Positions 1 to 64,000 of a DNA stretch of 64,000 bases are shown piece by piece. Location of the stretch: the NCBI RefSeq assembly GCF_003977615.1, contig NZ_RYZR01000007.1:558001-622000 (forward strand), in the 5' to 3' direction. The notes beneath the pieces are model-generated. The model was not told the origin of the DNA and ran no database searches. It saw only the letters and a list, made by a program, of their open reading frames with translations. Both the position numbers and the translations under genes were made by a program. The DNA is from Dyella dinghuensis. GTDB taxonomy: Bacteria > Pseudomonadota > Gammaproteobacteria > Xanthomonadales > Rhodanobacteraceae. Positions within the stretch are counted from its first letter, which is position 1. Every line of letters begins with the position of its first letter.

Positions 1-495
1 CGCTGCATCCAGCGCAAAGTGCGCAATCATCGGTGGTGTTTGAAAGTTGTTGCTCTGCTGTACCCAGTCGAGTGAGGCACCCGGTTTGCTCAGTGCAGCC
101 GCCACCTGATTGATGGCTTCAGAGCTGCCGGGCTTCGACGCGATGCCGAAGACGAACGCACCGGGCATGTCACCGCTGTACCAGCCGGCGACGGCTGACG
201 AGGCGAACGACTGATCGCCAACCTTCAACGTCGCGCTAGGCTGAAACGATGCGGGCGCGCGCGGTCCTTCGAAGGCATCAAACGGAAAATCGGGTGCACT
301 CTCTGCAACAAGCATGAGCTGCGCGGAAAGTGCGCCGCCTGTGCCTTGCGTGCACATCAAGGTGAACCATGCGGGGTGATCGCCACTGCTGGTGGTGACC
401 GTGCCGTGCACCACGACCTGTGGCGGTGACGCGGATGGTGCCGATGCCCATCCAGACATCAGCAACAAACTCAGCAGTAGCGCAGGCGTTTTCAT
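1..495 (-). CDS. Secreted hypothetical protein (3' end outside window)
   Basis: An open frame runs leftwards from ATG at 493-495 to the window edge without a stop (165 codons). The first residues, MKTPALLLSLLLMSGWASA, form a typical Sec signal peptide with an AxA-like cleavage site. The rest has no transmembrane segment and contains one cysteine (near residue 47) and an Ala/Ser/Pro-rich body, so a periplasmic or secreted protein is likely. It lies only 9 bp downstream of yggT on the same strand and is probably the third gene of a proC-yggT transcript. I do not recognise the family and assign no function. Confidence 0.7.
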   Translation of the reverse strand, partial: MKTPALLLSLLLMSGWASAPSASPPQVVVHGTVTTSSGDHPAWFTLMCTQGTGGALSAQLMLVAESAPDFPFDAFEGPRAPASFQPSATLKVGDQSFASSAVAGWYSGDMPGAFVFGIASKPGSSEAINQVAAALSKPGASLDWVQQSNNFQTPPMIAHFALDAA

Positions 496-504
496 GAACG
501 CGGA

Positions 505-1080
505 TCAGCCACCCTGCGCCAGCCGGGCGCCGAGGTCGAAGAGCGGCTGGGCTATCAGCACACGCGCCAACAGCAGAACGATCACGACGACCGTCGGCGA
601 AAAATCGATATTGCCGACCACCATCTTTCCACGTAGCGGCCGCATCACCGGCTGCACGATGGTGCCGGCAAGACGAATCACTGGCTGATGCGGATCGGCC
701 GACAGCATCGTCGCCAGCGACCAGCCGAAAATCACCACGATGTAGAACAGCAGCACGAAGTCGAGTACGTCGGCGATCGAAAGCACCAGCAGCCCGGCTA
801 GGTGCGGCATGAGGCCCGCTAAAGCAAACACCGCCAAGCGCTCGATCAGCATCGTCAACCACAGGACCAGCAACGCTGCAAAGTTGATACGCCGCCAGTT
901 CGGTAACACACGTCGAATCGGTGCCAACACGGGATTGGTGTAGCGATAGACGAACTGGCTGAGCGGGTTGTGAAAGTCGGCGCGGCACGCTTCAGCCAGG
1001 AAACGCACCAGAAATAGCGTTGCGATGGCGCCAAAGACGACCTGTATAAGCAAGATCAGCGCACTGAGCAGATAAGTCAT
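505..1080 (-). CDS. YggT family integral membrane protein
   Basis: A 191-aa protein made of two similar hydrophobic halves, each with paired membrane helices, which is the YggT architecture. The first half starts MTYLLSALILLIQ and the second begins near residue 95. The motif NPVLAPIRRVLPN after the first pair and IVQPVMRPLRGK after the second are the short Pro/Arg-containing loops typical of this family. The family's molecular role is unclear; it has been linked to osmotic tolerance and membrane assembly in other bacteria. The start lies 8 bp beyond the proC stop, so the two are co-transcribed, an arrangement common in proteobacteria. Confidence 0.88.
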   Translation of the reverse strand: MTYLLSALILLIQVVFGAIATLFLVRFLAEACRADFHNPLSQFVYRYTNPVLAPIRRVLPNWRRINFAALLVLWLTMLIERLAVFALAGLMPHLAGLLVLSIADVLDFVLLFYIVVIFGWSLATMLSADPHQPVIRLAGTIVQPVMRPLRGKMVVGNIDFSPTVVVIVLLLARVLIAQPLFDLGARLAQGG

Positions 1081-1088
1081 GGTCCCGA

Positions 1089-1907
1089 TTATTCCTTGTC
1101 CAAAGCGGCAGCCAATTCCTGGCCGCGACGGGTGGCTGCTGCCACCGCATGGGCGACGATTTTGGGTAGTTGATCGGCGCTGAAACTTTCCAGGGCAGCT
1201 TGGGTGGTGCCGTTAGGTGAGGTTACGCGTTGCCGCAGCACGGCAGGCGATTCGTTGCTTTCCACCAGCATGCGTCCCGCACCCAGGCACGTTTGCGAAG
1301 CGAGTATGCGTGCGGCATCGCGTGGCATGCCTTGCGCCACTGCGGCGTCTTCCAACGCTTCCACTAGGGCAAAAAAGTAGGCGGGACCCGAGCCGGAGAT
1401 CGCTGTCACGGTGTCCATCTGCGCTTCATCGGCAATCCAGCGCGTCAGCCCGACGGCATCCAGGATGTGCTGGGCCTGTTCGCGTTGCTGCGGTGTCACA
1501 CGCAGGTTGGCGCAGAGACCAGTGGCGCCCGCGCCAATCAAAGCAGGCGTGTTGGGCATGCAGCGGACGATCGGTAGCACCCCGAACCACCGTTCAAGCT
1601 GATCAAGGCGTACCCCGGCGGCAATCGAAATCAGCAGCGGGCGATTGCGCTGTAGGGTGTCGCGCAGTTCGTTGTAGATGGCCGGCATCACCTGCGGTTT
1701 CACCGCCAGGACGATGACATCGGCATCGGCCACGGCAAGCCGGTTGTCGGTATAGGTGGCGACACGGAAGTCGCGCCCCAGCGCCTCGCGTGCCTGCGGC
1801 TGGGGTTCGGCCACGCTGAGGTTGCTGGTGGGCACACCTGTCTTGAGCAGGCCGCCAATCAAGCTGCGCGCCATGTTGCCGCCGCCGATGAATGCAATTC
1901 GTGTCAT
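1089..1907 (-). CDS. proC: Pyrroline-5-carboxylate reductase
   Basis: Catalyses the last step of proline synthesis, NAD(P)H-dependent reduction of pyrroline-5-carboxylate. The 272-aa product has the usual length. It opens with the Rossmann motif MTRIAFIGGGNMA, followed by the conserved VKPQ segment, MPNTPA near residue 120, and the C-terminal dimerisation helices with ISGSGPAYFF. The frame stays open for another 228 bases upstream, but that extension has no resemblance to the family, so the ATG at 1905-1907 is chosen. In many gammaproteobacteria yggS lies between pilT and proC; here it is absent and proC is divergent from pilT. Confidence 0.95.
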   Translation of the reverse strand: MTRIAFIGGGNMARSLIGGLLKTGVPTSNLSVAEPQPQAREALGRDFRVATYTDNRLAVADADVIVLAVKPQVMPAIYNELRDTLQRNRPLLISIAAGVRLDQLERWFGVLPIVRCMPNTPALIGAGATGLCANLRVTPQQREQAQHILDAVGLTRWIADEAQMDTVTAISGSGPAYFFALVEALEDAAVAQGMPRDAARILASQTCLGAGRMLVESNESPAVLRQRVTSPNGTTQAALESFSADQLPKIVAHAVAAATRRGQELAAALDKE

Positions 1908-2205
1908 GTTGCCTTGATCCAGACGATGTTCTGAGCGCCATACATTACCGGAGCCAGCGCGAGACCGGCCAAAGCCATGGGTTAGGTGACCAAATCGGCA
2001 AACTTTGGCTTCACGTGCCTGATCTCGAAAGGAAAGACTGGCTACTCGCCCGTGGGCACGAGTAGTATCAAGCTGGCTGCAAGGGATCGGGGGAAGCGGC
2101 GGGGCAGGTATGCCCATGCCCGGTTGTCCACCCACGGTGAAACACCGTCGTCCTGTTTGTGGCGTCTATTTTCCATCATGACGATAGGGTTGAGGGGAAC
2201 ACCTG
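1908..2205. promoter_or_regulatory. Divergent proC/pilT intergenic region with a small perfect palindrome
   Basis: This 298-bp spacer separates divergent proC and pilT and should hold both promoters. The only structure I can point to is a perfect inverted repeat at 2134-2148, ACGGTG-AAA-CACCGT, about 57 bp before the pilT start, which could be an operator or a small RNA hairpin. No convincing -35/-10 pair stands out. Several short frames cross the region, but none looks coding. Confidence 0.35.
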
Positions 2206-3243
2206 ATGGACATCGCCGAACTGCTTGCCTTCTCGGTGAAGAATAAGGCATCCGACTTGCACTTGTCGGCCGGCCTGCCGCCGATGATCCGTGTGGATGG
2301 CGACGTACGTCGTATCAACATCCCCGCGCTGGAACACAAACAGGTCCACTCGCTGATCTACGACATCATGTCGGACAAGCAGCGACGCGACTATGAAGAA
2401 TTCTACGAGTGCGACTTCTCGTTCGAGATTCCCGGGCTGGCGCGCTTCCGCGTCAACTCGTTCAACCAGAATCGCGGGGCCGGCGCGGTGTTCCGTACCA
2501 TTCCGTCCGAAGTGCTTACGCTCGACGATCTGGGTTGCCCGAAAATCTTCCGCGAGCTGATCGAACAGCCGCAAGGTTTGATCCTGGTCACCGGCCCGAC
2601 GGGTTCGGGCAAGTCGACCACGCTGGCGGCGATGGTCGATCACGTGAACAAGAACGAATACGGCCATATCCTCACCATCGAGGATCCGATCGAATTCGTG
2701 CATACCTCGCAGAAGTGCCTTATCAACCAGCGCGAAGTGCATCGTGACACGCACGGCTTCAACGAAGCGCTGCGTTCGGCACTTCGCGAAGACCCGGACT
2801 ACATCCTCGTCGGCGAGTTGCGCGACCTGGAAACCATTCGCCTGGCGTTGACCGCCGCCGAAACGGGCCACTTGGTGTTCGGCACGCTGCATACCAGCTC
2901 GGCCGCGAAAACCATCGACCGTATCATCGACGTGTTCCCTGCCGGCGAAAAGCCGATGGTGCGCTCGATGCTTTCGGAATCGCTGCGCGCGGTGATTTCG
3001 CAGTCGCTGCTGAAGAAAGTCGGCGGCGGCCGTCTTGCGGCGCACGAGATCATGGTCGGTATTCCCGCTATTCGTAACCTGATCCGCGAAGACAAGGTGG
3101 CGCAGATGTATTCGTCCATCCAGACCGGTCAGCAATACGGCATGCAGACACTCGATCAGAACTTGCTCGATCTGGTCAAACGCGGGTTGGTCGCACGTCA
3201 GCAGGCGATCGGCTACGCGAAGAACAAGGAAGTGTTCAAGTAA
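2206..3243 (+). CDS. pilT: Type IV pilus retraction ATPase PilT
   Basis: Hexameric cytoplasmic ATPase that powers pilus retraction and so twitching motility. The 345-aa length matches PilT. Visible landmarks are the N-terminal segment KNKASDLHLSAGLPP, Walker A GPTGSGKST at residues 130-138, the Asp-box region around TIEDPIEF, the Walker B region ILVGELRDLETI, the His-box GTLHTSSAAKTIDR, and the AIRNLIRE motif needed for retraction. pilU follows 49 bp downstream, forming a pilTU operon ended by a terminator at 4481. Confidence 0.97.
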   Translation: MDIAELLAFSVKNKASDLHLSAGLPPMIRVDGDVRRINIPALEHKQVHSLIYDIMSDKQRRDYEEFYECDFSFEIPGLARFRVNSFNQNRGAGAVFRTIPSEVLTLDDLGCPKIFRELIEQPQGLILVTGPTGSGKSTTLAAMVDHVNKNEYGHILTIEDPIEFVHTSQKCLINQREVHRDTHGFNEALRSALREDPDYILVGELRDLETIRLALTAAETGHLVFGTLHTSSAAKTIDRIIDVFPAGEKPMVRSMLSESLRAVISQSLLKKVGGGRLAAHEIMVGIPAIRNLIREDKVAQMYSSIQTGQQYGMQTLDQNLLDLVKRGLVARQQAIGYAKNKEVFK

Positions 3244-3292
3244 GAAAGCCGGAGGCTAACGTCTCCGGCTCCCGTTAAGTGGGGAGATCGCC

Positions 3293-4459
3293 ATGAGCGA
3301 ATTTGACTTTACCTCGTTTCTTAAATTGATGGTCCACAAGAAAGCCTCGGACCTTTTCATTACGGCCGGTGTCGCGCCGTCGATGAAGGTGCAGGGCCGT
3401 ATTGTGCCGATCACGCAGAGCCCGCTGTCCGCGCAGCAGTCGCGCGACATGGTGATCAACGTGATGACGCCATCGCAACGCGAAGAGTTCGAAAAGACGC
3501 ACGAGTGCCAGTTCGCGATTTCGGCGCAAGGCGTCGGCCGCTTCCGCGTGTCGTGCTTCTACCAGCGCAACTGCGTCGGCATGGTGCTTCGTCGCATCGA
3601 ATCGAAGATCCCGACCATCGAAGAACTGAGCCTGCCACCGGTCATCAAGCAACTGGCGATGACCAAGCGCGGCATCATCATCTTCGTGGGCGCGACCGGT
3701 ACCGGTAAATCGACCTCGCTGGCAGCGATGGTGGGTTATCGCAACCAGAATTCGACCGGCCACATCATCACGATCGAAGACCCAATCGAATACGTGCACA
3801 AGCACGAGGGCTGCATCGTCACGCAGCGCGAGCTGGGTATCGATACCGACAGCTGGGAAAACGCGCTGAAGAACACGTTGCGTCAGGCGCCCGACGTGAT
3901 CCTGATCGGCGAAGTGCGTACGCGCGAAACGATGGAGTACGCGATCAACTTCGCCGAAACCGGTCACCTTTGCCTCTGCACCTTGCATGCGAACAACGCG
4001 AACCAGGCGATCGACCGCATCCTGCACTTCTTCGCGGAAGACCGCCGCCAGCAGCTGTTCATGGATTTGTCGCTGAACCTGAAAGGCATCGTCGCGCAGC
4101 AGCTGATTCCGACACCCGACGGCAAGGCACGCCGCGTGGCGATGGAAGTGATGCTGGGCACGCCGCTGGTGCAGGACTACATCCGCCAGGGCGATATTCA
4201 CAAGTTGAAGGAAGTGATGAAGGAGTCCACCAACCTGGGCATGATGACGTTCGACCAGAGCCTCGTCGCGTTGTATCAGGCCGGTGAAATCAGCTACGAA
4301 GATGCGCTTCGTCACGCTGACAGCTCCAACGAAGTGCGTCTGCGTATCAAGCTGTCGCAAGGTGGCGATGCGCACACACTTTCGCAGGGCCTGGATGGTG
4401 TCGAGCTGGAAGAGGATCGCAGCAGTTCGGGTGTCGGCGGCGGCTTCTTGCACCGCTGA
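3293..4459 (+). CDS. pilU: PilT-dependent retraction ATPase PilU
   Basis: PilT paralogue that supports PilT in forceful pilus retraction. The 388-aa product has Walker A GATGTGKST at residues 133-141, the TIEDPIEY Asp-box, ILIGEVRTRETM (Walker B) and CTLHANNANQAIDR (His-box). The C-terminal tail of about 40 residues beyond the PilT core is typical of PilU. The ATG at 3293 is preceded by a GGGGAG ribosome-binding site. Confidence 0.96.
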   Translation: MSEFDFTSFLKLMVHKKASDLFITAGVAPSMKVQGRIVPITQSPLSAQQSRDMVINVMTPSQREEFEKTHECQFAISAQGVGRFRVSCFYQRNCVGMVLRRIESKIPTIEELSLPPVIKQLAMTKRGIIIFVGATGTGKSTSLAAMVGYRNQNSTGHIITIEDPIEYVHKHEGCIVTQRELGIDTDSWENALKNTLRQAPDVILIGEVRTRETMEYAINFAETGHLCLCTLHANNANQAIDRILHFFAEDRRQQLFMDLSLNLKGIVAQQLIPTPDGKARRVAMEVMLGTPLVQDYIRQGDIHKLKEVMKESTNLGMMTFDQSLVALYQAGEISYEDALRHADSSNEVRLRIKLSQGGDAHTLSQGLDGVELEEDRSSSGVGGGFLHR

Positions 4460-4480
4460 TTTTTCCCTGTTGTCACATTA

Positions 4481-4506
4481 AAAAAGGAGCCGCTCGGCTC
4501 CTTTTT
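4481..4506 (+). terminator. Rho-independent terminator after pilU
   Basis: A GGAGCC stem (GGAGCC-GCTC-GGCTCC core, extended by A-T pairs) is flanked by A5 on the left and T5 on the right, 21 bp after the pilU stop. The A/T symmetry would allow action in both directions. Confidence 0.88.
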
Positions 4507-4540
4507 CTTTGCGCTCATTTTTGCAACAGCTCGTAATTTT

Positions 4541-4654
4541 CCTCATCGTCATTCCGGCGCAGGCCGGAATCCAGTGTCCGAGTGCTGCGGTCATGCGCTA
4601 CCGTATGCGCATTGTCGCCACTGGATTCCGGCCTGCGCCGGAATGACGATGAGG
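4541..4654. repeat. REPIN-like element: 36-bp perfect inverted repeats
   Basis: Two 36-nt arms, 4541-4576 and 4619-4654, are perfect inverse complements separated by 42 nt. Each arm itself contains the smaller palindrome TTCCGGC-GCAG-GCCGGAA with fixed flanks (CATCGTCA on one side, TCCAGTG on the other), which is the two-REP (REPIN) architecture. A second doublet lies at 55013-55097 and a single unit at 9380-9404. The element sits between the convergent ends of pilU and the lipoprotein gene. Confidence 0.88.
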
Positions 4655-4725
4655 GCGATGTACTCAAGACGAGCTTTGGGGCGGCGCGCTTTAGACAAGC
4701 TGCAAGACGCCGCGCTCTAAGCGTC

Positions 4726-6498
4726 TTATTTAAGCTCCGTGTGCGTCATGATCACCAGCCCCTGATCTTCCATCCGCACATCTGCCGAGATGGCCTGAAT
4801 GCGCGCAGCTTCCGATTTCATGGCGGCAAACTGGGCTTTGGTGTTGGCGGCTGCGGTTGCGGCGGCTTTCTGGCTGTCCTGATCGTCGCCATTGCTCGGG
4901 CCCATGGCAGCAGCCATCGTCGCGGCGTTTTCGGCCTTCTGCGCCATCAGGTCGATCCAGTTGCTGTACATGTCGCCATCGAGATGCATGCGCATCAGTT
5001 CACCGGCGTCACCAACGGGCTGCTTGAGCATGTCGGCGAGTTTGCTGTCTTCACCGGCACCGACCGCAATGCTCACCGACTTGGGTGTCATGGCGGCCCA
5101 ACCCTGTTCGCCGAGCGCGTTGACGAGCTGCGCGGGCAACGTTGTGGGCGTGCCATCGCTGGTGAGCTTGATGCCAGCCAGCAACGGACTGGTGACCTGC
5201 GCCATGGCCAGCAGGCCTGCCGCGTTGTTCGTGCCGATCACGAGGCGGCCGGAGAACTTCGGCATACCGCCGCCCGGGTTGGACGTGTAGCTGTCCAGCG
5301 CAACGTGAAGGCCGAGCAGATCGCCGATCGGCGGCACGGCCGCTTTCTGCATGCTGTCGCCGAGGCTACCGAACGTGTCGTTGAGGTTATCGAGCACCGG
5401 GCAGGTGAACGGCTTGGCCGCCACGGCATCGGCCTGCGCGCTCCAGAATGCCCGCAATTGGGTCACGGGCAGCGCAAGGGCGACTTCGAACGGGGCTGTC
5501 GGATTGCTGCCAAGACCCGGCAACTCCACCTTCAATCCACTGAACGCGCTGGCGATGTCATTGGCCAGCGACACATCGAAACGCATGTCACGATGCTTGT
5601 CGTCGAGCGTGGTGTAACCCAGGCTCATTTGCGGAATGCGCGTGGCGATGCGGGTGGCATCGGCTTGGCAGCTGGGCGGAACCTGCATCAGGTTGGCTAC
5701 CGGTTCGCCGGTCTTGGCTGATTCCGCTTCCGCGCGTGCTTTCAGGAACGCTTGCGACAACGGATCCTGGCCACCGGTGACGAGCGGCAGCAAGCGGGTC
5801 ATGTCGACCAGACCCACGGCCCACGGGGCGTAGCCCTTGCTCTTGGCCAGATCCTTCAGGCGATCGGTGTCCTGCACGCTCTTGGCGGGGCGATCCAGGC
5901 CGAGTGTCTGGCGCAGCAGCGGTTGATCGGCATCCACCGGCAGCATCGCCAGCACCGCTTGCTTGCCGACGACCGCAATGATGAATTGCAGATGCGATGC
6001 GTTGGCCATGTAACGCTGATAGCTCTGCTGCCCGATGGTGGCGACGTCGAATTTCTTGCCGTAATCGTTCTGCAGTTTGGCGACGAAGCTCTGGAATGCC
6101 GCGGGATCGGCCAACTCGATGCGCAGCACCGGCGATAGACCCAACCCATAGAGCGCAGCGTGCCCCTTCGGATCGATGCCTGCTTCTTGCGTGATCTGTT
6201 CGGCGGTCTTGCCATCGAATTCGCCGGCGACGGTGCGCAGATATTTCGCCGTATCCGCATCGTTTGCGGCGATCTGGTCCGCCTCGGCCTTCATTTGCGC
6301 GACCTGTGCCGGCATTTCGGCATCGATCTGCGTGAAGATAGCCTGGCGCGTGCTGTCATCCAGCACATCGAGATTGGCAAGCACATAGGGAGTATCCACC
6401 GGCACGAAGGCCAGTGGGGCATCCTTGTCCTTGTGCGAGCAGGCGGCCAGCAGCAAGCCAGTCAACGCCAGCGCCAGCACGCGCTTGGTCATACGCAT
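4726..6498 (-). CDS. Large uncharacterised lipoprotein
   Basis: A 590-aa protein with an N-terminal lipoprotein signal: after MRMTKR comes a hydrophobic stretch ending LLLAAC, with the lipid-carrying cysteine at residue 20. The mature part is hydrophilic, Ala/Asp/Lys-rich, with a segment rich in Ala and Gln near residues 530-565 that may be helical. No enzymatic motif is visible. A GGGGAAG ribosome-binding site lies 6 nt before the ATG at 6498, which favours that start over the internal ATG at 6492. It is a single-gene unit between pilU (convergent) and pyrB (same strand, 69 bp upstream). I do not know its function. Confidence 0.85.
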   Translation of the reverse strand: MRMTKRVLALALTGLLLAACSHKDKDAPLAFVPVDTPYVLANLDVLDDSTRQAIFTQIDAEMPAQVAQMKAEADQIAANDADTAKYLRTVAGEFDGKTAEQITQEAGIDPKGHAALYGLGLSPVLRIELADPAAFQSFVAKLQNDYGKKFDVATIGQQSYQRYMANASHLQFIIAVVGKQAVLAMLPVDADQPLLRQTLGLDRPAKSVQDTDRLKDLAKSKGYAPWAVGLVDMTRLLPLVTGGQDPLSQAFLKARAEAESAKTGEPVANLMQVPPSCQADATRIATRIPQMSLGYTTLDDKHRDMRFDVSLANDIASAFSGLKVELPGLGSNPTAPFEVALALPVTQLRAFWSAQADAVAAKPFTCPVLDNLNDTFGSLGDSMQKAAVPPIGDLLGLHVALDSYTSNPGGGMPKFSGRLVIGTNNAAGLLAMAQVTSPLLAGIKLTSDGTPTTLPAQLVNALGEQGWAAMTPKSVSIAVGAGEDSKLADMLKQPVGDAGELMRMHLDGDMYSNWIDLMAQKAENAATMAAAMGPSNGDDQDSQKAAATAAANTKAQFAAMKSEAARIQAISADVRMEDQGLVIMTHTELK

Positions 6499-6567
6499 AA
6501 AAGTCTTCCCCGGGTGTCTCGTAACCGCGACATTATGCCCGCTTTGTTGCAGTGCCGCTTACGGCGA

Positions 6568-7494
6568 TTACCGGCCGAGCATCTCGCCAAGCACGGCCAT
6601 GCGTACAAATACGCCGTTGGCAACCTGTTCGAGGATTCGTGATTGCGCCCCATCGGCAACCGCCGGGGCGATTTCGATGCCGCGGTTGATCGGGCCCGGG
6701 TGCATGACCAGGCAGCCCTTTGCCGCCATGGCCAGGCGGCGGCTATCCAGGCCGTATTGCCGGAAATAGGCAGCTTCGTCAGGCAGTTCGGTGCTCGCCA
6801 TGCGCTCTTTCTGGAGGCGCAGCATGATCGCGGCATCGGCGCCTTCAATCGCCTTGTCGAAATCGTTGTAGATCTTGCAGCTCGGAAATTCGTTGACGTC
6901 GGGCATCAGCGAAGCAGGGCCGCAAAGACGAATTTCACCCGCGCCGAGCTTGGTCAGTGCATGGACATCCGATCGCGCAACGCGCGAATGCTGCACGTCG
7001 CCGCAGATCACCACAGTGAGCCGGCTGAAATCGGGGCGGTGCTGGCGGATTGTCAGCACGTCGAGCAGGCCCTGCGTGGGATGCGCGCGATTGCCATCGC
7101 CGGCGTTGATCACCGACACGCCGCTCATTGCATGGCGTACCAGTTCATCCGGCGTGCCCGACACTTTGTGGCGAACCACGATGGCGTCCAGATGCATGGC
7201 TTCCAGGGTGTGCAAGGTGTCGAACAACTCTTCACCCTTGCTGGTGGACGAAAAGCCGATGTCGAAGTTGATCACGTCCGCGCCCAGGCGACGCGCAGCC
7301 AATTCGAAGGACGTGCGCGTGCGCGTCGACGGTTCGAAGAACAGATTGAGGATCGTGCGCCCGGCCAGCAGATCCAGCTTGCGTGTGCCATGCGCGCTGG
7401 CATCGCGCATCGTGATGGCGCGGTCCAGCAATCGCTCGATGCATTCGCGCGACAGGTTTTCCAGCGTGGTGAGGTGGCGAATGCGTGGGATCAT
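6568..7494 (-). CDS. pyrB: Aspartate carbamoyltransferase catalytic subunit
   Basis: Forms carbamoyl-aspartate in de novo pyrimidine synthesis. The 308-aa product has the carbamoyl-phosphate motif FFEPSTRTRTSFE near residues 54-66, the HPTQ motif in AHPTQGLLD, the DVQHSRVARS loop, and MHPGPINRG near the C terminus. It is the last gene of a yqgE-ruvX-pyrB series; the gap to ruvX is only 42 bp. Neither pyrR nor the inactive pyrC homologue that accompanies pyrB in pseudomonads is present here, so the enzyme may be unlinked from those partners. Confidence 0.96.
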   Translation of the reverse strand: MIPRIRHLTTLENLSRECIERLLDRAITMRDASAHGTRKLDLLAGRTILNLFFEPSTRTRTSFELAARRLGADVINFDIGFSSTSKGEELFDTLHTLEAMHLDAIVVRHKVSGTPDELVRHAMSGVSVINAGDGNRAHPTQGLLDVLTIRQHRPDFSRLTVVICGDVQHSRVARSDVHALTKLGAGEIRLCGPASLMPDVNEFPSCKIYNDFDKAIEGADAAIMLRLQKERMASTELPDEAAYFRQYGLDSRRLAMAAKGCLVMHPGPINRGIEIAPAVADGAQSRILEQVANGVFVRMAVLGEMLGR

Positions 7495-7536
7495 GGCGGG
7501 CTTCTTTGTCTTTTTATTGGATCGGTGAAAGAGAAT

Positions 7537-7968
7537 TCACGATGTGCTGGTGCCTTCATGCAGCCAGCGTTCGAGGATCACGGCAGCGGCTTCGGCATCC
7601 AGCTGCGCCGCATCGCCGCGGCGCTTTAGTCCGGCAGCGCGTGCATCGGCAAAACGTTCTGCCGCTTCGCGTGAACTATGACGTTCGTCAACCAGCATCA
7701 CCGGCACGCGGTAGCGTTGCTGCAGGCGTTCGGCAAAGCGTCGCGCACGTTTGCTGGCGGCTTGTTCGTCGCCGTCGAGCGTAAGCGGCAAGCCCACCAC
7801 CAGCGTGTCCGGCAACCATTCGCTGCGCAAGGCGTCGAGCGCGGCCCAATCGGGATCATCGTTGCGCATCGCGATCGTCGTGATGGCCCGTGCGCTGGCG
7901 GTCACCTTGTTGCCGACTGCGACACCGATAAGCTTGCTGCCGACGTCGAAGCCCAGCGCGCAACTCAT
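7537..7968 (-). CDS. ruvX: Putative Holliday junction resolvase / pre-16S rRNA nuclease YqgF
   Basis: RNase-H-fold nuclease of the YqgF/RuvX family, implicated in 16S rRNA 5' processing. The 143-aa product starts MSCALGFDVGSKLIGVAVGN (catalytic Asp in FDVG), then has the conserved VVGLPLTLDG and VDERHSS segments and the C-terminal LDAEAAAVILE helix with a second acidic residue. The frame extends further upstream, but the ATG at 7966-7968 overlaps the yqgE stop (ATGA) and fits the family, so it is chosen. Confidence 0.93.
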   Translation of the reverse strand: MSCALGFDVGSKLIGVAVGNKVTASARAITTIAMRNDDPDWAALDALRSEWLPDTLVVGLPLTLDGDEQAASKRARRFAERLQQRYRVPVMLVDERHSSREAAERFADARAAGLKRRGDAAQLDAEAAAVILERWLHEGTSTS

Positions 7969-8534
7969 GCGTGGCCCGCGTAGCCAGGCAGTTGCAGCGG
8001 ATCGACACCTACCAGGCCGGCCGCCGCGCTCCAGCGTTCTTCCAGCGGCGTGTGGAACATCACGCGCTCGTTGGCTTCCACCGTGAGCCAGGTGTTGTCG
8101 ATCAGTTCCTGCTCGAGCTGGCCGGCGCTCCAGCCCGCATAACCCAGCGCCATCAGCGCTAGACGCGGGCCCTCGCCAGCGGCCATCGCCACCAGGATGT
8201 CGCGCGAGGTGGTCACCGACCAATCGGTATTGATGCGGTAGCTCGATTCCCAGTGGCCGTGCTCGCGGTGGAGCACAAAGCCGCGCTCCTGCTGAACCGG
8301 GCCGCCGATCAGCACCGGCGCATCGGCCAGCTCCGGATCGGCACAACCGAGCTTCATCTGCGCCAGCACGTCGCCAAAGCGGTATTCCGAGAGCTGATTC
8401 ACCAGCAGGCCGACGGCGCCGTCTTCATCGTGCTGGCAGACGAAGGCCACTCCGCGTGAAAACGGCGGTTCCGCCAGGCTGGGCATGGCGATCAGGAACT
8501 GTCCGGCGAGGGATTGGGGGGTCTTGTCGCGCAT
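7965..8534 (-). CDS. yqgE: UPF0301/AlgH family protein YqgE
   Basis: A 189-aa DUF179 protein. It has the family's opening LAGQFLIAMPSL, then GVAFVCQHDEDGAVGLLVN and VLIGGPVQQERGFVLH, and ALGYAGWSAGQLE near the C terminus. The usual partner ruvX follows with a 4-bp overlap. The frame allows 14 more N-terminal residues, but the family begins at MRDKT, so the ATG at 8534 is taken. The biochemical role of this family is not established. Confidence 0.92.
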   Translation of the reverse strand: MRDKTPQSLAGQFLIAMPSLAEPPFSRGVAFVCQHDEDGAVGLLVNQLSEYRFGDVLAQMKLGCADPELADAPVLIGGPVQQERGFVLHREHGHWESSYRINTDWSVTTSRDILVAMAAGEGPRLALMALGYAGWSAGQLEQELIDNTWLTVEANERVMFHTPLEERWSAAAGLVGVDPLQLPGYAGHA

Positions 8535-8695
8535 GGGGCTATTGTAAGCGCTGGGGCTTGGTCGCGTCTTCCGCATTTGTGATGAAACGCTGACGCTGAA
8601 TACGCGCTAGCCCAGGTTACCGCGGTGTCATCGCGCTGTGAGGGTGGCCGTTATGCTTGACGCGGTGCGCTCCGCCGTCTGATCGGGACCGATTT

Positions 8696-9292
8696 ATGAA
8701 ACGTTTTGCGTGGCTGGCGATGCTCTTTTCGCTCCTGGCTGCTTCGACTGTCGCCAGTGCTAAGCACGATCACGCCGATGGCGGGAACGGTCTGGCGGAT
8801 ACGACGGTGATGATCATTCGTCACGCTGAAAAGCCGGAAAGTGGTTCGGGCCTGACGCCAGCCGGCGAGGCGAGAGCACAGGCTTACGTCAACTACTTCG
8901 AACATTTCGCCGTCGATGGCCAAACGATGACGCCGAACTCGCTTTATGCGTCGGCCGATTCGAAGTCGAGCATGCGGCCGCGCTTGACGATCGAACCGCT
9001 CAGTCGGGCGCTGGGGTTGCCGATCGATAGTCAGTTTGCGGACAAGCAGACCAAGGAGATTGCCGATGCTTTACGCGCGACGGTGCATGACAAGCGCGTT
9101 CTTATCGCCTGGCATCACGGCGAGATACCGAAGCTCATTCGCGATCTTGGCGCGGATTCGGCTTCGTTGATTCCTGGCGATAAGTGGCCGTCGGATGTGT
9201 TCGGGTGGGTGGTGGTGTTGCGGTATGACCATCATGGTCAGCTGGTGAATGCGCAGGTTATTCATGAGCATTTGATGCCGGATGACAATTGA
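8696..9292 (+). CDS. Secreted histidine-phosphatase-superfamily protein
   Basis: A 198-aa protein with a clear signal peptide (MKRFAWLAMLFSLLAASTVASA). The mature domain has the phosphohistidine motif MIIRHAEKP and a second conserved His in AWHHGEIP, both expected for the histidine phosphatase (phosphoglycerate-mutase-like) fold; LTPAGEARAQAY follows the first motif as usual. The substrate cannot be inferred. It is transcribed alone, divergent from yqgE. The longer upstream frame would bury the signal peptide, so the ATG at 8696 is chosen. Confidence 0.85.
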   Translation: MKRFAWLAMLFSLLAASTVASAKHDHADGGNGLADTTVMIIRHAEKPESGSGLTPAGEARAQAYVNYFEHFAVDGQTMTPNSLYASADSKSSMRPRLTIEPLSRALGLPIDSQFADKQTKEIADALRATVHDKRVLIAWHHGEIPKLIRDLGADSASLIPGDKWPSDVFGWVVVLRYDHHGQLVNAQVIHEHLMPDDN

Positions 9293-9379
9293 TTTTCGCG
9301 TTGCTGTGTGACGCGTGTCATTGACCAGCTTGCGATAACGTTTATCGCGTCATCTCGCCTCACCGTCACGCCAACCCCT

Positions 9380-9404
9380 CACCGTCATTCCGGCGCAGGC
9401 CGGA
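9380..9404. repeat. Single REP unit
   Basis: Contains CACCGTCATTCCGGCGCAGG followed by CCGGA, matching one arm of the REPIN elements at 4541 and 55013. The usual ATCCAGTG flank is found about 27 bp further on (9431-9438), as if the unit had been interrupted by a short insertion. Confidence 0.7.
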
Positions 9405-9438
9405 GGCGTTTTACAACAGCGAAGCTGGTCATCCAGTG

Positions 9439-9952
9439 TCGTTATCGTTTAGCTGTGCGTTGTCGCGAGTTTGCCGCCTACGCAGCGGGCGTTTCGACTG
9501 CCTGCCGGCAGCCGAGTCACTTTTCTTTGTTGGCCCAAAGAAAAGTAACCCAAAGAAATGGCCTTAAAAGCTTTTTTTGTTGACGTAAATATAAGCATGG
9601 CAGCTCATCTCCAGCCAAATATCTCGCGTGCCTGCCTCCACGGAGCCGCTAAACCGCGACTACTAAGCGGTGAGGACTTAAAGCGAGTCGTCCGCATAAC
9701 CGTATGCTCTGAGCCCTCAGGACCACAGCGCGTTGCGGTGTAGCGGTGCGGCGTATTTGGAACGTAACGCCTCATATGTGCCCAAGCCTTCCGGGTTTCT
9801 ATCCAGCTATTGCCGCAAGCCTTTCAGGCCATTTCTTTGGGTTACTTTTCTTTGGGCCAACAAAGAAAAGTGACTCGGGCCTCGGCAGAGGCACGAAACG
9901 CCCGCCGCGCAGGCGAACAGCCTGGCGATAGCGCACAACTAAGCGATAACGA
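9439..9952. repeat. Long inverted-repeat element (arms about 126 bp)
   Basis: The left arm 9439-9564 and right arm 9826-9952 are inverse complements: 53 bp match perfectly (9512-9564 with 9826-9878) and the outer approximately 73 bp are clearly related with substitutions. The perfect core contains CTTTTCTTTG and GGCCCAAAGAAAAG motifs. A 261-bp centre shows no convincing coding frame or known gene. The element fills the space between the histidine-phosphatase gene and the end of tonB. Its symmetry suggests a MITE-like or REP-derived element. No transposase and no obvious target duplication were seen. Confidence 0.85.
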
Positions 9953-9967
9953 CGATGCGATAAAAGC

Positions 9968-10831
9968 TCACCGCGTCTTCAACACATCCCCAGGCTGAAA
10001 TTGCCAAGTCCGAGTGATGTAAAGAATATCCACCCTGTTCTTATCCGGCGGCAACGCCGGAAAGGGTGCACACAACCGCACGATCGCTTCGGCAGCCTTA
10101 TCGATCACCGCATACCCCGAACTCTGCGTCACATCGATGCTGTTCACCGAGCCATCGCGATTGAGTCCTACCGTAAGAATCACATCGCCATGTATATGCT
10201 GTTCGCGCGCCTGCTCGGGGTAATTCAAATTACCGACGCGTTCGATGCGATTGACCCAGCCGTGCATGTACGCGGCATACGCATATTCTTTGGTGCTTGC
10301 TGAAATGAATTTCTTGTGCGGTCGTTTCGCGTAAGCCTGACTTTCCTTGCTCACTTCGGCAGAAAGTTGCGCTTCTTGTTGCTCGATGCGTGCTTCGTCA
10401 GCGTCGGAGGCATCCGGCGTATCGCGTTCGTTCTTCGCCGAATCACTGTTGACGCTGAAGCTCGAGGTGCCCGACGTCGTCAGCATGCGTTGATCGGTAG
10501 CTTGTTGTGGAGCGGGCGTAGCGGCTTCGACGGCCTGTGTTGCCGTGCCATTTGTTGGAATAGGCAGAAGGCCGGAGTAGGGCTGCGACGGCTTGCTTGA
10601 TTTGTCGCTGTCGCCGCCGCCTTTGTTATTGGCTTGAGCGAGAAAATCCGCCTTGTCAGGTGCGTCGTTGTTGGCAACGTTGACCAGTGTCACATCCAGC
10701 GTGGGCAATGCCGGGCGCGTGGCGACGTAACCAATGCCGATGCCAAAGAGCAGCAGCCCGTGGACCAGCAGCGAAAAAATGAAGGTGGCCCCGATTTTGT
10801 TGTCGCCGGGGCGGTTGGCAACGGCATTCAA
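9968..10831 (-). CDS. tonB: TonB-family energy transducer
   Basis: A 287-aa inner-membrane protein with a single N-terminal anchor (about residues 17-38, IGATFIFSLLVHGLLLFGIG), a long Gln/Pro/Ser/Ala-rich periplasmic linker, and a C-terminal TonB domain from about residue 200 (NYPEQAREQHIHGDVILTV, then NRDGSVNSIDVTQSSGY). It overlaps the gshB stop by 4 bp. The equivalent gene next to gshB and pilG in P. aeruginosa is tonB3, which is needed for twitching, so a role in pilus function rather than iron uptake is a reasonable inference from position. Confidence 0.88.
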   Translation of the reverse strand: MNAVANRPGDNKIGATFIFSLLVHGLLLFGIGIGYVATRPALPTLDVTLVNVANNDAPDKADFLAQANNKGGGDSDKSSKPSQPYSGLLPIPTNGTATQAVEAATPAPQQATDQRMLTTSGTSSFSVNSDSAKNERDTPDASDADEARIEQQEAQLSAEVSKESQAYAKRPHKKFISASTKEYAYAAYMHGWVNRIERVGNLNYPEQAREQHIHGDVILTVGLNRDGSVNSIDVTQSSGYAVIDKAAEAIVRLCAPFPALPPDKNRVDILYITRTWQFQPGDVLKTR

Positions 10832-11787
10832 GCAGTTTTCTCAATCGCGTCGAACAGCAATCCCGCAATATTAATCCCGAACTGATGGTCGAGTTCGCGC
10901 ACACACGTCGGCGATGTGACGTTGATCTCGGTCAAGTAGTCGCCGATGACGTCCAGGCCCACAAAACGCAGGCCACGCTTGCGCAGATCGGGCGCGACCT
11001 GCGCGGCGATCCAGCGATCGCGCTCGCTCAACGGTACGCCTTCGCCACGACCGCCTGCGGCGAGGTTGCCGCGGAATTCATCGCCTTGCGGGATGCGCGC
11101 GAGTGCGTAAGGCACCGGTTCGCCATCGATCAGCAGGATGCGTTTATCGCCCGCGCTGATCTGCGGAATGAATTTCTGCGCCATGGCGAAATGGCGGCCT
11201 TGTCCGTGGGAGTCGCCGGCGATCAGCGTTTCCAGCATGGAATTGAGGTTCTTGTCGCCGGCTTTGACGCGGAAGATGCCGCGCCCGCCCATGCCATCCA
11301 GCGGCTTGAGCACGACATCGCCGTGTTCGGCCACAAAGCGGCGCATGTCGGCCGGATCGCGGGAGACCAGCGTAGGCGCCATGCATTGCGGAAAGTGGGT
11401 TGTGTAGAGCTTCTCGTTGCAGTCGCGCAACGCCTGCGGGTCGTTGATGACCTGCACGCCGCCGCGCTGGGCCGCGTCCATCACCATGGTGTCGTAGATG
11501 AACTGCGAATCCACCGGCGGGTCTTTGCGCATCAGGATGGTGTTCATCTCGCGCAGATCGGTCCAGCGGGCGTCGCCGAGGGTGAACCAGCCGGCCGGGT
11601 CGTCTTTCACCGTCAGGGGCCGCAATCGCGCCCACGGGGCGCCGTCGCGCAGGGCCAGGTCGCCTTGTTCCATGTAGTAGAGGCTATGCCCGCGGCGGGA
11701 CGCCTCCAGCAGCATGGCGAAGGTGGTGTCCTTGACGATCTTGATGGCGCTGATGGGGTCCATCAGCACGGCGACCGAACGGGGCAT
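10828..11787 (-). CDS. gshB: Glutathione synthetase
   Basis: ATP-grasp enzyme joining gamma-glutamylcysteine to glycine. The 319-aa product has the usual length and motifs: the N-terminal VAVLMDPISAIKIVKDTTFA, RKDPPVDSQFIYDT, VLKPLDGMGGRGIF (ATP-grasp loop) and the C-terminal GLDVIGDYLTEINVTSPT with metal-binding Glu and Asn. It is the first gene of a gshB-tonB pair, divergent from the pilG operon. Confidence 0.96.
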   Translation of the reverse strand: MPRSVAVLMDPISAIKIVKDTTFAMLLEASRRGHSLYYMEQGDLALRDGAPWARLRPLTVKDDPAGWFTLGDARWTDLREMNTILMRKDPPVDSQFIYDTMVMDAAQRGGVQVINDPQALRDCNEKLYTTHFPQCMAPTLVSRDPADMRRFVAEHGDVVLKPLDGMGGRGIFRVKAGDKNLNSMLETLIAGDSHGQGRHFAMAQKFIPQISAGDKRILLIDGEPVPYALARIPQGDEFRGNLAAGGRGEGVPLSERDRWIAAQVAPDLRKRGLRFVGLDVIGDYLTEINVTSPTCVRELDHQFGINIAGLLFDAIEKTA

Positions 11788-12146
11788 CGTGGTCTGTCTC
11801 CGGGTGGCCGGCTGTACCGGCGGGTGGGGTCACGCATGTTCGCCGAGGATGTCCATGCCCGGCAAGGCGTCTCATGACCGGGACATATGACAGAGGCATG
11901 ACCCGTTACGCAGTCCCTTCTTCACATTTGAGCGAAACTAGAGGCGTAGGCGCTAAGAGTTGCTGGCATAAGCGATTTTTCCTTGACGGAAGACCGTGTC
12001 AGGCAGTAAACAGCAATGACGGAGTGCCCTGACGAAGATCAGGCGCCCAAAGAAGTTGCTGTGCAGGATTTTTCATCAACGTCCGGGGGGCTTAACCGCA
12101 CACCGGGTGTCGTACCTGAGCCTGGGGCAGGCCGCAGGGGGGTTAA
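11788..12146. promoter_or_regulatory. Divergent gshB/pilG intergenic region
   Basis: A 359-bp spacer without a supported gene. A weak sigma70-like candidate for the pilG operon is TTGACG at 11983-11988 with TAAACA at 12007-12012 (18-nt spacing), leaving a 5' leader of about 130 nt. No operator, riboswitch or strong hairpin is evident. Confidence 0.3.
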
Positions 12147-12548
12147 GTGAACTTGAATGTAGGTACGAACGGCTTGGCCGGTCTGAAGGTCATGGTTATC
12201 GATGACTCCAAGACCATCCGCCGCACGGCGGAAACCTTGCTGAAGAAAGAAGGCTGTGACGTGCTAACTGCCGTCGACGGCTTCGAGGCGCTGGCCAAGA
12301 TTTCCGATCAGAAACCGTCGATCATCTTCGTGGACATCATGATGCCGCGACTCGACGGTTATCAGACGTGCGCGCTCATCAAGAACAATCCGCAATTCCG
12401 TTCAACGCCAGTGATCATGTTGAGCTCGAAGGATGGTCTGTTCGATAAAGCGCGCGGTCGTATCGTCGGCGCCGAACAATATCTCACCAAGCCATTCACA
12501 CGCGATGAATTGCTTGGAGCCATTCATCGACATGTCAGCACGGTTTAA
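12147..12548 (+). CDS. pilG: Twitching motility response regulator PilG
   Basis: Single-domain CheY-like receiver of the Pil-Chp system; in P. aeruginosa it is phosphorylated by ChpA and promotes pilus extension. The 133-aa product has the acidic pair in VMVIDDSKTIRRTAE, the phospho-accepting Asp in IIFVDIMMPRLDGY, the switch Ser in IMLSSKDG, and the conserved Lys in YLTKPF. It is the first gene of a seven-gene operon running to 23938. Confidence 0.95.
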   Translation: MNLNVGTNGLAGLKVMVIDDSKTIRRTAETLLKKEGCDVLTAVDGFEALAKISDQKPSIIFVDIMMPRLDGYQTCALIKNNPQFRSTPVIMLSSKDGLFDKARGRIVGAEQYLTKPFTRDELLGAIHRHVSTV

Positions 12549-12580
12549 AACCAGTGACTGCAGCATCTAAAGGGGGCGCT

Positions 12581-12952
12581 GTGGCCAAGATTCTCATCAT
12601 CGACGATTCGCCGACCGACGTGCGCGTGTTCACCACGCTGCTCGAGCGTGCCGGTCATCACGTCGATGCCGTAAACAATGCGGAAGACGGGATCGAGCGC
12701 GTACGCGTCACGCAGCCGGATCTCGTGATCATGGACGTCATCATGCCGGGCATGAACGGTTTTCAGGCAACGCGCACGTTGACGCGCGATCCTGAAACGG
12801 CCGGCGTTCCGATCGTCATCATCACGACCAAGTCGATGGAAACCGATCGTGTGTGGGGCATGCGTCAGGGTGCGAAGGCCTTCATCACCAAACCGGTGAA
12901 TGAGAAGGAACTTCTCGCGTGTATCGACGAGCTGCTGCCGAACGCGGCGTGA
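12581..12952 (+). CDS. pilH: Twitching motility response regulator PilH
   Basis: Second CheY-like receiver of the Pil-Chp pathway, usually acting as a phosphate sink or promoting retraction. The 123-aa protein has LIIDDSPTD, the phospho-Asp in LVIMDVIMPGMNG, TTKS as the switch, and FITKPV. The frame can start at GTG 12554, but the GTG at 12581 has an AGGGGG ribosome-binding site 5 nt upstream and gives the standard PilH N terminus, so it is preferred. Confidence 0.94.
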   Translation: MAKILIIDDSPTDVRVFTTLLERAGHHVDAVNNAEDGIERVRVTQPDLVIMDVIMPGMNGFQATRTLTRDPETAGVPIVIITTKSMETDRVWGMRQGAKAFITKPVNEKELLACIDELLPNAA

Positions 12953-12959
12953 GGTGAGC

Positions 12960-13508
12960 ATGAACGCGACGGTCGCCCAAACGCCTTTCGAAATTCTCGC
13001 CCGCTACGAGCGGCTTTCGCTGGCGCACGCATCCGGCGGTGGCCAGGAGCGGATGGAAGCGCCCGGCTTGTGGCGCGGTATCGGTTATCGCGCTGGCAAT
13101 CGTCTGTTCGTGAGCGGTATCGAAGAGATCAACGAGTTGCTCGCCGTACCGGCGCTCACACCCGTACCCGGCACCAAGCCGTGGCTGCTGGGTGTCGCCA
13201 ACGTGCGCGGCAATTTGATGCCGGTGATCGATATGGCGCGCTTTCTTTTCAGCGAGCGTACGCAGCATTCCGAACGCACGCGTTTATTGGTGGTGCGCCA
13301 GGGCAGCGGCAACGTCGCGTTGCTGGTGGACGAAGTTTATGGACAGCGCACGGTGGATACCGAGCAGCGCCGGGATGCGGAACGCGAAGACGATCCGCGG
13401 CTGGCGCGCTTTGTTGACGATCGTGTGGAAGTGGATGGACAGCGTCTTGCGCTGTTCAGTATGGGCAAATTGGTGCGTGCACCCGATTTTCGTCAGGCCG
13501 CGGCCTGA
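12960..13508 (+). CDS. pilI: CheW-like adaptor PilI
   Basis: A 182-aa CheW-domain protein expected to couple the receptor PilJ to the kinase ChpA. The CheW core is seen in LLAVPALTPVPGTKPWLLGVANVRGNLMPVIDM (given here as its recognised stretch, near residues 60-93, quoted in parts: PGTKPWLLGVANVRG and LMPVIDM), followed by LVVRQGSGNVALLVDEVYG. It starts 8 bp after the pilH stop with a GAGGTG ribosome-binding site. Confidence 0.94.
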   Translation: MNATVAQTPFEILARYERLSLAHASGGGQERMEAPGLWRGIGYRAGNRLFVSGIEEINELLAVPALTPVPGTKPWLLGVANVRGNLMPVIDMARFLFSERTQHSERTRLLVVRQGSGNVALLVDEVYGQRTVDTEQRRDAEREDDPRLARFVDDRVEVDGQRLALFSMGKLVRAPDFRQAAA

Positions 13509-13616
13509 CGAGTGCGGAGGGACCGATGCTGGGCGAGGTCGGGGCGGATCGAGTGCAGAAATTAATGACTGGCAGTTATTGCGGCTGGTATGCAGTAGAC
13601 GGATGAGGTGAAGATC

Positions 13617-15650
13617 ATGAGCACTACAGGGGGCATCGGCAGAGAGCGGGGTTACACAATCCTGATCGTGCTGCTGGTAGTTTCGATCGGCTTCGCGGCC
13701 ATCGACTTCGTTCTACTCAACCTCAAGAACGGCGAGGATCGCCAGGCGATTGCGTTGACCACGCAGATCCAGGTGTTGTCGCAGCAGACGGCCAAGTACG
13801 CGTTGGAAGCATCCGGTGGTAACCCGGACTCCTTCGCCGAGCTTGAGAACGCGCGCGATACCATCGATTCGGCGGTCCAGCGTCTGGTCAGCGGCGACAC
13901 CAAGACCGGCATGAAGCCGTATGCGGACAAGAACACGACCACGACCGGTCGCTCTGTCACCAAGCTGGCCGACGCGTGGAAATCGCTCGACAGCGATATC
14001 GGCAAGATTCTTTCCAATAAGCAGGTCGTGCTGGATTCCTCGCAGCGCGCCGACAATCTTTCCAAACAGTTGCCGCTGCTCAACTCGAACATGGAGCAGG
14101 TGGTTAACATTCTGCAGCAGCGCAAGGGCACCAGCGCTGACGAGATGCTCGGCACCTCGCGCCAGATGTTGACGGCCGACCGCATCATCCGCCGCGTGCA
14201 GGAAGTGCTGCAGGGTGGTGAATCCGAACAGGCATCGGCCGATGGTCTCTCCCGCGACGCGCAGAACTACGCCGCCGTGCTGCAAGGCTTGTTGCAGGGT
14301 AACCAGGGCATGGGCGTGGCGCAGCTGGGCGACGCCAACGCACGCAAGATTCTTTCGGAAATGCAGGATACGTGGAACACGCTAAGCGACCCGATCGCCA
14401 AGCTTGCCGCCGCGGCCAGCAACATCGCCGAAGTGAAGAGCGCCGGCAACCAGGCCTCGCTGGATTCGTCCAATGTGCTGTTGCGCGCGAACGACGTCGC
14501 CGATCAGATCGGCCAGCTGCCGTTGCGCCGCTTGTTCCCGAACGTGGGTTGGGGCGTGGTCGGTGCGATCGGTGCCGTAGCCTTCGCCATGTTGCTGGTT
14601 ATCCAGCTCGTCGGCGACCAGCGCCGCCGCTTCCGCGAAAGTACCGAACTCAACCAGCGTAACCAGGAGGCCATCATGCGCCTGCTGGACGAAATGGGTT
14701 CGCTCGCCGAAGGCGACCTGACGGTGAAGACCACCGTCTCCGAAGACATCACAGGCGCGATCGCGGACTCGGTGAACTACGCTATCGACGAATTGCGCAC
14801 CCTGGTGACGACGATCAACGAAACGTCCGAGCAGGTGTCTTCGTCCGCACAGGAGACGCAGACCACTGCACGCCACCTGGCTGATGCTGCGCAGAACCAG
14901 GCGCATCGCATCAGCACGGCGACCACCGCCATCAACCAGATTGCGAGTTCGATGGACAACGTGTCCAAGAACTCCGCCGAATCGGCCGACGTGGCCGAGC
15001 GCTCGGTGCAAATCGCCTCGCACGGCGCCGAAGTGGTGCGCGAAACGATCTCCGGCATGGACTCGATTCGCGATCAGATCCAGGAAACATCCAAGCGTAT
15101 TAAGCGCCTGGGTGAGTCCTCGCAGGAAATCGGCTCGATCGTGGAACTGATTAACGACATTGCCGAGCAGACGAACATCCTCGCTTTGAACGCTGCCATT
15201 CAGGCCGCATCGGCCGGTGAAGCCGGCCGCGGTTTCGCGGTGGTGGCGGACGAAGTGCAGCGACTGGCGGAACGTTCCGCCAGCGCGACGAAGCGAATTG
15301 AAACGCTGGTGCAGACGATTCAGTCCGATACCAACGAAGCCGTGAACTCGATGGAACAAACCACCGCCGAAGTGGTGGCTGGTGCGCGCAAAGCAGAAGA
15401 TGCCGGTAGCGCACTGGGCGACATCGAGCGTGTGTCACATGACCTGTCGGCACTGATTCAGAACATTTCCACCGCCGCGCGTCAGCAATCCATCGCCGCT
15501 ACGGATATTTCGCAGTCGATGAACGCGATTCAGGAAATCACGTCGCAAACGTCCCAAGGCGCAAGCCAGACGGCGGAATCGATTGGTTACCTGGCGCAAT
15601 TGGCAAGTGATCTGCGCCGTTCGGTGGCGCACTTTAAGTTGCCGGGTTGA
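13617..15650 (+). CDS. pilJ: Methyl-accepting chemotaxis receptor PilJ
   Basis: Membrane chemoreceptor of the Pil-Chp system (677 aa). One membrane helix lies near residues 12-34 ([20 protein letters not shown]) and a second near 310-330. Between them is the PilJ-type periplasmic region (two PilJ modules: [20 protein letters not shown] begins the first). A HAMP segment follows, then the coiled-coil signalling domain with the hairpin tip [20 protein letters not shown]. The ATG at 13617 follows GAGGTGAAG and is preferred to the in-frame GTG at 13608. No methyltransferase gene lies next to it, so use of its methylation sites is uncertain. Confidence 0.94.
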
Positions 15651-15730
15651 CGGGTTGGAACTGGGCCATAACAAGAGGACAGCCTCGACGGTTGTGTAGT
15701 GCGTAAAAACGCAGCCGCTGAGGGGGGCGC

Positions 15731-18700
15731 ATGAGACTTCAAGACCACATCGATTTCACTACGCTACAGTGGGTCAAGCCAGAGCTTGACGAGACGCTTG
15801 CGCTCGCGCGTCAGTCACTGGAAGCCTACGTTGACAACCCCGGCGACCGCGACGTCATGCGTGCGTGCGCCGACAACCTGCATCAGGTGCAAGGCACCTT
15901 GCGCATGGTTGAGCTCTACGGCGCCGCCATGGTGGCCGAAGAGATGGAAACACTCTCCATCTCGCTGCTCGAAGACCACGTGCGCAATCGCGAGGATGCG
16001 TATACCGCGCTGATGCGCGGCCTGATGCAGTTGCCCGATTATCTGGAGCGTCTGTCGAGCGGTCACCGCGACGTACCGGTCGTGCTGTTGCCGCTGCTCA
16101 ACGAACTGCGCGGCAGCCGCGATCAGGAACCGCTGAGCGAATCGGCACTCTTCACGCCGAATCTCGAATTGCCGTTGCCGCCACAGGCCCCGGCCGCTGC
16201 CAATACGGCCGATGCACAGCGCCACAAGGGCGAGATTGCCGAACTGCGTCTGCGTTTCCAGCAACAGTTGTTGTCGTGGTTCCGCGGTCAGGGCAACGGC
16301 AACCAGCTCGCCTTGATGCGCAATTCGCTCAATGCCATCTCTGCACGTTGCGCCACCATTCCGGGCCGTCGCCTGTGGTGGATTGCTGCGGGTGTGCTCG
16401 AAGGCCTCGATCAAGGCATGCTGAAAAACCATGCTGCCGAAGTGCGCCAATTGATCGGCCGCGTGGATCGCAGCGTTCGTCAGTTGCTCGAGCATGGCGA
16501 AGAAAGCCTGCGCGGTGGCGATGCCGACGATCTGGCGCGCAAGCTGCTCTACTTCGTTGCGCAATCCAAACAGCGCAGCCCGCAGATGCTGCAGCTGGCA
16601 CAAACGTACAACCTCGATGGTCTGGTACCCGACCAGAGCGAACTGGAACATGCACGCGGTTCGATGACCGGTCACAACCGCGCGTTGCTGGACTCCGTCG
16701 CGCGTGCGTTGAAGGACGATCTGCTGCGCGTGAAAGAGGCGCTGGATCTGTTCCTGCGCCAGGCCGATGCCGATCCAGCACAACTGGGTGCGCAGGCCGA
16801 AGTGCTGGAACGCGTCGGCGATACGCTCGGTATGCTCGCGTTGAACGTGCCGCGCCGCGTGATCAACGAACAGCGCCGCGTGCTCGAAGAAATTGCCAGC
16901 CGCATGCGCACCAGCGATGAAGAAGTGCTGCTGGATGTGGCTGGTGCATTGCTGTACGTCGAAGCGTCACTCGATGATCACATCGAAAGCCTTGGCACCG
17001 AAGAGCCGCTCGACGAGCACTCCACGACGATGTTGCCGCGTAGCGAAGCGCGCCACATCCTCGCGACGCTGATGAATGAAGCGGTGGCGAACACCGGCCG
17101 CGTCAAGAACGGCATCGTCGCGTTCGTGGAATCGGGTTGGCAGCACGATCAGCTCGATGGCATGCCCGGTCTGATGGACGAAGTCGCCGGCGCCATGCGC
17201 ATGCTTTCGTCGCCGCGTCCGGCGCAGATTGCCGAAGGCGTAGGCCGCTTCATCGGCAACGAGCTATGTGTCGATCAGCGCGTACCCAGCAGTTCGCAGA
17301 TGGATCAGCTGGCCGACGCACTGGCGGCGCTTGAGTATTACCTCGAAGCAGCGCGCGAACACCGCGGTGGTCTCGAACACATTCTCGACGTCGCCGAACA
17401 CAGTCTCGGCAGCCTCGGTTACTGGCCGCCACCGTTGGCCAAGGTGCTGCCGGAGCACGCCGAAGAAGTGCACGACGTGCGCGCGCCCATGCTCGACGAA
17501 ACCGTCAGCCTGGTTCACGGCAACGACGCCAGCGAGCTGTTCATGGGCGGCAGCGAAACGCCGTCTGCCTACGCACACGATCTCACCGGTCTGCACCTCG
17601 TCGAAACCGAAACCGCACGCGGTCCGGAGCCTGGCGAAGAGGGCGAATGGATCGAAGTCGAAGAAGACGTGCAGGAACCCGTTGCAGCGGCCGATCCGTT
17701 GGCCGCCACGGCAGGCTTCCAAGCCAGCACTGAAGGCATCGACGACGATATCCGCGAGATCTTCCTGGAGGAAATGCAGGAAGAAATCCAAAACCTGCGT
17801 CAGGGCTACCAATCATGGGTGGCCGATCCGACGCAGCTTGGCCAAATCACTCCGATCCGCCGTTCCTTCCACACGTTGAAGGGTTCGGGTCGCCTGGTAG
17901 GCGCCAGTGTGCTGGGCGAATTCGCCTGGCGCGTGGAAAACATGCTCAACCGCGTGCTGGACAACACCATCCCGCCGCATGAAGGCGTGCAGTCCGTGGT
18001 CGCGCATGCGATCGACGCGTTGCCGCAGTTGCTGTCCATGCTGCGCGACGGCACGCTGCCGACGGCACCGCTTAGCGCCATCATGCAAGCGGCCGATCAG
18101 ATCGCCGCCGGCGAGCAGGCGACTGTCGAACAGTTCGCTGCCACGGGTGGCGGTACGCAAACCGTGCGCCGCACAGTGCGGCGCTGGGTGCCGCGCGCTC
18201 CGGTTGCTGCCGATACCATTCCGGAGGCCATGCACACCGATCACTCGGTGGCCGCCTCGCACGCCGACGAACCGGCATTCGAGCCGTCGTTCGCCGACAC
18301 GATTCATGCACCGGTGCTACCGCCGGTCGATCCGGTATTGCTCGAAATCCTGCGCAGCGAAGTGGCGCAGTATCTGCAAACGATCCGCAATGCGGTGGAC
18401 TTCGCCGATGGCGATCTGCCTATCGACGACGGTCTGCTGCGTGCCGTGCACACTTTGCACGGCGCCATCGCGATGGTCGATATCCCGCTGCTGATTCATC
18501 TGCTGTCGCCGCTGGAAAGCTTGCTCAAGCGTCTGCGTGCTGCCGGTCAGCCGTTGTCGGTCGAAGGCGTGCGCCTGCTGCGCCAGAGCGCGGACGTCGT
18601 CGATCAGGTCATGGCACAGTTCGACGCCGCGCATCCGCAGTTGCCGGACGCATCGGCGCTCATCGCGCGCCTAGAAGAACTGCGCGATCACCAGCCCGAG

Positions 18701-21637
18701 CCGCAAATCGCTCACGTCGTGTTCGAACGCCAGGACGTGGTGCCGCTGCATATCGAGCCGGAAGCAGAGTCCGAGCCCGTCGAAGAAATCGCCGAGGCCG
18801 ATGTTGAGCCAGCCCACGAGGAAGAACTCGACGCCACGCCGATTTCCGAACACGCCGAACCGGTGGATGACTTCACCGCCGAATTGCTCTCGGAACTCTC
18901 CACGAGCGAGCCAGGCGAAACCCTCGGCGAAGAACCGGTGGCGCACGTTCACGTGCCGAGCGACGAAGACGCCGAGTTTGCCGAACTGCTTGCCAGTCTC
19001 GAAGCGCTCGAACCCGATCATCTTGCGCCGGCGCCGCATGCCGATGAAACCGTGCCGGTCGACACGCACGTCGAGCATATTGCCGCTAACGAACCTATCG
19101 ATGAACCGGTAGCACCGGTAGTGGAAGAACCGGCCGACGAGCCGGTTGCCGAAGCGCCGGCCGAAGTCGAAGCGAAAGTCGAAGAGCCTGCGGTTCCGGT
19201 CGTTGAGTCGCTGCACAAGAAGGCGAAGCACGCCGTTGCGGCTACTTCGCACGAATCGATCGACTACGTCGCCGATGGCGAGCTGATGAACTTCAGCCAC
19301 GTCGATCCGGACTTGCTCGAAATCTTCGTCGAAGAAGCGCGCGAAATTCTGGACGAGTCCGATGGTGTCTTGGCTCAGTGGCGCGGCGAGCCAACCGACG
19401 TTTCGCACATGTCCGGCTTGCTCCGCGCACTGCACACCCTCAAGGGTGGCGCGCGCATCGCCGGCATCACGCCGGTGGGCGATCTCAGCCACGCTCTGGA
19501 AACACTGCTAGAGCGTTCGCAAGGTGTCGAACCACACCGCGCGGCGGCGCTCATCGGTCAGCTCGAGGCCGCATTCGACAAGATGCACGGTCTGGTACAG
19601 AGCGTGTCGCAGGGCAAGGAGATTGCTTACCCGCGCGCCATGATCGACAGCCTGCTCGGCGGCACCGAGCACGACCCCGCCGTCGAAACGCATACACCAC
19701 AGGCGCCGATTCTCGACGTCGATCTGCCGCAACTGCTGCCGCTCGACGAATTCGAGCAGGAAGAAGTCGGTCGCACCACGCAGGAACAGATCCGCGTACG
19801 CGCCGATCTGCTCGACAACCTCGTCAACAACGCCGGCGAAGTGGCGATCTACCGCTCGCGTCTGGAACAGCAGGTATCGGCCTATCGCTTCAACCTGGTC
19901 GAACTCGAACAGACGGTGTCGCGTCTGCGCGGCCAGCTGCGCATGCTCGAAATCGAAACGGAAGCGCAGATCATCGCGCGCTTCCAGCGCGAACACCGCG
20001 AAGCCGGCATCGGCGTGTTCGACCCGCTTGAGCTCGACCGCTTCTCGCAGCTGCAGCAGTACTCGCGTGCGCTGGCCGAGTCCGTCTCGGACTTGGTGTC
20101 GATCCAGAACATGCTCGACGAACTTACCCGTCAGGCAGAAACACTGCTTATCCAGCAGTCGCGCGTTAGTTCGGAATTGCAGGAAGGCTTGCTGCGCACA
20201 CGCATGCTGCCGTTCGACACCATGGTGCCGAACCTGCGCCGTACGTTGCGTCAGGCCGCGCAGGAAGAAAGCAAGAGCGCGCAGCTGTACGTGGAAGGCG
20301 CGCACGGCGAAATGGATCGCAATCTGCTCGACCGTATCAAAGCACCGTTCGAACACATGCTGCGTAACGCGGTGGCGCACGGTATCGAATCGCCGAAGGA
20401 TCGCAAGAAGGCCGGCAAGCCTGAAGAAGGCGCCGTTCGCATCCGCGTGGCGCGCGAAGCCACCGAGGTTGTGGTGCGCGTGAGCGACGATGGCCGCGGT
20501 CTGGATCGCGAAGCCATTCGCAAACGCGCCATCGAGCGTGGCTTGATTCGTCAGGAAACGCGTCTGAGCGACGACCAGATTCTCGCGCTCATCACGCAGA
20601 CGGGCTTCTCCACCGCCAGCACAGTCACGCAGCTCGCCGGTCGCGGCGTCGGCATGGACGTGGTGGCCAACGAGATCAAGCAGCTCGGCGGTTCGCTCGC
20701 GATTGACTCACGCCAGGGCGAAGGCACCACCTTCGTGCTGCGTCTGCCATTCACCCTCGCGGTGACGCAGGCGATCCTGGTGCGCATCGGTGAATCCACC
20801 TTCGCGATTCCGATGACGTCGGTGCAGGGCGTGGCTCGCATCACGCCAGACGAACTCGCTTACCGCATGTCGCAGGACAACCCGCAGTTCGAATACGGCG
20901 GCGAAGACTTCGGCATTCACGACCTCTCCGAATTGCTCGGCCTCTCCGCGGGTCACGTCGACGACGAAGAGCAGCTGCCGTTGCTGCTGACGCGTTCGGG
21001 CGATCTGCGCGCGGCCATCCGCATCGATGCGGTGATCGGTTCTCGCGAAATCGTCGTGAAGTCCGTCGGCCCGCAGGTCAGTTCGGTGCCGGGCATTCTC
21101 GGTGCGACGATCATGGGCGACGGTTCGGTGCTCGTGATTCTCGATCTCGCACCGCTGGTTCGCCACGGCCTCAGCCGTCGCGAACGGCGTCTGGCCGAAG
21201 GTCTCGATCATGCAACCGTTGCACCGGTCGTCGAAGATGTGCACACACGTCCGATTGTCATGGTGGTCGACGATTCGATCACGATGCGCAAGGTCACCGG
21301 CCGTGTGCTGGAACGTCACGAGTACGAAGTCGAAACCGCGAAAGACGGTGTTGACGCACTCGAGAAACTGCACGAGCGCGTGCCGGATCTGATGCTGCTT
21401 GATATCGAAATGCCACGTATGGACGGCTTCGAATTGGCAACGCAGATGAAGGCCGATGCGCGTTTCCGCCACGTACCCATCATCATGATCACCTCGCGTA
21501 CCGGCGAGAAGCACCGCCAGCGCGCGTTCGACATCGGTGTCGAACGCTATCTCGGCAAGCCGTATCAGGAAGCCGAATTGCTCGCACAGATCAGCGAAGT
21601 ACTTGAGCAGCGCGCGCAGGAGCCGGTGAATGAGTGA
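15731..21637 (+). CDS. chpA: Hybrid chemotaxis histidine kinase ChpA/PilL with multiple Hpt domains
   Basis: Central kinase of the Pil-Chp pathway, 1968 aa. Order: an N-terminal Hpt-like helical bundle (H51 in NLHQVQGTLRM); a long helical region to about 620; an Hpt with phospho-site H714 (HTLKGSGRL); a degenerate Hpt with H907, where HTLHGAIAM carries His in place of the usual Lys; an acidic Glu/Pro/Val-rich linker (about 985-1190); a third Hpt with H1235 (HTLKGGARI); the dimerisation helix (LLDNLVNNAGEVAIYRSRLE); a CheA ATPase domain (N-box LRNAVAHGIE near 1541); a CheW-like domain; and a receiver with D1891 (LLDIEMPRMDG). It is shorter than the P. aeruginosa protein, with fewer clear phospho-transfer sites. 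Its stop overlaps the next gene. Confidence 0.95.
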   Translation: MRLQDHIDFTTLQWVKPELDETLALARQSLEAYVDNPGDRDVMRACADNLHQVQGTLRMVELYGAAMVAEEMETLSISLLEDHVRNREDAYTALMRGLMQLPDYLERLSSGHRDVPVVLLPLLNELRGSRDQEPLSESALFTPNLELPLPPQAPAAANTADAQRHKGEIAELRLRFQQQLLSWFRGQGNGNQLALMRNSLNAISARCATIPGRRLWWIAAGVLEGLDQGMLKNHAAEVRQLIGRVDRSVRQLLEHGEESLRGGDADDLARKLLYFVAQSKQRSPQMLQLAQTYNLDGLVPDQSELEHARGSMTGHNRALLDSVARALKDDLLRVKEALDLFLRQADADPAQLGAQAEVLERVGDTLGMLALNVPRRVINEQRRVLEEIASRMRTSDEEVLLDVAGALLYVEASLDDHIESLGTEEPLDEHSTTMLPRSEARHILATLMNEAVANTGRVKNGIVAFVESGWQHDQLDGMPGLMDEVAGAMRMLSSPRPAQIAEGVGRFIGNELCVDQRVPSSSQMDQLADALAALEYYLEAAREHRGGLEHILDVAEHSLGSLGYWPPPLAKVLPEHAEEVHDVRAPMLDETVSLVHGNDASELFMGGSETPSAYAHDLTGLHLVETETARGPEPGEEGEWIEVEEDVQEPVAAADPLAATAGFQASTEGIDDDIREIFLEEMQEEIQNLRQGYQSWVADPTQLGQITPIRRSFHTLKGSGRLVGASVLGEFAWRVENMLNRVLDNTIPPHEGVQSVVAHAIDALPQLLSMLRDGTLPTAPLSAIMQAADQIAAGEQATVEQFAATGGGTQTVRRTVRRWVPRAPVAADTIPEAMHTDHSVAASHADEPAFEPSFADTIHAPVLPPVDPVLLEILRSEVAQYLQTIRNAVDFADGDLPIDDGLLRAVHTLHGAIAMVDIPLLIHLLSPLESLLKRLRAAGQPLSVEGVRLLRQSADVVDQVMAQFDAAHPQLPDASALIARLEELRDHQPEPQIAHVVFERQDVVPLHIEPEAESEPVEEIAEADVEPAHEEELDATPISEHAEPVDDFTAELLSELSTSEPGETLGEEPVAHVHVPSDEDAEFAELLASLEALEPDHLAPAPHADETVPVDTHVEHIAANEPIDEPVAPVVEEPADEPVAEAPAEVEAKVEEPAVPVVESLHKKAKHAVAATSHESIDYVADGELMNFSHVDPDLLEIFVEEAREILDESDGVLAQWRGEPTDVSHMSGLLRALHTLKGGARIAGITPVGDLSHALETLLERSQGVEPHRAAALIGQLEAAFDKMHGLVQSVSQGKEIAYPRAMIDSLLGGTEHDPAVETHTPQAPILDVDLPQLLPLDEFEQEEVGRTTQEQIRVRADLLDNLVNNAGEVAIYRSRLEQQVSAYRFNLVELEQTVSRLRGQLRMLEIETEAQIIARFQREHREAGIGVFDPLELDRFSQLQQYSRALAESVSDLVSIQNMLDELTRQAETLLIQQSRVSSELQEGLLRTRMLPFDTMVPNLRRTLRQAAQEESKSAQLYVEGAHGEMDRNLLDRIKAPFEHMLRNAVAHGIESPKDRKKAGKPEEGAVRIRVAREATEVVVRVSDDGRGLDREAIRKRAIERGLIRQETRLSDDQILALITQTGFSTASTVTQLAGRGVGMDVVANEIKQLGGSLAIDSRQGEGTTFVLRLPFTLAVTQAILVRIGESTFAIPMTSVQGVARITPDELAYRMSQDNPQFEYGGEDFGIHDLSELLGLSAGHVDDEEQLPLLLTRSGDLRAAIRIDAVIGSREIVVKSVGPQVSSVPGILGATIMGDGSVLVILDLAPLVRHGLSRRERRLAEGLDHATVAPVVEDVHTRPIVMVVDDSITMRKVTGRVLERHEYEVETAKDGVDALEKLHERVPDLMLLDIEMPRMDGFELATQMKADARFRHVPIIMITSRTGEKHRQRAFDIGVERYLGKPYQEAELLAQISEVLEQRAQEPVNE

Positions 21638-23465
21638 GAAGGTCACGGCTGTAGCGCTGTTCTTCGACGATGCTGATCTAGGAAGTCATCTGCGCAACGC
21701 GCTCTCCGAATACGGAGCGCGCATCGCGCACGAAGGTCCGATCGGTTCGTTCGACGAAGCAGCGTTGCGCAACGCGGGCGTGGACGTCCTGGTCGTCAAT
21801 CTTGACGAGGCCGTGGACGACAGCACGCTCGACCGCATCTATGGCCTGGTAAAAAGCGGCGAAACACCCGTTGTGTTCAACGATGCGCAGGCCAGCCGCG
21901 GATTGGATGGCTGGGATCGTGCGCGCTGGGCGCGTCATCTCGCCGCCAAGACACTCAATACCGACACCATCGATCCGCCGCGCCCCGACAACGCACGCGA
22001 AGTCGTGGCGCCGCCAACACCGGAAGAACCGGTCGACGTTGCGCCGTTTGAGGAACACCTGGTCGAAGATCCTATCGTCGGCGAACCACTGGTTCACGAC
22101 GCTTCGGCACCAGACTCCGAAACGCTCGCTGCCGAGCTGGAAGCCTTGCTGGCATCCGATGAAGCCGTCGATGCGCCTGAAGACGAAGTCGCTTCGGGTC
22201 AGACCTTCGTCAGCAACGACGTGTTGCCTGACTTGCACGAGAGTGACATCGGCGAGCACGAAGCCACACAGCCGAGCACGGAAGAACACGCGTTTTCCGC
22301 GTTTGATGACGGCTTCGGTTCCGGTCTCAAGTTCAAGGAAGACGACGAACTCCCCGCACTGCATGACGGCGATTTCGGCGAAAGTAGATTCTCCGCGCTC
22401 GATGCCGAAGATCACGCACCGCTGACTCTTGACGAAAACTTCGCTTCCACGCTCAAGTTCAGCGGGGACGACGAACTGCCGCCGCTGCATGACGGCAACT
22501 TCGGCGAACACGATGCGCATCTGCAAAGTGCTGCCAGCGAACCGGCGCCCGTCGAAAAAACGCGATTCAACATCGACTACCTTTCTCTGGCAGACGAAGA
22601 AGACGTGACACCGCCGGAGATCGTCAAAGCGACACTTGCCCAGCAGACGCACGCGCCAGCCGCACCCGAGTGGGGCTTCGTCGCCGAAGATGACTACGCT
22701 CAACCCGTCAAGAAAGATTTTGGCGTCGAGAAAGTTAGCGCTGCCGATTATCTGGCTCCCGATGTGGAAGATCAGGGCGGTGCGCCGGCGATTAAGGCGG
22801 GCTTGAGTCTCGAGCTGGTATCGAACGAAGAAGCGCTGGCACCTCAGCAAAACTATGAGGCGCCCGCTGCACATGAAACGCATCTGCAAGAGCTGGACAC
22901 GGCGTTTGCGCGTTTGCTTGTACTGGGTGCGGCGCGCGATAGCGACGCATCGTTGCGTGCTTTTCTTTCGACCTTGTCCAACGACATCAAGTTGCCGATT
23001 CTGCTGACGCAACATCAAGCGAATGATTCAATCGAGGACTTGGTGCAGGCGCTGGCATCGAAGAGCAAATTGCCTGTGAAGGTTGCTGCGGCGGGTTCAC
23101 GTGCGCGTGCTGGCGAAGTGCTGGTTGTGCCACGCGGGCAGCAGGTGCGTGTCATGCGCGATGGCCGAGTCGAGATCAGTGCGGCGACCGATACGTCCGA
23201 ACAGTCGCCCTCGATCGACAGCAGTTTTACGATGGCCGCGAATGTCTTCGGCCGCGACGCGCTGGCAATCGTATTTGCGGGCAAGGCCACCGATGCCGTT
23301 GCAGGTGCGCAAGCAATTCATGATCGCGGCGGCCAGGTGTGGGTCGAATCGTCCGCTGGCGATCATTATTCAGACATGGTGCATGGCGTGCTGGCCGAAC
23401 GGCTAGCCAGTTTTTCCGGTTCACCGCAGGAGCTCGCGGTACGACTGGTCGAGGACTTCCGATGA
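21630..23465 (+). CDS. Degenerate CheB-like protein of the Pil-Chp cluster
   Basis: A 611-aa protein starting inside the end of chpA (8-bp overlap). The N terminus (about 1-110) resembles a receiver fold without the usual phospho-site pattern. The middle (about 120-420) is Asp/Glu-rich with repeated units (LPDLHESDIGEHE, LPALHDGDFGES, LPPLHDGNFGEHD). The C terminus (about 425-611) aligns by eye with the CheB methylesterase domain: GAAR at 433-436 replaces the catalytic GAST, so the nucleophilic Ser becomes A435, whereas H462 (TQHQ) and D555 (GKATDAVAG) of the triad remain, as does the PSIDSSF motif. An inactive, structural or sensory CheB relative is the likely reading. It occupies the place of chpB. 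Confidence 0.85.
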   Translation: MSEKVTAVALFFDDADLGSHLRNALSEYGARIAHEGPIGSFDEAALRNAGVDVLVVNLDEAVDDSTLDRIYGLVKSGETPVVFNDAQASRGLDGWDRARWARHLAAKTLNTDTIDPPRPDNAREVVAPPTPEEPVDVAPFEEHLVEDPIVGEPLVHDASAPDSETLAAELEALLASDEAVDAPEDEVASGQTFVSNDVLPDLHESDIGEHEATQPSTEEHAFSAFDDGFGSGLKFKEDDELPALHDGDFGESRFSALDAEDHAPLTLDENFASTLKFSGDDELPPLHDGNFGEHDAHLQSAASEPAPVEKTRFNIDYLSLADEEDVTPPEIVKATLAQQTHAPAAPEWGFVAEDDYAQPVKKDFGVEKVSAADYLAPDVEDQGGAPAIKAGLSLELVSNEEALAPQQNYEAPAAHETHLQELDTAFARLLVLGAARDSDASLRAFLSTLSNDIKLPILLTQHQANDSIEDLVQALASKSKLPVKVAAAGSRARAGEVLVVPRGQQVRVMRDGRVEISAATDTSEQSPSIDSSFTMAANVFGRDALAIVFAGKATDAVAGAQAIHDRGGQVWVESSAGDHYSDMVHGVLAERLASFSGSPQELAVRLVEDFR

Positions 23466-23938
23466 GCGAACAGCAACTACCTCGTGAAATTCGTTGCGTG
23501 CTGGTGCCGGTCGGCAATCTCCGACTGTTGCTGCCCAATGCGACCGTTGCCGAAGTGATCACCTTTGCGACACCCGAGCCGGTTGCCGGTGCGCCGGATT
23601 GGTTGCTGGGCCGTATCGCATGGCGCGGTTGGCGCGTGCCGTTGGTGTCGTTCACCAAGCTGGCCGACGCGCAGGAAGGTGATTCCGAACTTACCGTACG
23701 CGTCGCAGTGCTGAAAGCACTCGGTGACAATCCGGATCTGCCCTTCGTGGCTGTGGTCACGCAGGGCTTCCCGCGACTGACGACGCTCAATGCCGAACTG
23801 ATCATTCCCACTCATGACGGTAAGCCGCTACCTCGTGGCGTGAAGGCGCAAGTGCTGGTGCGCGATGACGTGGCGATGATTCCGGATCTCGAAGGTATCG
23901 AGAACGAAGTTTTCGAATTGCTGCAGCAGGCTAGCTAA
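23462..23938 (+). CDS. chpC: CheW-like protein ChpC
   Basis: A 158-aa second CheW-type adaptor, last gene of the operon, overlapping the previous stop by 4 bp (ATGA). CheW features are visible: IRCVLVPVGNLRLLLPNATVAE (first strand region, residues about 9-30), then GAPDWLLGRIAWRGWRVPLVS in place of the usual W(I/L)xG...RGxxxPVI segment, and a final LEGIENEVFELL. In P. aeruginosa ChpC links extra receptors to ChpA. Identification rests on domain and position. Confidence 0.82.
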   Translation: MSEQQLPREIRCVLVPVGNLRLLLPNATVAEVITFATPEPVAGAPDWLLGRIAWRGWRVPLVSFTKLADAQEGDSELTVRVAVLKALGDNPDLPFVAVVTQGFPRLTTLNAELIIPTHDGKPLPRGVKAQVLVRDDVAMIPDLEGIENEVFELLQQAS

Positions 23939-23944
23939 ACATAT

Positions 23945-23967
23945 AAGCGATCCGCTTTGGATCGCTT
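23945..23967. terminator. Hairpin between convergent chpC and rsmE
   Basis: AAGCGATCC and GGATCGCTT form a perfect 9-bp stem around a 5-nt loop, placed 6 bp after the chpC stop and touching the rsmE stop. There is no clear T-run, so its strength as a terminator is uncertain. Confidence 0.55.
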
Positions 23968-24701
23968 CAGATATCGCCGTGCAGTGCCTGAATCGCGGCC
24001 AGTGCGGCCAAGCCAGCCGTTTCCGTGCGAAGGATACGCGGCCCCAATCGCAGCCCATGAAAACCCGCGTCTTTTAGTGTGGCGACATCGCGGTCGCCAA
24101 GGCCACCTTCGGGGCCGATTACCAGCAAGCCGCCGGTTTTCCCAAACGTCAGTTCGCGCGGCCGCAAGGTTCCTTCAGGCAACAATGCAAGGCGTTGTGT
24201 ACCGTCATCGTCGAGGCCTTCAATCCACGCCTGAAGTGTTTGCGCGGGCGTCACTTCGGGTACGCGAACGCGTCCACTTTGTTCGCATGCGCTGGCGGCG
24301 ACGGCACGCCAATGAATCAGACGTTTTTCTGCGCGTGATGGGTCGAGCTTTACCTCGGAGCGCTCGGTGAACACCGGCACGATGCGTGACACGCCGAGCT
24401 CCGTCGCCTTCTGCACGATCAAATCCATCTTTTCGCCACGCGCTACCGCTTGCACCAGCGTCAATGAAAGGGACGATTCGTTGGCGACCGGTTCGCGGCT
24501 ATCGATACGCAAAATCACATCGCGCTTGCCCACCGCAATCAACGTGGCGGCGTAGTCGTGACCGTCGCCGTTGAAAACGGTTACCGCATCCCCGGGATTC
24601 ATTCGCAATACGCGCGCCACATGCTCCGCAGCTTGCGGTGGAAGCGCCAATTCGGCGGCCAAATCCAGCGGTTGATCGATATGAATGCGTGTAGTGCGCA
24701 T
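23967..24701 (-). CDS. rsmE: 16S rRNA (uracil-1498-N3)-methyltransferase
   Basis: SPOUT-family methyltransferase modifying U1498 of 16S rRNA. The 244-aa protein has the N-terminal PUA-like segment (MRTTRIHIDQPL), LVQAVARGEKMDLIVQKATELGV (quoted in parts: ARGEKMDLIVQKATELGV), the S-adenosylmethionine loop LLVIGPEGGLGDRDV and the knot segment LGPRILRTETAGLAAL. The frame is open further upstream, but the family starts at the ATG at 24699-24701. Confidence 0.95.
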   Translation of the reverse strand: MRTTRIHIDQPLDLAAELALPPQAAEHVARVLRMNPGDAVTVFNGDGHDYAATLIAVGKRDVILRIDSREPVANESSLSLTLVQAVARGEKMDLIVQKATELGVSRIVPVFTERSEVKLDPSRAEKRLIHWRAVAASACEQSGRVRVPEVTPAQTLQAWIEGLDDDGTQRLALLPEGTLRPRELTFGKTGGLLVIGPEGGLGDRDVATLKDAGFHGLRLGPRILRTETAGLAALAAIQALHGDI

Positions 24702-24880
24702 ACAGGCGGACTTAACAAATGGACCGTCGAGGATACAACTTATGGTGCCTGTCTGTTCATTCACGTGAACATAAAAGGATGCATGTGCCACGCCCTCTTG
24801 CGGCGGCCAAAGCCCCGTATCAGCATGGAGTTCGTCCCCATAAAGCGAGCTCGTCGCCCCCTTACGAGCGGGAGATTGCC

Positions 24881-25198
24881 ATGACTAAATTTGCTTCTCT
24901 GGCCGCGGCGCTGGCGTTCGGTTTAGCCACCGCAGCAATGGCCGCACCGCAAAGCGCGGGTACGCCGGCGACCGATCGGGCGCCTGCCGCCTCCAGCGCG
25001 CAGCAATCCAATTCACCGGTCAAGCCTGGCGACCGCAACTGCATACGCGACACTGGCAGTTTGATCAAACCCAAACCCGGTCAATGTCTGCCTGTGGCGG
25101 GACGCTCGTACAGTAAAGAAGACATCGATCGCACGGGCGCACGCACGCTTGGACCGGCGCTGCGTGACCTCGATCCGAGCGTCACGATTCAACACTAG
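24881..25198 (+). CDS. Small secreted protein with a TonB-plug-like C-terminal motif
   Basis: A 105-aa protein with a signal peptide (MTKFASLAAALAFGLATAAMA, cut after AMA), an Ala/Ser/Gln-rich low-complexity stretch, two cysteines (CIRDTG and GQCLPV) that could form a disulphide, and a C-terminal segment SYSKEDIDRTGARTLGPALR. That last segment resembles the start of TonB-dependent receptor plug domains (x-x-EDIxRTGAxTLxxAL), but no plug body or barrel follows. A GGGAGA ribosome-binding site precedes the ATG. Convergent with bioA, 3 bp between stops. Function unknown. Confidence 0.8.
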   Translation: MTKFASLAAALAFGLATAAMAAPQSAGTPATDRAPAASSAQQSNSPVKPGDRNCIRDTGSLIKPKPGQCLPVAGRSYSKEDIDRTGARTLGPALRDLDPSVTIQH

Positions 25199-25201
25199 CC
25201 G

Positions 25202-26566
25202 TTAGCTCGTCACCGCACGCGCGATGCCTTCGCAGGCCACATCGACCAGATGATCGATGTCAGCCTCGCTGACAACATAGGGCGGCATGAAATAGACAAT
25301 GTTGCCCAATGGACGCAGCAATGCACCGCGCGTCAAACCATGCAGAAATACACGCAGACCGCGCCGCTCTTCCGGAGGGAACGGGCGGCGCGTTTTTTTG
25401 TCCGCCACCAACTCCACTGCGGCGATCATGCCTTGCTGACGGACATCGGCAACGTTTGGATGATCGCGTAACGGCGCCAATCGCGTCGCCAGATGTGCCG
25501 CAAGTGCGCGGTTACGTTCCAGTACGGGCTCATCGCGGAAAATGGCCAGCGTTTCCAGGGCCGCGCGGCAAGCCAACGGATTGCCGGTGTAACTGTGGGA
25601 ATGCAAAAACGCCTTGCCAGCGTTGTATTCGGCGTAAAACGCATCGTAAACGTGTTGTGTGGTGAGTACGGCGGAAAGCGGCAGCGTACCGCCGGTCAAT
25701 CCCTTGGACAGGCACATGAAATCGGGCGCGACGTTGCCTTGTTCGCACGCGAACATCGTTCCGGTGCGACCGAAGCCGACGGCGATTTCGTCTGCGATGA
25801 AGTGCACGTTGTACTGATCGCAAAGCTTGCGCAGACCTGTGAGATAGCTTGGGTGATACATGCGCATGCCACCCGCGCATTGCACGAGCGGCTCGACAAT
25901 TACCGCGCATGTTTCGTGCGCGTGCTGCTCAAGCAATGCACGCATCGCGTCAAGACGGCGCGTAGCCGTTTGTTCGGGTGTCTCGCCGGGCTCGCCTTCG
26001 TATGCATCGGGCGATGGTGCAAGGATCGGCGTCAACAGCAACGGCGCATAAGTCTTGCGATAAAGCGCCACGTCACTCACGGACAGCGCGCCAAGCGTTT
26101 CGCCGTGATAGCTGCCTGTCAATGCAATGAAACGGGTCTTCTCGCCGTGCCCCTGATTGAGCCAAAAGTGAAAACTCATTTTCAGCGCGACTTCGACGGC
26201 CGCCGATCCGTTATCGGCAAAAAAAACTTTCTCCAGCCCGGCCGGTGTGAGCTTCACCAATTGCTCGGCCAGCTCAATCGCTGGCGGGTGCGTAAATCCA
26301 GCGAAGATCACGTGTTCCAACGTCTTCGCCTGGTCGGCAAGAGCCGCGGCGATGCGCGGATTCGCATGACCGAACAGATTCGTCCACCACGAACTGATGC
26401 CGTCCAGGTAACGGTTGCCATCGGCGTCGATCAGCCACGGACCTTCGCCGCGAACGATAGGCACCATGGGCACATGCTCGTGATCGTGCATCTGCGTGCA
26501 GGGATGCCATATGTGGCGCAGGTCGCGCCGGGCGAGGTCGGCGTTGGCGTCTTGGATGCGGGTCAT
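25202..26566 (-). CDS. bioA: Adenosylmethionine-8-amino-7-oxononanoate aminotransferase
   Basis: PLP enzyme of biotin synthesis converting KAPA to DAPA. The 454-aa product shows the family opening HIWHPCTQM, GISSWWTNLFGH, NGSAAVEVALKM, TGSYHGETLGALS, FIADEIAVGFGRTG (PLP-binding Asp) and SKGLTGGTLPLS (Schiff-base Lys). The frame continues 72 codons upstream, but MTRIQDANADLARRDLRH is the usual N terminus, so the ATG at 26564-26566 is chosen. It stands alone, divergent from gspN with 64 bp between starts. Confidence 0.96.
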   Translation of the reverse strand: MTRIQDANADLARRDLRHIWHPCTQMHDHEHVPMVPIVRGEGPWLIDADGNRYLDGISSWWTNLFGHANPRIAAALADQAKTLEHVIFAGFTHPPAIELAEQLVKLTPAGLEKVFFADNGSAAVEVALKMSFHFWLNQGHGEKTRFIALTGSYHGETLGALSVSDVALYRKTYAPLLLTPILAPSPDAYEGEPGETPEQTATRRLDAMRALLEQHAHETCAVIVEPLVQCAGGMRMYHPSYLTGLRKLCDQYNVHFIADEIAVGFGRTGTMFACEQGNVAPDFMCLSKGLTGGTLPLSAVLTTQHVYDAFYAEYNAGKAFLHSHSYTGNPLACRAALETLAIFRDEPVLERNRALAAHLATRLAPLRDHPNVADVRQQGMIAAVELVADKKTRRPFPPEERRGLRVFLHGLTRGALLRPLGNIVYFMPPYVVSEADIDHLVDVACEGIARAVTS

Positions 26567-26630
26567 CCCGCTATGATCGGGGCAGTTGCCGGTGCCGCTC
26601 AAGCGTTCCGGCATTTTCTTGCGGAAAATC

Positions 26631-27419
26631 ATGGTGATGAAACGCTTGCGCATCGTTCTGATTGGTCTTGTCGTGCTCGTTGCAGTGCTAGCAGCGATTG
26701 TCTGGTGGCTGCCCGCAAGCTGGGCAGTGCCTGTCCTGCGGTCACGCCTGCATGGACTGCAGCTGCAACAGGTCACGGGCACGGTGTGGCAGGGGAAGGC
26801 CGAACAAGTGTCGACGGGCGCCGGTGAGCCGTTGGGAACGGTCGAGTGGTCGCTGTCCCGGCGTGCATTGCTTGGCGATATCGATCTGGATCTGCGTCTT
26901 CAGCAGCCGCAGCTCAGCTTTCAAGGGCACATGCACGAGCTGTCGAACACGCAGGATGAGTGGCGCGATGTCACGCTGTCGCTGGACCCGTCGATGCTCG
27001 ATGTGCAGCCGTGGTTGCATGCCAAGCCGGTGGGCCAGCTCAAGCTCACCGTCGCACGGGCGCAACTGCAGGGCGGTTGGCCGATGCAGGTCGATGCAGC
27101 CGCGCACTGGGCTCATGCAGCCGTCCATACGGCTCAAGGCGTCGCGACGCTGGGCGATATGTCCGCGCAGATCACGGGCGACAACGGCGTGCTGCAGGCC
27201 ACGCTGAGCGACGATGGCGATGGGGCGCTGCATATGAGCGGTCTTCTATCCTTCAGCCCGCTCGGCTGGAGTCTGCAAATGAGCCTCAAACCGCGCAAGG
27301 ACGATCCCGTACTGACGCAATGGCTGCACACCCTTGGACGCCCCGAGGCGGACGGCACGGTTCGACTCGGTTATCGTGGCGGTCTGGCGCAAATGAACTC
27401 GACCCAGGGAGCGCAATGA
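26631..27419 (+). CDS. gspN: Type II secretion system protein N (GspN)
   Basis: A 262-aa single-pass inner-membrane protein: one N-terminal helix (LRIVLIGLVVLVAVLAAIVWWLP, about residues 5-27) followed by a periplasmic domain with the LQLQQVTGTVWQGKAEQV and LGTVEWSLSRRALL segments typical of GspN/XpsN. No other gsp genes are in the window, so it is either an outlier from a T2SS cluster elsewhere or serves another role. ATG 26631 or 26637 are both possible. It overlaps the next gene by 4 bp. Confidence 0.82.
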   Translation: MVMKRLRIVLIGLVVLVAVLAAIVWWLPASWAVPVLRSRLHGLQLQQVTGTVWQGKAEQVSTGAGEPLGTVEWSLSRRALLGDIDLDLRLQQPQLSFQGHMHELSNTQDEWRDVTLSLDPSMLDVQPWLHAKPVGQLKLTVARAQLQGGWPMQVDAAAHWAHAAVHTAQGVATLGDMSAQITGDNGVLQATLSDDGDGALHMSGLLSFSPLGWSLQMSLKPRKDDPVLTQWLHTLGRPEADGTVRLGYRGGLAQMNSTQGAQ

Positions 27420-28192
27420 ACGAGCAGCGATGGAACGTGGCACTTCAGGCAGCACGCGATGCCGCAGCAGCAGCGGCCGAAGTGATTCGCTATTACTGGC
27501 AGCGTGGTGTGGAGGTGGAAATCAAATCCGACGCCACGCCGGTAACGATTGCCGATCGGGAAGCGGAGAAGGCGATCCGCGCCGTACTCACTGCCGCGCT
27601 ACCGGATGCGGCGATTTATGGCGAAGAATTCGGTCTCGATGGCGATCGCGACGGATTGCTCTGGCTGGTCGATCCGCTGGACGGCACCAAAAGTTTCGTA
27701 CGCCGCACGCCGTTTTTCTCCACGCAGATTGCATTGATGCATGAAGGTGAACTGGTACTCGGCGTATCCAGCGCACCGATCTACGGCGAAACCATGTGGG
27801 CGAGCGTGGGCGGCGGTGCGTGGCTCGATGGCCAGCGCGTGCATGTTGCGCAGACCGCCGACATGTCGCAAGCGTCGCTATCCACCGGCAACGTAAAAAC
27901 GATGACTGCCGACGCACGCTGGCAAGCGCTGGGCGCGATGATTCGCGACAGCAATCGCATCCGCGGGTACGGCGATTTCTGCCACTACCATTTGCTGGCG
28001 CGCGGTTCGCTGGATCTAGTGATCGAGTCGGATCTGAACATTCTGGACATCGCCGCATTGGCCGTGATCGTGCGCGAAGCGGGCGGGGTATTCACCGATC
28101 TGGAAGGCCAGCCGCTCACGCTGGAAACGCGCAGCGTCCTCGCCGGCACCCCGGCGATTCACGCACAGGCGCTCAAGCGGCTTGCCCTATAA
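27416..28192 (+). CDS. Inositol-monophosphatase-family phosphatase, HisN-like
   Basis: A 258-aa Mg2+-dependent phosphatase of the IMPase fold: EEFG (metal Glu), WLVDPLDGTKSFVRRTPFF (metal Asp residues), and the C-terminal ESDLNILDIAALAVIVREAGG. The spacing and the words GTKSFVR, VLGVSSAP and RGYGDFCHYHL are closer to the HisN-type histidinol-phosphatases of actinobacteria than to SuhB or CysQ, so histidinol-phosphate is a candidate substrate, as an inference. It is translationally coupled to gspN by an ATGA overlap; nudE follows after 29 bp. Confidence 0.82.
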   Translation: MNEQRWNVALQAARDAAAAAAEVIRYYWQRGVEVEIKSDATPVTIADREAEKAIRAVLTAALPDAAIYGEEFGLDGDRDGLLWLVDPLDGTKSFVRRTPFFSTQIALMHEGELVLGVSSAPIYGETMWASVGGGAWLDGQRVHVAQTADMSQASLSTGNVKTMTADARWQALGAMIRDSNRIRGYGDFCHYHLLARGSLDLVIESDLNILDIAALAVIVREAGGVFTDLEGQPLTLETRSVLAGTPAIHAQALKRLAL

Positions 28193-28221
28193 GCCTGACG
28201 ACGAAGGGTTACAATCTCCCG

Positions 28222-28779
28222 ATGCCACGCTATCCCATCATCCACAGCAAACGCGACTCCGATGCCAGCAGCTTTCTCCATGCGGAAAAGGTGGAGCTGG
28301 AGTTTTCCAACGGCGAACATCGCACCTACGAACGCCTGAAAGGCAGTGGCCTGGGTGCGGTCATCATCGTGCCGATGATCGACGATGAAACCGTGTTGCT
28401 GGTGCGCGAATACGGTGTGGGTGTGGAGCGTTACGAATTGGGTTTGCCCAAAGGCCGCCTCGATCGCGATGAAACGGTCGAGCAGGGCGCCGATCGCGAG
28501 TTGAAGGAAGAAGTCGGCTACGGCGCGCGAAAGCTCAAGATTCTGCACAACCTGTCCTTGTCGCCCGCGTACATGACGCACATGGCCCATGTCGTGCTGG
28601 CGCAGGATCTCTATCCGGAACGCCTGGTTGGCGACGAGCCCGAAGAGCTGGAAGTCGTACCGTGGAAACTCGCCGACCTGCACACACTCGTGTCGCGCGA
28701 TGACGTGACCGAGGGTCGCTCCATTGCGGCACTTTTCATGGCGCGCGAGTACCTCGCCGGGCGGTTGAAAATCGCATGA
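28222..28779 (+). CDS. nudE: ADP compounds hydrolase NudE (Nudix)
   Basis: Hydrolyses ADP-ribose, NADH and diadenosine polyphosphates. The 185-aa protein has a complete Nudix box, GRLDRDETVEQGADRELKEE followed by VGY, near residues 79-101. The pattern LGLPKG before it and SPAYMTHMAHVVLA after it are typical of NudE. It sits between two IMPase-family genes and overlaps cysQ by 4 bp, as in many gammaproteobacteria where nudE and cysQ are linked. Confidence 0.93.
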   Translation: MPRYPIIHSKRDSDASSFLHAEKVELEFSNGEHRTYERLKGSGLGAVIIVPMIDDETVLLVREYGVGVERYELGLPKGRLDRDETVEQGADRELKEEVGYGARKLKILHNLSLSPAYMTHMAHVVLAQDLYPERLVGDEPEELEVVPWKLADLHTLVSRDDVTEGRSIAALFMAREYLAGRLKIA

Positions 28780-29597
28780 GCGACATGCCCGGCAATCCCT
28801 TGCTGATGCAAATTGGCGCGCTGGCACGCAGTGCCGGCGATGCGATCATGACGGTGTACCGCCAGGACTTCGATGTCGAAGTCAAAGCCGATCAGTCGCC
28901 GCTGACGGCGGCCGATCTCGCCGCGCAGAAAGTCATCGTCGCGGGTCTGGCGCAACTTGATCCGGTGTTGCCCATCGTCTCGGAAGAGGCACGGCAGGCG
29001 CCCTGGGAAGAGCGTCGCCAGTGGTCGCGTTACTGGCTGGTCGATCCGCTCGACGGCACGCGCGAATTCGTCAAACGCAACGGCGAGTTCACCGTCAACA
29101 TTGCGTTGATCGATAACGGCGAGCCGGTGATGGGCGTCGTGCTCGCCCCGGCGACCGAAGATCTCTACGTCGCTGCGCGCGGACGCGGCGCTTGGTGGCA
29201 GGTGCAACCCGATGCCGAATGGGAGCGCATCTACGCGCGCAATTTGGCCAAGCCGCCGGTTGCAGCAGGCAGCCGTTCGCATGGTGGCTCGGCCGAAGCG
29301 ATCATGCGGCGCCTGCTCGGCGAGGATTACCAACTGCAACCGCTAGGCTCGTCGCTGAAGTTCTGCCTGATTGCGCGGGGTGCTGCGGACGTCTATCTGC
29401 GTCGCGGTCCCACCAGCGAATGGGACACCGCCGCGGCACAATGCGTGCTCGAAGAGGCGGGCGGCGCCGTGCTCGATCTGACCGGTACACGGTTGCATTA
29501 CAACCGCGGCGAATCCCTGATCAATCCCGAATTTTTGGCCGTCGGCGATGCAGGTATCGACTGGGCCGCACGCTTGCGCGAAGCGGGACTGCCATGA
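28776..29597 (+). CDS. cysQ: 3'(2'),5'-bisphosphate nucleotidase CysQ
   Basis: Removes the 3'-phosphate of PAP and PAPS, a by-product of sulfate assimilation. The 273-aa protein has SPLTAADLAAQ, the metal-binding SEEA and WLVDPLDGTREFVKRNGEF, and the C-terminal GPTSEWDTAAAQCVLEEAGG. It overlaps nudE upstream and mazG downstream by 4 bp each, so the three are coupled. Confidence 0.95.
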   Translation: MSDMPGNPLLMQIGALARSAGDAIMTVYRQDFDVEVKADQSPLTAADLAAQKVIVAGLAQLDPVLPIVSEEARQAPWEERRQWSRYWLVDPLDGTREFVKRNGEFTVNIALIDNGEPVMGVVLAPATEDLYVAARGRGAWWQVQPDAEWERIYARNLAKPPVAAGSRSHGGSAEAIMRRLLGEDYQLQPLGSSLKFCLIARGAADVYLRRGPTSEWDTAAAQCVLEEAGGAVLDLTGTRLHYNRGESLINPEFLAVGDAGIDWAARLREAGLP

Positions 29598-30406
29598 GTG
29601 CGCAAACGCGCTACGACCTCGACGATTTGCTTGCGATCATGGCGCGCCTGCGCGATCCCGAACGCGGCTGCCCGTGGGATGTGAAGCAGGATTTCAGCAC
29701 TATCGCGCCGTACACCGTCGAGGAAGCCTACGAAGTCGCCGACGCCATCGACCGCCGCGACTGGCACGATCTGCAGGACGAACTGGGCGATCTGCTCCTG
29801 CAGGTCGTGTTCCATGCGCAGATGGCGAAAGAACTGGAGCTGTTCGATTTCGACGACGTCGCGCACACGATCAGCGACAAAATGCGCCGCCGTCATCCGC
29901 ATGTCTTTGGCGATGTCACTTATGCCGATCTCGACGAGCAAAAGCGCGCGTGGGACGAGATCAAGGCCAGCGAGCGTGCCGCCAAGGGCGCGCCGCACGA
30001 CGACAGCGTGATGGCGGGGGTATCGCGCGGTCAGCCTGAGTGGCAGCGTGCCATGAAGTTGCAGCAGCGCGCGGCGACGGTGGGGTTCGACTGGCCCGAT
30101 CACAGGCCGGTCATCGAAAAGCTTCACGAAGAACTAGCCGAAGTGCAGGCCGAATTCGAAGCCGGCGCGCATCACGCCCGGCTGGAAGACGAGATTGGCG
30201 ATGTGCTGTTCGTGGCGGTGAACCTGGCCCGGCACGCCGGGGTGGATTTTGCCCTGGCGCTGAAGCACGCGAACGCGAAATTCGAGCGCCGCTTCCGGCG
30301 CATGGAGCAGCTGTCGGCTGACGAAGGACAGCCACTATCGGCCTCGGACCTTGCCGCCCAGGAAGCGCTTTGGCGACGGGCGAAAGCCGAAGAGCGCAAG
30401 GGCTGA
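29594..30406 (+). CDS. mazG: Nucleoside triphosphate pyrophosphohydrolase MazG
   Basis: Housekeeping NTP pyrophosphatase acting on abnormal nucleotides. The 270-aa protein has two tandem MazG domains: the first with CPWDVKQDF, YTVEEAYEVADAI and DELGDLLLQVVFHA; the second with LHEELAEVQAEFE and LEDEIGDVLFVAVNLARH. Both carry the EExxE and ExxD metal motifs. It is the last gene of the nudE-cysQ-mazG set. Confidence 0.95.
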   Translation: MSAQTRYDLDDLLAIMARLRDPERGCPWDVKQDFSTIAPYTVEEAYEVADAIDRRDWHDLQDELGDLLLQVVFHAQMAKELELFDFDDVAHTISDKMRRRHPHVFGDVTYADLDEQKRAWDEIKASERAAKGAPHDDSVMAGVSRGQPEWQRAMKLQQRAATVGFDWPDHRPVIEKLHEELAEVQAEFEAGAHHARLEDEIGDVLFVAVNLARHAGVDFALALKHANAKFERRFRRMEQLSADEGQPLSASDLAAQEALWRRAKAEERKG

Positions 30407-30536
30407 TGCTTGTCTGGCCCACGGTCGGGGAAAAGCAGGGCTTTAGGCCGATGATTGCCCGGTAGGACCAGGCAGGTATTCAACCTTTTCGGGCTGGCAA
30501 GCATCTGAGCCTGTGAACATTGACTGGAGATTCTGC

Positions 30537-31319
30537 ATGCGCCGCACCCTCGTTCTTCTCGCCCTGCTATCGATACCGCTGGCCGCCATGGCCGACGACT
30601 GCCGTTACTCAGCACCGCGAAATCTGCATGACGATCTGTCCGGCGTACGAGGCGTGCAGATCGATGTGCACAGCCATGACCTGCATCTGGCCGGCACCGG
30701 CAGCGCCGCGGGTCTGAACGCCACCGGACGTGCATGCTCGTCCTCGCAATCGGCGCTGGACAATCTGCAGGTCACCTCGCATCGCGAAGGCGATCAGCTG
30801 ATCATCGATGTTGGCTCTTCGCATGGACTCAACGTCCAGATTTTCGGCGTCGAAACCTCGTATGAGTATGTCGAGCTGCAGATGCAACTGCCTTCGAACA
30901 TGCCGGTCTCGTTGACCGCCGACTCCGGCGACGCCTATGTCGGCGGCTTCAGCCAGCTGGACGCAGACACCAGTTCGGGCGATCTGCACATCCGCAATAT
31001 TGCCGGAGCCGTCAACGTGACGAACGGCTCGGGTGACGTCGAAGTCACCGACGTCGGCAGCTTGCGCGCCGGTTCCATCGGTTCGGGCGATCTTCGGGTG
31101 CGCAACGTGCACGCCGATGTACGCATTGGCAGCGTCGGTTCCGGCGATGTCGAGCTGGATGAGGTGGGCGGAAGCGTAACGGTGGGAACGCTTGGTTCAG
31201 GCGATCTCAAAGCGATCAACGTGCACGGCGATCTGACTGTCGGTGCCAAGGGCAGTGGCGACATCACGCACGACAATATAGGCGGCAAGGTAAGCGTGCC
31301 GCATGACGATGACGACTGA
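30537..31319 (+). CDS. Secreted DUF4097-type beta-repeat protein
   Basis: A 260-aa protein with a signal peptide (MRRTLVLLALLSIPLAAMA) and a mature part that repeats SGD/GSGD turns about every 15-20 residues (SSGDLH, GSGDVE, GSGDLR, GSGDVE, GSGDLK, GSGDIT), consistent with a beta-helix of the DUF4097 (putative adhesin) type. It ends in an acidic tail PHDDDD. A GGAGA ribosome-binding site precedes the ATG at 30537. Its stop directly abuts the stop of the convergent transporter gene. The biological role is unknown. Confidence 0.85.
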   Translation: MRRTLVLLALLSIPLAAMADDCRYSAPRNLHDDLSGVRGVQIDVHSHDLHLAGTGSAAGLNATGRACSSSQSALDNLQVTSHREGDQLIIDVGSSHGLNVQIFGVETSYEYVELQMQLPSNMPVSLTADSGDAYVGGFSQLDADTSSGDLHIRNIAGAVNVTNGSGDVEVTDVGSLRAGSIGSGDLRVRNVHADVRIGSVGSGDVELDEVGGSVTVGTLGSGDLKAINVHGDLTVGAKGSGDITHDNIGGKVSVPHDDDD

Positions 31320-32465
31320 TCAGCTCAGCAAGCGCATCGCTATATAAACCAGTGGTGCGCAGATCAGCAAAAACGGAATGGAAACCTCGTGAAACAGCCG
31401 CATCCCATGCGGCTGTTTTGCTAAGCGCAACGCGATCAGATTGGCCAGCGATCCAATCACGACACCGAAGCCACCGACATTCACCGCCACTGCCAGCGCC
31501 ATGATGTCCGGACCGCGATCGAGCAGCAGCACCGTTGCCGGCACGTTGCTGATCAACTGCGAACTGACGATGCCGCTGAGATACAGCGCCAACGGTTGAT
31601 TGAAATCGATCTTGTCCAGCGCATGCTCGACCGCGGGCAATGCAGCGAAGTGGCCGAGACCCAGAAAAATGGCCGCGAATGTCGCCATCAAAAACCAGTC
31701 GATGTGCTTCAGGCTGCGCCATGAAAAAAGCGCGAATGGCACGACCAGCAACAACGCTCCAAGCGGAGCGTGACCGCGTTCCATCATCAGCACCATCATC
31801 GCGAGACTGACAATGGACAGAATCGCCAGCGATACGGAGATCGGGTGACCGTCCAGTCGCTCTGCCTGCAGTTCAACCTTGTCTTTCGGCAGCCAGAACC
31901 AGGTGAGCAGCGCGACTAGAACGAACATCACGGCCGATGCTGGCAACATGTGGCCGACGAACTGCAGAAACGGAATCTGACCGTGCTGCCAGATCAGCAG
32001 ATTCTGTGGATTACCGATGGGGCTGAGTGTGGACCCGGCGTTAACCGCCAACGCTTCCAGAATCGCCATACGTAGCACTGGCAGGTTGGACATGCCGCCG
32101 ATAGCAACCGTCAACGGCACCATCAGGAACAGGCTCACGTCGTTGGTCAGCACTATCGAGAGCACGGCCGTCATGCTCACCATCAGCAGACCCACGGCGC
32201 GCAGGGAGTGCACGCGCGCCACCGTCATGCCGGCGATGCGCTGAATCAGACCGCTGTCGCGAATGCCCTGGATAGCGATCAGCAGGCCGAGCAAGCCGCA
32301 CAACGTCGGCAGCTGCAACCAGCGCTCATAGCGTGCAAACGGCTGCGGATCGATGCATGCCAGCATCATTGTGAGTGCGACAAATAACAGCAGCAGCCAC
32401 TCACGCTTCAAGCGGCTACGCCAGTCGTAAGATGCGACGTCCTCAGTACTCACAAGCGTTTGCAC
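31320..32465 (-). CDS. ArsB/NhaD-superfamily (SLC13-like) ion transporter
   Basis: A 381-aa polytopic membrane protein with about ten helices. Diagnostic segments are the early LTNDVSLFLMVPLT (like the TND motif of ArsB/NhaD proteins) and the re-entrant motif SPIGNPQNLLIW; a related pattern repeats late in the protein (SNVPATVLLL, then GSLANLIAL). This is the inverted-repeat ion-transporter fold. The ion or anion carried cannot be deduced from sequence alone. It is convergent with the DUF4097 gene and 12 bp downstream of the glutathione transferase. Confidence 0.82.
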   Translation of the reverse strand: MQTLVSTEDVASYDWRSRLKREWLLLLFVALTMMLACIDPQPFARYERWLQLPTLCGLLGLLIAIQGIRDSGLIQRIAGMTVARVHSLRAVGLLMVSMTAVLSIVLTNDVSLFLMVPLTVAIGGMSNLPVLRMAILEALAVNAGSTLSPIGNPQNLLIWQHGQIPFLQFVGHMLPASAVMFVLVALLTWFWLPKDKVELQAERLDGHPISVSLAILSIVSLAMMVLMMERGHAPLGALLLVVPFALFSWRSLKHIDWFLMATFAAIFLGLGHFAALPAVEHALDKIDFNQPLALYLSGIVSSQLISNVPATVLLLDRGPDIMALAVAVNVGGFGVVIGSLANLIALRLAKQPHGMRLFHEVSIPFLLICAPLVYIAMRLLS

Positions 32466-32477
32466 ATCTGCAATGCA

Positions 32478-33107
32478 TCACCACTCGCTCAATCCTTCCA
32501 GTTCGTACAGGCGCTTCCAGCTTGGGCGAGCACGCACCAAATCGGCAAGCCGTTTCAGCGCGGGCCATTCGGTGGCCGGGCGCGGCATTTTGCGCGACCA
32601 GCGCATCAGCATGGTCAGCAGCAAATCCACACCGGACACATCGTTGCCGAGCATATAGGGGCCGTTCGCCGACAGATGCGCGTCGAGCCGATCCCAGATG
32701 GTTTCGATCTTGTGCTGCAAGGCCGCACGGATCGCCGGATCGTGTTCGTCCGCACCGAGTTCGTAGGGATAGAACCAGAACCGGTACGTAGACATCAGCG
32801 CATTGCTGAGATAAATCGCCCACTGCAACCACGTGTCGTGCGCGGGGGTGCCTGCGGGAGGCATCAGTTTGGAGTCTGGATGACGCTCACCCAGAATGAT
32901 GAGAAGCGCCACCGATTCGAAAACGGTGCGCCCGTCGATAACCAGTACTGGTACATGTCCGTGCGGATTGAGCTTCAGATACTCGGCGTTGTGCTGTGCA
33001 TCCTTGTCGAAATCGACCAGTTCCAGTTTGTAATCGGCGCCGGTTTCGAGCAGCGCCTGATGTATCACCATGCTGGCTGTGCCGGGGGAGTAGTAGAGCG
33101 TGTACAT
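32478..33107 (-). CDS. Glutathione S-transferase family protein
   Basis: A 209-aa protein with the N-terminal thioredoxin-like GST domain (MYTLYYSPGTASMVIHQALL, then LNPHGHVPVLVIDG with the conserved cis-Pro, and FESVALLIILGERH with the glutathione-binding ES pair) and an all-helical C-terminal domain with DLLLTMLMRW. Tyr5 or Ser7 could be the catalytic residue. Substrate unknown. It probably shares a transcript with the downstream transporter. Confidence 0.9.
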   Translation of the reverse strand: MYTLYYSPGTASMVIHQALLETGADYKLELVDFDKDAQHNAEYLKLNPHGHVPVLVIDGRTVFESVALLIILGERHPDSKLMPPAGTPAHDTWLQWAIYLSNALMSTYRFWFYPYELGADEHDPAIRAALQHKIETIWDRLDAHLSANGPYMLGNDVSGVDLLLTMLMRWSRKMPRPATEWPALKRLADLVRARPSWKRLYELEGLSEW

Positions 33108-33195
33108 GCGTCATGCTCATCCAAAGGGAGATTCTTATCGTACCTGTTAGCGCGAGGCGGTGCGGAGCGTTTGGTTTCACACTCGCCACAACTAA

Positions 33196-33333
33196 CTCCC
33201 TCCCCTACGTAAAGTAGGGGAGGGTCGGGGCCGGGTGAAGCCGATCACCCTTGCGGCAAGCTCGTGCGACCCCTCCCTAACCCTCCCCCCGGACAAAATC
33301 ATTCCGGGGCAGGCTCTGCAAGCAGGGGAGGAG
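33196..33333. repeat. GC-rich intergenic repeat (copy A of four)
   Basis: Begins with a perfect 11-bp hairpin, CCCTCCCCTAC-GTAAA-GTAGGGGAGGG (33198-33224), followed by a GGGTGAAG/CACCC spacer and a second G/C-tract palindrome ending AGGGGAGG. The same two-hairpin design occurs at 38996, 58970 and 59997. Here it lies between the GST promoter and the end of the ABC permease gene. Confidence 0.7.
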
Positions 33334-33350
33334 ATAAAAAGCGAGCGGCC

Positions 33351-35834
33351 TTACTCCGCGCGCAACAATCGCATCGGCGGTGTATGCGTCACCTTCCGCG
33401 TGCCCGCGAGACCGAGCAGCATCACCACGACTGCAGCAGCCAACGCAGCGATAGCAAGTGGTATCGGATGTGGCATGAAATCCTTGATATGAAACACGCT
33501 GCGTCCCAGCCACCAGCCACCTACCATCGCGCCGAGCGCTGCGGTGACACCAGCGATCAAGCCAAGCATCGCGAATTCGCAAGCCGCTGCCACGCGCAAT
33601 AGTCCACGACGCGCACCCAGCGTGCGGAGTAGTGCAGCTTCATGGCGACGTTCCTGGCCGCTGGTGGCCAATGCCGCGGAAAGCACGAGCGCACCGGCAA
33701 GCAAACTGAAACCGAGCACCCAGCGCACCGCACCGGTCACGCGTTGCACGATCTCGCGAACGCGATCGAGCAATGCATCGACATCGACCAGACTCAGGTT
33801 CGGATACGTGCGCGACAACGCTGCAAGCGCTTCGGTATTGCCGCGAGGCAGATAAAAGCTGGCAAGCCACGTATGCGGTAGTGCATTGGCATGCGTGGGA
33901 TCGAGCAGCAGGAAGAAGTTCACGCGGAACGAACTCCAGTCCACGTGACGAAAGCTGGTCACCCGCGCATCGAGCTGACCTTCGCCGACTTCGAAACGCA
34001 TCGTATCGCCGATTTTCAGGTGATACATGTCGCGCCACATCGTATCCGCCGAAACTTCCGCCTGCGCCGGATTCGGCGTAAACCACTGGCCTGCAATCAC
34101 CGTATTCGATGGCGGCAGGTCATTCGACCACGAAAGACGAAGCTGGCGGTCGGCAGAGTCTTTCGCGCGATCGTCCTTCAAATTCATCCGATCGACGGGT
34201 TGCCCATTGATCGTCGTCAACTTGCCGACCGCAAGCGGCATCATGTTCAGTTGATTGCCGCCGATGCGTGACAGCGCCTGCGAAAAATCGGCGCGCTGAT
34301 CGTCCTGCAAATTGAGCACAAACCAGTTCGGTGTATCGGAAGGCAGTTCCTGGCGCCAGCCATCGAGCAGTGATGGTGCGACGACCGCGAGCAGGAGCAG
34401 CGCAGTGAGGCCCATGCTCAGCGCAGTGGCTTGCACGATGCTCAAACCACGACGACGTGCGAGCGCCGCCATGCCCAATCGCAACGCAGGGTGTCCGCCT
34501 GGTGCAATGCGTCGCGCTACCCACAGCAACAATGCCGCGAGCAATGCCGAAACGGCCGCGACACCCAACAGGCTGGCAGCAAGAATCCCCGCTAGCTGCG
34601 CCGATCCGCTCAAACGCCAGATGAGTGCCAGCGCGACAGCGACGGGTATTAGATACAGCACATCGAAGCGGCGTATGCGGCGCGCAAGGCTCGCGCGAAA
34701 CACGGCGACGGGCGGTATGTCGGCAAGCCGCACTAGCGGCGGCAGCGCGAAGCCGACGAGTACAGCGATGCCCATGCACGCTGCAGCGAGAGAGGGAAGG
34801 ATGGGCAAATCGGTCGGCACGCCAGCGAACATCTGACTGGCAAACATCCACGCACCTTGCGCCAGGGCAAGTGCGAGCAGCACGCCGATCAACGCTGAAG
34901 GCAGCGCAAGGCCGCCAAGCGTGCCAAGCAGCAGTGTGAGCACGCGTCCACGTGATGTGCCCAATGCACGTAATAGCGATACCTCGTTCGTCTTGCGCCG
35001 CGCGTAGCGTTGCGACGCCAGTGCAATCGCCACGCCCGATAGCAACGCTGAAAGCAGGGCAGTCAAGCGAAGAAACGAACCAGCACGATCGAACGCATTG
35101 CGCATTCGCTCCTGCGTTTGTTCCGGCGTGATGAGTTCACCGCCTTGCGGGAGCGCCATCGATTGCGCCCATAGGCGCCAGCGCTGCACGGCAGCAGGTT
35201 CGCCCGCCAACAGCAGGCTATGCCGCGCTCGGCTGCCTACTCCGAGTAGGCCTGCTTGTTCGGCGTCGCTGAGACTCATCAGGGCGCGCGGCGCCATCGC
35301 CACCAGTTCGCCGCCGTCTGGTTCCTGCAGCAATTCGCCAGCGATACGCAGATCGCGGCCGCCGAGCTGTACCGTGTCGCCAACCGCTTTATGCAGTGCA
35401 ACCAACGCGCGATGGTCAAGCAGGACGGTGCCCGCCTCGGGACCGTGTCCGACGACCTGATGCCCGCGGCCGTCGCCAACCAGCAGCGTACCGCGCAAGG
35501 GATAGGCGGTATCGGTAGCAAGCACGTCGAGCAGCTGACTCTGCTGTTGCGCGAACGCGACGCTCGGGAAACTTGCCGTGCGCGTTATCGCAAGTCCGCG
35601 TTCGCGGCCGGCGCTGGCGAATGTGTCGGGAATGTTTTGCGGTGCGGAGACACCCAGGTCGCCGCCGATCAATTCGGCCGCACTGGCGAGTACGCCATGC
35701 TCCATGCGCGCGGTAAGTGTGGCGACGACACCCAGCGCGACCACGGCAAGCACCAGCGATGCCGCCAGCGTGCGAAGCTCGGGCAGTCGCCATTCACGGC
35801 GAAGACTGCGCAAGGCAAGCAGCAGCATCTTCAT
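33351..35834 (-). CDS. ABC transporter permease, FtsX/YbbP family
   Basis: An 827-aa inner-membrane protein with about ten helices: one N-terminal helix (near 20-40), a large periplasmic domain, a cluster of helices around 250-470, a second periplasmic domain, and a C-terminal cluster around 695-815. Each helix cluster resembles an FtsX domain. It is the YbbP-type partner of the ATPase encoded just upstream, with an ATGA overlap. Members of this group are thought to export lipids or proteins from the inner membrane; the substrate is unknown. Confidence 0.9.
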   Translation of the reverse strand: MKMLLLALRSLRREWRLPELRTLAASLVLAVVALGVVATLTARMEHGVLASAAELIGGDLGVSAPQNIPDTFASAGRERGLAITRTASFPSVAFAQQQSQLLDVLATDTAYPLRGTLLVGDGRGHQVVGHGPEAGTVLLDHRALVALHKAVGDTVQLGGRDLRIAGELLQEPDGGELVAMAPRALMSLSDAEQAGLLGVGSRARHSLLLAGEPAAVQRWRLWAQSMALPQGGELITPEQTQERMRNAFDRAGSFLRLTALLSALLSGVAIALASQRYARRKTNEVSLLRALGTSRGRVLTLLLGTLGGLALPSALIGVLLALALAQGAWMFASQMFAGVPTDLPILPSLAAACMGIAVLVGFALPPLVRLADIPPVAVFRASLARRIRRFDVLYLIPVAVALALIWRLSGSAQLAGILAASLLGVAAVSALLAALLLWVARRIAPGGHPALRLGMAALARRRGLSIVQATALSMGLTALLLLAVVAPSLLDGWRQELPSDTPNWFVLNLQDDQRADFSQALSRIGGNQLNMMPLAVGKLTTINGQPVDRMNLKDDRAKDSADRQLRLSWSNDLPPSNTVIAGQWFTPNPAQAEVSADTMWRDMYHLKIGDTMRFEVGEGQLDARVTSFRHVDWSSFRVNFFLLLDPTHANALPHTWLASFYLPRGNTEALAALSRTYPNLSLVDVDALLDRVREIVQRVTGAVRWVLGFSLLAGALVLSAALATSGQERRHEAALLRTLGARRGLLRVAAACEFAMLGLIAGVTAALGAMVGGWWLGRSVFHIKDFMPHPIPLAIAALAAAVVVMLLGLAGTRKVTHTPPMRLLRAE

Positions 35835-36517
35835 GCCAGCGGCTCCAGCCGGCCTTCCTGCAGCTCGACACTACGCATGCACCGCTCTGCCAATTGCAGA
35901 TCGTGCGTGACCAGTACCAGCGTGGTGCCATGATCGCGATTCAACGCAAACATCAGATCGCAAACATGACGGCCCGTGCGGCGATCGAGATTGCCGGTGG
36001 GTTCGTCGGCGAACAAAACACGCGGGCTATGCACAAACGCGCGCGCAATCGCCACGCGTTGCTGTTCGCCACCGGATAACTGCGCAGGGTAGTGCTTGCG
36101 GCGGCCACTCAACTCGACGGCCTCCAGCGCCTCGCGCGCTCGTTCGCGTGCAGCCGGATTGCCTTCCAGTTCCAGCGGAAGCATCACGTTCTGTTCGGCA
36201 GTGAGCGCGGGCAGCAGATGAAACGACTGGAAAACGAAGCCGACCAGACGGCGGCGGATGTCCGCGCGGGCTTCTTCATCGAGCTGTTCCAGCGCATGAC
36301 CATCCAGCTGGATGCTGCCGCTCGTGGGCGTGTCCAGTCCGGCAAGCAGGCCCAGCAGCGTGGTCTTGCCCGATCCGGATGCACCGACGATGGCGAAGCT
36401 CTCGCCCGTGTTCACCTGCATGGCGACGTTGCTGAGGATATCCAGCCGCCCCTCGGGCCCGTTCACCGACTTGCTAACATCCCGAACTTCGAGGACCGGA
36501 CGAGAACCATCACTCAT
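35831..36517 (-). CDS. ABC transporter ATP-binding protein, LolD/YbbA type
   Basis: A 228-aa ATPase with Walker [12 protein letters not shown], the Q-loop ([12 protein letters not shown]), signature [14 protein letters not shown], Walker [13 protein letters not shown] and the switch His in VTHD. Its start codon (36515-36517, reverse strand) shares two bases with the tesA start codon (36516-36518), so both genes begin on the same CATG. A GGAAA ribosome-binding site lies 8 nt upstream, inside tesA. The pairing of YbbA/YbbP with divergent tesA is conserved in enterobacteria. Confidence 0.94.
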
Positions 36518-37139
36518 GCGTCGTTTCCTTTGTTTGCTTGTTTTGCTTTGCGGTATCGGCGCCCTGCACGCTGCACCGGCGAAAACGGCCGCGAAGACGG
36601 TCATCGTGCTGGGCGATTCACTGTCCGCCGCGCACAACATTCCGGTAGAAGCGGGTTGGGTGCATCTGCTGGAAGTACGTCTTAACGACATGGAGCCGGG
36701 CTGGACGGTCGTCAATGCCAGTATCAGCGGCGAGACCTCGCTGAGCGGCCGCAATCGCCTGCCGGGCCTGCTGGCGCAATACCACCCGCGCATCGTTGTC
36801 ATCGAACTGGGGGCGAATGACGGGCTCCAGGGGCTTCCTCTCCCGAACCTGCGGGACAACCTCACCGCGATGGTGGACGCCGCCCAGCACGCGGGCGCGA
36901 AGGTGCTGCTGCTGGGCATCGAGATGCCGGTGAACTACGGACCGCAGTACCGGGACGGCCTGCGGGCGATCTATGCCGATCTGGCCAGGGAAAAGCATAC
37001 GGCCTTGGTGCCCTTCCTGCTTGAAGGGGTGGCCCTGAGGCCCGAGCTGATGCAGGAGGACGGCCTGCACCCCATCGCCGCTGGAGAGCCAATTGTCCTG
37101 AACACTGTCTGGCCGCAACTTGAACCCTTGCTGCACTGA
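36516..37139 (+). CDS. tesA: Acyl-CoA thioesterase I / lysophospholipase (SGNH hydrolase)
   Basis: Periplasmic esterase of 207 aa. After a signal peptide ([19 protein letters not shown]) come the four SGNH blocks: VLGDSLSAAHN (nucleophile Ser), the Gly of block II in SISGETSLSG, GANDGLQG (Asn), and DGLHPIA (catalytic Asp and His). The frame is open for 204 bases upstream, inside the ABC gene on the opposite strand, but the signal peptide fixes the start at 36516. The ribosome-binding site is weak, so translation may be inefficient. Confidence 0.94.
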   Translation: MRRFLCLLVLLCGIGALHAAPAKTAAKTVIVLGDSLSAAHNIPVEAGWVHLLEVRLNDMEPGWTVVNASISGETSLSGRNRLPGLLAQYHPRIVVIELGANDGLQGLPLPNLRDNLTAMVDAAQHAGAKVLLLGIEMPVNYGPQYRDGLRAIYADLAREKHTALVPFLLEGVALRPELMQEDGLHPIAAGEPIVLNTVWPQLEPLLH

Positions 37140-37241
37140 GGAGCCGTCCACGGTTTCGTCCAGTGGAATTCACATCGTTCTTACTACCCCGGCCAGTAGC
37201 CTTTCACAAATGTGAAGATCACCGCAGTGACGAGGGCAATC

Positions 37242-37973
37242 ATGAGTTCAAGAGACGAACATGCCGGACTGATCCTTCTGGTCGAAGACAACCGCCAAAT
37301 CGCAGAGATGGTGGGTGAGTTCCTGGAACGCCGCGGCTACTCCGTTGATTTTGCTCAGGACGGCGTCAGTGGCCTGCACCTGGCAGTTTCCAATAGCTAC
37401 GACGTGGTGGTGCTGGACCTGATGCTTCCGGGCATCGACGGCCTGGACGTCTGCCGCAAGCTGCGCGGCGACGCGAAGAAATCCACCCCGGTGCTGATGC
37501 TGACCGCACGCGACACGCTGGAAGACAAACTGGTCGGCCTGGAAGCCGGCGCCGACGACTATCTGGTCAAGCCGTTCGAAGTACGCGAGCTCGAAGCACG
37601 CCTGCGTGCCTTGATCCGCCGCGACCGCCGCCAGGTCTCCAGCGAGGTACTGACGGTGGGCGACATGACGCTCGATACCGCGACCTTGCGTCTGACGCGC
37701 GGTGGTCAGGAGCTGACGGTCTCGCCGATCGGCCTGAAGCTGCTGGCGATCCTGATGCGCGAATCGCCGCGCGTCGTCAGCCGTCGCGATATCGAACGCG
37801 AAATCTGGGGCGATACGCTGCCCGATTCCGACACTCTGCGTTCCCACCTCTACAACCTGCGGCGCGTGATCGACAAACCCTTCGATCGGCCGCTGCTGCA
37901 TACCATTCACTCGGCGGGCTACCGTCTGGCGGATCTGGATGCGGAGACCACCGCAACAAGTCACATTGCTTAG
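37242..37973 (+). CDS. OmpR-family response regulator
   Basis: A 243-aa DNA-binding response regulator. The receiver has LLVEDN, the phospho-Asp D59 in VVVLDLMLPGIDG, the Thr in LMLTARD and the Lys in YLVKPFE. The winged-helix domain follows (LTVSPIGLKLLAILM, then VSRRDIEREIWGD and RSHLYNLRRVID). A GAGG ribosome-binding site precedes the ATG at 37242; the upstream GTG at 37212 is less likely. It forms a two-component pair with the next gene. The PFDRPLLHTIHSAGYRL ending resembles ColR-type regulators, but the exact orthologue is not certain. Confidence 0.9.
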   Translation: MSSRDEHAGLILLVEDNRQIAEMVGEFLERRGYSVDFAQDGVSGLHLAVSNSYDVVVLDLMLPGIDGLDVCRKLRGDAKKSTPVLMLTARDTLEDKLVGLEAGADDYLVKPFEVRELEARLRALIRRDRRQVSSEVLTVGDMTLDTATLRLTRGGQELTVSPIGLKLLAILMRESPRVVSRRDIEREIWGDTLPDSDTLRSHLYNLRRVIDKPFDRPLLHTIHSAGYRLADLDAETTATSHIA

Positions 37974-37997
37974 CCCCACAACCCAAAAAGCATTTCC

Positions 37998-38984
37998 ATG
38001 ACAACTAGGGGTGGTACAACTCGATCCGCCGCGCGCGTGCGCGGCGGCTTTCAACGCCGGTTGATGCTGATTTTCGGCATGCAACTCGTGGCGGTGGTCG
38101 TGGTTTGCCTGATGGGTTTCTACGACGTGGCTCCGTTTGGGGCTGTGCTGCTGGTGATCGTGATTGTCAGTGCGCTGGCTTGGCTCGCAGCCGAGCGCGT
38201 GTGGCGCCCAATAAGTTCGCTCGCGCATTTGATTGGCAGCTGGAGCGAAGGAAGCGGTGATCCTGAGGCGTTTCAGACGGATCGGCTATCGAACCGTACC
38301 GATCGTGATGTGGCCGCGCTCACACGCGGGTTTCATGCCTTCGCCAGCCGTATCGCCGGCTACAACGAACGTGAGCGCAACTTCACCCGCGACGCGAGCC
38401 ATGAACTGCGCAGCCCGCTCACCGTCATCAAAATGTCGACCGATATGCTGGCCGACGAATCGTCGCTCAGCGAATTCGGTCAGCGGTCCGTGCAGCGTAT
38501 CCGCCGCGCGTCACGCGAAATGGAAGCCTTGGTCGAAGCCTTGCTGATTCTGGCGCGCGAAGCCGACAACGGTCAGGGCGAACAGGATTTCGTAGTGAAC
38601 GACGTGCTGCGCGATGAACTGGTCGATGCGCGCGAGATGCTGCACGGTCATCCGGTCGAACTGAGGTTCGAGGAACCGGCAAAATTTGCGCTGCACGGTT
38701 CACCGCGCGTATTCGCCGTGCTGTGTTGGCAGTTGATTCGTCACGCAAGCCAATACACGGGACAAGGTACGGTGCTGGTGACCGTACTCCCAGGTGCGGT
38801 GAGCGTGTCGGCCAAGGCCGGTGCCGAAGAAGAGTCGGGTGGTCCCGGACAGCAGGGCTTCGAGTATGCGATTGCGCGGCGTATCAGCGAGCGCTTCGCG
38901 TGGCCGCTCGATTTGCACGTGCAGGGTGGCAACACCTACGTCGCGGAGATTCGTTTCCCGAATCCGATGCCTGTGCCGGCGTGA
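37998..38984 (+). CDS. Two-component sensor histidine kinase with a degenerate ATPase domain
   Basis: A 328-aa membrane sensor: two adjacent helices (about 22-42 and 45-66) with almost no periplasmic loop, a HAMP-like segment, and a canonical H-box (FTRDASHELRSPLTVIK, H135). The catalytic domain is unusual. The N-box reads WQLIRHASQYT, with Gln245 and His249 in place of the two Asn; no DxGxG motif is present (the region reads AGAEEESGG); and the G2 loop is GQQGFEYAIA instead of GxGLGLAIV. Reduced or absent kinase activity, or a mainly phosphatase role, is possible. Only 24 bp separate it from the regulator gene. Confidence 0.88.
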   Translation: MTTRGGTTRSAARVRGGFQRRLMLIFGMQLVAVVVVCLMGFYDVAPFGAVLLVIVIVSALAWLAAERVWRPISSLAHLIGSWSEGSGDPEAFQTDRLSNRTDRDVAALTRGFHAFASRIAGYNERERNFTRDASHELRSPLTVIKMSTDMLADESSLSEFGQRSVQRIRRASREMEALVEALLILAREADNGQGEQDFVVNDVLRDELVDAREMLHGHPVELRFEEPAKFALHGSPRVFAVLCWQLIRHASQYTGQGTVLVTVLPGAVSVSAKAGAEEESGGPGQQGFEYAIARRISERFAWPLDLHVQGGNTYVAEIRFPNPMPVPA

Positions 38985-38995
38985 TCCGCTTTTCA

Positions 38996-39135
38996 CTCCC
39001 TCTCCCCTGTGGGGAGAGGGCTGGGGTGAGGGGCGAATCTTGCGATGACGCATCCATGATCCGTCTCCGTGACCACCATTAACACGAGACTGACCCCTCA
39101 TCCGACCCTGCGGGCCACCTTCTCCCCGTAGGGGA
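38996..39135. repeat. GC-rich intergenic repeat (copy B of four)
   Basis: Two hairpins face each other: CTCCCCTGTGGGGAG followed by AGGGCTGGGGTGAGGGG at the left, and ACCCCTCATCC ... TTCTCCCCGTAGGGGAGAAG at the right. The sub-motifs CCCTCACCCCAG/CTGGGGTGAGGG mark the family. It separates the convergent histidine kinase and CoA-transferase genes and may end both transcripts. Confidence 0.75.
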
Positions 39136-39155
39136 GAAGGGAGTGATTCGAAACC

Positions 39156-40511
39156 TCACTGCAGCGATGCATGCACCTTGAATGCACAACCCGTCTTCGC
39201 CTTCACTTCATCCACCGTAACGCCTTCCTGCAGTTCGATCAGCGTCAGGCCTTTGCCTTTTTCCACTTCGAACACGCACAGGTCGGTGATGATCAGATCG
39301 ACGACTTGCTTGCCGGTCAGCGGCAGGTCGCATTCGTCCTTGATCTTCGGCGAACCGTCTTTCGCGGTGTGCTCCATCAGCACGACCACGCGCTTGACCC
39401 CGCTCACCAAATCCATGGCGCCACCGGGACCCTTCACCATCTTGCCGGGCACCATCCAGTTGGCCAGATCGCCGGTGCAGGACACTTCCAGGCCGCCAAG
39501 AATCGACAGGTCGATATGGCCGCCGCGAATCATCGCGAACGATTCGGCGCTGGAGAAATAGCTGGAACCGGGCAGGCTGGTGATGGTTTGCTTGCCGGCG
39601 TTGATCAGATCGGGATCGACATGTGCGTCGTCCGGGAACGGGCCGATCCCGAGCAAACCGTTTTCCGATTGCAGCGTCACATCGATATTCTCGGGAATGT
39701 AATTCGCCACCAGCGTCGGAATGCCGATGCCGAGATTGACGTAAAAGCCATCGCGCAATTCTTTCGCCGCGCGCTTGGCCATGGCGATGCGGATCGGACT
39801 TTCCTTGCCGGTGTTCGCACCTGCGATCGTGCGGAACTCGATGCGCTTTTCGTAGCTCGGACCTTGCAGGATGCGATCGACATAAATGCCAGGCAGATGG
39901 ATTTCATCCGCGCCGAGTACGCCTACGTCAACAAGTTCTTCTACTTCAGCGATACAGACCTTGCCGCAGGTCGCAATCATCGGGTTGAAGTTACGCGCGG
40001 TCTTGTGGAAGACGAGGTTACCGAGCATGTCGCCCTTCCACGCCTTGACGATGGAAACGTCGGCATGGATCGCTTCTTCCAGCACATACTCCTTGTCACC
40101 GAACTTCTTCGTTTCCTTGCCGTCGGCAAGCTTGGTGCCGAACGCGGTGCGCGTATAGAAGCCGGGAATGCCCGCGCCGCCTGCGCGCAGCTTTTCTGCC
40201 AGGGTACCCTGCGGCACCAGATGCAGTTCCAATTCACCCGCCAGCACCTGGCGCTCGAATTCCTTGTTCTCGCCCACGTAGGAGGCGTACACGCGCTTGA
40301 CCTGACGCGTCTTCAGCAACGGACCCATGCCGAAATCATCCACGCCAGCATTGTTGCCGACGATCGTCAAATCCTTCGTGCCTGCTTCAAGCAACGCGCC
40401 GATCAGGTTTTCCGGAATGCCGCAAAGACCGAAACCGCCTGCCGCGATAGTCATGCCATCGAACAGAACACCTTCCAGAGCCTGCGCAGCGCTTGCATAA
40501 ACCTTGTCCAT
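39156..40511 (-). CDS. Succinyl-CoA:3-ketoacid CoA-transferase, fused alpha-beta chain
   Basis: A 451-aa enzyme transferring CoA between succinyl-CoA and acetoacetate. The first 225 residues match the alpha subunit ([41 protein letters not shown]); the rest matches the beta subunit ([18 protein letters not shown], catalytic Glu E283 in [25 protein letters not shown]). Most bacteria encode these as separate scoA and scoB genes; here one chain carries both, as in mitochondria, joined by [10 protein letters not shown]. Single-gene unit; the ATG at 40509-40511 is chosen over an upstream in-frame start. Confidence 0.93.
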
Positions 40512-40660
40512 GAGTGGGCCTTTCGTGCGGGGAGGGACAGCTGCATAGGATACGACGAAACGCAGCGGCCTCATGTCGTGCGTAGATGAGTGGTAAGGGG
40601 CAGGGTGGATTCATGCCTCAGATCGTCATATCAGCTTGCGGAGCATTCCCGTGTGAGCAA

Positions 40661-40697
40661 GAAAAAAGCCCATAGGAGCGATCCCATGGGCTTGTTT
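40661..40697 (-). terminator. Rho-independent terminator of the beta-helix protein gene
   Basis: Read on the minus strand, an AAGCCCAT/ATGGGCTT stem is followed by a run of six T, 21 bp after the stop at 40718. The stem is perfect for eight pairs around a 12-nt loop. Confidence 0.85.
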
Positions 40698-40717
40698 AAA
40701 TCATCTGGATTTAATGC

Positions 40718-41617
40718 TTATTGCACGACTAGTTTAGTCGTAGGAGTACCCGGCGTAGAGTTACCCGCCATGCGGTTGTTGCCGCCCGACGCGAGGACGC
40801 CACCGCCAGACCCAATGCCAACGCCATTGTTAAAGAAGCCTACATCTGAAAAGCTGACCATCGCTCCGGACTTTGCATCGACCGCGGTGCCTTCTTCGGA
40901 GAACACACTGCTCTGCACGTCGATGCTGCCCGATTCGGCCAAAGCGCCATCGGTCGTGTTGTTCTGCAAGCTTGAGTGCGTTACATCGATGTGTCCGCGT
41001 CTTGTATCAAGCCCAACGGCTGCGCCTTGAATCGTGACGTTGTTCAAAAGGGCGGTCACGGGTGCAGGTCCTGAAGTGCCATCGACAAGCACGCCATCAG
41101 CGCCCCCAACCATCGTGGTGTCTTCCAGAACAACGTGGACCGCCGTCGACATGTTGAGCTCAACGTTTGCCTGGCTAAAGCCTTCAAAGGTGCAATGCTG
41201 AATAATCACATTGCCCGCGCTCAGAATGTCTACGCCATCCAGTCCCGGTGTTGGAGCGCCGATGCCGTTAAATGCCAAGTTGCGCAGGATCACGGTATCG
41301 GTAGACCCTGCCGCAACGGTAAAGCCATTTGTTCCGGCAACCAATACGCCAGCCAAATTACCGCCACCGTCGATAGTGATGGCCTTGGTAATGGTTAGCG
41401 CGCCAAAGCCACCCGGGTCCAATACATCGATTTCGCCGCTTGCGGCAGTTTTGGCAATGGCCCCTGCGAACGTCTTGCAAGGCGCAGTACGGCTGCATGG
41501 GTTGGCGTCGTCACCAACACCCGAGACCCAGGTTCGCGTTGCTTGTGCGTGGGCAGTCGTTGTGAAAACGACGGCCAGCACGAGTGTAGATAAAAGCAAT
41601 TTCAAAAGTCGTTTCAT
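40718..41617 (-). CDS. Secreted right-handed beta-helix repeat protein
   Basis: A 299-aa protein with a signal peptide (MKRLLKLLLSTLVLAVVFTT, cut near AHA). The mature part starts RTWVSGVGDDANPCSRTAPC, a conserved opening with paired Cys, then successive strands (ITIDGGGNLAGV, VILRNLAFNG, VIIQHCTFEGF, ALLNNVTIQG, IDVTHSSLQNN, IDVQSSVFSEEG, VSFSDVGFFNN) that give the parallel beta-helix pattern. The opening is shared by many uncharacterised proteobacterial beta-helix proteins. No polysaccharide-lyase active site is evident. AAGGGGAAG is the ribosome-binding site. Confidence 0.85.
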   Translation of the reverse strand: MKRLLKLLLSTLVLAVVFTTTAHAQATRTWVSGVGDDANPCSRTAPCKTFAGAIAKTAASGEIDVLDPGGFGALTITKAITIDGGGNLAGVLVAGTNGFTVAAGSTDTVILRNLAFNGIGAPTPGLDGVDILSAGNVIIQHCTFEGFSQANVELNMSTAVHVVLEDTTMVGGADGVLVDGTSGPAPVTALLNNVTIQGAAVGLDTRRGHIDVTHSSLQNNTTDGALAESGSIDVQSSVFSEEGTAVDAKSGAMVSFSDVGFFNNGVGIGSGGGVLASGGNNRMAGNSTPGTPTTKLVVQ

Positions 41618-42143
41618 CGCACTTCCCCTTATTGGCAAGAAACGTTAGCGCACACGATGCCTGACCCTGCAGCAGGTCCAATGAGCTTCACGACAGGCAT
41701 CCCCCTTCGGTGCAGGAGCTCTGCACCGTCACTTTAAGAATAACCGAAATTATGTGACGAGCGTCACGTTAGAGTGCTTGCACGGCGTCGTCGCGCAGAA
41801 CCGTTGCTTCTGGCTTTTCACGGCCATAAAAGCTGTCGCGACAAGGAGTTGGCGCCAGGGCTTGTCACGTCTTCGTCACGCTGAGGATGGCGGCGGTTCG
41901 TTGTCGGTCTTAACCGCAGATCGGCGTCGAACGGATGCTTGCCGTGCTGCGGTTCGGTGCGGAAGAGATGCAGAGAGCCCACGTATGCATTGGCCTGCTT
42001 CATGGCCACATACGCCGCGCAAGGCGTATCAGTACATTCTGGGGGCAACTGGCCGGCCCTATCTGCCATTGAGCACGAGCGCTTGACTTATAACGTTTAC
42101 GTACGTAAACATAATTACGCTTACACATGTAAACGGTGGCGTC
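41618..42143. other. Intergenic region upstream of blaI-like gene
   Basis: About 525 bp without a supported gene. A perfect 8-bp hairpin (CGGTGCAG-GAGCT-CTGCACCG) lies at 41708-41728. A 110-codon frame at 41754-42086 has atypical composition and no recognisable features, so it is not called. The right end holds the operators described separately. Confidence 0.5.
42083..42132 (+). promoter_or_regulatory. Candidate BlaI-type operators and promoter
   Basis: Two dyads lie just before the blaI-like gene: GTTTACGTACGTAAAC (42095-42110, perfect 16-bp palindrome) and TTACACATGTAA (42121-42132), which contains the TACA-NN-TGTA core recognised by BlaI/MecI/CopY repressors. Their centres are 24 bp apart. 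A -35-like TTGACT (42083-42088) and -10-like TAAACA (42106-42111) or CATAAT (42110-42115) overlap the first dyad, consistent with autorepression. ATG follows at 42144. Confidence 0.7.
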
Positions 42144-42515
42144 ATGGCAATAAGCGAAGCGGAGGCGGTGATCATGGAAGTGCTGTGGCGGCAGGCGCCT
42201 CGTACCGCCGAGGAAATCCTCGCCGAGGTGGGCTCGCAGCAGGATTGGCAGGAAGGAACCGTCAAATCCCTGCTCAATCGCCTGCTGACCAAGAAAGCCG
42301 TGAAGGCCGAGCGTGAAGGGCGGCGCTATCTATACTCGCCGCGTCTGACGCGCGAGCAATACGTGTCGCAGGAAAGCAAAGGCTTGCTCGATCGATTGTT
42401 CGAAGGCCGCGTCGCGCCGCTGGTCGCGCACTTCTCCGAGCAGCGCAAATTGACGAAGAAAGACATCGCCGAGCTGCGCAAGCTGCTGGAGGAGCTTGAC
42501 GATGAACAGCATTGA
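42144..42515 (+). CDS. BlaI/MecI/CopY-family transcriptional repressor
   Basis: A 123-aa winged-helix repressor: ISEAEAVIMEVLW at the start, RTAEEILAEVGSQQDW, then GTVKSLLNRLLTKKAV (recognition helix) and GRRYLYSPRLTREQYV, followed by a dimerisation segment (ESKGLLDRLFEGRVAPLVAHF). Members are inactivated by proteolysis by a BlaR1/MecR1 partner, and a M56 protease gene overlaps this one by 14 bp. The usual regulated function in related bacteria is a beta-lactamase, but none is adjacent here. Confidence 0.92.
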   Translation: MAISEAEAVIMEVLWRQAPRTAEEILAEVGSQQDWQEGTVKSLLNRLLTKKAVKAEREGRRYLYSPRLTREQYVSQESKGLLDRLFEGRVAPLVAHFSEQRKLTKKDIAELRKLLEELDDEQH

Positions 42516-44217
42516 TCATCTCGTGACGGCTTATTCCGAACGGGCGTGGTTTGGGTTGCTTGCTTTTACCGCAGCGATATTAGTTGTGCTGTTGCTGCGT
42601 AAACCGTGCCGGCGTTTGTTCGGACCGCTAAGTGCGTTCCAGCTATGGTTACTCCCAGCGGTGGCGATGCTTGTGAGTCAGCTGCCACATAAGGCGGCTC
42701 TGCAGTTTGTCGAGCTGTCGCAGGCTACACAGGCGTTCGCGCCTCCAAACGTGCTCATGCCAACGCATGGCGGCGCAACCCTGGATTGGCGCGAAATCGC
42801 GCTAACGATATGGATTGTTGGTGCACTGGTCAGGTCGTTTTCTTCCGGGCGGAAGCAGTCGCACTATCGCCGCCGCCTGAAGAATGCCGTTGCGCTTGAC
42901 TTGGGCACATCAGAATGGCCCGTGGTGCAAGCGACAAATGCCGATGTTGGACCCGCGCTGGTGGGTACATGGAAAGCATGCATCGTGTTGCCCGCGGACT
43001 TTCAGAATCGCTATGACGCGACTGAGCGCGCATTGATTTTCGCTCATGAAACCATGCATGCGCGTCGACGCGACAATTGGTGGTCGCTGTTGGCGGAAAT
43101 AGTCATCGCGGTATTTTGGTTTCATCCATTGGCGTGGCTTTCCCTGGTGGCATTTCATCACGATCAGGAATTGGCCTGCGATGCCGCTGTTCTGAGAGAA
43201 CACAGTGCGCACCGCCGCGCTTACGCGAACGCCATGTTGAAAACGCAGGCCGGCGTTGTTCCGCTACCCGTCGGTTGCAGTTGGACCTCACGACATCCAC
43301 TCACGGAGCGAATCAGCATGTTGAAGCAGCCCACGCCAGGAAATGTGATGCGTCGTATGTTTTACCTCGTCACCGGTGTTTTGACTTGTGCGGTTTCGCT
43401 TGCGGTTTACGCGGGGAGTTCGGGTGCGCCGACGGCTGTGCTGGCGAGTGAGTTGCAGCTCAATATGTCGGTAGCGTTTCATTCCGAGAATGCCAAGGAA
43501 ACCATTAGCGACAAGGCGAACCTCGCGCTGTGCGTAAAGCCGGGTGAAAAGGGAATCATCAACGGCCACGGCTGGACATTGGATGCCATTGCCACGCCAG
43601 GAGCCGATGGCATCGACACACTTGTGAATGTGACGAATGCTCATGGTCAGCCCGTGGGAGCGCCGATCACCTTGAGGGGACAGCTCGGCGATCTGGTTTC
43701 AGGGAAAGGAGCGGCCAAGGATGACAATGGTTTCTACACACTGCAGTTGGCGACCGTGGCGGGATGTCCTGCGCGCGCCGGTGCTGTTGCAGCTCACGCA
43801 GGAAAAGTGAACGACACATCCGTACACGTTGTCGGAACAGCCCCTTCTTCAACCGAGTCTGGCGCTCTTTACACGCTCAACGTCAACGTTGCGTTCGATG
43901 ACAAACCCGCGCAGACGCACATGAAGCTGTGCCTCAAGTCGGGCGAGCCATTAGAAGCCTCGCTAGCTAGCGGCATGAGCGATGGCGTGCCACCGTGGAA
44001 GGCGAGTTTCAGCGTCCATCCGGTCGACCAGGGATTGATGGAGATTCAAGGTTCGTTGCGTGGCGGCACACTAACTGCAGCAACGCACCCGGTCATCCAA
44101 ACGAAACTTGGACAGCAGGCGACGGTGATGATCGGCAATCGAACGATGGCTGCACCCGGTCAGGCGGCCTCCGCGCAGACAATCAAAATCGATTTGCTGC
44201 CGACGGCAGGTTGTTGA
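42502..44217 (+). CDS. BlaR1-like M56 membrane metallopeptidase with a non-PBP C-terminal region
   Basis: A 571-aa protein. The membrane protease part (about 1-300) has several helices and the zinc motif HETMH at residues 182-186, with the third ligand region QELACDAAVL downstream. A further helix (about 280-300) leads to the periplasm. Classical BlaR1 ends in a penicillin-binding domain with SxxK; here residues about 315-571 show no SxxK/KTG pattern, but two related units of about 100-120 residues (NMSVAFHSENAKET ... ALCVKPGE, and LNVNVAFDDKPAQT ... KLCLKSGE). It may sense something other than beta-lactams. ATG 42502 follows GGAGGAG. Confidence 0.88.
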   Translation: MNSIDHLVTAYSERAWFGLLAFTAAILVVLLLRKPCRRLFGPLSAFQLWLLPAVAMLVSQLPHKAALQFVELSQATQAFAPPNVLMPTHGGATLDWREIALTIWIVGALVRSFSSGRKQSHYRRRLKNAVALDLGTSEWPVVQATNADVGPALVGTWKACIVLPADFQNRYDATERALIFAHETMHARRRDNWWSLLAEIVIAVFWFHPLAWLSLVAFHHDQELACDAAVLREHSAHRRAYANAMLKTQAGVVPLPVGCSWTSRHPLTERISMLKQPTPGNVMRRMFYLVTGVLTCAVSLAVYAGSSGAPTAVLASELQLNMSVAFHSENAKETISDKANLALCVKPGEKGIINGHGWTLDAIATPGADGIDTLVNVTNAHGQPVGAPITLRGQLGDLVSGKGAAKDDNGFYTLQLATVAGCPARAGAVAAHAGKVNDTSVHVVGTAPSSTESGALYTLNVNVAFDDKPAQTHMKLCLKSGEPLEASLASGMSDGVPPWKASFSVHPVDQGLMEIQGSLRGGTLTAATHPVIQTKLGQQATVMIGNRTMAAPGQAASAQTIKIDLLPTAGC

Positions 44218-44282
44218 TGCCATACGGCTGAGCACGGCGGGGCGGGTGGGTATACTTCCACCACGTATCCAAGAGGTGCCAC

Positions 44283-45332
44283 GTGAAGCCGTCCCGCCTG
44301 CTCGTTGCACTCGCCGCGCTAGGAACCGCCGCCATGGTTCATGCCACCACGCCGGTATTGATCATTCATGGCGGAGCAGGCGTCATCAAGCGCGACATGA
44401 GTCCGGCCAAGGAAAAGGCCGTGCGCGCTGCGATGACCAAGGCACTTGAAGATGGCTACGCGCAGTTGAAAGCGGGGAAGCCGGCGATGGATGCGGTAAC
44501 CGCCGCAATCACCGTGCTGGAAGACGATCCCAACTTCAACGCGGGCCGCGGTTCGGTCTTCACGCACGATGGCAAGAACGAAATGGATGCTGCCGTGATG
44601 GATGGCGATACCTTGCGTGCGGGTTCCGTCGCCGCCGTTCATCGCGTGAAGAATCCGATTCTGCTGGCGCGTGCGGTCATGGAACATTCGCCGCATGTGA
44701 TGCTGATCGGCGATGGCGCTGAAGAATTCGCGAAAGAGCAGGGCATCACGCTCGTCGACCCATCGTATTTCCGCACCGAAGAACGCTGGCAACAACTACA
44801 GAAAGCTTTGAAGGAAGACGGCGAAAAACAGCCGCACGCGGATCTCGAAACCGCCAGGCACTTCGGTACGGTGGGTGCGGTAGCGCTTGATGCGCAAGGG
44901 CATCTCGCCGCGGGCACGTCTACGGGCGGCATGACCGACAAACGCTGGGGCCGCGTGGGCGACTCGCCGATCATCGGCGCCGGCACGTATGCGAATGCGC
45001 AATGCGCCGTGTCGGGAACCGGTTGGGGCGAGTTCTACATTCGCACGGTGGCCGCGCACGAGATCTGCATGAAAGTGTCGATGCTCGGCGAACCATTGCA
45101 GCGCGCCGCAGCAGAAGTGATCAATCAGGAAATTCCGTCGATGGGTGGCAATGGCGGTGCCATTGCGCTCGACAACGACGGCAATATCGCGATGCCGTTC
45201 AATACCGACGGCATGTATCGCGGCTGGATCGGTGCGGACGGTGTGCCGCACGTGGCGATTTACGACAACGAACCCGATCCGTCGAACCAGCCACCTGCAG
45301 CGCCGTCGTCGGCATCCGCGCCGAACGAATGA
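44283..45332 (+). CDS. Isoaspartyl peptidase / L-asparaginase (plant-type), secreted
   Basis: A 349-aa Ntn-hydrolase of the IaaA type with a signal peptide (VALAALGTAAMVHA). Conserved features are IIHGGAGVI, NAGRGSVFT and the self-cleavage site HFGTVGAVALD, where T196 becomes the N-terminal nucleophile of the beta subunit; GGMTDKRWGRVGDSPIIGAG follows. Autoprocessing into two chains is expected from the family. The C-terminal tail is Pro/Ser/Ala-rich. Convergent with the regA-like gene, 9 bp between stops. Confidence 0.94.
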   Translation: MKPSRLLVALAALGTAAMVHATTPVLIIHGGAGVIKRDMSPAKEKAVRAAMTKALEDGYAQLKAGKPAMDAVTAAITVLEDDPNFNAGRGSVFTHDGKNEMDAAVMDGDTLRAGSVAAVHRVKNPILLARAVMEHSPHVMLIGDGAEEFAKEQGITLVDPSYFRTEERWQQLQKALKEDGEKQPHADLETARHFGTVGAVALDAQGHLAAGTSTGGMTDKRWGRVGDSPIIGAGTYANAQCAVSGTGWGEFYIRTVAAHEICMKVSMLGEPLQRAAAEVINQEIPSMGGNGGAIALDNDGNIAMPFNTDGMYRGWIGADGVPHVAIYDNEPDPSNQPPAAPSSASAPNE

Positions 45333-45341
45333 CGCGTCGGG

Positions 45342-45929
45342 TCAGGCTTCGCTTTCCGGACGCTCGCGCACGGGATGCTTGCTCAACTTGCGCTGCAGCG
45401 TGCGGCGATGCATGCCCAGGCGACGTGCCGTTTCCGAAATATTGCCGTCGCATTCGGTCAGCACGCGCTGGATGTGCTCCCACTCCAGACGACGCAATGC
45501 AAGCGGTGCTTCCGGTGCATCGACGACATCGTCGTCGCCATGATGAGGATTGTCGCCATCGAGCAGTGCACGTACCACGGCATCGGCATCGACCGGCTTG
45601 GAAAGATAATCGTGCGCGCCACGCTTGATCGCTTCCACCGCGGTGGCAATCGAGGCATAACCGGTGAGCAGCAGAATACGCATGTCCGGCACCAGCTCGT
45701 GCAGTTCCGGAATCAAGCGCAGCCCGTTTTCATCGCCAAGCTTCAAGTCGAGCACGCAATGGCGTGGCTGATGACGTCGTGCCAAGGCGCGTGCTTCATC
45801 CGCATGACTTGCCGTCAGGACTTCGAAACCGCGTGAGGTGAGGGCCCGGGACAGCACACGGACGAAGGTTGCGTCGTCATCCACGATCAAAAGTGGACGC
45901 GTGCCGGATGCTTGGGTGGGGTGAACCAT
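45342..45929 (-). CDS. Redox response regulator RegA/PrrA/ActR type
   Basis: A 195-aa regulator: receiver with LLIVDDD and phospho-Asp D61 (CVLDLKLGDENG), then a short linker and a Fis-type helix-turn-helix (GNISETARRLGMHRRTLQRK, about 162-181) that is almost the invariant RegA recognition helix. The ATG at 45927-45929 follows AGGAAG and is preferred to an upstream TTG. The RegB-like kinase gene lies 61 bp upstream, so the pair forms a global redox-responsive two-component system in related bacteria. Confidence 0.93.
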   Translation of the reverse strand: MVHPTQASGTRPLLIVDDDATFVRVLSRALTSRGFEVLTASHADEARALARRHQPRHCVLDLKLGDENGLRLIPELHELVPDMRILLLTGYASIATAVEAIKRGAHDYLSKPVDADAVVRALLDGDNPHHGDDDVVDAPEAPLALRRLEWEHIQRVLTECDGNISETARRLGMHRRTLQRKLSKHPVRERPESEA

Positions 45930-45990
45930 GTTGCTACTTCCTGCCAAATCTGCCGCTCTATTCTGCCGGATATGCGAGCGGTGCGCTTGC

Positions 45991-47268
45991 TCAGTTTTCA
46001 GTGATGACCGCCAAGGGCAGGCGCAGACACATCTGCGCGCCGTTTTCTGTGCTGGTCGCGATCAACTCGCCAGCCAGTCGTTCGGCGGTCGCTTCAGCCA
46101 GTGCCAGCCCGATGCCCAGGCCGCTCAGCTTATCGCTCTTGCCGATGGACGCGGGCGCACCGGTCGATGTGAAGCCAGGGCCGAGATCGCGAACGATCCA
46201 CTCCAGCCAATCGCCGTCGCGGCGCACTTCCAGCGTCACGCTGTTTGAATCGCGCAGGGCCGACGCATCGGCGGCGTTGTTGAGCAGATTGAGCAACGCA
46301 TGACGCAAACCCGGCGGCGTGCTTAGCGTCGTGTTGTCGAGATCGCTCTGCACATGCAATTGGAGTTCCGCCTCGGGACGCAGGAGCTGGAAGCGTTCCA
46401 CACAGCCGTGGATGAATGCCGACAAGGCAACACGCTCCGGTTCTTGCGATAGCTGCGCTTTACCGAATGCGACCATCTCGCGCAGGATGGTGCGGCAGCG
46501 ATCGACCTGGCCTTCCAGCAGTTCCAGATCTTCATCCAGTACTCTGTCCGCCGCGTGTTCCCGGCGAAGTTCCGGCAGCAGCGTGCGCATGGTGGAAAGC
46601 GGTGTATTCAGTTCGTGTGCCGCCCCGGCCGCTTGGGTGGCGATGGCAAGAATGCCCTCGTCACGCAACGCGCGTTCGCGCACGCGTTGCACTTCCAGTT
46701 GCTGCGTACGCACTGCACGCGCCAGTCGATTGATGAAGAAGCCGAGCAGCAACGCCGTGATCAGGAAGTTCACGCCCATACCGGCGACGTGTAGCGAAAA
46801 ACCGTTATCGTCCAGCGTGAACTGATTCATCGGTAGCGGCACATACCAGTGCAGCAGCACGGTATACGCAGCCACGGCGATGGCGGCCACGGCAAGCACG
46901 GCGCGTTCGGACAACGCCGCTGCACTCAATGCGATGGGCACCAGCAGCAACGTCACAAACGGATTGCTTGCGCCGCCGGTGAAATACAGCAGATAACCAA
47001 GCACTAGCGTATCAGCCGCGACATGGCACACCGTCTCCCACTCGCGCACCGGCCACGGTTGACTGATGCGCCACGCGGCAAAGACCGCGAACACTGCAAG
47101 CATGTCGATGCCGAGCAGCAGCGAAAGCGTGGGAATGTTGATTTGCATCCACCACGAACAGACCATTACGGCCATGCTTTGTCCGGCAATGGCGCACAAG
47201 CGCAGCCACGCAAGTGTGCGCGCCAGGGCGAAAGGTCCGATGCGTTGCTTTAAGGGGCGTTGCGGCAT
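45991..47268 (-). CDS. Redox sensor histidine kinase RegB/PrrB/ActS type
   Basis: A 425-aa sensor with six N-terminal helices. Between them lies the quinone-binding motif TGGASNPF typical of RegB. The H-box is GAAHELNTPLSTM, and QVDRCRTILREM carries the Cys that corresponds to the redox-active residue of RegB. N-box LLNLLNNAADAS, then RDLGPGF and GLGIGLALAEATAERL are intact. The ATG at 47266-47268 is chosen; an upstream GTG or ATG is in frame. Signals the redox state of the respiratory chain; targets here are unknown. Confidence 0.92.
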   Translation of the reverse strand: MPQRPLKQRIGPFALARTLAWLRLCAIAGQSMAVMVCSWWMQINIPTLSLLLGIDMLAVFAVFAAWRISQPWPVREWETVCHVAADTLVLGYLLYFTGGASNPFVTLLLVPIALSAAALSERAVLAVAAIAVAAYTVLLHWYVPLPMNQFTLDDNGFSLHVAGMGVNFLITALLLGFFINRLARAVRTQQLEVQRVRERALRDEGILAIATQAAGAAHELNTPLSTMRTLLPELRREHAADRVLDEDLELLEGQVDRCRTILREMVAFGKAQLSQEPERVALSAFIHGCVERFQLLRPEAELQLHVQSDLDNTTLSTPPGLRHALLNLLNNAADASALRDSNSVTLEVRRDGDWLEWIVRDLGPGFTSTGAPASIGKSDKLSGLGIGLALAEATAERLAGELIATSTENGAQMCLRLPLAVITEN

Positions 47269-47286
47269 GGCTTGCCGATAGACAAG

Positions 47287-47315
47287 GCGACCCGCCACAT
47301 TAAGCGGCGGGTCGC
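47287..47315 (-). terminator. Hairpin between POT transporter and regB-like gene
   Basis: GCGACCCGCC (47287-47296) and GGCGGGTCGC (47306-47315) form a perfect 10-bp stem around a 9-nt loop, directly after the POT transporter stop on the minus strand. There is no clear T-run, so partial read-through into the regB-like gene is possible. Confidence 0.6.
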
Positions 47316-47322
47316 GGGTCGA

Positions 47323-48870
47323 TCAAGGAGTATTGAATTCCTCGCTGCGCACGGCGGGCAGCGGGTCGTGGTTCGTCGCCGGATCGGAATGGCTGGCCGA
47401 CAGGCGATTCATCAGCGGCAGTATCACGACCGCAATGGCCGTGCAGCCGATGCCGACGAAGCCAAGGACGTTGAACAGATGCGTGTAGATCGCGAGCGAC
47501 TGCAGCGGATCGGTAATGTTGTCCGGAATATGCGCGATATTCGCCACCACGCTACCCAGGTATTGCGAGATGCCCACAGCGACGAAGTACGCACCCATCA
47601 TGAAGCCGCCCATGCGCTCGGGCACATAGCGCGCGATCATCGCCAGCCCCAGGCCGCTGACCAGCAGCTCGCCGAGCGAATACAGGCCATAACCCCACAC
47701 CATGATCCATGACGAGACTTGGCCATTCACCGCCCAGGTAGCGCCGAAGCCGTACATGAAGAAGCCCAGCGCGACGGCGCCAAATCCCCAAGCGAATTTC
47801 GTGGCGATGCCGGGATCTTTGCCGACGCGACCCAGCGAGTTGTAGATGAAAACCAACACGGGGCTCAGCACGACGATCCAGATCGCATTCAAGTTTTGGT
47901 ATTGCTCGGGAATCCAGTCAAAGAGATGAAAGCCGAAGACATTGAATGACAGGTTGACGTTGCGCTGCGCGAACAAATTCAGCGACGTCGCCATCTGTGC
48001 GTAGAAAATGAAGAAGAAGATCGTTTGGACAGTCAGGACGAGCGCAGCGATCAAACCGGCGCGCTCACTGCGTTGGCTGCCAGCAATCAGATAAACAAAA
48101 ATGCCGAGGATGAGTGCTCCGGCGATGTAAACGCACCACTTCGCAACCGTCTCGTTTTGCAGGATGAAGGCTGCAGCAAACACGGTGGCGGCACCGGCCA
48201 ACAATACCGCAGCCAGTTTCTTGAAATTCACCGGGCTGCGATCAGCTGGCGAGCCGATATGCGACAGCGTGCGGCTCATGAACGAGTAATTGATCAAGCC
48301 TGCGATCAAGCCGATAGAGCATGCGCCGAAGGCGGTATGCCAGCCGGCCGAATCGCCGTAGATACCGGCGATGTAATTGCGAATCCACGGCGTCGCGGTC
48401 ATCGAGATCATCGAGCCGATGTTCACCGCCATGTAGTAGATGGTGAACGCGCTATCGATGCGCGTTTCGTCACCTTCGTAGATCTTGCGGACCAGGTTGC
48501 CTGCGTTCGGCTTGAAGAAGCCGTTGCCGACCACGATCACGCCCAGCGCAAAATAGGTGGCATAGGCACTGTCGGACGGCATCCAGAGCAGGCCGTAACC
48601 CATCGCCAGAATGATCGCGCCCATCAGCATCGTGCGGCGCGTACCCAGCAGCTTGTCGCCCACCCAGCCGCCGATGGCCGGTGTCGCGTAGATCAGCGCT
48701 GCGGCGGCGCCCCACACCAGGTTGGCCTTCGTATCCATGAAGCCGAGCTTCTTCATCATGAAGGTGACCATCAGCACCTGCATGCCGTAGAAGCCGAAAC
48801 GCTCCCACATCTCGATCAGGAAAACGGTGGTAAACGAACGGGTTTGAGAAGGGGTGTTCTGAGTCGCCAT
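47323..48870 (-). CDS. POT-family proton-coupled oligopeptide transporter
   Basis: A 515-aa transporter with 14 predicted helices. The N-terminal helix carries the proton-coupling motif EMWERFGFYGMQ (ExxERxxYY type); GVIVVGNGFFKPNAGNL and the SAFTIYYMAVNIGS segment are typical POT motifs. Imports di- and tripeptides with protons in characterised members. The frame allows 22 more residues, but MATQNTPSQTRSF is the natural N terminus. A periplasmic isoaspartyl peptidase gene nearby could supply peptides, though the link is only positional. Confidence 0.93.
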   Translation of the reverse strand: MATQNTPSQTRSFTTVFLIEMWERFGFYGMQVLMVTFMMKKLGFMDTKANLVWGAAAALIYATPAIGGWVGDKLLGTRRTMLMGAIILAMGYGLLWMPSDSAYATYFALGVIVVGNGFFKPNAGNLVRKIYEGDETRIDSAFTIYYMAVNIGSMISMTATPWIRNYIAGIYGDSAGWHTAFGACSIGLIAGLINYSFMSRTLSHIGSPADRSPVNFKKLAAVLLAGAATVFAAAFILQNETVAKWCVYIAGALILGIFVYLIAGSQRSERAGLIAALVLTVQTIFFFIFYAQMATSLNLFAQRNVNLSFNVFGFHLFDWIPEQYQNLNAIWIVVLSPVLVFIYNSLGRVGKDPGIATKFAWGFGAVALGFFMYGFGATWAVNGQVSSWIMVWGYGLYSLGELLVSGLGLAMIARYVPERMGGFMMGAYFVAVGISQYLGSVVANIAHIPDNITDPLQSLAIYTHLFNVLGFVGIGCTAIAVVILPLMNRLSASHSDPATNHDPLPAVRSEEFNTP

Positions 48871-49116
48871 GAAATATTCCGAGCACGTGTACTGCGAGGC
48901 CGCGAGCGGTCTAGTTTTGTCCCGTCGGACGGGCACATTCGCCGAAGGGTAACCTATCCGTCATTCGGGCCACGTTGCATTGCGGCAAGCAAAATCCTGC
49001 AGGCGCCCTGCGGCGGTCCCGGCTTGTGGCATCATTGCGCGCCAGTTGCCGTCAGGGAGCGCCGCCCGCCATGCCGAAAAAAGCCGTGTCCCCTTTGCTG
49101 GCAGGCCGATCCATCC

Positions 49117-49491
49117 ATGCCCGGTAGCGGATTCCGGGGCGACCCGCGCCAGCTCTGGCGCGCCTTCCGATGGTCGATGAGCGGCTTGCGCGCGGGTTGG
49201 CGGCACGAGGCGTCGTTCCGGCTCGAAGCCATGCTGACCGTTATCCTCGTTCCCGCCGGGCTATGGCTGGGGCACGGCGCACTGGAGAAGATCGCGCTGG
49301 TGTTTCCGATCATCCTGGTGCTGTCGGTGGAACTGCTCAATTCCGCGATCGAGGCGGTCGTGGACAAAGTCAGCCCCGAATTTCACGAACTCGCCGGCCG
49401 CGCGAAGGACATGGGCTCGGCCGCGGTGTTTCTGCTGTTGGTGCTTGTCATACTTTGCTGGGCCCTCGTTCTGGGACCGCGCTTTTTCTAG
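49117..49491 (+). CDS. dgkA: Diacylglycerol kinase
   Basis: A 124-aa integral membrane kinase recycling diacylglycerol to phosphatidic acid. It has three helices and the family's catalytic motif ELLNSAIEAVVDKVSPEFH, with ARDMGSAAVF-like KDMGSAAVF near the end. MSGLRAGWRHEASFRLE is the amphipathic entry. The 245 bp upstream (from the POT gene start at 48870) contain no other convincing gene. Confidence 0.94.
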   Translation: MPGSGFRGDPRQLWRAFRWSMSGLRAGWRHEASFRLEAMLTVILVPAGLWLGHGALEKIALVFPIILVLSVELLNSAIEAVVDKVSPEFHELAGRAKDMGSAAVFLLLVLVILCWALVLGPRFF

Positions 49492-49608
49492 GTCTAACGT
49501 ATTTTCAACGGCAGTTCCGTTGTTGCACCGTTGTGACGGCGCATGAGCGATTGCATCTATGCATGCCGGGTGCTGCAATGGCCACACGATGGCAAGGGAG
49601 CGCTCTAA

Positions 49609-50247
49609 ATGAATACCGTACGCATTGCTGTACTTATGCTGTTGGTCATCATGTTGTCGGGCTGTGGCTACAACGCCATCCAGAAGCAGGATGAGGCGGT
49701 GAAGGCCCAATGGTCCGAAGTGCTCAATCAATATCAGCGCCGCGCTGATCTGGTGCCCAATCTGGTCAATACCGTCAAGGGCTATGCCCAGCACGAAGAC
49801 AAGGTGTTCACCGAGGTGACCGAAGCGCGTGCACGCGTCGGCAATATCCAGATCAACGCGGACGATCCCGATTCGCTGGCGAAATTCCAGGCCGCGCAAG
49901 GTCAACTGACAGGTGCCCTGTCGCGCTTGATGGCGGTCAGTGAAAACTATCCGGATTTGAAAGCGAGTGGACTGTTCCAGAATCTGCAGGCGCAACTGGA
50001 AGGCACCGAGAATCGCATCACGGTGGCGCGCAATCGCTACATCCAGGGCGTGCAGCAATACAACACGTTGCTGCGTACGTTCCCGAACAATCTCACCGCG
50101 AAGATGTTTGGCTATCAGGTGAAGCCGAACTTCACGGTGGAGAACGAGGCGGTCATCTCCAAGCCGCCGACGGTCGATTTCGGCAATGGCACGCCTGCTC
50201 CTGCAGCGCAGCCCGCCATGCCGGCTCCGGCCACCTCGGCACACTGA
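49609..50247 (+). CDS. lemA: LemA family lipoprotein
   Basis: A 212-aa protein with a lipoprotein signal (LLVIMLSGC, lipid Cys at residue 19), then the LemA coiled-coil domain: VKAQWSEVLNQYQRRADLVP, LVNTVKGYAQHE and ARNRYIQGVQQYNTLLRTFP. It ends with an Ala/Pro-rich tail. In many bacteria lemA is linked to TPM-domain genes, as here; the gap to the next gene is 1 bp. Function is not established. Confidence 0.93.
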   Translation: MNTVRIAVLMLLVIMLSGCGYNAIQKQDEAVKAQWSEVLNQYQRRADLVPNLVNTVKGYAQHEDKVFTEVTEARARVGNIQINADDPDSLAKFQAAQGQLTGALSRLMAVSENYPDLKASGLFQNLQAQLEGTENRITVARNRYIQGVQQYNTLLRTFPNNLTAKMFGYQVKPNFTVENEAVISKPPTVDFGNGTPAPAAQPAMPAPATSAH

Positions 50248-50248
50248 C

Positions 50249-51145
50249 ATGACGATTCGGCGCATTGCGCGCCTGTGGCTGATCCTGGCGATAGCGCTGC
50301 TGTCGCCATGGACGCTGCATGCCGACGACACTCCCGCCGTACCGACGCTCACGCGTCACGTCACCGATCTCACCGGCACGCTGACGGCAGATCAGGTCAA
50401 TCAGCTCGACGCGCAGCTCGCCATGCTGGAAAAGCAGAAGGGCGCGCAACTCGTGGTGCTGATGGTGGGCACGACGCAGCCGGATGATATCGACGATTAT
50501 TCGCTGCAGGTCGCCGAGAAAAACAAAGTCGGCCGTAACGGCGTCGATGATGGCGTGCTGTTGTTTATCGCCAAAAACGATCGACAGGTGCGCATCGAAG
50601 TCGGATATGGACTGGAAGGCGCCATTCCCGATGCGGCATGTGCACGCATTATCCGCGAATACATCGCGCCGAAATTTCGCAACAACGACTACGCGGGCGG
50701 CATCAACGATGCGGTGGGCGCGCTCACGCAATTGATCAACGGCGAGCCGCTGCCGCCGCCGGTGCAGGACAACTACACGCAGCGCCACGGTCAGGATCTG
50801 CATGGTGTGTTCTTCTTCGCGATCTTCGCGGTGATTTTCCTGCGCGGCGCTTTTGGGCGTACCAGCGCCTTCGTGCGCGCGCCGCTCGGCGGCATCGTTG
50901 TCGGTGTTTTGCTGTGGGCACTGGCATCCGTCGGCATTGGCATTTTCGGCGGCCTGCTTGCCGGCCTCTTCATGTTGTTGCCGGGTGGCGCCGGGCGCTC
51001 CATTGGCGGCGGCGGCTGGGGTGGATTCGGCGGATTTGGTGGCGGTGGTGGTTTTGGAGGCGGCGGCTTCGGCGGCGGTGGCGGTGGTGGATTCAGCGGC
51101 GGTGGGGGCAGCTTCGGTGGCGGCGGCGCGTCGGGGGGCTGGTGA
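50249..51145 (+). CDS. TPM-domain membrane protein (YgcG family)
   Basis: A 298-aa protein: signal peptide (WLILAIALLSPWTLHA), then a TPM domain (about 30-165: HVTDLTGTLTADQVNQLDAQ, VLMVGTTQPDDIDDYSLQVA, GYGLEGAIPDAACARII), a membrane segment region (about 195-250) and a C-terminal run made almost wholly of glycine with Phe/Ser (GGGGFGGGGFGG type). The tail looks disordered. The family occurs with LemA and may act in envelope maintenance or photosystem repair in other lineages; here unknown. A short TPM gene follows 1 bp later. Confidence 0.9.
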   Translation: MTIRRIARLWLILAIALLSPWTLHADDTPAVPTLTRHVTDLTGTLTADQVNQLDAQLAMLEKQKGAQLVVLMVGTTQPDDIDDYSLQVAEKNKVGRNGVDDGVLLFIAKNDRQVRIEVGYGLEGAIPDAACARIIREYIAPKFRNNDYAGGINDAVGALTQLINGEPLPPPVQDNYTQRHGQDLHGVFFFAIFAVIFLRGAFGRTSAFVRAPLGGIVVGVLLWALASVGIGIFGGLLAGLFMLLPGGAGRSIGGGGWGGFGGFGGGGGFGGGGFGGGGGGGFSGGGGSFGGGGASGGW

Positions 51146-51146
51146 C

Positions 51147-51650
51147 ATGGCACGCATGCAGCGCTTGTTTGCCAATCTTTTCGACGGCTGGTTCCAGCTC
51201 CACAAACGCTTTTCGTCGGAAGTGCTCGACGACATGACCGATGCCATTTCGAAGGGCGAGCACACGCACTTGGGCGAAGTGCGTTTCGCGATCGAATCGC
51301 GTCTGCATATTCCGGATGTGTTGAACGGCCTGGACGCGCGAACGCGCGCGCATCAGGTATTCGGCATGCTGCGGGTGTGGGATACCGAGCATAACTGCGG
51401 CGTACTCATCTATCTGTTGATGGCCGAACACCGCATTGAAATCGTGGCCGATCGCGGTATCGCTCGCCGCGTCAAGGAAGACGAATGGGTAGCGGTATGC
51501 AACGCCATGCAGGAAAGTTTTGCTGCGGGGCAGTGGCGCGTCGGAGCGTTGCGCGGTATCTCCGACGTCAACGATTTGCTCGCCAGCCATTTTCCGAGTC
51601 ACGGCAAAGCGCGGCCGGACGAATTGCCGGATCGTCCGGTGTTGCTCTAA
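51147..51650 (+). CDS. TPM-domain protein, short form
   Basis: A 167-aa soluble relative of the previous gene, without a signal peptide. It has HLGEVRFAIESRLHIPDVL, RAHQVFGMLRVWDTEHNCGV and YLLMAEHRIEIVADRGIA, the TPM core. It is the third gene of the lemA-TPM-TPM set. Its stop directly abuts the stop of the convergent pseudopilin gene. Confidence 0.88.
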   Translation: MARMQRLFANLFDGWFQLHKRFSSEVLDDMTDAISKGEHTHLGEVRFAIESRLHIPDVLNGLDARTRAHQVFGMLRVWDTEHNCGVLIYLLMAEHRIEIVADRGIARRVKEDEWVAVCNAMQESFAAGQWRVGALRGISDVNDLLASHFPSHGKARPDELPDRPVLL

Positions 51651-52193
51651 TCAATCCTCGTCAGCACATTTTTCAGCATCCGCTGCGGATGCCACGTCAC
51701 CTCTGGCGCGGCCGAGCCGGGCAATCACCACCTTCAGTGCGCGATCGGTTTTGCCGCGTACGCAGAAATACAACGTCTGGTTGGAATTGGTGGTGCTTCC
51801 GTCGGGGTTGAATCGAATGACTTTCTTTTTGTCGCTGCCGAAAATGCGAAGTCGTTTGAAGTTCCTGCTGCCGACATAGAGCGGCTGCCCATCCAGCTCG
51901 CCTCCGCCTTTGTCGCGGCCCACCAGCCAGCCATGGGTCCAGTCGCTGTCGCTATTGCAGGTGAGTCCATCCGTGGTTGGACACAACACCACGCGCGTTT
52001 GCCCATTCACAGCGAGACCGCGCGCATGCTGCAAGGCTGCCAGGAAATCCGTTTGCGCCACGCGTAATTCGTGGCTGTCGAGCATCAGGCTGAAGGCCGG
52101 AATGGCGAATGCTGCCATCACAGCCAGCACGATCAGCACAACAATCTGTTCGATCAGGCCGAGGCCTGAGTGGGTTCTACGGAGGGGCAACAT
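51651..52193 (-). CDS. GspH/FimT-family pseudopilin
   Basis: A 180-aa minor pilin-like protein. The prepilin cleavage region reads HSGLGLIEQIVVLIVL, with Gly at -1 and Glu at +5, followed by a hydrophobic helix to about residue 35, then LDSHELRVAQTDFLAALQHA and a C-terminal globular part with four Cys (two in CPTTDGLTCNSD). Length and the helix pattern fit GspH/FimT. It is alone here and convergent with the TPM gene; whether it belongs to type IV pili or type II secretion is unclear. Confidence 0.88.
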   Translation of the reverse strand: MLPLRRTHSGLGLIEQIVVLIVLAVMAAFAIPAFSLMLDSHELRVAQTDFLAALQHARGLAVNGQTRVVLCPTTDGLTCNSDSDWTHGWLVGRDKGGGELDGQPLYVGSRNFKRLRIFGSDKKKVIRFNPDGSTTNSNQTLYFCVRGKTDRALKVVIARLGRARGDVASAADAEKCADED

Positions 52194-52317
52194 GCCATTC
52201 CTTGGCCAAATTCCGCGATGCTAGGCCCCTCAAGGTTGGGTGAACGTCGGCCACTGCTGACAGGTTCTGTCAGTACGCGGCATTTAAAATGCCTCCAGGC
52301 GCCCGCAGAGTAAGTCC

Positions 52318-54345
52318 ATGACCGACCGCGACAGATTTGAACTCGTCTCCGACTACAAGCCTGCCGGCGATCAGCCCGAGGCCATTCGCAAGCTGGTGGA
52401 CGGGTTCGAATCCGGGCTGGCGGCGCAGACACTGCTTGGCGTAACGGGCTCGGGCAAGACCTTCACCATCGCCAACATGATCCAGCAGGTGCAGCGCCCG
52501 ACCATCGTGCTTGCGCCGAACAAGACGCTCGCTGCGCAGCTCTACGGGGAGTTCAAGGAGTTCTTTCCGAACAACGCGGTCGAGTACTTCGTCAGCTATT
52601 ACGACTATTACCAGCCGGAAGCGTACGTCGTCGCGTCGGATACGTACATCGAGAAAGACGCGTCGATCAACGAACATATCGAACAGATGCGTCTGGCGGC
52701 CACCAAGGCACTCCTCTCGCGCAAGGACGCGTTGATTGTCGCGACCGTTTCGGCGATTTACGGCCTGGGCGATCCGGAAGATTATCTGTCGCTGCGTTTG
52801 ATTCTCGCGCGTGGCGAGCACATTGATCAGCGCCAGTTGATTCGCCAGCTCACCGAATTGCAGTACACGCGCAACGAGATGGAATTGCGTCGCGGTACGT
52901 ATCGTGTGCGTGGCGAGGTCATCGATGTGTTTCCGGCCGAATCGGAAACGGAGGCGCTACGCATCGAGTTGTTCGACGGCGACATCGAAAATCTCTCGCT
53001 GTTCGATCCGCTCACTGGTGAAACGATTCGCAAGGTGCCGCGCTACACGGTCTATCCGCGTACGCATTACGCGAGTACGCGCGAGAGCGTGTTGAACGCC
53101 ATCGAAACGATCAAGGTCGAACTCAAGGAACGCCTTGAGGTGTTGTACAAGCAAAATCGTCTGGTGGAAGCGCAGCGCCTGGACCAGCGCACGCGTTTCG
53201 ACGTGGAGATGATGGCCGAGGTCGGTTATTGCCAGGGTATCGAGAACTACTCGCGCCACCTGACGCGCCGCGAACCCGGCGAGCCACCGCCGACCTTGTT
53301 CGACTACTTGCCGGCAGATGCGTTGTTGGTGGTGGACGAATCGCACGTCACCGTGCCGCAGCTCGGCGCGATGTACAAAGGCGATCGATCGCGCAAGGAA
53401 ACGCTGGTCGAATTCGGCTTTCGTTTGCCCTCAGCGATGGACAATCGTCCGCTTCGCTTCGATGAATTCGAGCGCCGCGTGCCGCGCACGGTTTATGTAT
53501 CCGCCACGCCCAGAGCCTACGAGCTGGAAAAATCCGGCGATGCGGTAATTGAGTTGGTGGTGCGTCCCACGGGTCTTGTCGATCCGGAAGTGGAGGTGCG
53601 GCCGGTTCGCACACAGGTGGATGATCTGCTGGGCGAGGCGAAGAAGCGCGTCGCAATGGGTGATCGTGTCCTGGTTACTACGCTTACCAAGCGCATGGCG
53701 GAAAACCTCACCGAATATTTGAGCGAACACGACGTGAAAGTGCGTTACCTGCACTCGGACATCGAAACGGTCGAGCGCACCGAAATCATCCGCGATTTGC
53801 GTCTTGGCGAATTCGATGTGCTGGTGGGTATCAACCTGCTGCGCGAAGGCCTGGACATGCCGGAGGTGTCGCTGGTGGCGATTCTCGATGCCGACAAGGA
53901 AGGCTTCCTGCGCTCGACCGGCTCGTTGATCCAGACCATCGGCCGCGCGGCGCGCAACGTCCGCGGCCGGGCGATCCTCTACGCCGACGAGATCACACGC
54001 TCGATGAAGGCGGCGATGGACGAGACGCAGCGACGTCGCGAAAAGCAGCGCACCTACAATGAAGCCCATGGCATCACACCCAAATCGGTGGTTCGCCGCA
54101 TCGCCGACATCATGGAGGGCGCGCGCAGCGAAGTTCCGGGGCGTGGCAAGGGCCGGTCACGCACCCGCGCAGCCGGGGTGACGGAGGCCGCCGCCGAGTA
54201 CGCCGCGATGGATGTCGAGCAGGCCGCCGCCATGATCAAGCGGCTTGAGACGCAGATGTACAAGCACGCCCAGAACCTCGAGTTCGAGGAGGCCGCGCGC
54301 CTGCGCGACCAGATCCATCAGCTGCGCGAACGGGCTTTGCGGTAG
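52318..54345 (+). CDS. uvrB: Excinuclease ABC subunit B
   Basis: The damage-verifying helicase-like subunit of nucleotide excision repair. The 675-aa protein has Walker [11 protein letters not shown], the beta-hairpin region [15 protein letters not shown] motif [30 protein letters not shown] (quoted in parts: [15 protein letters not shown]), and [11 protein letters not shown]-terminal UVR segment ([20 protein letters not shown]) contacts UvrC. Single-gene unit. Confidence 0.97.
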
Positions 54346-54397
54346 GTGATCGGTTCCCGTATACTGCACGGCTCGCGCGGTCTGCCGGGCGAGCCAC

Positions 54398-54472
54398 GGG
54401 CGGTTAGCTCAGCGGTAGAGCACTTCCTTGACATGGAAGGGGTCACAAGTTCGATCCTTGTACCGCCCACCA
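54398..54472 (+). tRNA. tRNA-Val (GAC)
   Basis: A 75-nt cloverleaf: acceptor GGGCGGT pairs with ACCGCCC; D arm GCTC...GAGC; anticodon stem CTTCC/GGAAG with loop TTGACAT, giving anticodon GAC (valine codons GTC and GTT); T arm ACAAG TTCGATC CTTGT. The CCA end is encoded. It follows uvrB by 52 bp and is followed by a terminator at 54482. Confidence 0.95.
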
Positions 54473-54481
54473 ATTCCCGAT

Positions 54482-54513
54482 AAAACGGCGTGCTTTACGG
54501 CACGCCGTTTTTC
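54482..54513 (+). terminator. Rho-independent terminator after tRNA-Val
   Basis: AAACGGCGTGC and GCACGCCGTTT form an 11-bp stem with a small loop, followed by TTTTTC, 9 bp after the tRNA. Confidence 0.92.
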
Positions 54514-54536
54514 TTTGTGCGATTTCGGAGGCAGGC

Positions 54537-54989
54537 ATGGTTTATCTGTGGGTGAAAACGTTCCATCTGCTGTTCGCCATCGCGTGGATGTCGGCGGTGT
54601 TCTATCTGCCGCGGATTCTGGTGAATATTGCCGAGGCCGGTGACGATGTGGCGGTGAGGGCGCGGTTGTACCTGATGGGGCGGCGGCTTTACCGGTTTGG
54701 TCACAGCCTGTTTGGGATTGCGTTTTTGTTGGGTCTCACGCTGTGGGAAGGCTGGCGGGTCTTTCCGCAGGCGCTGCCGAATGTGGTGGGGGCGATGCAT
54801 TGGATCGACGCCAAGCTGACCCTGGTGGCGATTTTGCTGATTTATTTCATCTGGGCAGGGCGGTTGCTGAAGCGGAGCGAGCAGGGGGCGGCGACGTTGC
54901 CTTCCGCGCGTGCGTTGCGTTTGCTCAATGAGCTGCCGATACTCTTGCTGTTGGGCGTGCTGTTTTTTGTGCTCGCCAAGCCGTTCTGA
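54537..54989 (+). CDS. HemJ-like (UPF0093) membrane protein
   Basis: A 150-aa protein with four helices. Family marks: VKTFHLLFAIAWMSAVFYLP (conserved His near residue 10, then FYLPR), GRRLYRFGHSLF, HWIDAKLTLV with a conserved Lys, and LNELPILLLLGVLFF. This fits the HemJ protoporphyrinogen IX oxidase family, an alternative to HemG/HemY in haem synthesis. Without other haem genes nearby the function stays an inference. Confidence 0.82.
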   Translation: MVYLWVKTFHLLFAIAWMSAVFYLPRILVNIAEAGDDVAVRARLYLMGRRLYRFGHSLFGIAFLLGLTLWEGWRVFPQALPNVVGAMHWIDAKLTLVAILLIYFIWAGRLLKRSEQGAATLPSARALRLLNELPILLLLGVLFFVLAKPF

Positions 54990-55012
54990 CAGCAACGTTC
55001 CAAATGCCCCAC

Positions 55013-55097
55013 ACCGTCATTCCGGCGCAGGCCGGAATCCAGTGGCCTTATCGCGGCGTTATCGCCACTAGATTCCGGCCTGCGCCGGAATGACGGT
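55013..55097. repeat. REPIN-like element, second doublet
   Basis: Arms 55013-55046 and 55064-55097 are inverse complements with about one mismatch, each containing TTCCGGC-GCAG-GCCGGAA with the ATCCAGTGGC flank. The spacer is 17 nt against 42 nt in the copy at 4541. It lies between the convergent HemJ-like and epimerase genes. Confidence 0.88.
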
Positions 55098-55133
55098 GGG
55101 GGAATGGGCTGTGAGGGAATGGAAGGGGCGTTG

Positions 55134-56147
55134 TTAGGATTCGACGTGGTGGTAATCGCGGTACCACTCGGCGAAACGCTTTACGCCGACCTCAATCGAT
55201 GTGTTCGGCGCGTAACCAACATCTCGCCGCAACGCCGACACATCCGCCCACGTATCCGGCACATCACCAGGCTGCATGGGCAATAGCCGCTTCTCGACTG
55301 TTCGGCCAAGGTTCTGTTCCAGCAATTCGATAAATCGCATCAACTGCACCGGCTGATCGTTGCCGATGTTGTAAACGCGATATGGCGCATTCGACGTACC
55401 GGTATTCGGCAGCAGCGGATCATAGGCAGGATCCGGCCGCGCCACATGATCCAGCGTGCGAATCACACCTTCGACAATATCGTCGATATAAGTGAAATCG
55501 CGGCTGTGATTACCGTAGTTGAAAACGTCAATCGCCTCGCCGCGCACAATGCGATCGGCAAACAGAATCGGTGACATGTCCGGCCGTCCCCACGGACCGT
55601 AGACCGTGAAGAAACGCAGCCCCGTTGTCGGCAGGCCATAGAGATGGCTATACGTATGCGCCATCAACTCATTGGCTTTCTTCGTCGCTGCGTACAGGCT
55701 GACGGGATGATCCACCGCATCTTCCACCGCGAACGGCAATTTGCGATTCGCGCCGTACACCGAGCTGGATGATGCATAGACCAGATGCTCGACGTTGCCG
55801 TGGCGGCAGGCTTCGAGCACGTTGACGAAGCCGACGAGATTGCTCTGCACGTAGACCTGCGGATTCTTCAGCGAATAACGCACACCGGCCTGCGCGGCGA
55901 GATTCACGACACGCTGCGGTTTGAACTCTTCGAACGCCCGATTCACGGCAGCCGCATCGGCCAGGTCGGCACGAAGGTGGGTGTAGTTCGGGTGGGAAGC
56001 GAAGCGTGCCAGGCGCGCTTCCTTCAACGACGGATCGTAATAATCGTTGTGATTGTCGATGCCGAGCACCTCGTCGCCGCGAGCCAGAAGCCTTTCCGTG
56101 AGTGCAGCGCCAACAAAGCCGGCGGTGCCGGTGACGAGGATGCGCAT
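55134..56147 (-). CDS. NAD-dependent UDP-glucuronate epimerase-like protein
   Basis: A 337-aa short-chain dehydrogenase of the extended type. It has the NAD motif VTGTAGFVGAAL, IDNHNDYYDPSLKEARL, NLAAQAGVRYSLKNP, the catalytic YAATKKANE (Tyr-x3-Lys) with Ser in ASSSSVYG, and FTVYGPWGRPDM. This pattern is typical of UDP-glucuronate 4-epimerases and of WbpP-type enzymes supplying polysaccharide precursors. The ATG at 56145-56147 lies 7 nt from a CAGGAG site and is preferred to the ATG two codons upstream. Single gene. Confidence 0.9.
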   Translation of the reverse strand: MRILVTGTAGFVGAALTERLLARGDEVLGIDNHNDYYDPSLKEARLARFASHPNYTHLRADLADAAAVNRAFEEFKPQRVVNLAAQAGVRYSLKNPQVYVQSNLVGFVNVLEACRHGNVEHLVYASSSSVYGANRKLPFAVEDAVDHPVSLYAATKKANELMAHTYSHLYGLPTTGLRFFTVYGPWGRPDMSPILFADRIVRGEAIDVFNYGNHSRDFTYIDDIVEGVIRTLDHVARPDPAYDPLLPNTGTSNAPYRVYNIGNDQPVQLMRFIELLEQNLGRTVEKRLLPMQPGDVPDTWADVSALRRDVGYAPNTSIEVGVKRFAEWYRDYHHVES

Positions 56148-56220
56148 CGACATGCTCCTGAAGGTAATCGGCCTATTCTATTTCCAACGCGGGCTGGCTG
56201 TTTTGCCTCCTGCCGCTCAA

Positions 56221-56249
56221 TTGACACCGGCGGTGCGCTAAACTAACTT
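56221..56249 (+). promoter_or_regulatory. Candidate thrS promoter
   Basis: A perfect -35 box TTGACA (56221-56226) is followed after 17 nt by TAACTT (56244-56249), a modest -10. A transcript from about 56256 would contain the leader ORF and the hairpin described next, with thrS about 230 nt downstream. Confidence 0.6.
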
Positions 56250-56309
56250 TTCGGTATCAACCTGCAGAGAGAAGGTGGCCCGCGCCCAGGCGCCGGCCGA
56301 GCGTGCGAC

Positions 56310-56336
56310 ATGGCTACTACGAACTTCCAACATTAA
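56310..56336 (+). CDS. Candidate thrS leader peptide (MATTNFQH)
   Basis: An eight-codon frame, ATG GCT ACT ACG AAC TTC CAA CAT, then TAA, lies about 55 nt from the expected transcript start. Codons 3 and 4 are both for threonine, the amino acid charged by the downstream product. The ribosome-binding site is weak (GGCCGAG). Proposed as the sensing peptide of an attenuator; it has no other recognisable role. Confidence 0.5.
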   Translation: MATTNFQH

Positions 56337-56345
56337 AACTCGCCA

Positions 56346-56386
56346 CGCCTTATCTCCAAAAAGGGCGCATGGCGCCTTTATTTTTG
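56346..56386 (+). promoter_or_regulatory. Candidate antiterminator/terminator of a thrS attenuator
   Basis: The terminator is AAAGG(G)CGC (56360-56368) pairing with GCGCCTTT (56372-56379) around a 3-nt loop, followed by ATTTTTG. An alternative pairing joins CGCCTT (56346-56351) with AAGGGCG (56361-56367), which would use the left arm of the terminator. A ribosome at the leader stop would cover 56346-56351, while one stalled at the Thr codons would leave it free. Confidence 0.5.
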
Positions 56387-56485
56387 CCCGTCGTCCAGGC
56401 GGGCGAGCGCAAAACCGGCCATCCCTGGCCGGACTCCTCAAAATAGGCACGTTTCTTTTTGAAGTGTGCAGAGTCAGGTAGTCAT

Positions 56486-58387
56486 ATGATCGAAATCACG
56501 CTCCCCGATGGCAGCAAACGCCCCTTCGACCATCCGGTGACGGTGCAGGACGTGGCCGCCTCCATTGGCGCCGGTCTGGCCAAAGCCACGCTGGCCGGCA
56601 AAGTCGACGGCAAGCTGGTCGATGCCAGCTTCCCCATCGACCACAATGCCCGCCTCGAAATCGTCACCGAGAAAAGCCCGGAGGCGCTGGAGATTCTTCG
56701 CCACTCCACGGCGCACTTGCTAGCGCAGGCCGTGCAGCGCCTGTATCCCGGCGCGCAGGTGACGATCGGTCCGGTGATCGACAACGGTTTTTATTACGAC
56801 TTCGCGTATGAGCGCCCGTTTACGCCCGACGATCTGGTGAAGATCGAGGCGGAGATGGAAAAGATCGTCAAGGAACAGCTGCCGGTCACGCGCAGCGTGA
56901 AGTCGCGCGACGATGCGGTGAATTTCTTCCGTGGCATCGGCGAGGAGTACAAGGCCGAGATCATCGAAAGCATTCCTGCGAACGAAGACCTGTCGCTCTA
57001 CACGCAGGGTGAATTCACGGATCTGTGCCGCGGCCCGCATGTGCCGAACACGGGCAAGCTGCGCGCGTTCAAGCTGATGAAAGTCGCCGGCGCGTATTGG
57101 CGTGGCGATTCCAACAACGCGATGCTTACGCGTATCTATGGCACGTCGTGGCTGAGCGACAAGGACCTCAAGGCCTATCTGCATCAGCTCGAAGAAGCCG
57201 AGAAGCGCGATCACCGCAAGATCGGCAAGGCGCTGGATCTGTTCCATCAGCAGGAAGAAGCGCCGGGCATGGTGTTCTGGCATCCGAACGGCTGGGCCAT
57301 CTGGCAGGTCGTGGAGCAGTACGTGCGCAGCGTGTATCGCCAGAGCGGTTACCAGGAAGTGCGCGCGCCGCAGATTCTGGACGTGAGCCTGTGGAAGAAG
57401 TCCGGCCATTGGGACAACTACCAGGAAAACATGTTCTTCACGGAATCGGAAAAGCGCACGTATGCCGTGAAGCCAATGAACTGCCCAGGTCATGTGCAGA
57501 TCTACAACACGAACCTGCATAGCTACCGCGATCTGCCGATCCGTTACGGCGAATTCGGCGGTTGTCATCGCAACGAACCGTCGGGTGCGTTGCACGGCAT
57601 CATGCGCGTGCGTGCATTCACGCAGGACGATGGCCACATCTTTTGCACGGAAGAACAGATCGAATCCGAAGTCACCGCTTTCCATAAGCAGGCGATGAAG
57701 GTGTACGCCGACTTCGGTTTCGAAGACATTGCGTTGAAGATCGCGTTGCGCCCCGACAAGCGCATCGGCAGCGATGAGGTGTGGGATCGCGCCGAAGATG
57801 CTCTGCGCGCCGCGCTGCGTGCTGCGGGCGTGCAGTGGGAAGAGTTACCGGGCGAGGGCGCTTTCTACGGTCCGAAGATCGAGTACCACATGAAAGACTC
57901 CATCGGCCGCGCCTGGCAGGTCGGCACGATGCAGGTGGATTTCATGATGCCCGAGCGTCTTGGTGCCGAGTACGTCGACGAGCACAGCCAGCGCAAGCAT
58001 CCGGTAATGCTGCATCGTGCGATCGTGGGTTCGATGGAACGCTTCATCGGCATTCTCATCGAGCACCACGCAGGCAATCTGCCGCCCTGGCTCGCGCCGG
58101 TGCAGGCGCAGGTTTTCAGCATTACGGACGCGCAGGGCGATTATGTGCGTCATGTGACGCAAACCCTTGTCGATAAAGGCTTCCGCGTGCAGGCCGATTT
58201 GCGCAACGAGAAGGTCGGCTATAAAATCCGCGAACATACGATGCAGAGAGTGCCCTACCTGCTTGTGGTCGGCGATCGCGAAAAGGAATCGGGCACTGTT
58301 TCCGTGCGTACTCGTTCGGGCGAAGATCTAGGCAGCATGCCGCTTGCCAGCTTCATCGAACGCCTGGAGGCCGAGACGCGGCGTTGA
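56486..58387 (+). CDS. thrS: Threonyl-tRNA synthetase
   Basis: A class II synthetase of 633 aa with an N-terminal TGS domain ([20 protein letters not shown]), the editing domain ([16 protein letters not shown], with YYDF and the [16 protein letters not shown] metal region), the catalytic core ([26 protein letters not shown]) and a C-terminal anticodon-binding domain. The ATG at 56486 fits the family. It begins the thrS-infC-rpmI-rplT-pheST-ihfA series. The long leader (56250-56485) holds the proposed attenuator. Confidence 0.97.
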
Positions 58388-58434
58388 TGCCGCTTCCGGC
58401 CTAACTTGTTGAAACTCTTCTGGAGGATAGTGGT

Positions 58435-58959
58435 ATCGCCACCACAGAAACTAAGGGCAACCGTCGCAACCATGAGATCCGCGTACCGCGCGTACGTGTG
58501 ATCGGACCGGATTCCGAACAGCTGGGCATCCTCACCCGCGACGAGGCGCTGAAAGCCGCCGAGGAAGCGGGGCTTGATCTGGTCGAGATCCAGCCGAACG
58601 GCGATCCGCCGGTCTGCCGCATCATGGACTACGGCAAGTTCAAGTTCGAAGCCCAGAAGAAGGCCCAGGCCGCCAAAAAGAAGCAAAAGCAGGTCGAGAT
58701 CAAGGAAGTGAAGTTCCGTCCGGTTACGGATGTGGGCGACTACCAGATCAAGCTGCGCAACATGCTTCGCTTCCTTGAGGAAGGCGACAAGGTCAAGGTC
58801 ACCATCCGCTTCCGCGGCCGCGAAATGTCGCACCAGGACCTCGGCCAGAACCTGGCCAAGAAGATCCAGGAAGACGTGGGCGAGAACGGCGTCATCGAGT
58901 CCTTCCCGCGTCTGGAAGGGCGCCAGATGGTGATGATGATCGGGCCCAAGAAGAAATAA
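58435..58959 (+). CDS. infC: Translation initiation factor IF-3, ATC start
   Basis: A 174-aa initiation factor: [12 protein letters not shown], then [36 protein letters not shown] and [18 protein letters not shown]. The frame has no upstream ATG/GTG/TTG at the right place. A strong GGAGG (58422-58426) lies 8 nt before ATC (58435), giving (M)[14 protein letters not shown], the expected N terminus. IF-3 genes are known to use rare start codons (AUU in E. coli) that IF-3 itself discriminates against, which gives autoregulation; ATC would act likewise. Confidence 0.93.
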
Positions 58960-59339
58960 GCCCGGATTCCCTTCTCCCTCCGGGAGAAGGTGCCCGTAGG
59001 GCGGATGAGGGTACGGTTTGGAGCCTAGGGCGTGAGTCGTCCGCCCGGGAGTGGTTCTTCCGCAAGTTCGTACCCTCACCCCAACCCCTCTCCTCGCTCC
59101 TCAAAGCCGGGGCCATCCATGGCCCCTCCCCGCGTGCCCGAGGGGAGAGGGCTTAAATACGGCGAGATTTTGGCTGGCGTTGGTCCAGCCCTTCACGTAT
59201 ACTTTCCAGTTCGACCCGCAAGGAAGGGTCGTGAACCGATCGTGGCAGGACGGAAAGCGTGGCCGAAGGGCCGCCGCCAGATCAGTCAGAAACCGGGTTG
59301 CTCTCGCGAAAAGAGCCATCCCCATCAAGGAGCATTCCC
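58960..59339 (+). promoter_or_regulatory. infC-rpmI spacer with candidate internal promoter
   Basis: This 380-bp gap holds repeat copy C and, beyond it, a -10-like TATACT at 59198-59203 with no good -35 at 17 nt, then a leader of about 135 nt before rpmI. L20 represses this kind of operon through a leader structure in other bacteria; I cannot recognise that structure here. Confidence 0.35.
58970..59153. repeat. GC-rich intergenic repeat (copy C of four)
   Basis: Left hairpin CTTCTCCCTCCGGGAGAAG, then GGATGAGGGTACG; right half CGTACCCTCACCCCAACCCC, a palindrome around GGGGCCATCCATGGCCCC and a closing AGGGGAGAGGG. It lies inside the infC-rpmI gap, within what is normally a continuous translation operon. 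Confidence 0.75.
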
Positions 59340-59537
59340 ATGCCCAAGATCAAGACCAATCGCGCGGCTGCGAAGCGTTTTCGCAAAACCGCGTCCGGCA
59401 AGTTCAAGGCCGGCCATGCGTTCAAGTCGCACATTCTTACCAAGAAGTCGACCAAGCGTAAGCGCAATCTGCGCGCCACCAATCACGTCAAAGCATGCGA
59501 CACCAAGGGTGTAGCACGCATGTTGCCGTATCTCTAA
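59340..59537 (+). CDS. rpmI: 50S ribosomal protein L35
   Basis: A 65-aa basic protein starting [20 protein letters not shown] and ending GVARMLPYL, the complete L35 pattern. AAGGAG lies 6 nt before the ATG. Followed by rplT after 16 bp. Confidence 0.97.
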
Positions 59538-59553
59538 GGCGGAGGACTAAACC

Positions 59554-59913
59554 ATGGCTCGTGTAAAGCGTGGCGTTACCGCCCGTCGTCGTCACAAAAA
59601 GATCATTGGCCGCGCGAAGGGTTATTACAACGCCCGTCGCAAAGTCTTCCGCGTTGCTAACCAGGCCGTCATCAAGGCCGGTCAGTACGCCTATATCGGC
59701 CGCAAGCAGAAGAAGCGTCAGTTCCGCGCGTTGTGGATCGTGCGTATCAATGCTGCTGCCCGTCAGTTCGGTCTGTCGTACAGCCGTCTGATCAATGGCC
59801 TGTCGAAGGCCGGCATCACGGTCGACCGCAAGGTGCTGGCTGACATCGCCGTGCACGACATCAAGGCGTTTGGGGCCATCGCAGAAAAGGCGAAGGCCAG
59901 TCTGGCCGCTTGA
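59554..59913 (+). CDS. rplT: 50S ribosomal protein L20
   Basis: A 119-aa protein: [18 protein letters not shown], then [39 protein letters not shown] [18 protein letters not shown] and [13 protein letters not shown]20 binds 23S rRNA during assembly and can repress its own operon. Followed by a strong terminator. Confidence 0.97.
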
Positions 59914-59946
59914 TCGTCGAACGCTGACGAAATGATGTGAATCAAG

Positions 59947-59980
59947 CGGGGAGAAGGCCTAAAGCCTTCTCCCCGTTTTT
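59947..59980 (+). terminator. Strong rho-independent terminator after rplT
   Basis: A perfect 12-bp stem CGGGGAGAAGGC/GCCTTCTCCCCG around CTAAA, followed by five T. It separates rplT from pheS, so pheST probably needs its own promoter or partial read-through. No Phe-rich leader ORF was found before it. Confidence 0.93.
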
Positions 59981-59996
59981 GTTTGAGCTTCCGCTC

Positions 59997-61167
<1,171 letters not shown>

Positions 61168-61188
61168 TCGCAGCAGGAACCGACACGC

Positions 61189-63600
61189 ATGAAATTCTCC
61201 GAAAATTGGTTGCGCCACCATGTTCCGACCCGCGCTTCGCGCGACGAACTTGCTGCGACGCTGACGGCCATCGGTCTGGAAGTTGAAGACGTTGCGCCAT
61301 TGGGCGACTCGCTGGATGGCGTGATCGTGGCGCGCATCGTCAACGCCAAGAAACACCCGGAAGCTGATCGCCTGCAGGTGTGCGACGTGGACACAGGCAA
61401 CGGCATCGTGCAGATCGTCTGCGGAGCGCCCAATGCACGTGCCGGTCTGGTCGCACCGTTGGCGACCGTTGGCGCGAATCTGCCGGGCGGTATCGCGATC
61501 AAGGCGGCGAAGCTGCGCGGTGTTGAGTCGTTCGGCATGCTTTGCTCGGCCAAGGAGCTGGGAGTTGACCCTGATGCTTCGGGTTTGCTCGAACTCCCCG
61601 ACGATGCGCCGATCGGTACGCCGCTTGCGACATACCTTGGGCTGCCGGACGCAAGCATCGAAATCAAACTGACGCCGAATCGTGCCGATTGCTTCAGCGT
61701 GCGCGGTATCGCCTTCGATGTCGCCGCAGCGTTGGGCAGTGAGGTGATTCCGCTCGACACCACGCCCGTGCCGGCGCAAAGCGATGCCACGATGAACGTC
61801 GTGCTCGATGCGGGTGCGCGTGTGCCGCGTTTCGCTGGCCGCGTCATCGACAACGTGAACGCCAACGTCAAAACGCCCGTGTGGATGGCCGAGCGGTTGC
61901 GTCGCAGCGGTCTGCGTCCGATCAGCTTTCTCGTCGACGTTACGCAATACGTCATGCTGGAACTCGGCCAGCCCATGCACGCGTTCGACAAAGACAAGCT
62001 GGAAGGCGAGATTGTCGTGCGTCCGGCGCGAACGGGCGAACCGCTCGCGTTGCTAGACGGTCGCACCGTCGAGTTGGATGACGACTTCCTCGTGGTCTCC
62101 GATAGCCAGGGCGGCAGGGGTGCACGTGCCGTTGCGCTCGGCGGGATCATGGGTGGATCGGATACGCGCGTCACCGACGACACGCGCAACGTGTTTCTGG
62201 AAGCCGCCCACTGGATTCCGTCGGCGATCATCGGCCGTAGCCGCAAGCTGGGCATGCATACCGATGCCGGGCATCGCTTCGAACGCGGCGTCGATCCGCA
62301 ACTGCCTGGCATCGCCGTCGAATACGCGACGCGACTGATCCTCGACATCGCCGGTGGTGTTCCCGGTCCGCTGTTGGATGTCACCTTGCCGGAACACCTG
62401 CAGTCGCCGAAGCCGATCCTGCTGCGCCGTGCGCGACTGGCGCGCGTGCTTGGCCTGACCGTTGCCGATGCTGAGGTCGTGCGCATCTTCACCGCGCTTG
62501 GCATGAAGGTCGAAGCATTGGCCGATGGCTGGTCCGTCACCGCGCCAAGCCGCCGCTTCGACATCGAGCGCGAGGAGGACCTCATCGAAGAGGTTGCGCG
62601 CATCCACGGCTATGAAAACATTCCTACGCACACGCCGGCTGGCGCGCTGACGCTCGCCGCCGAGCCCGAGGCGCGTCTCAATGAGCTGGCGGTGCGCGAA
62701 CAACTGGCGGCGCGCGACTACTACGAAGCGGTGAACCTCGCCTTCATCGGCAACGATGTACTCCAGCGTTGGGGCATGACCGAGCAGCTGGTGCCGCTGG
62801 CCAATCCGCTGTCGGCCGACCTCGCTGTGATGCGCCCCTCGCTGTTGCCAGGTCTGATCGTCGCGCTCTCGCACAATCGTGCCCGCCAGCAGGAGCGGGT
62901 GCGCCTGTTCGAGCTGGGTCGCACGTTCCACATTGGCGAAGCTGCTGTTGCTCGCAAGGACGCGCCGACCGAGACTCCCACACTGGCCATCGTGGCCTGC
63001 GGGGCTGCGCAAGCCGAACAATGGGGCGAGACCGCCCGTCCACTGGACTTCTACGACCTCAAGGGCGACCTGGATGCCCTGATCGCCTGGGGCGGCGAGC
63101 CGCAGCGTTGGACCGTCCATGCCGACAGCCTGCCGGGGTGGCTGCATCCCGGGCGCAGTGCTCGCGTGGCGCGTGATGGCCACACCGTCGGCTACCTCGG
63201 TGCCCTGCATCCGCAACTGGCCAAGGCGCTGGATCTGGGGCCCGACGTCCACGTCCTGGAGCTGGCCCTCGATCCCTTGCTCGACCGCCGCCTGCCCAAA
63301 GCCCAGGCGGTGCCGCGCTTCCCGGCGGTCCGTCGCGACATCGCCGTTGATGTTCCTGAACAGGTAAGCTGGTCACAAATTGAACACGCCGTTCGGGGCA
63401 GCCTAGGAACCGCCCTCGTAGCGCTGCGTTTGTTTGACCGATACAGTGGAAAAGGGGTCGAAGCGGGCCGAAAGAGTCTCGCTATGGGCTTGATTTTGCA
63501 GGACGCTTCACGCACGCTTACCGACGACGACGCGGATCGCTGCGTTCGAAATGCAGTGGCTGCGTTGGAGGTTTCATGCGAGGCAAAATTGCGAGGGTAA
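61189..63600 (+). CDS. pheT: Phenylalanyl-tRNA synthetase beta subunit
   Basis: The 803-aa beta chain with the tRNA-binding (EMAP-like) domain ([15 protein letters not shown]), B3/B4 editing region ([11 protein letters not shown]), B5 domain, synthetase-like core and a C-terminal FDX-ACB anticodon domain ([18 protein letters not shown], then [18 protein letters not shown]). Full-length. The ihfA start lies one base after its stop. Confidence 0.97.
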
Positions 63601-63601
63601 G

Positions 63602-63904
63602 ATGGCGGCGCTGACAAAGGCGGAGATGGCCGAGCGCCTCTTCCTCGAGGTGGGCCTTAACAAACGTGAAGCAAAAGAATTCGTGGACGCCTATTTCGAG
63701 GTGGTCCGCGAAGCGTTGGAAAGGGGCGAACAGGTCAAGCTGTCGGGATTTGGCAACTTCGACCTGCGGAAGAAGAACCAGCGACCCGGGCGTAATCCCA
63801 AGACGGGCGAGGAGATTCCGATCTCCGCCCGCCGCGTGGTGACGTTCCGGCCAGGACAGAAACTCAAGGTGCGAGTTGAGGGCTATGCTGGATCAGGGGA
63901 ATAA
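63602..63904 (+). CDS. ihfA: Integration host factor alpha subunit
   Basis: A 100-aa HU-family DNA-bending protein: [20 protein letters not shown], then the beta-arm segment [20 protein letters not shown] with the Pro that intercalates into DNA, and [13 protein letters not shown]. The pheT-ihfA linkage is the normal gammaproteobacterial order. The next gene starts inside it. Confidence 0.96.
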
Positions 63905-64000
63905 CACCGAACTGCCCGCCATACCGGCGAAGCGTTACTTCACCATCGGTGAGGTCAGCGATCTTTGCGGTGTGAAGCCGCACGTGCTTCGTTACTGGGA
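63885..64000 (+). CDS. MerR-family transcriptional regulator (partial)
   Basis: A frame beginning at ATG 63885, 20 bp before the ihfA stop, reads [20 protein letters not shown], then [19 protein letters not shown] up to the window edge. The last part is the helix-turn-helix of MerR regulators. A MerR-like gene directly after ihfA is the common arrangement in gammaproteobacteria. The 3' part is outside the window. Confidence 0.88.

Follow-up and report, generated by a model that had tools for sequence, protein, structure and literature searches.

A candidate leader-peptide attenuator before thrS in Dyella dinghuensis and in related genomes of its order

The leader of thrS in the window

The window is a stretch of 64,000 nucleotides from D. 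dinghuensis, and all positions below are counted within it. As listed in Table 1, the gene for threonyl-tRNA synthetase (ThrRS), thrS, is preceded by a promoter, a structured start region, an eight-codon ORF with two adjacent Thr codons and an intrinsic terminator. Direct reading found each element of the original prediction in its place: promoter, ORF, Thr codons, CGCCTT segment, hairpin, ATTTTTG and thrS. The hairpin, which had been described as bulged, folds instead as 8 pairs with one G.U. The proposed competing stem was partly right: the CGCCTT segment is present, but the alternative helix is longer, and strand 1 had been missed. This antiterminator is an 11-bp helix of 56341-56351 with 56362-56367 and 56370-56374 at −14.2 kcal/mol, the terminator folding at −10.2.

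The genes after thrS are, judging from their sequences, presumably infC, rpmI, rplT, pheS and pheT, in this order. The order from thrS to pheS is that annotated in E. coli, where pheM is also annotated; by-eye inspection of the window noticed no pheM-like leader before pheS. The interval between rplT and pheS (59949-60140) contains a terminator-like palindrome, ggggagaaggcctaaagccttctccccgttttt, and two more GC-rich palindromes at about 60001-60023 and 60114-60136. Two palindromes also lie between the terminator and thrS, at 56386-56404 and 56415-56434. The second, CCGGCCATCCnTGGCCGGAC, occurs at 5 places of the genome with at most 2 mismatches and recurs before thrS in relatives in varying number (L013, L018); it resembles a small family of REP-type repeats.

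Table 1. Features of the thrS leader in the window, and loci of the anticodon-arm-like hairpin in other orders.
Feature	Position	Strand	Basis or parts
Sigma-70-type promoter, TTGACA-N17-TAACTT	56221..56249	+	Direct reading; −35 56221-56226, −10 56244-56249
Strand 1, GAGAGAAGGTGGC, partner of strand 2	56267..56279	+	Matched vs mismatched-genome helix energies
SD-like AAGGTGG inside strand 1	56272-56278	+	
41-nt conserved element, 3′ end at the leader AUG	56272..56312	+	Covariance model R1
Hairpin between SD-like segment and AUG, conserved mismatch 56281/56294	56277..56298	+	Covariation
Conserved flank GAGCGTGCGAC before AUG	56299..56309	+	Several invariant or near-invariant alignment columns
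Leader ORF MATTNFQH*	56310..56336	+	ATG 56310, stop TAA 56334-56336
Thr codons ACT ACG of leader ORF	56316-56321	+	
Strand 2, CGCCACGCCTTATCTC	56341..56356	+	Left arm of antiterminator 56341-56351
CGCCTT segment	56346-56351	+	Direct reading
Intrinsic terminator AAGGGCGC-ATG-GCGCCTTT	56361..56385	+	Hairpin 56361-56379, then ATTTTTG
Terminator pieces	strand 3 56361-56368, loop 56369-56371, strand 4 56372-56379, T-run 56381-56385	+	
Antiterminator right arm	56362..56374	+	56362-56367 and 56370-56374
thrS, threonyl-tRNA synthetase, regulated gene	56486..58387	+	ATG 56486
Anticodon-arm-like hairpins 5′ of thrS (other orders)	L304-L307, L309, L311, L313, L315-L320, L322, L324, L329, L330		

A generic promoter scan of the window returned no promoter-like site under the rules of that tool, and a generic scan of both strands found 3 terminator-like sites vs 1.2 expected. 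The folding z was −1.40 for 56340-56390 and −2.82 for 56256-56486. Taken by themselves, such results from the window do not settle the matter; the comparison across genomes does.

Conservation of the leader and of its start region

ThrS homologues were found in 96 of the 97 genomes of the family to which the window genome belongs (f1). Leaders were read in 90 of these 96 and additionally in G030, with G036, G043, G056, G085 and G096 left out. A common leader lies 5′ of thrS in 83 of the 90, and G023 has no recognised leader upstream of thrS (loci L063, L268). Of the 83, 69 have a leader ORF of 8 codons. Codon 3 encodes Thr in all 83 and codon 4 in 61; Thr is likewise at codon 3 in all of the 35 fetched matches carrying the motif from a second family of the order (f2). 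The original prediction had counted two Thr codons correctly and held this number to be a weakness, but it is usual for these leaders: two or three are present in 74 and one in 9. ACT is the third codon of 72 of the 83 leaders, whereas six genes of the window use it for 7 of their 144 Thr codons, a preference that would be expected if a slow codon were useful. In 59 of the 83 leaders, vs 2 of 1660 shuffles, a −35/−10 pair lies 40-115 nt 5′ of the leader ATG; the other 24 lack such a pair by the pattern used.

In the 83 f1 leaders the ORF is preceded by a conserved element with the layout AAGGTGG, hairpin, GAGyGTGyGAC, AUG. In the hairpin 96.1% of cells are paired, and double-change cells number 37 vs 13.1 after shuffling; as a control, sliding the hairpin partner collapses the double-change count. 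The internal mismatch is unpaired in 80 of the 83 leaders despite changing letters (C.C, G.G, G.A, A.A and others). Rfam scans of the window and of eight related loci returned no match on the leader, whether to the T-box or to any other family.

The covariance model of the element, R1, scored 66.6 bits at thrS in the window genome as the sole strong match, the next reaching 21.2 among the 150 of 6505 first-look candidates that were scored; the single strong match in the genome rules out a general leader module. Across 250 genomes of the order R1 matched at E<=0.01 in 109, and without six genomes that had weak matches alone in 103 (49 f1, 53 f2, one f4). Forty matches of this search were fetched. 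Five of them, without the motif, were left out of the terminator, ribosome-model, helix-fit and spacing analyses, namely L131, which is diverged yet at thrS, and L142-L145, whose fetched sequence gave no ThrS match. Named genomes were also scanned with a pattern that itself required AC at codon 3, which gave at least 118 stretches; among the matches listed 110 of 118 sit 40-400 nt 5′ of thrS, and the genera among the 80 matches listed by name include Dyella, Rhodanobacter, Frateuria, Lysobacter, Luteimonas, Stenotrophomonas and Xanthomonas. L234 and L257 are not among the 110, L213, L249, L253 and L265 look like chance matches, and L153 and L220 are probably stretches too short to reach thrS. 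The element is distributed over two families and is nearly always at thrS.

Most simply, the hairpin would be one part of a bipartite site at which translation of the leader ORF begins. Leaving the hairpin out brings AGGU next to GA, and we take the resulting AGGUGA to be the complement of UCACCU at the 3′ end of 16S rRNA; some leaders lack the G of GA. A bipartite start would also explain how strand 1 is able to hide the SD-like segment. The strict conservation of the element and its one strong copy, at thrS, would allow for a factor that binds it. Such a factor, with ThrRS as the obvious candidate, as in E. coli but recognising another RNA shape, might bind this ribosome-binding site with its hairpin and block leader translation, leading to termination through the helix of strands 1 and 2. 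We regard this as unlikely. If it were true, thrS would read both charged tRNA-Thr and the level of the enzyme in one RNA, and there would be a reason for the presence in an attenuator leader of a 41-nt element that is conserved across two families and has its one strong copy at thrS. As far as the literature searched shows, a conserved hairpin start region of a leader ORF is new, and we know of no counterpart for a leader peptide.

Outside these leaders the start regions vary. A short Thr ORF and a terminator precede thrS in 13 of 19 genomes of the order's other families vs 1 of 380 shuffles; in 6 of the 19 this pair was not found before thrS. By eye, the start regions of these leaders mostly differ, and G145 alone has the 41-nt type. 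A second start module, GGAGnCGUAG-hairpin-CACGAUCACC-AUG-ACG-CGA with small variations, was present in 7 of 21 upstream regions inspected and in 6 of the 90 family loci, one genome being in both sets. Its hairpin changes on both sides between genomes (GUUC/GAAC, GCCC/GGGC and GUCC/GGAC, by eye), and its core CACGATCACCATGAC has exactly one copy, just 5′ of thrS, in each of seven genomes searched. The loci with this module (L064, L065, L086, L088-L090, L269-L272, L275, L276, L289) carry the string CACGATCACCATGACGCGA, and their leader begins Met-Thr-Arg with the Arg codon CGA. A plain SD before the leader ORF was seen by eye in G107 and G102. In G100, G103, G104, G106 and G111 (loci L279, L281, L282, L284, L286) the leader ATG lies, by eye, six or seven nt past a −10-like box, a spacing that suggests leaderless translation of such ORFs in other families of the order.

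These start regions bear on a different reading of the 41-nt element, as an RNA, not tRNA-like, that binds a ligand or protein and acts on leader translation or on the terminator, with the Thr codons secondary. Its conservation exceeds the need of an ordinary start region, and the one strong copy per genome and the position at thrS in 110 of 118 among the pattern matches listed would both suit such a role. The other families, however, keep the Thr ORF and the terminator but begin the ORF, by eye, at a plain SD, at a hairpin module unrelated to this one or at an ATG near a −10-like box, and the Thr codons are the constant part. This makes a ligand- or protein-binding element improbable.

Competing helices and ribosome models

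In the window the leader can form a four-strand switch: strand 1 pairs with strand 2, strand 2 can alternatively pair with strands 3 and 4, and strands 3 and 4 together form the terminator. Helix fit, ribosome models and spacing were calculated for the leaders with a terminator, 113 of 118 (80 f1 and 33 f2), 5 having no passing terminator. In f1 (n = 80) helix 1:2 averaged −12.85 kcal/mol within genomes vs −11.65 kcal/mol between mismatched genomes and helix 2:3/4 −15.81 vs −14.90 (each 0/5000 permutations), and the control pair 1:3/4 had no effect (2143/5000), in tests that leave shared ancestry in. The fit was weaker in f2 (n = 33), with 199/5000 permutations for 1:2 and 24/5000 for 2:3/4. 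Strand 1 was first taken as 37 nt, which gave a weak difference (−19.66 vs −19.04, sd 0.253), and the clear 1:2 result came after it was cut to 14 nt ending in GGTGGC, a cut chosen post hoc.

When RNA downstream of the ribosome alone was folded, with footprints of +12 to +16, the modelled probability of the terminator in the window was 0.94 for free RNA, 0.00 with Thr3 or Thr4 in the A site and 0.95-0.96 with the stop codon in the A site. Over the 113 leaders the difference between stop and stall had a mean of 0.332 vs 0.072 with strand 2 scrambled (sd 0.026, maximum 0.133, 50 repeats). A gain above 0.3 at footprint +14 was obtained in 47 of the 113 leaders (29/80 f1, 18/33 f2), and 2 f2 leaders were reversed. 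With a model that allows pairing across the bound ribosome, the median switch effect over the 113 leaders was about zero; the prediction therefore requires that the ribosome keep upstream and downstream RNA apart. The left arm of the antiterminator begins a median of 3 nt past the stop codon in the 113 leaders, within reach of a terminating ribosome.

A terminator is also found in 129 of 354 shuffled regions, and the terminator alone is therefore weak evidence. Chance terminators being this common, one could suppose that the terminator merely ends leftover upstream transcription, with the ORF incidental and thrS constitutive. This is very improbable given the promoter 5′ of the ORF in 59 of 83 leaders, the invariant Thr codon, the helices that fit within genomes and the element at thrS.

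The leaders have what characterises an attenuator: a short ORF with cognate codons, a terminator between this ORF and the gene, and exclusive helices, which are weaker in f2. The geometry in which a stalled ribosome frees strand 2 and a terminating ribosome covers it is what the model folding downstream RNA alone gives for the window and for the mean of the 113 leaders. We consider it highly likely, from the sequences compared, that thrS is controlled by a leader-peptide transcription attenuator. The transcript would begin near 56256, and a ribosome would enter the 8-codon ORF through the bipartite start of AAGGTGG, hairpin and GAGCGTGCGAC-AUG. With ample Thr-tRNA the ribosome at the stop codon (56334) would cover strand 2, and strands 3 and 4 would terminate transcription. 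With scarce Thr-tRNA it would wait at 56316-56321, leaving strand 2 free to pair with 3/4 (11 bp), and thrS would be transcribed. If the ORF were untranslated, strand 1 would pair with strand 2, the SD-like segment would be hidden and termination would again be allowed.

Sequence and its comparison show the parts of this switch and how far they are conserved, and also the alternative helices and how these match within genomes. What we infer is translation of the leader ORF, termination, threonine shortage as the signal and a role of the hairpin in initiation. Threonine shortage would very probably lead to more threonyl-tRNA synthetase by way of a tiny ORF and a switchable RNA. The original prediction of an attenuator was right in substance. 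The alignment of relatives bore it out, with the leader ORF, the Thr codon and the competing stems conserved and the stems matched within genomes. It needs additions, not replacement: a first strand able to hide the SD-like segment, a longer antiterminator, a conserved structured start region and a wide spread in the order.

The operator of other orders and comparison with known systems

The gene thrS is a textbook case of translational autocontrol through tRNA mimicry, the operator hairpin of E. coli mimicking the anticodon arm of tRNA-Thr. According to the accessible text of PMC3858243, the bipartite ribosome-binding site of E. coli thrS is interrupted by a hairpin that ThrRS recognises. Among 28 loci of other gammaproteobacterial orders, 17 carry, just 5′ of thrS, an anticodon-arm-like hairpin whose loop contains CGU or GGU (Table 1), with a stem GTGRYC/GRYCAC and a loop with CGTA or GGTA in most of the 17. 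In these hairpins 98.0% of cells are paired, and double-change cells number 12 vs 3.4. Chosen by eye among the 28 loci, they trained the model R2, which recovers them at 25-48 bits by construction; L313 has a second R2 match. Rfam gave no match to the hairpin in five of the 17 loci. The independent checks of R2 are E. coli and the absence in this order. Before E. coli thrS R2 scored 33.0 bits, and this match is probably the ThrRS-recognised hairpin described in the accessible text of PMC3858243. In 148 sources of this order, which count three thrS loci twice (G023, G026, G145), R2 gave nothing above 12.5 bits. CGU, GGU or UGU was found in the hairpin loop of 0 of 83 leaders, and in the window and five relatives the likeness of the element to the genome's own tRNA-Thr(GGU) was no greater than that of shuffles. 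Mimicry of tRNA-Thr by the leader hairpin was rejected on these loop letters and shuffle comparisons, and an E. coli-type operator in these leaders on the absence of R2 matches and of an NGU loop. That ThrRS represses translation here by binding an anticodon-like hairpin beside the thrS ribosome-binding site, as known for E. coli from the accessible text of PMC3858243 and as R2 finds such a hairpin there and in its 17 training loci, is hardly credible against these results.

Conversely, a Thr ORF with a terminator was found in 0 of the 28 loci of other orders (shuffles 4/560), and no genome sampled showed both the attenuator and the E. coli-type operator. At thrS, ribosome-sensed attenuation appears to stand in for tRNA mimicry in many members of this order, a regulatory swap with intermediates in which the leader ORF starts at a hairpin, a plain SD or possibly a leaderless ATG. 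Titles and abstract openings found in the literature held no leader-peptide attenuator of thrS in these bacteria, which is weak evidence with subscription journals mostly outside the search; in the accessible text of PMC2965389 the word thrS is absent and threonyl occurs once, for the autocontrol of E. coli. Leader-peptide attenuation is of a known kind; as far as the literature searched shows, what is new is its apparent wide use at thrS in this order in place of the E. coli operator.

Leader-peptide attenuators are known from amino-acid operons such as thrABC, his and trp, and from pheST with pheM in E. coli. The thrS leaders share with them a short ORF of cognate codons, mutually exclusive helices and an intrinsic terminator before the gene. 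They differ in that thrS is the target, in having one to three Thr codons (83 leaders), and in a leader ORF whose start region is a conserved hairpin with covariation, without an Rfam match in the window or the eight related loci. The E. coli thrS operator has in common with them the gene and, in the accessible text of PMC3858243, a start region broken by a hairpin. Its hairpin precedes thrS itself, whereas here the hairpin precedes the leader peptide and likeness to tRNA-Thr was not found. The T-box leaders of thrS in Firmicutes bring about antitermination in response to uncharged tRNA-Thr. The leaders described here would resemble them in linking uncharged tRNA-Thr to antitermination, but the sensing would be done by the ribosome and not by the RNA.
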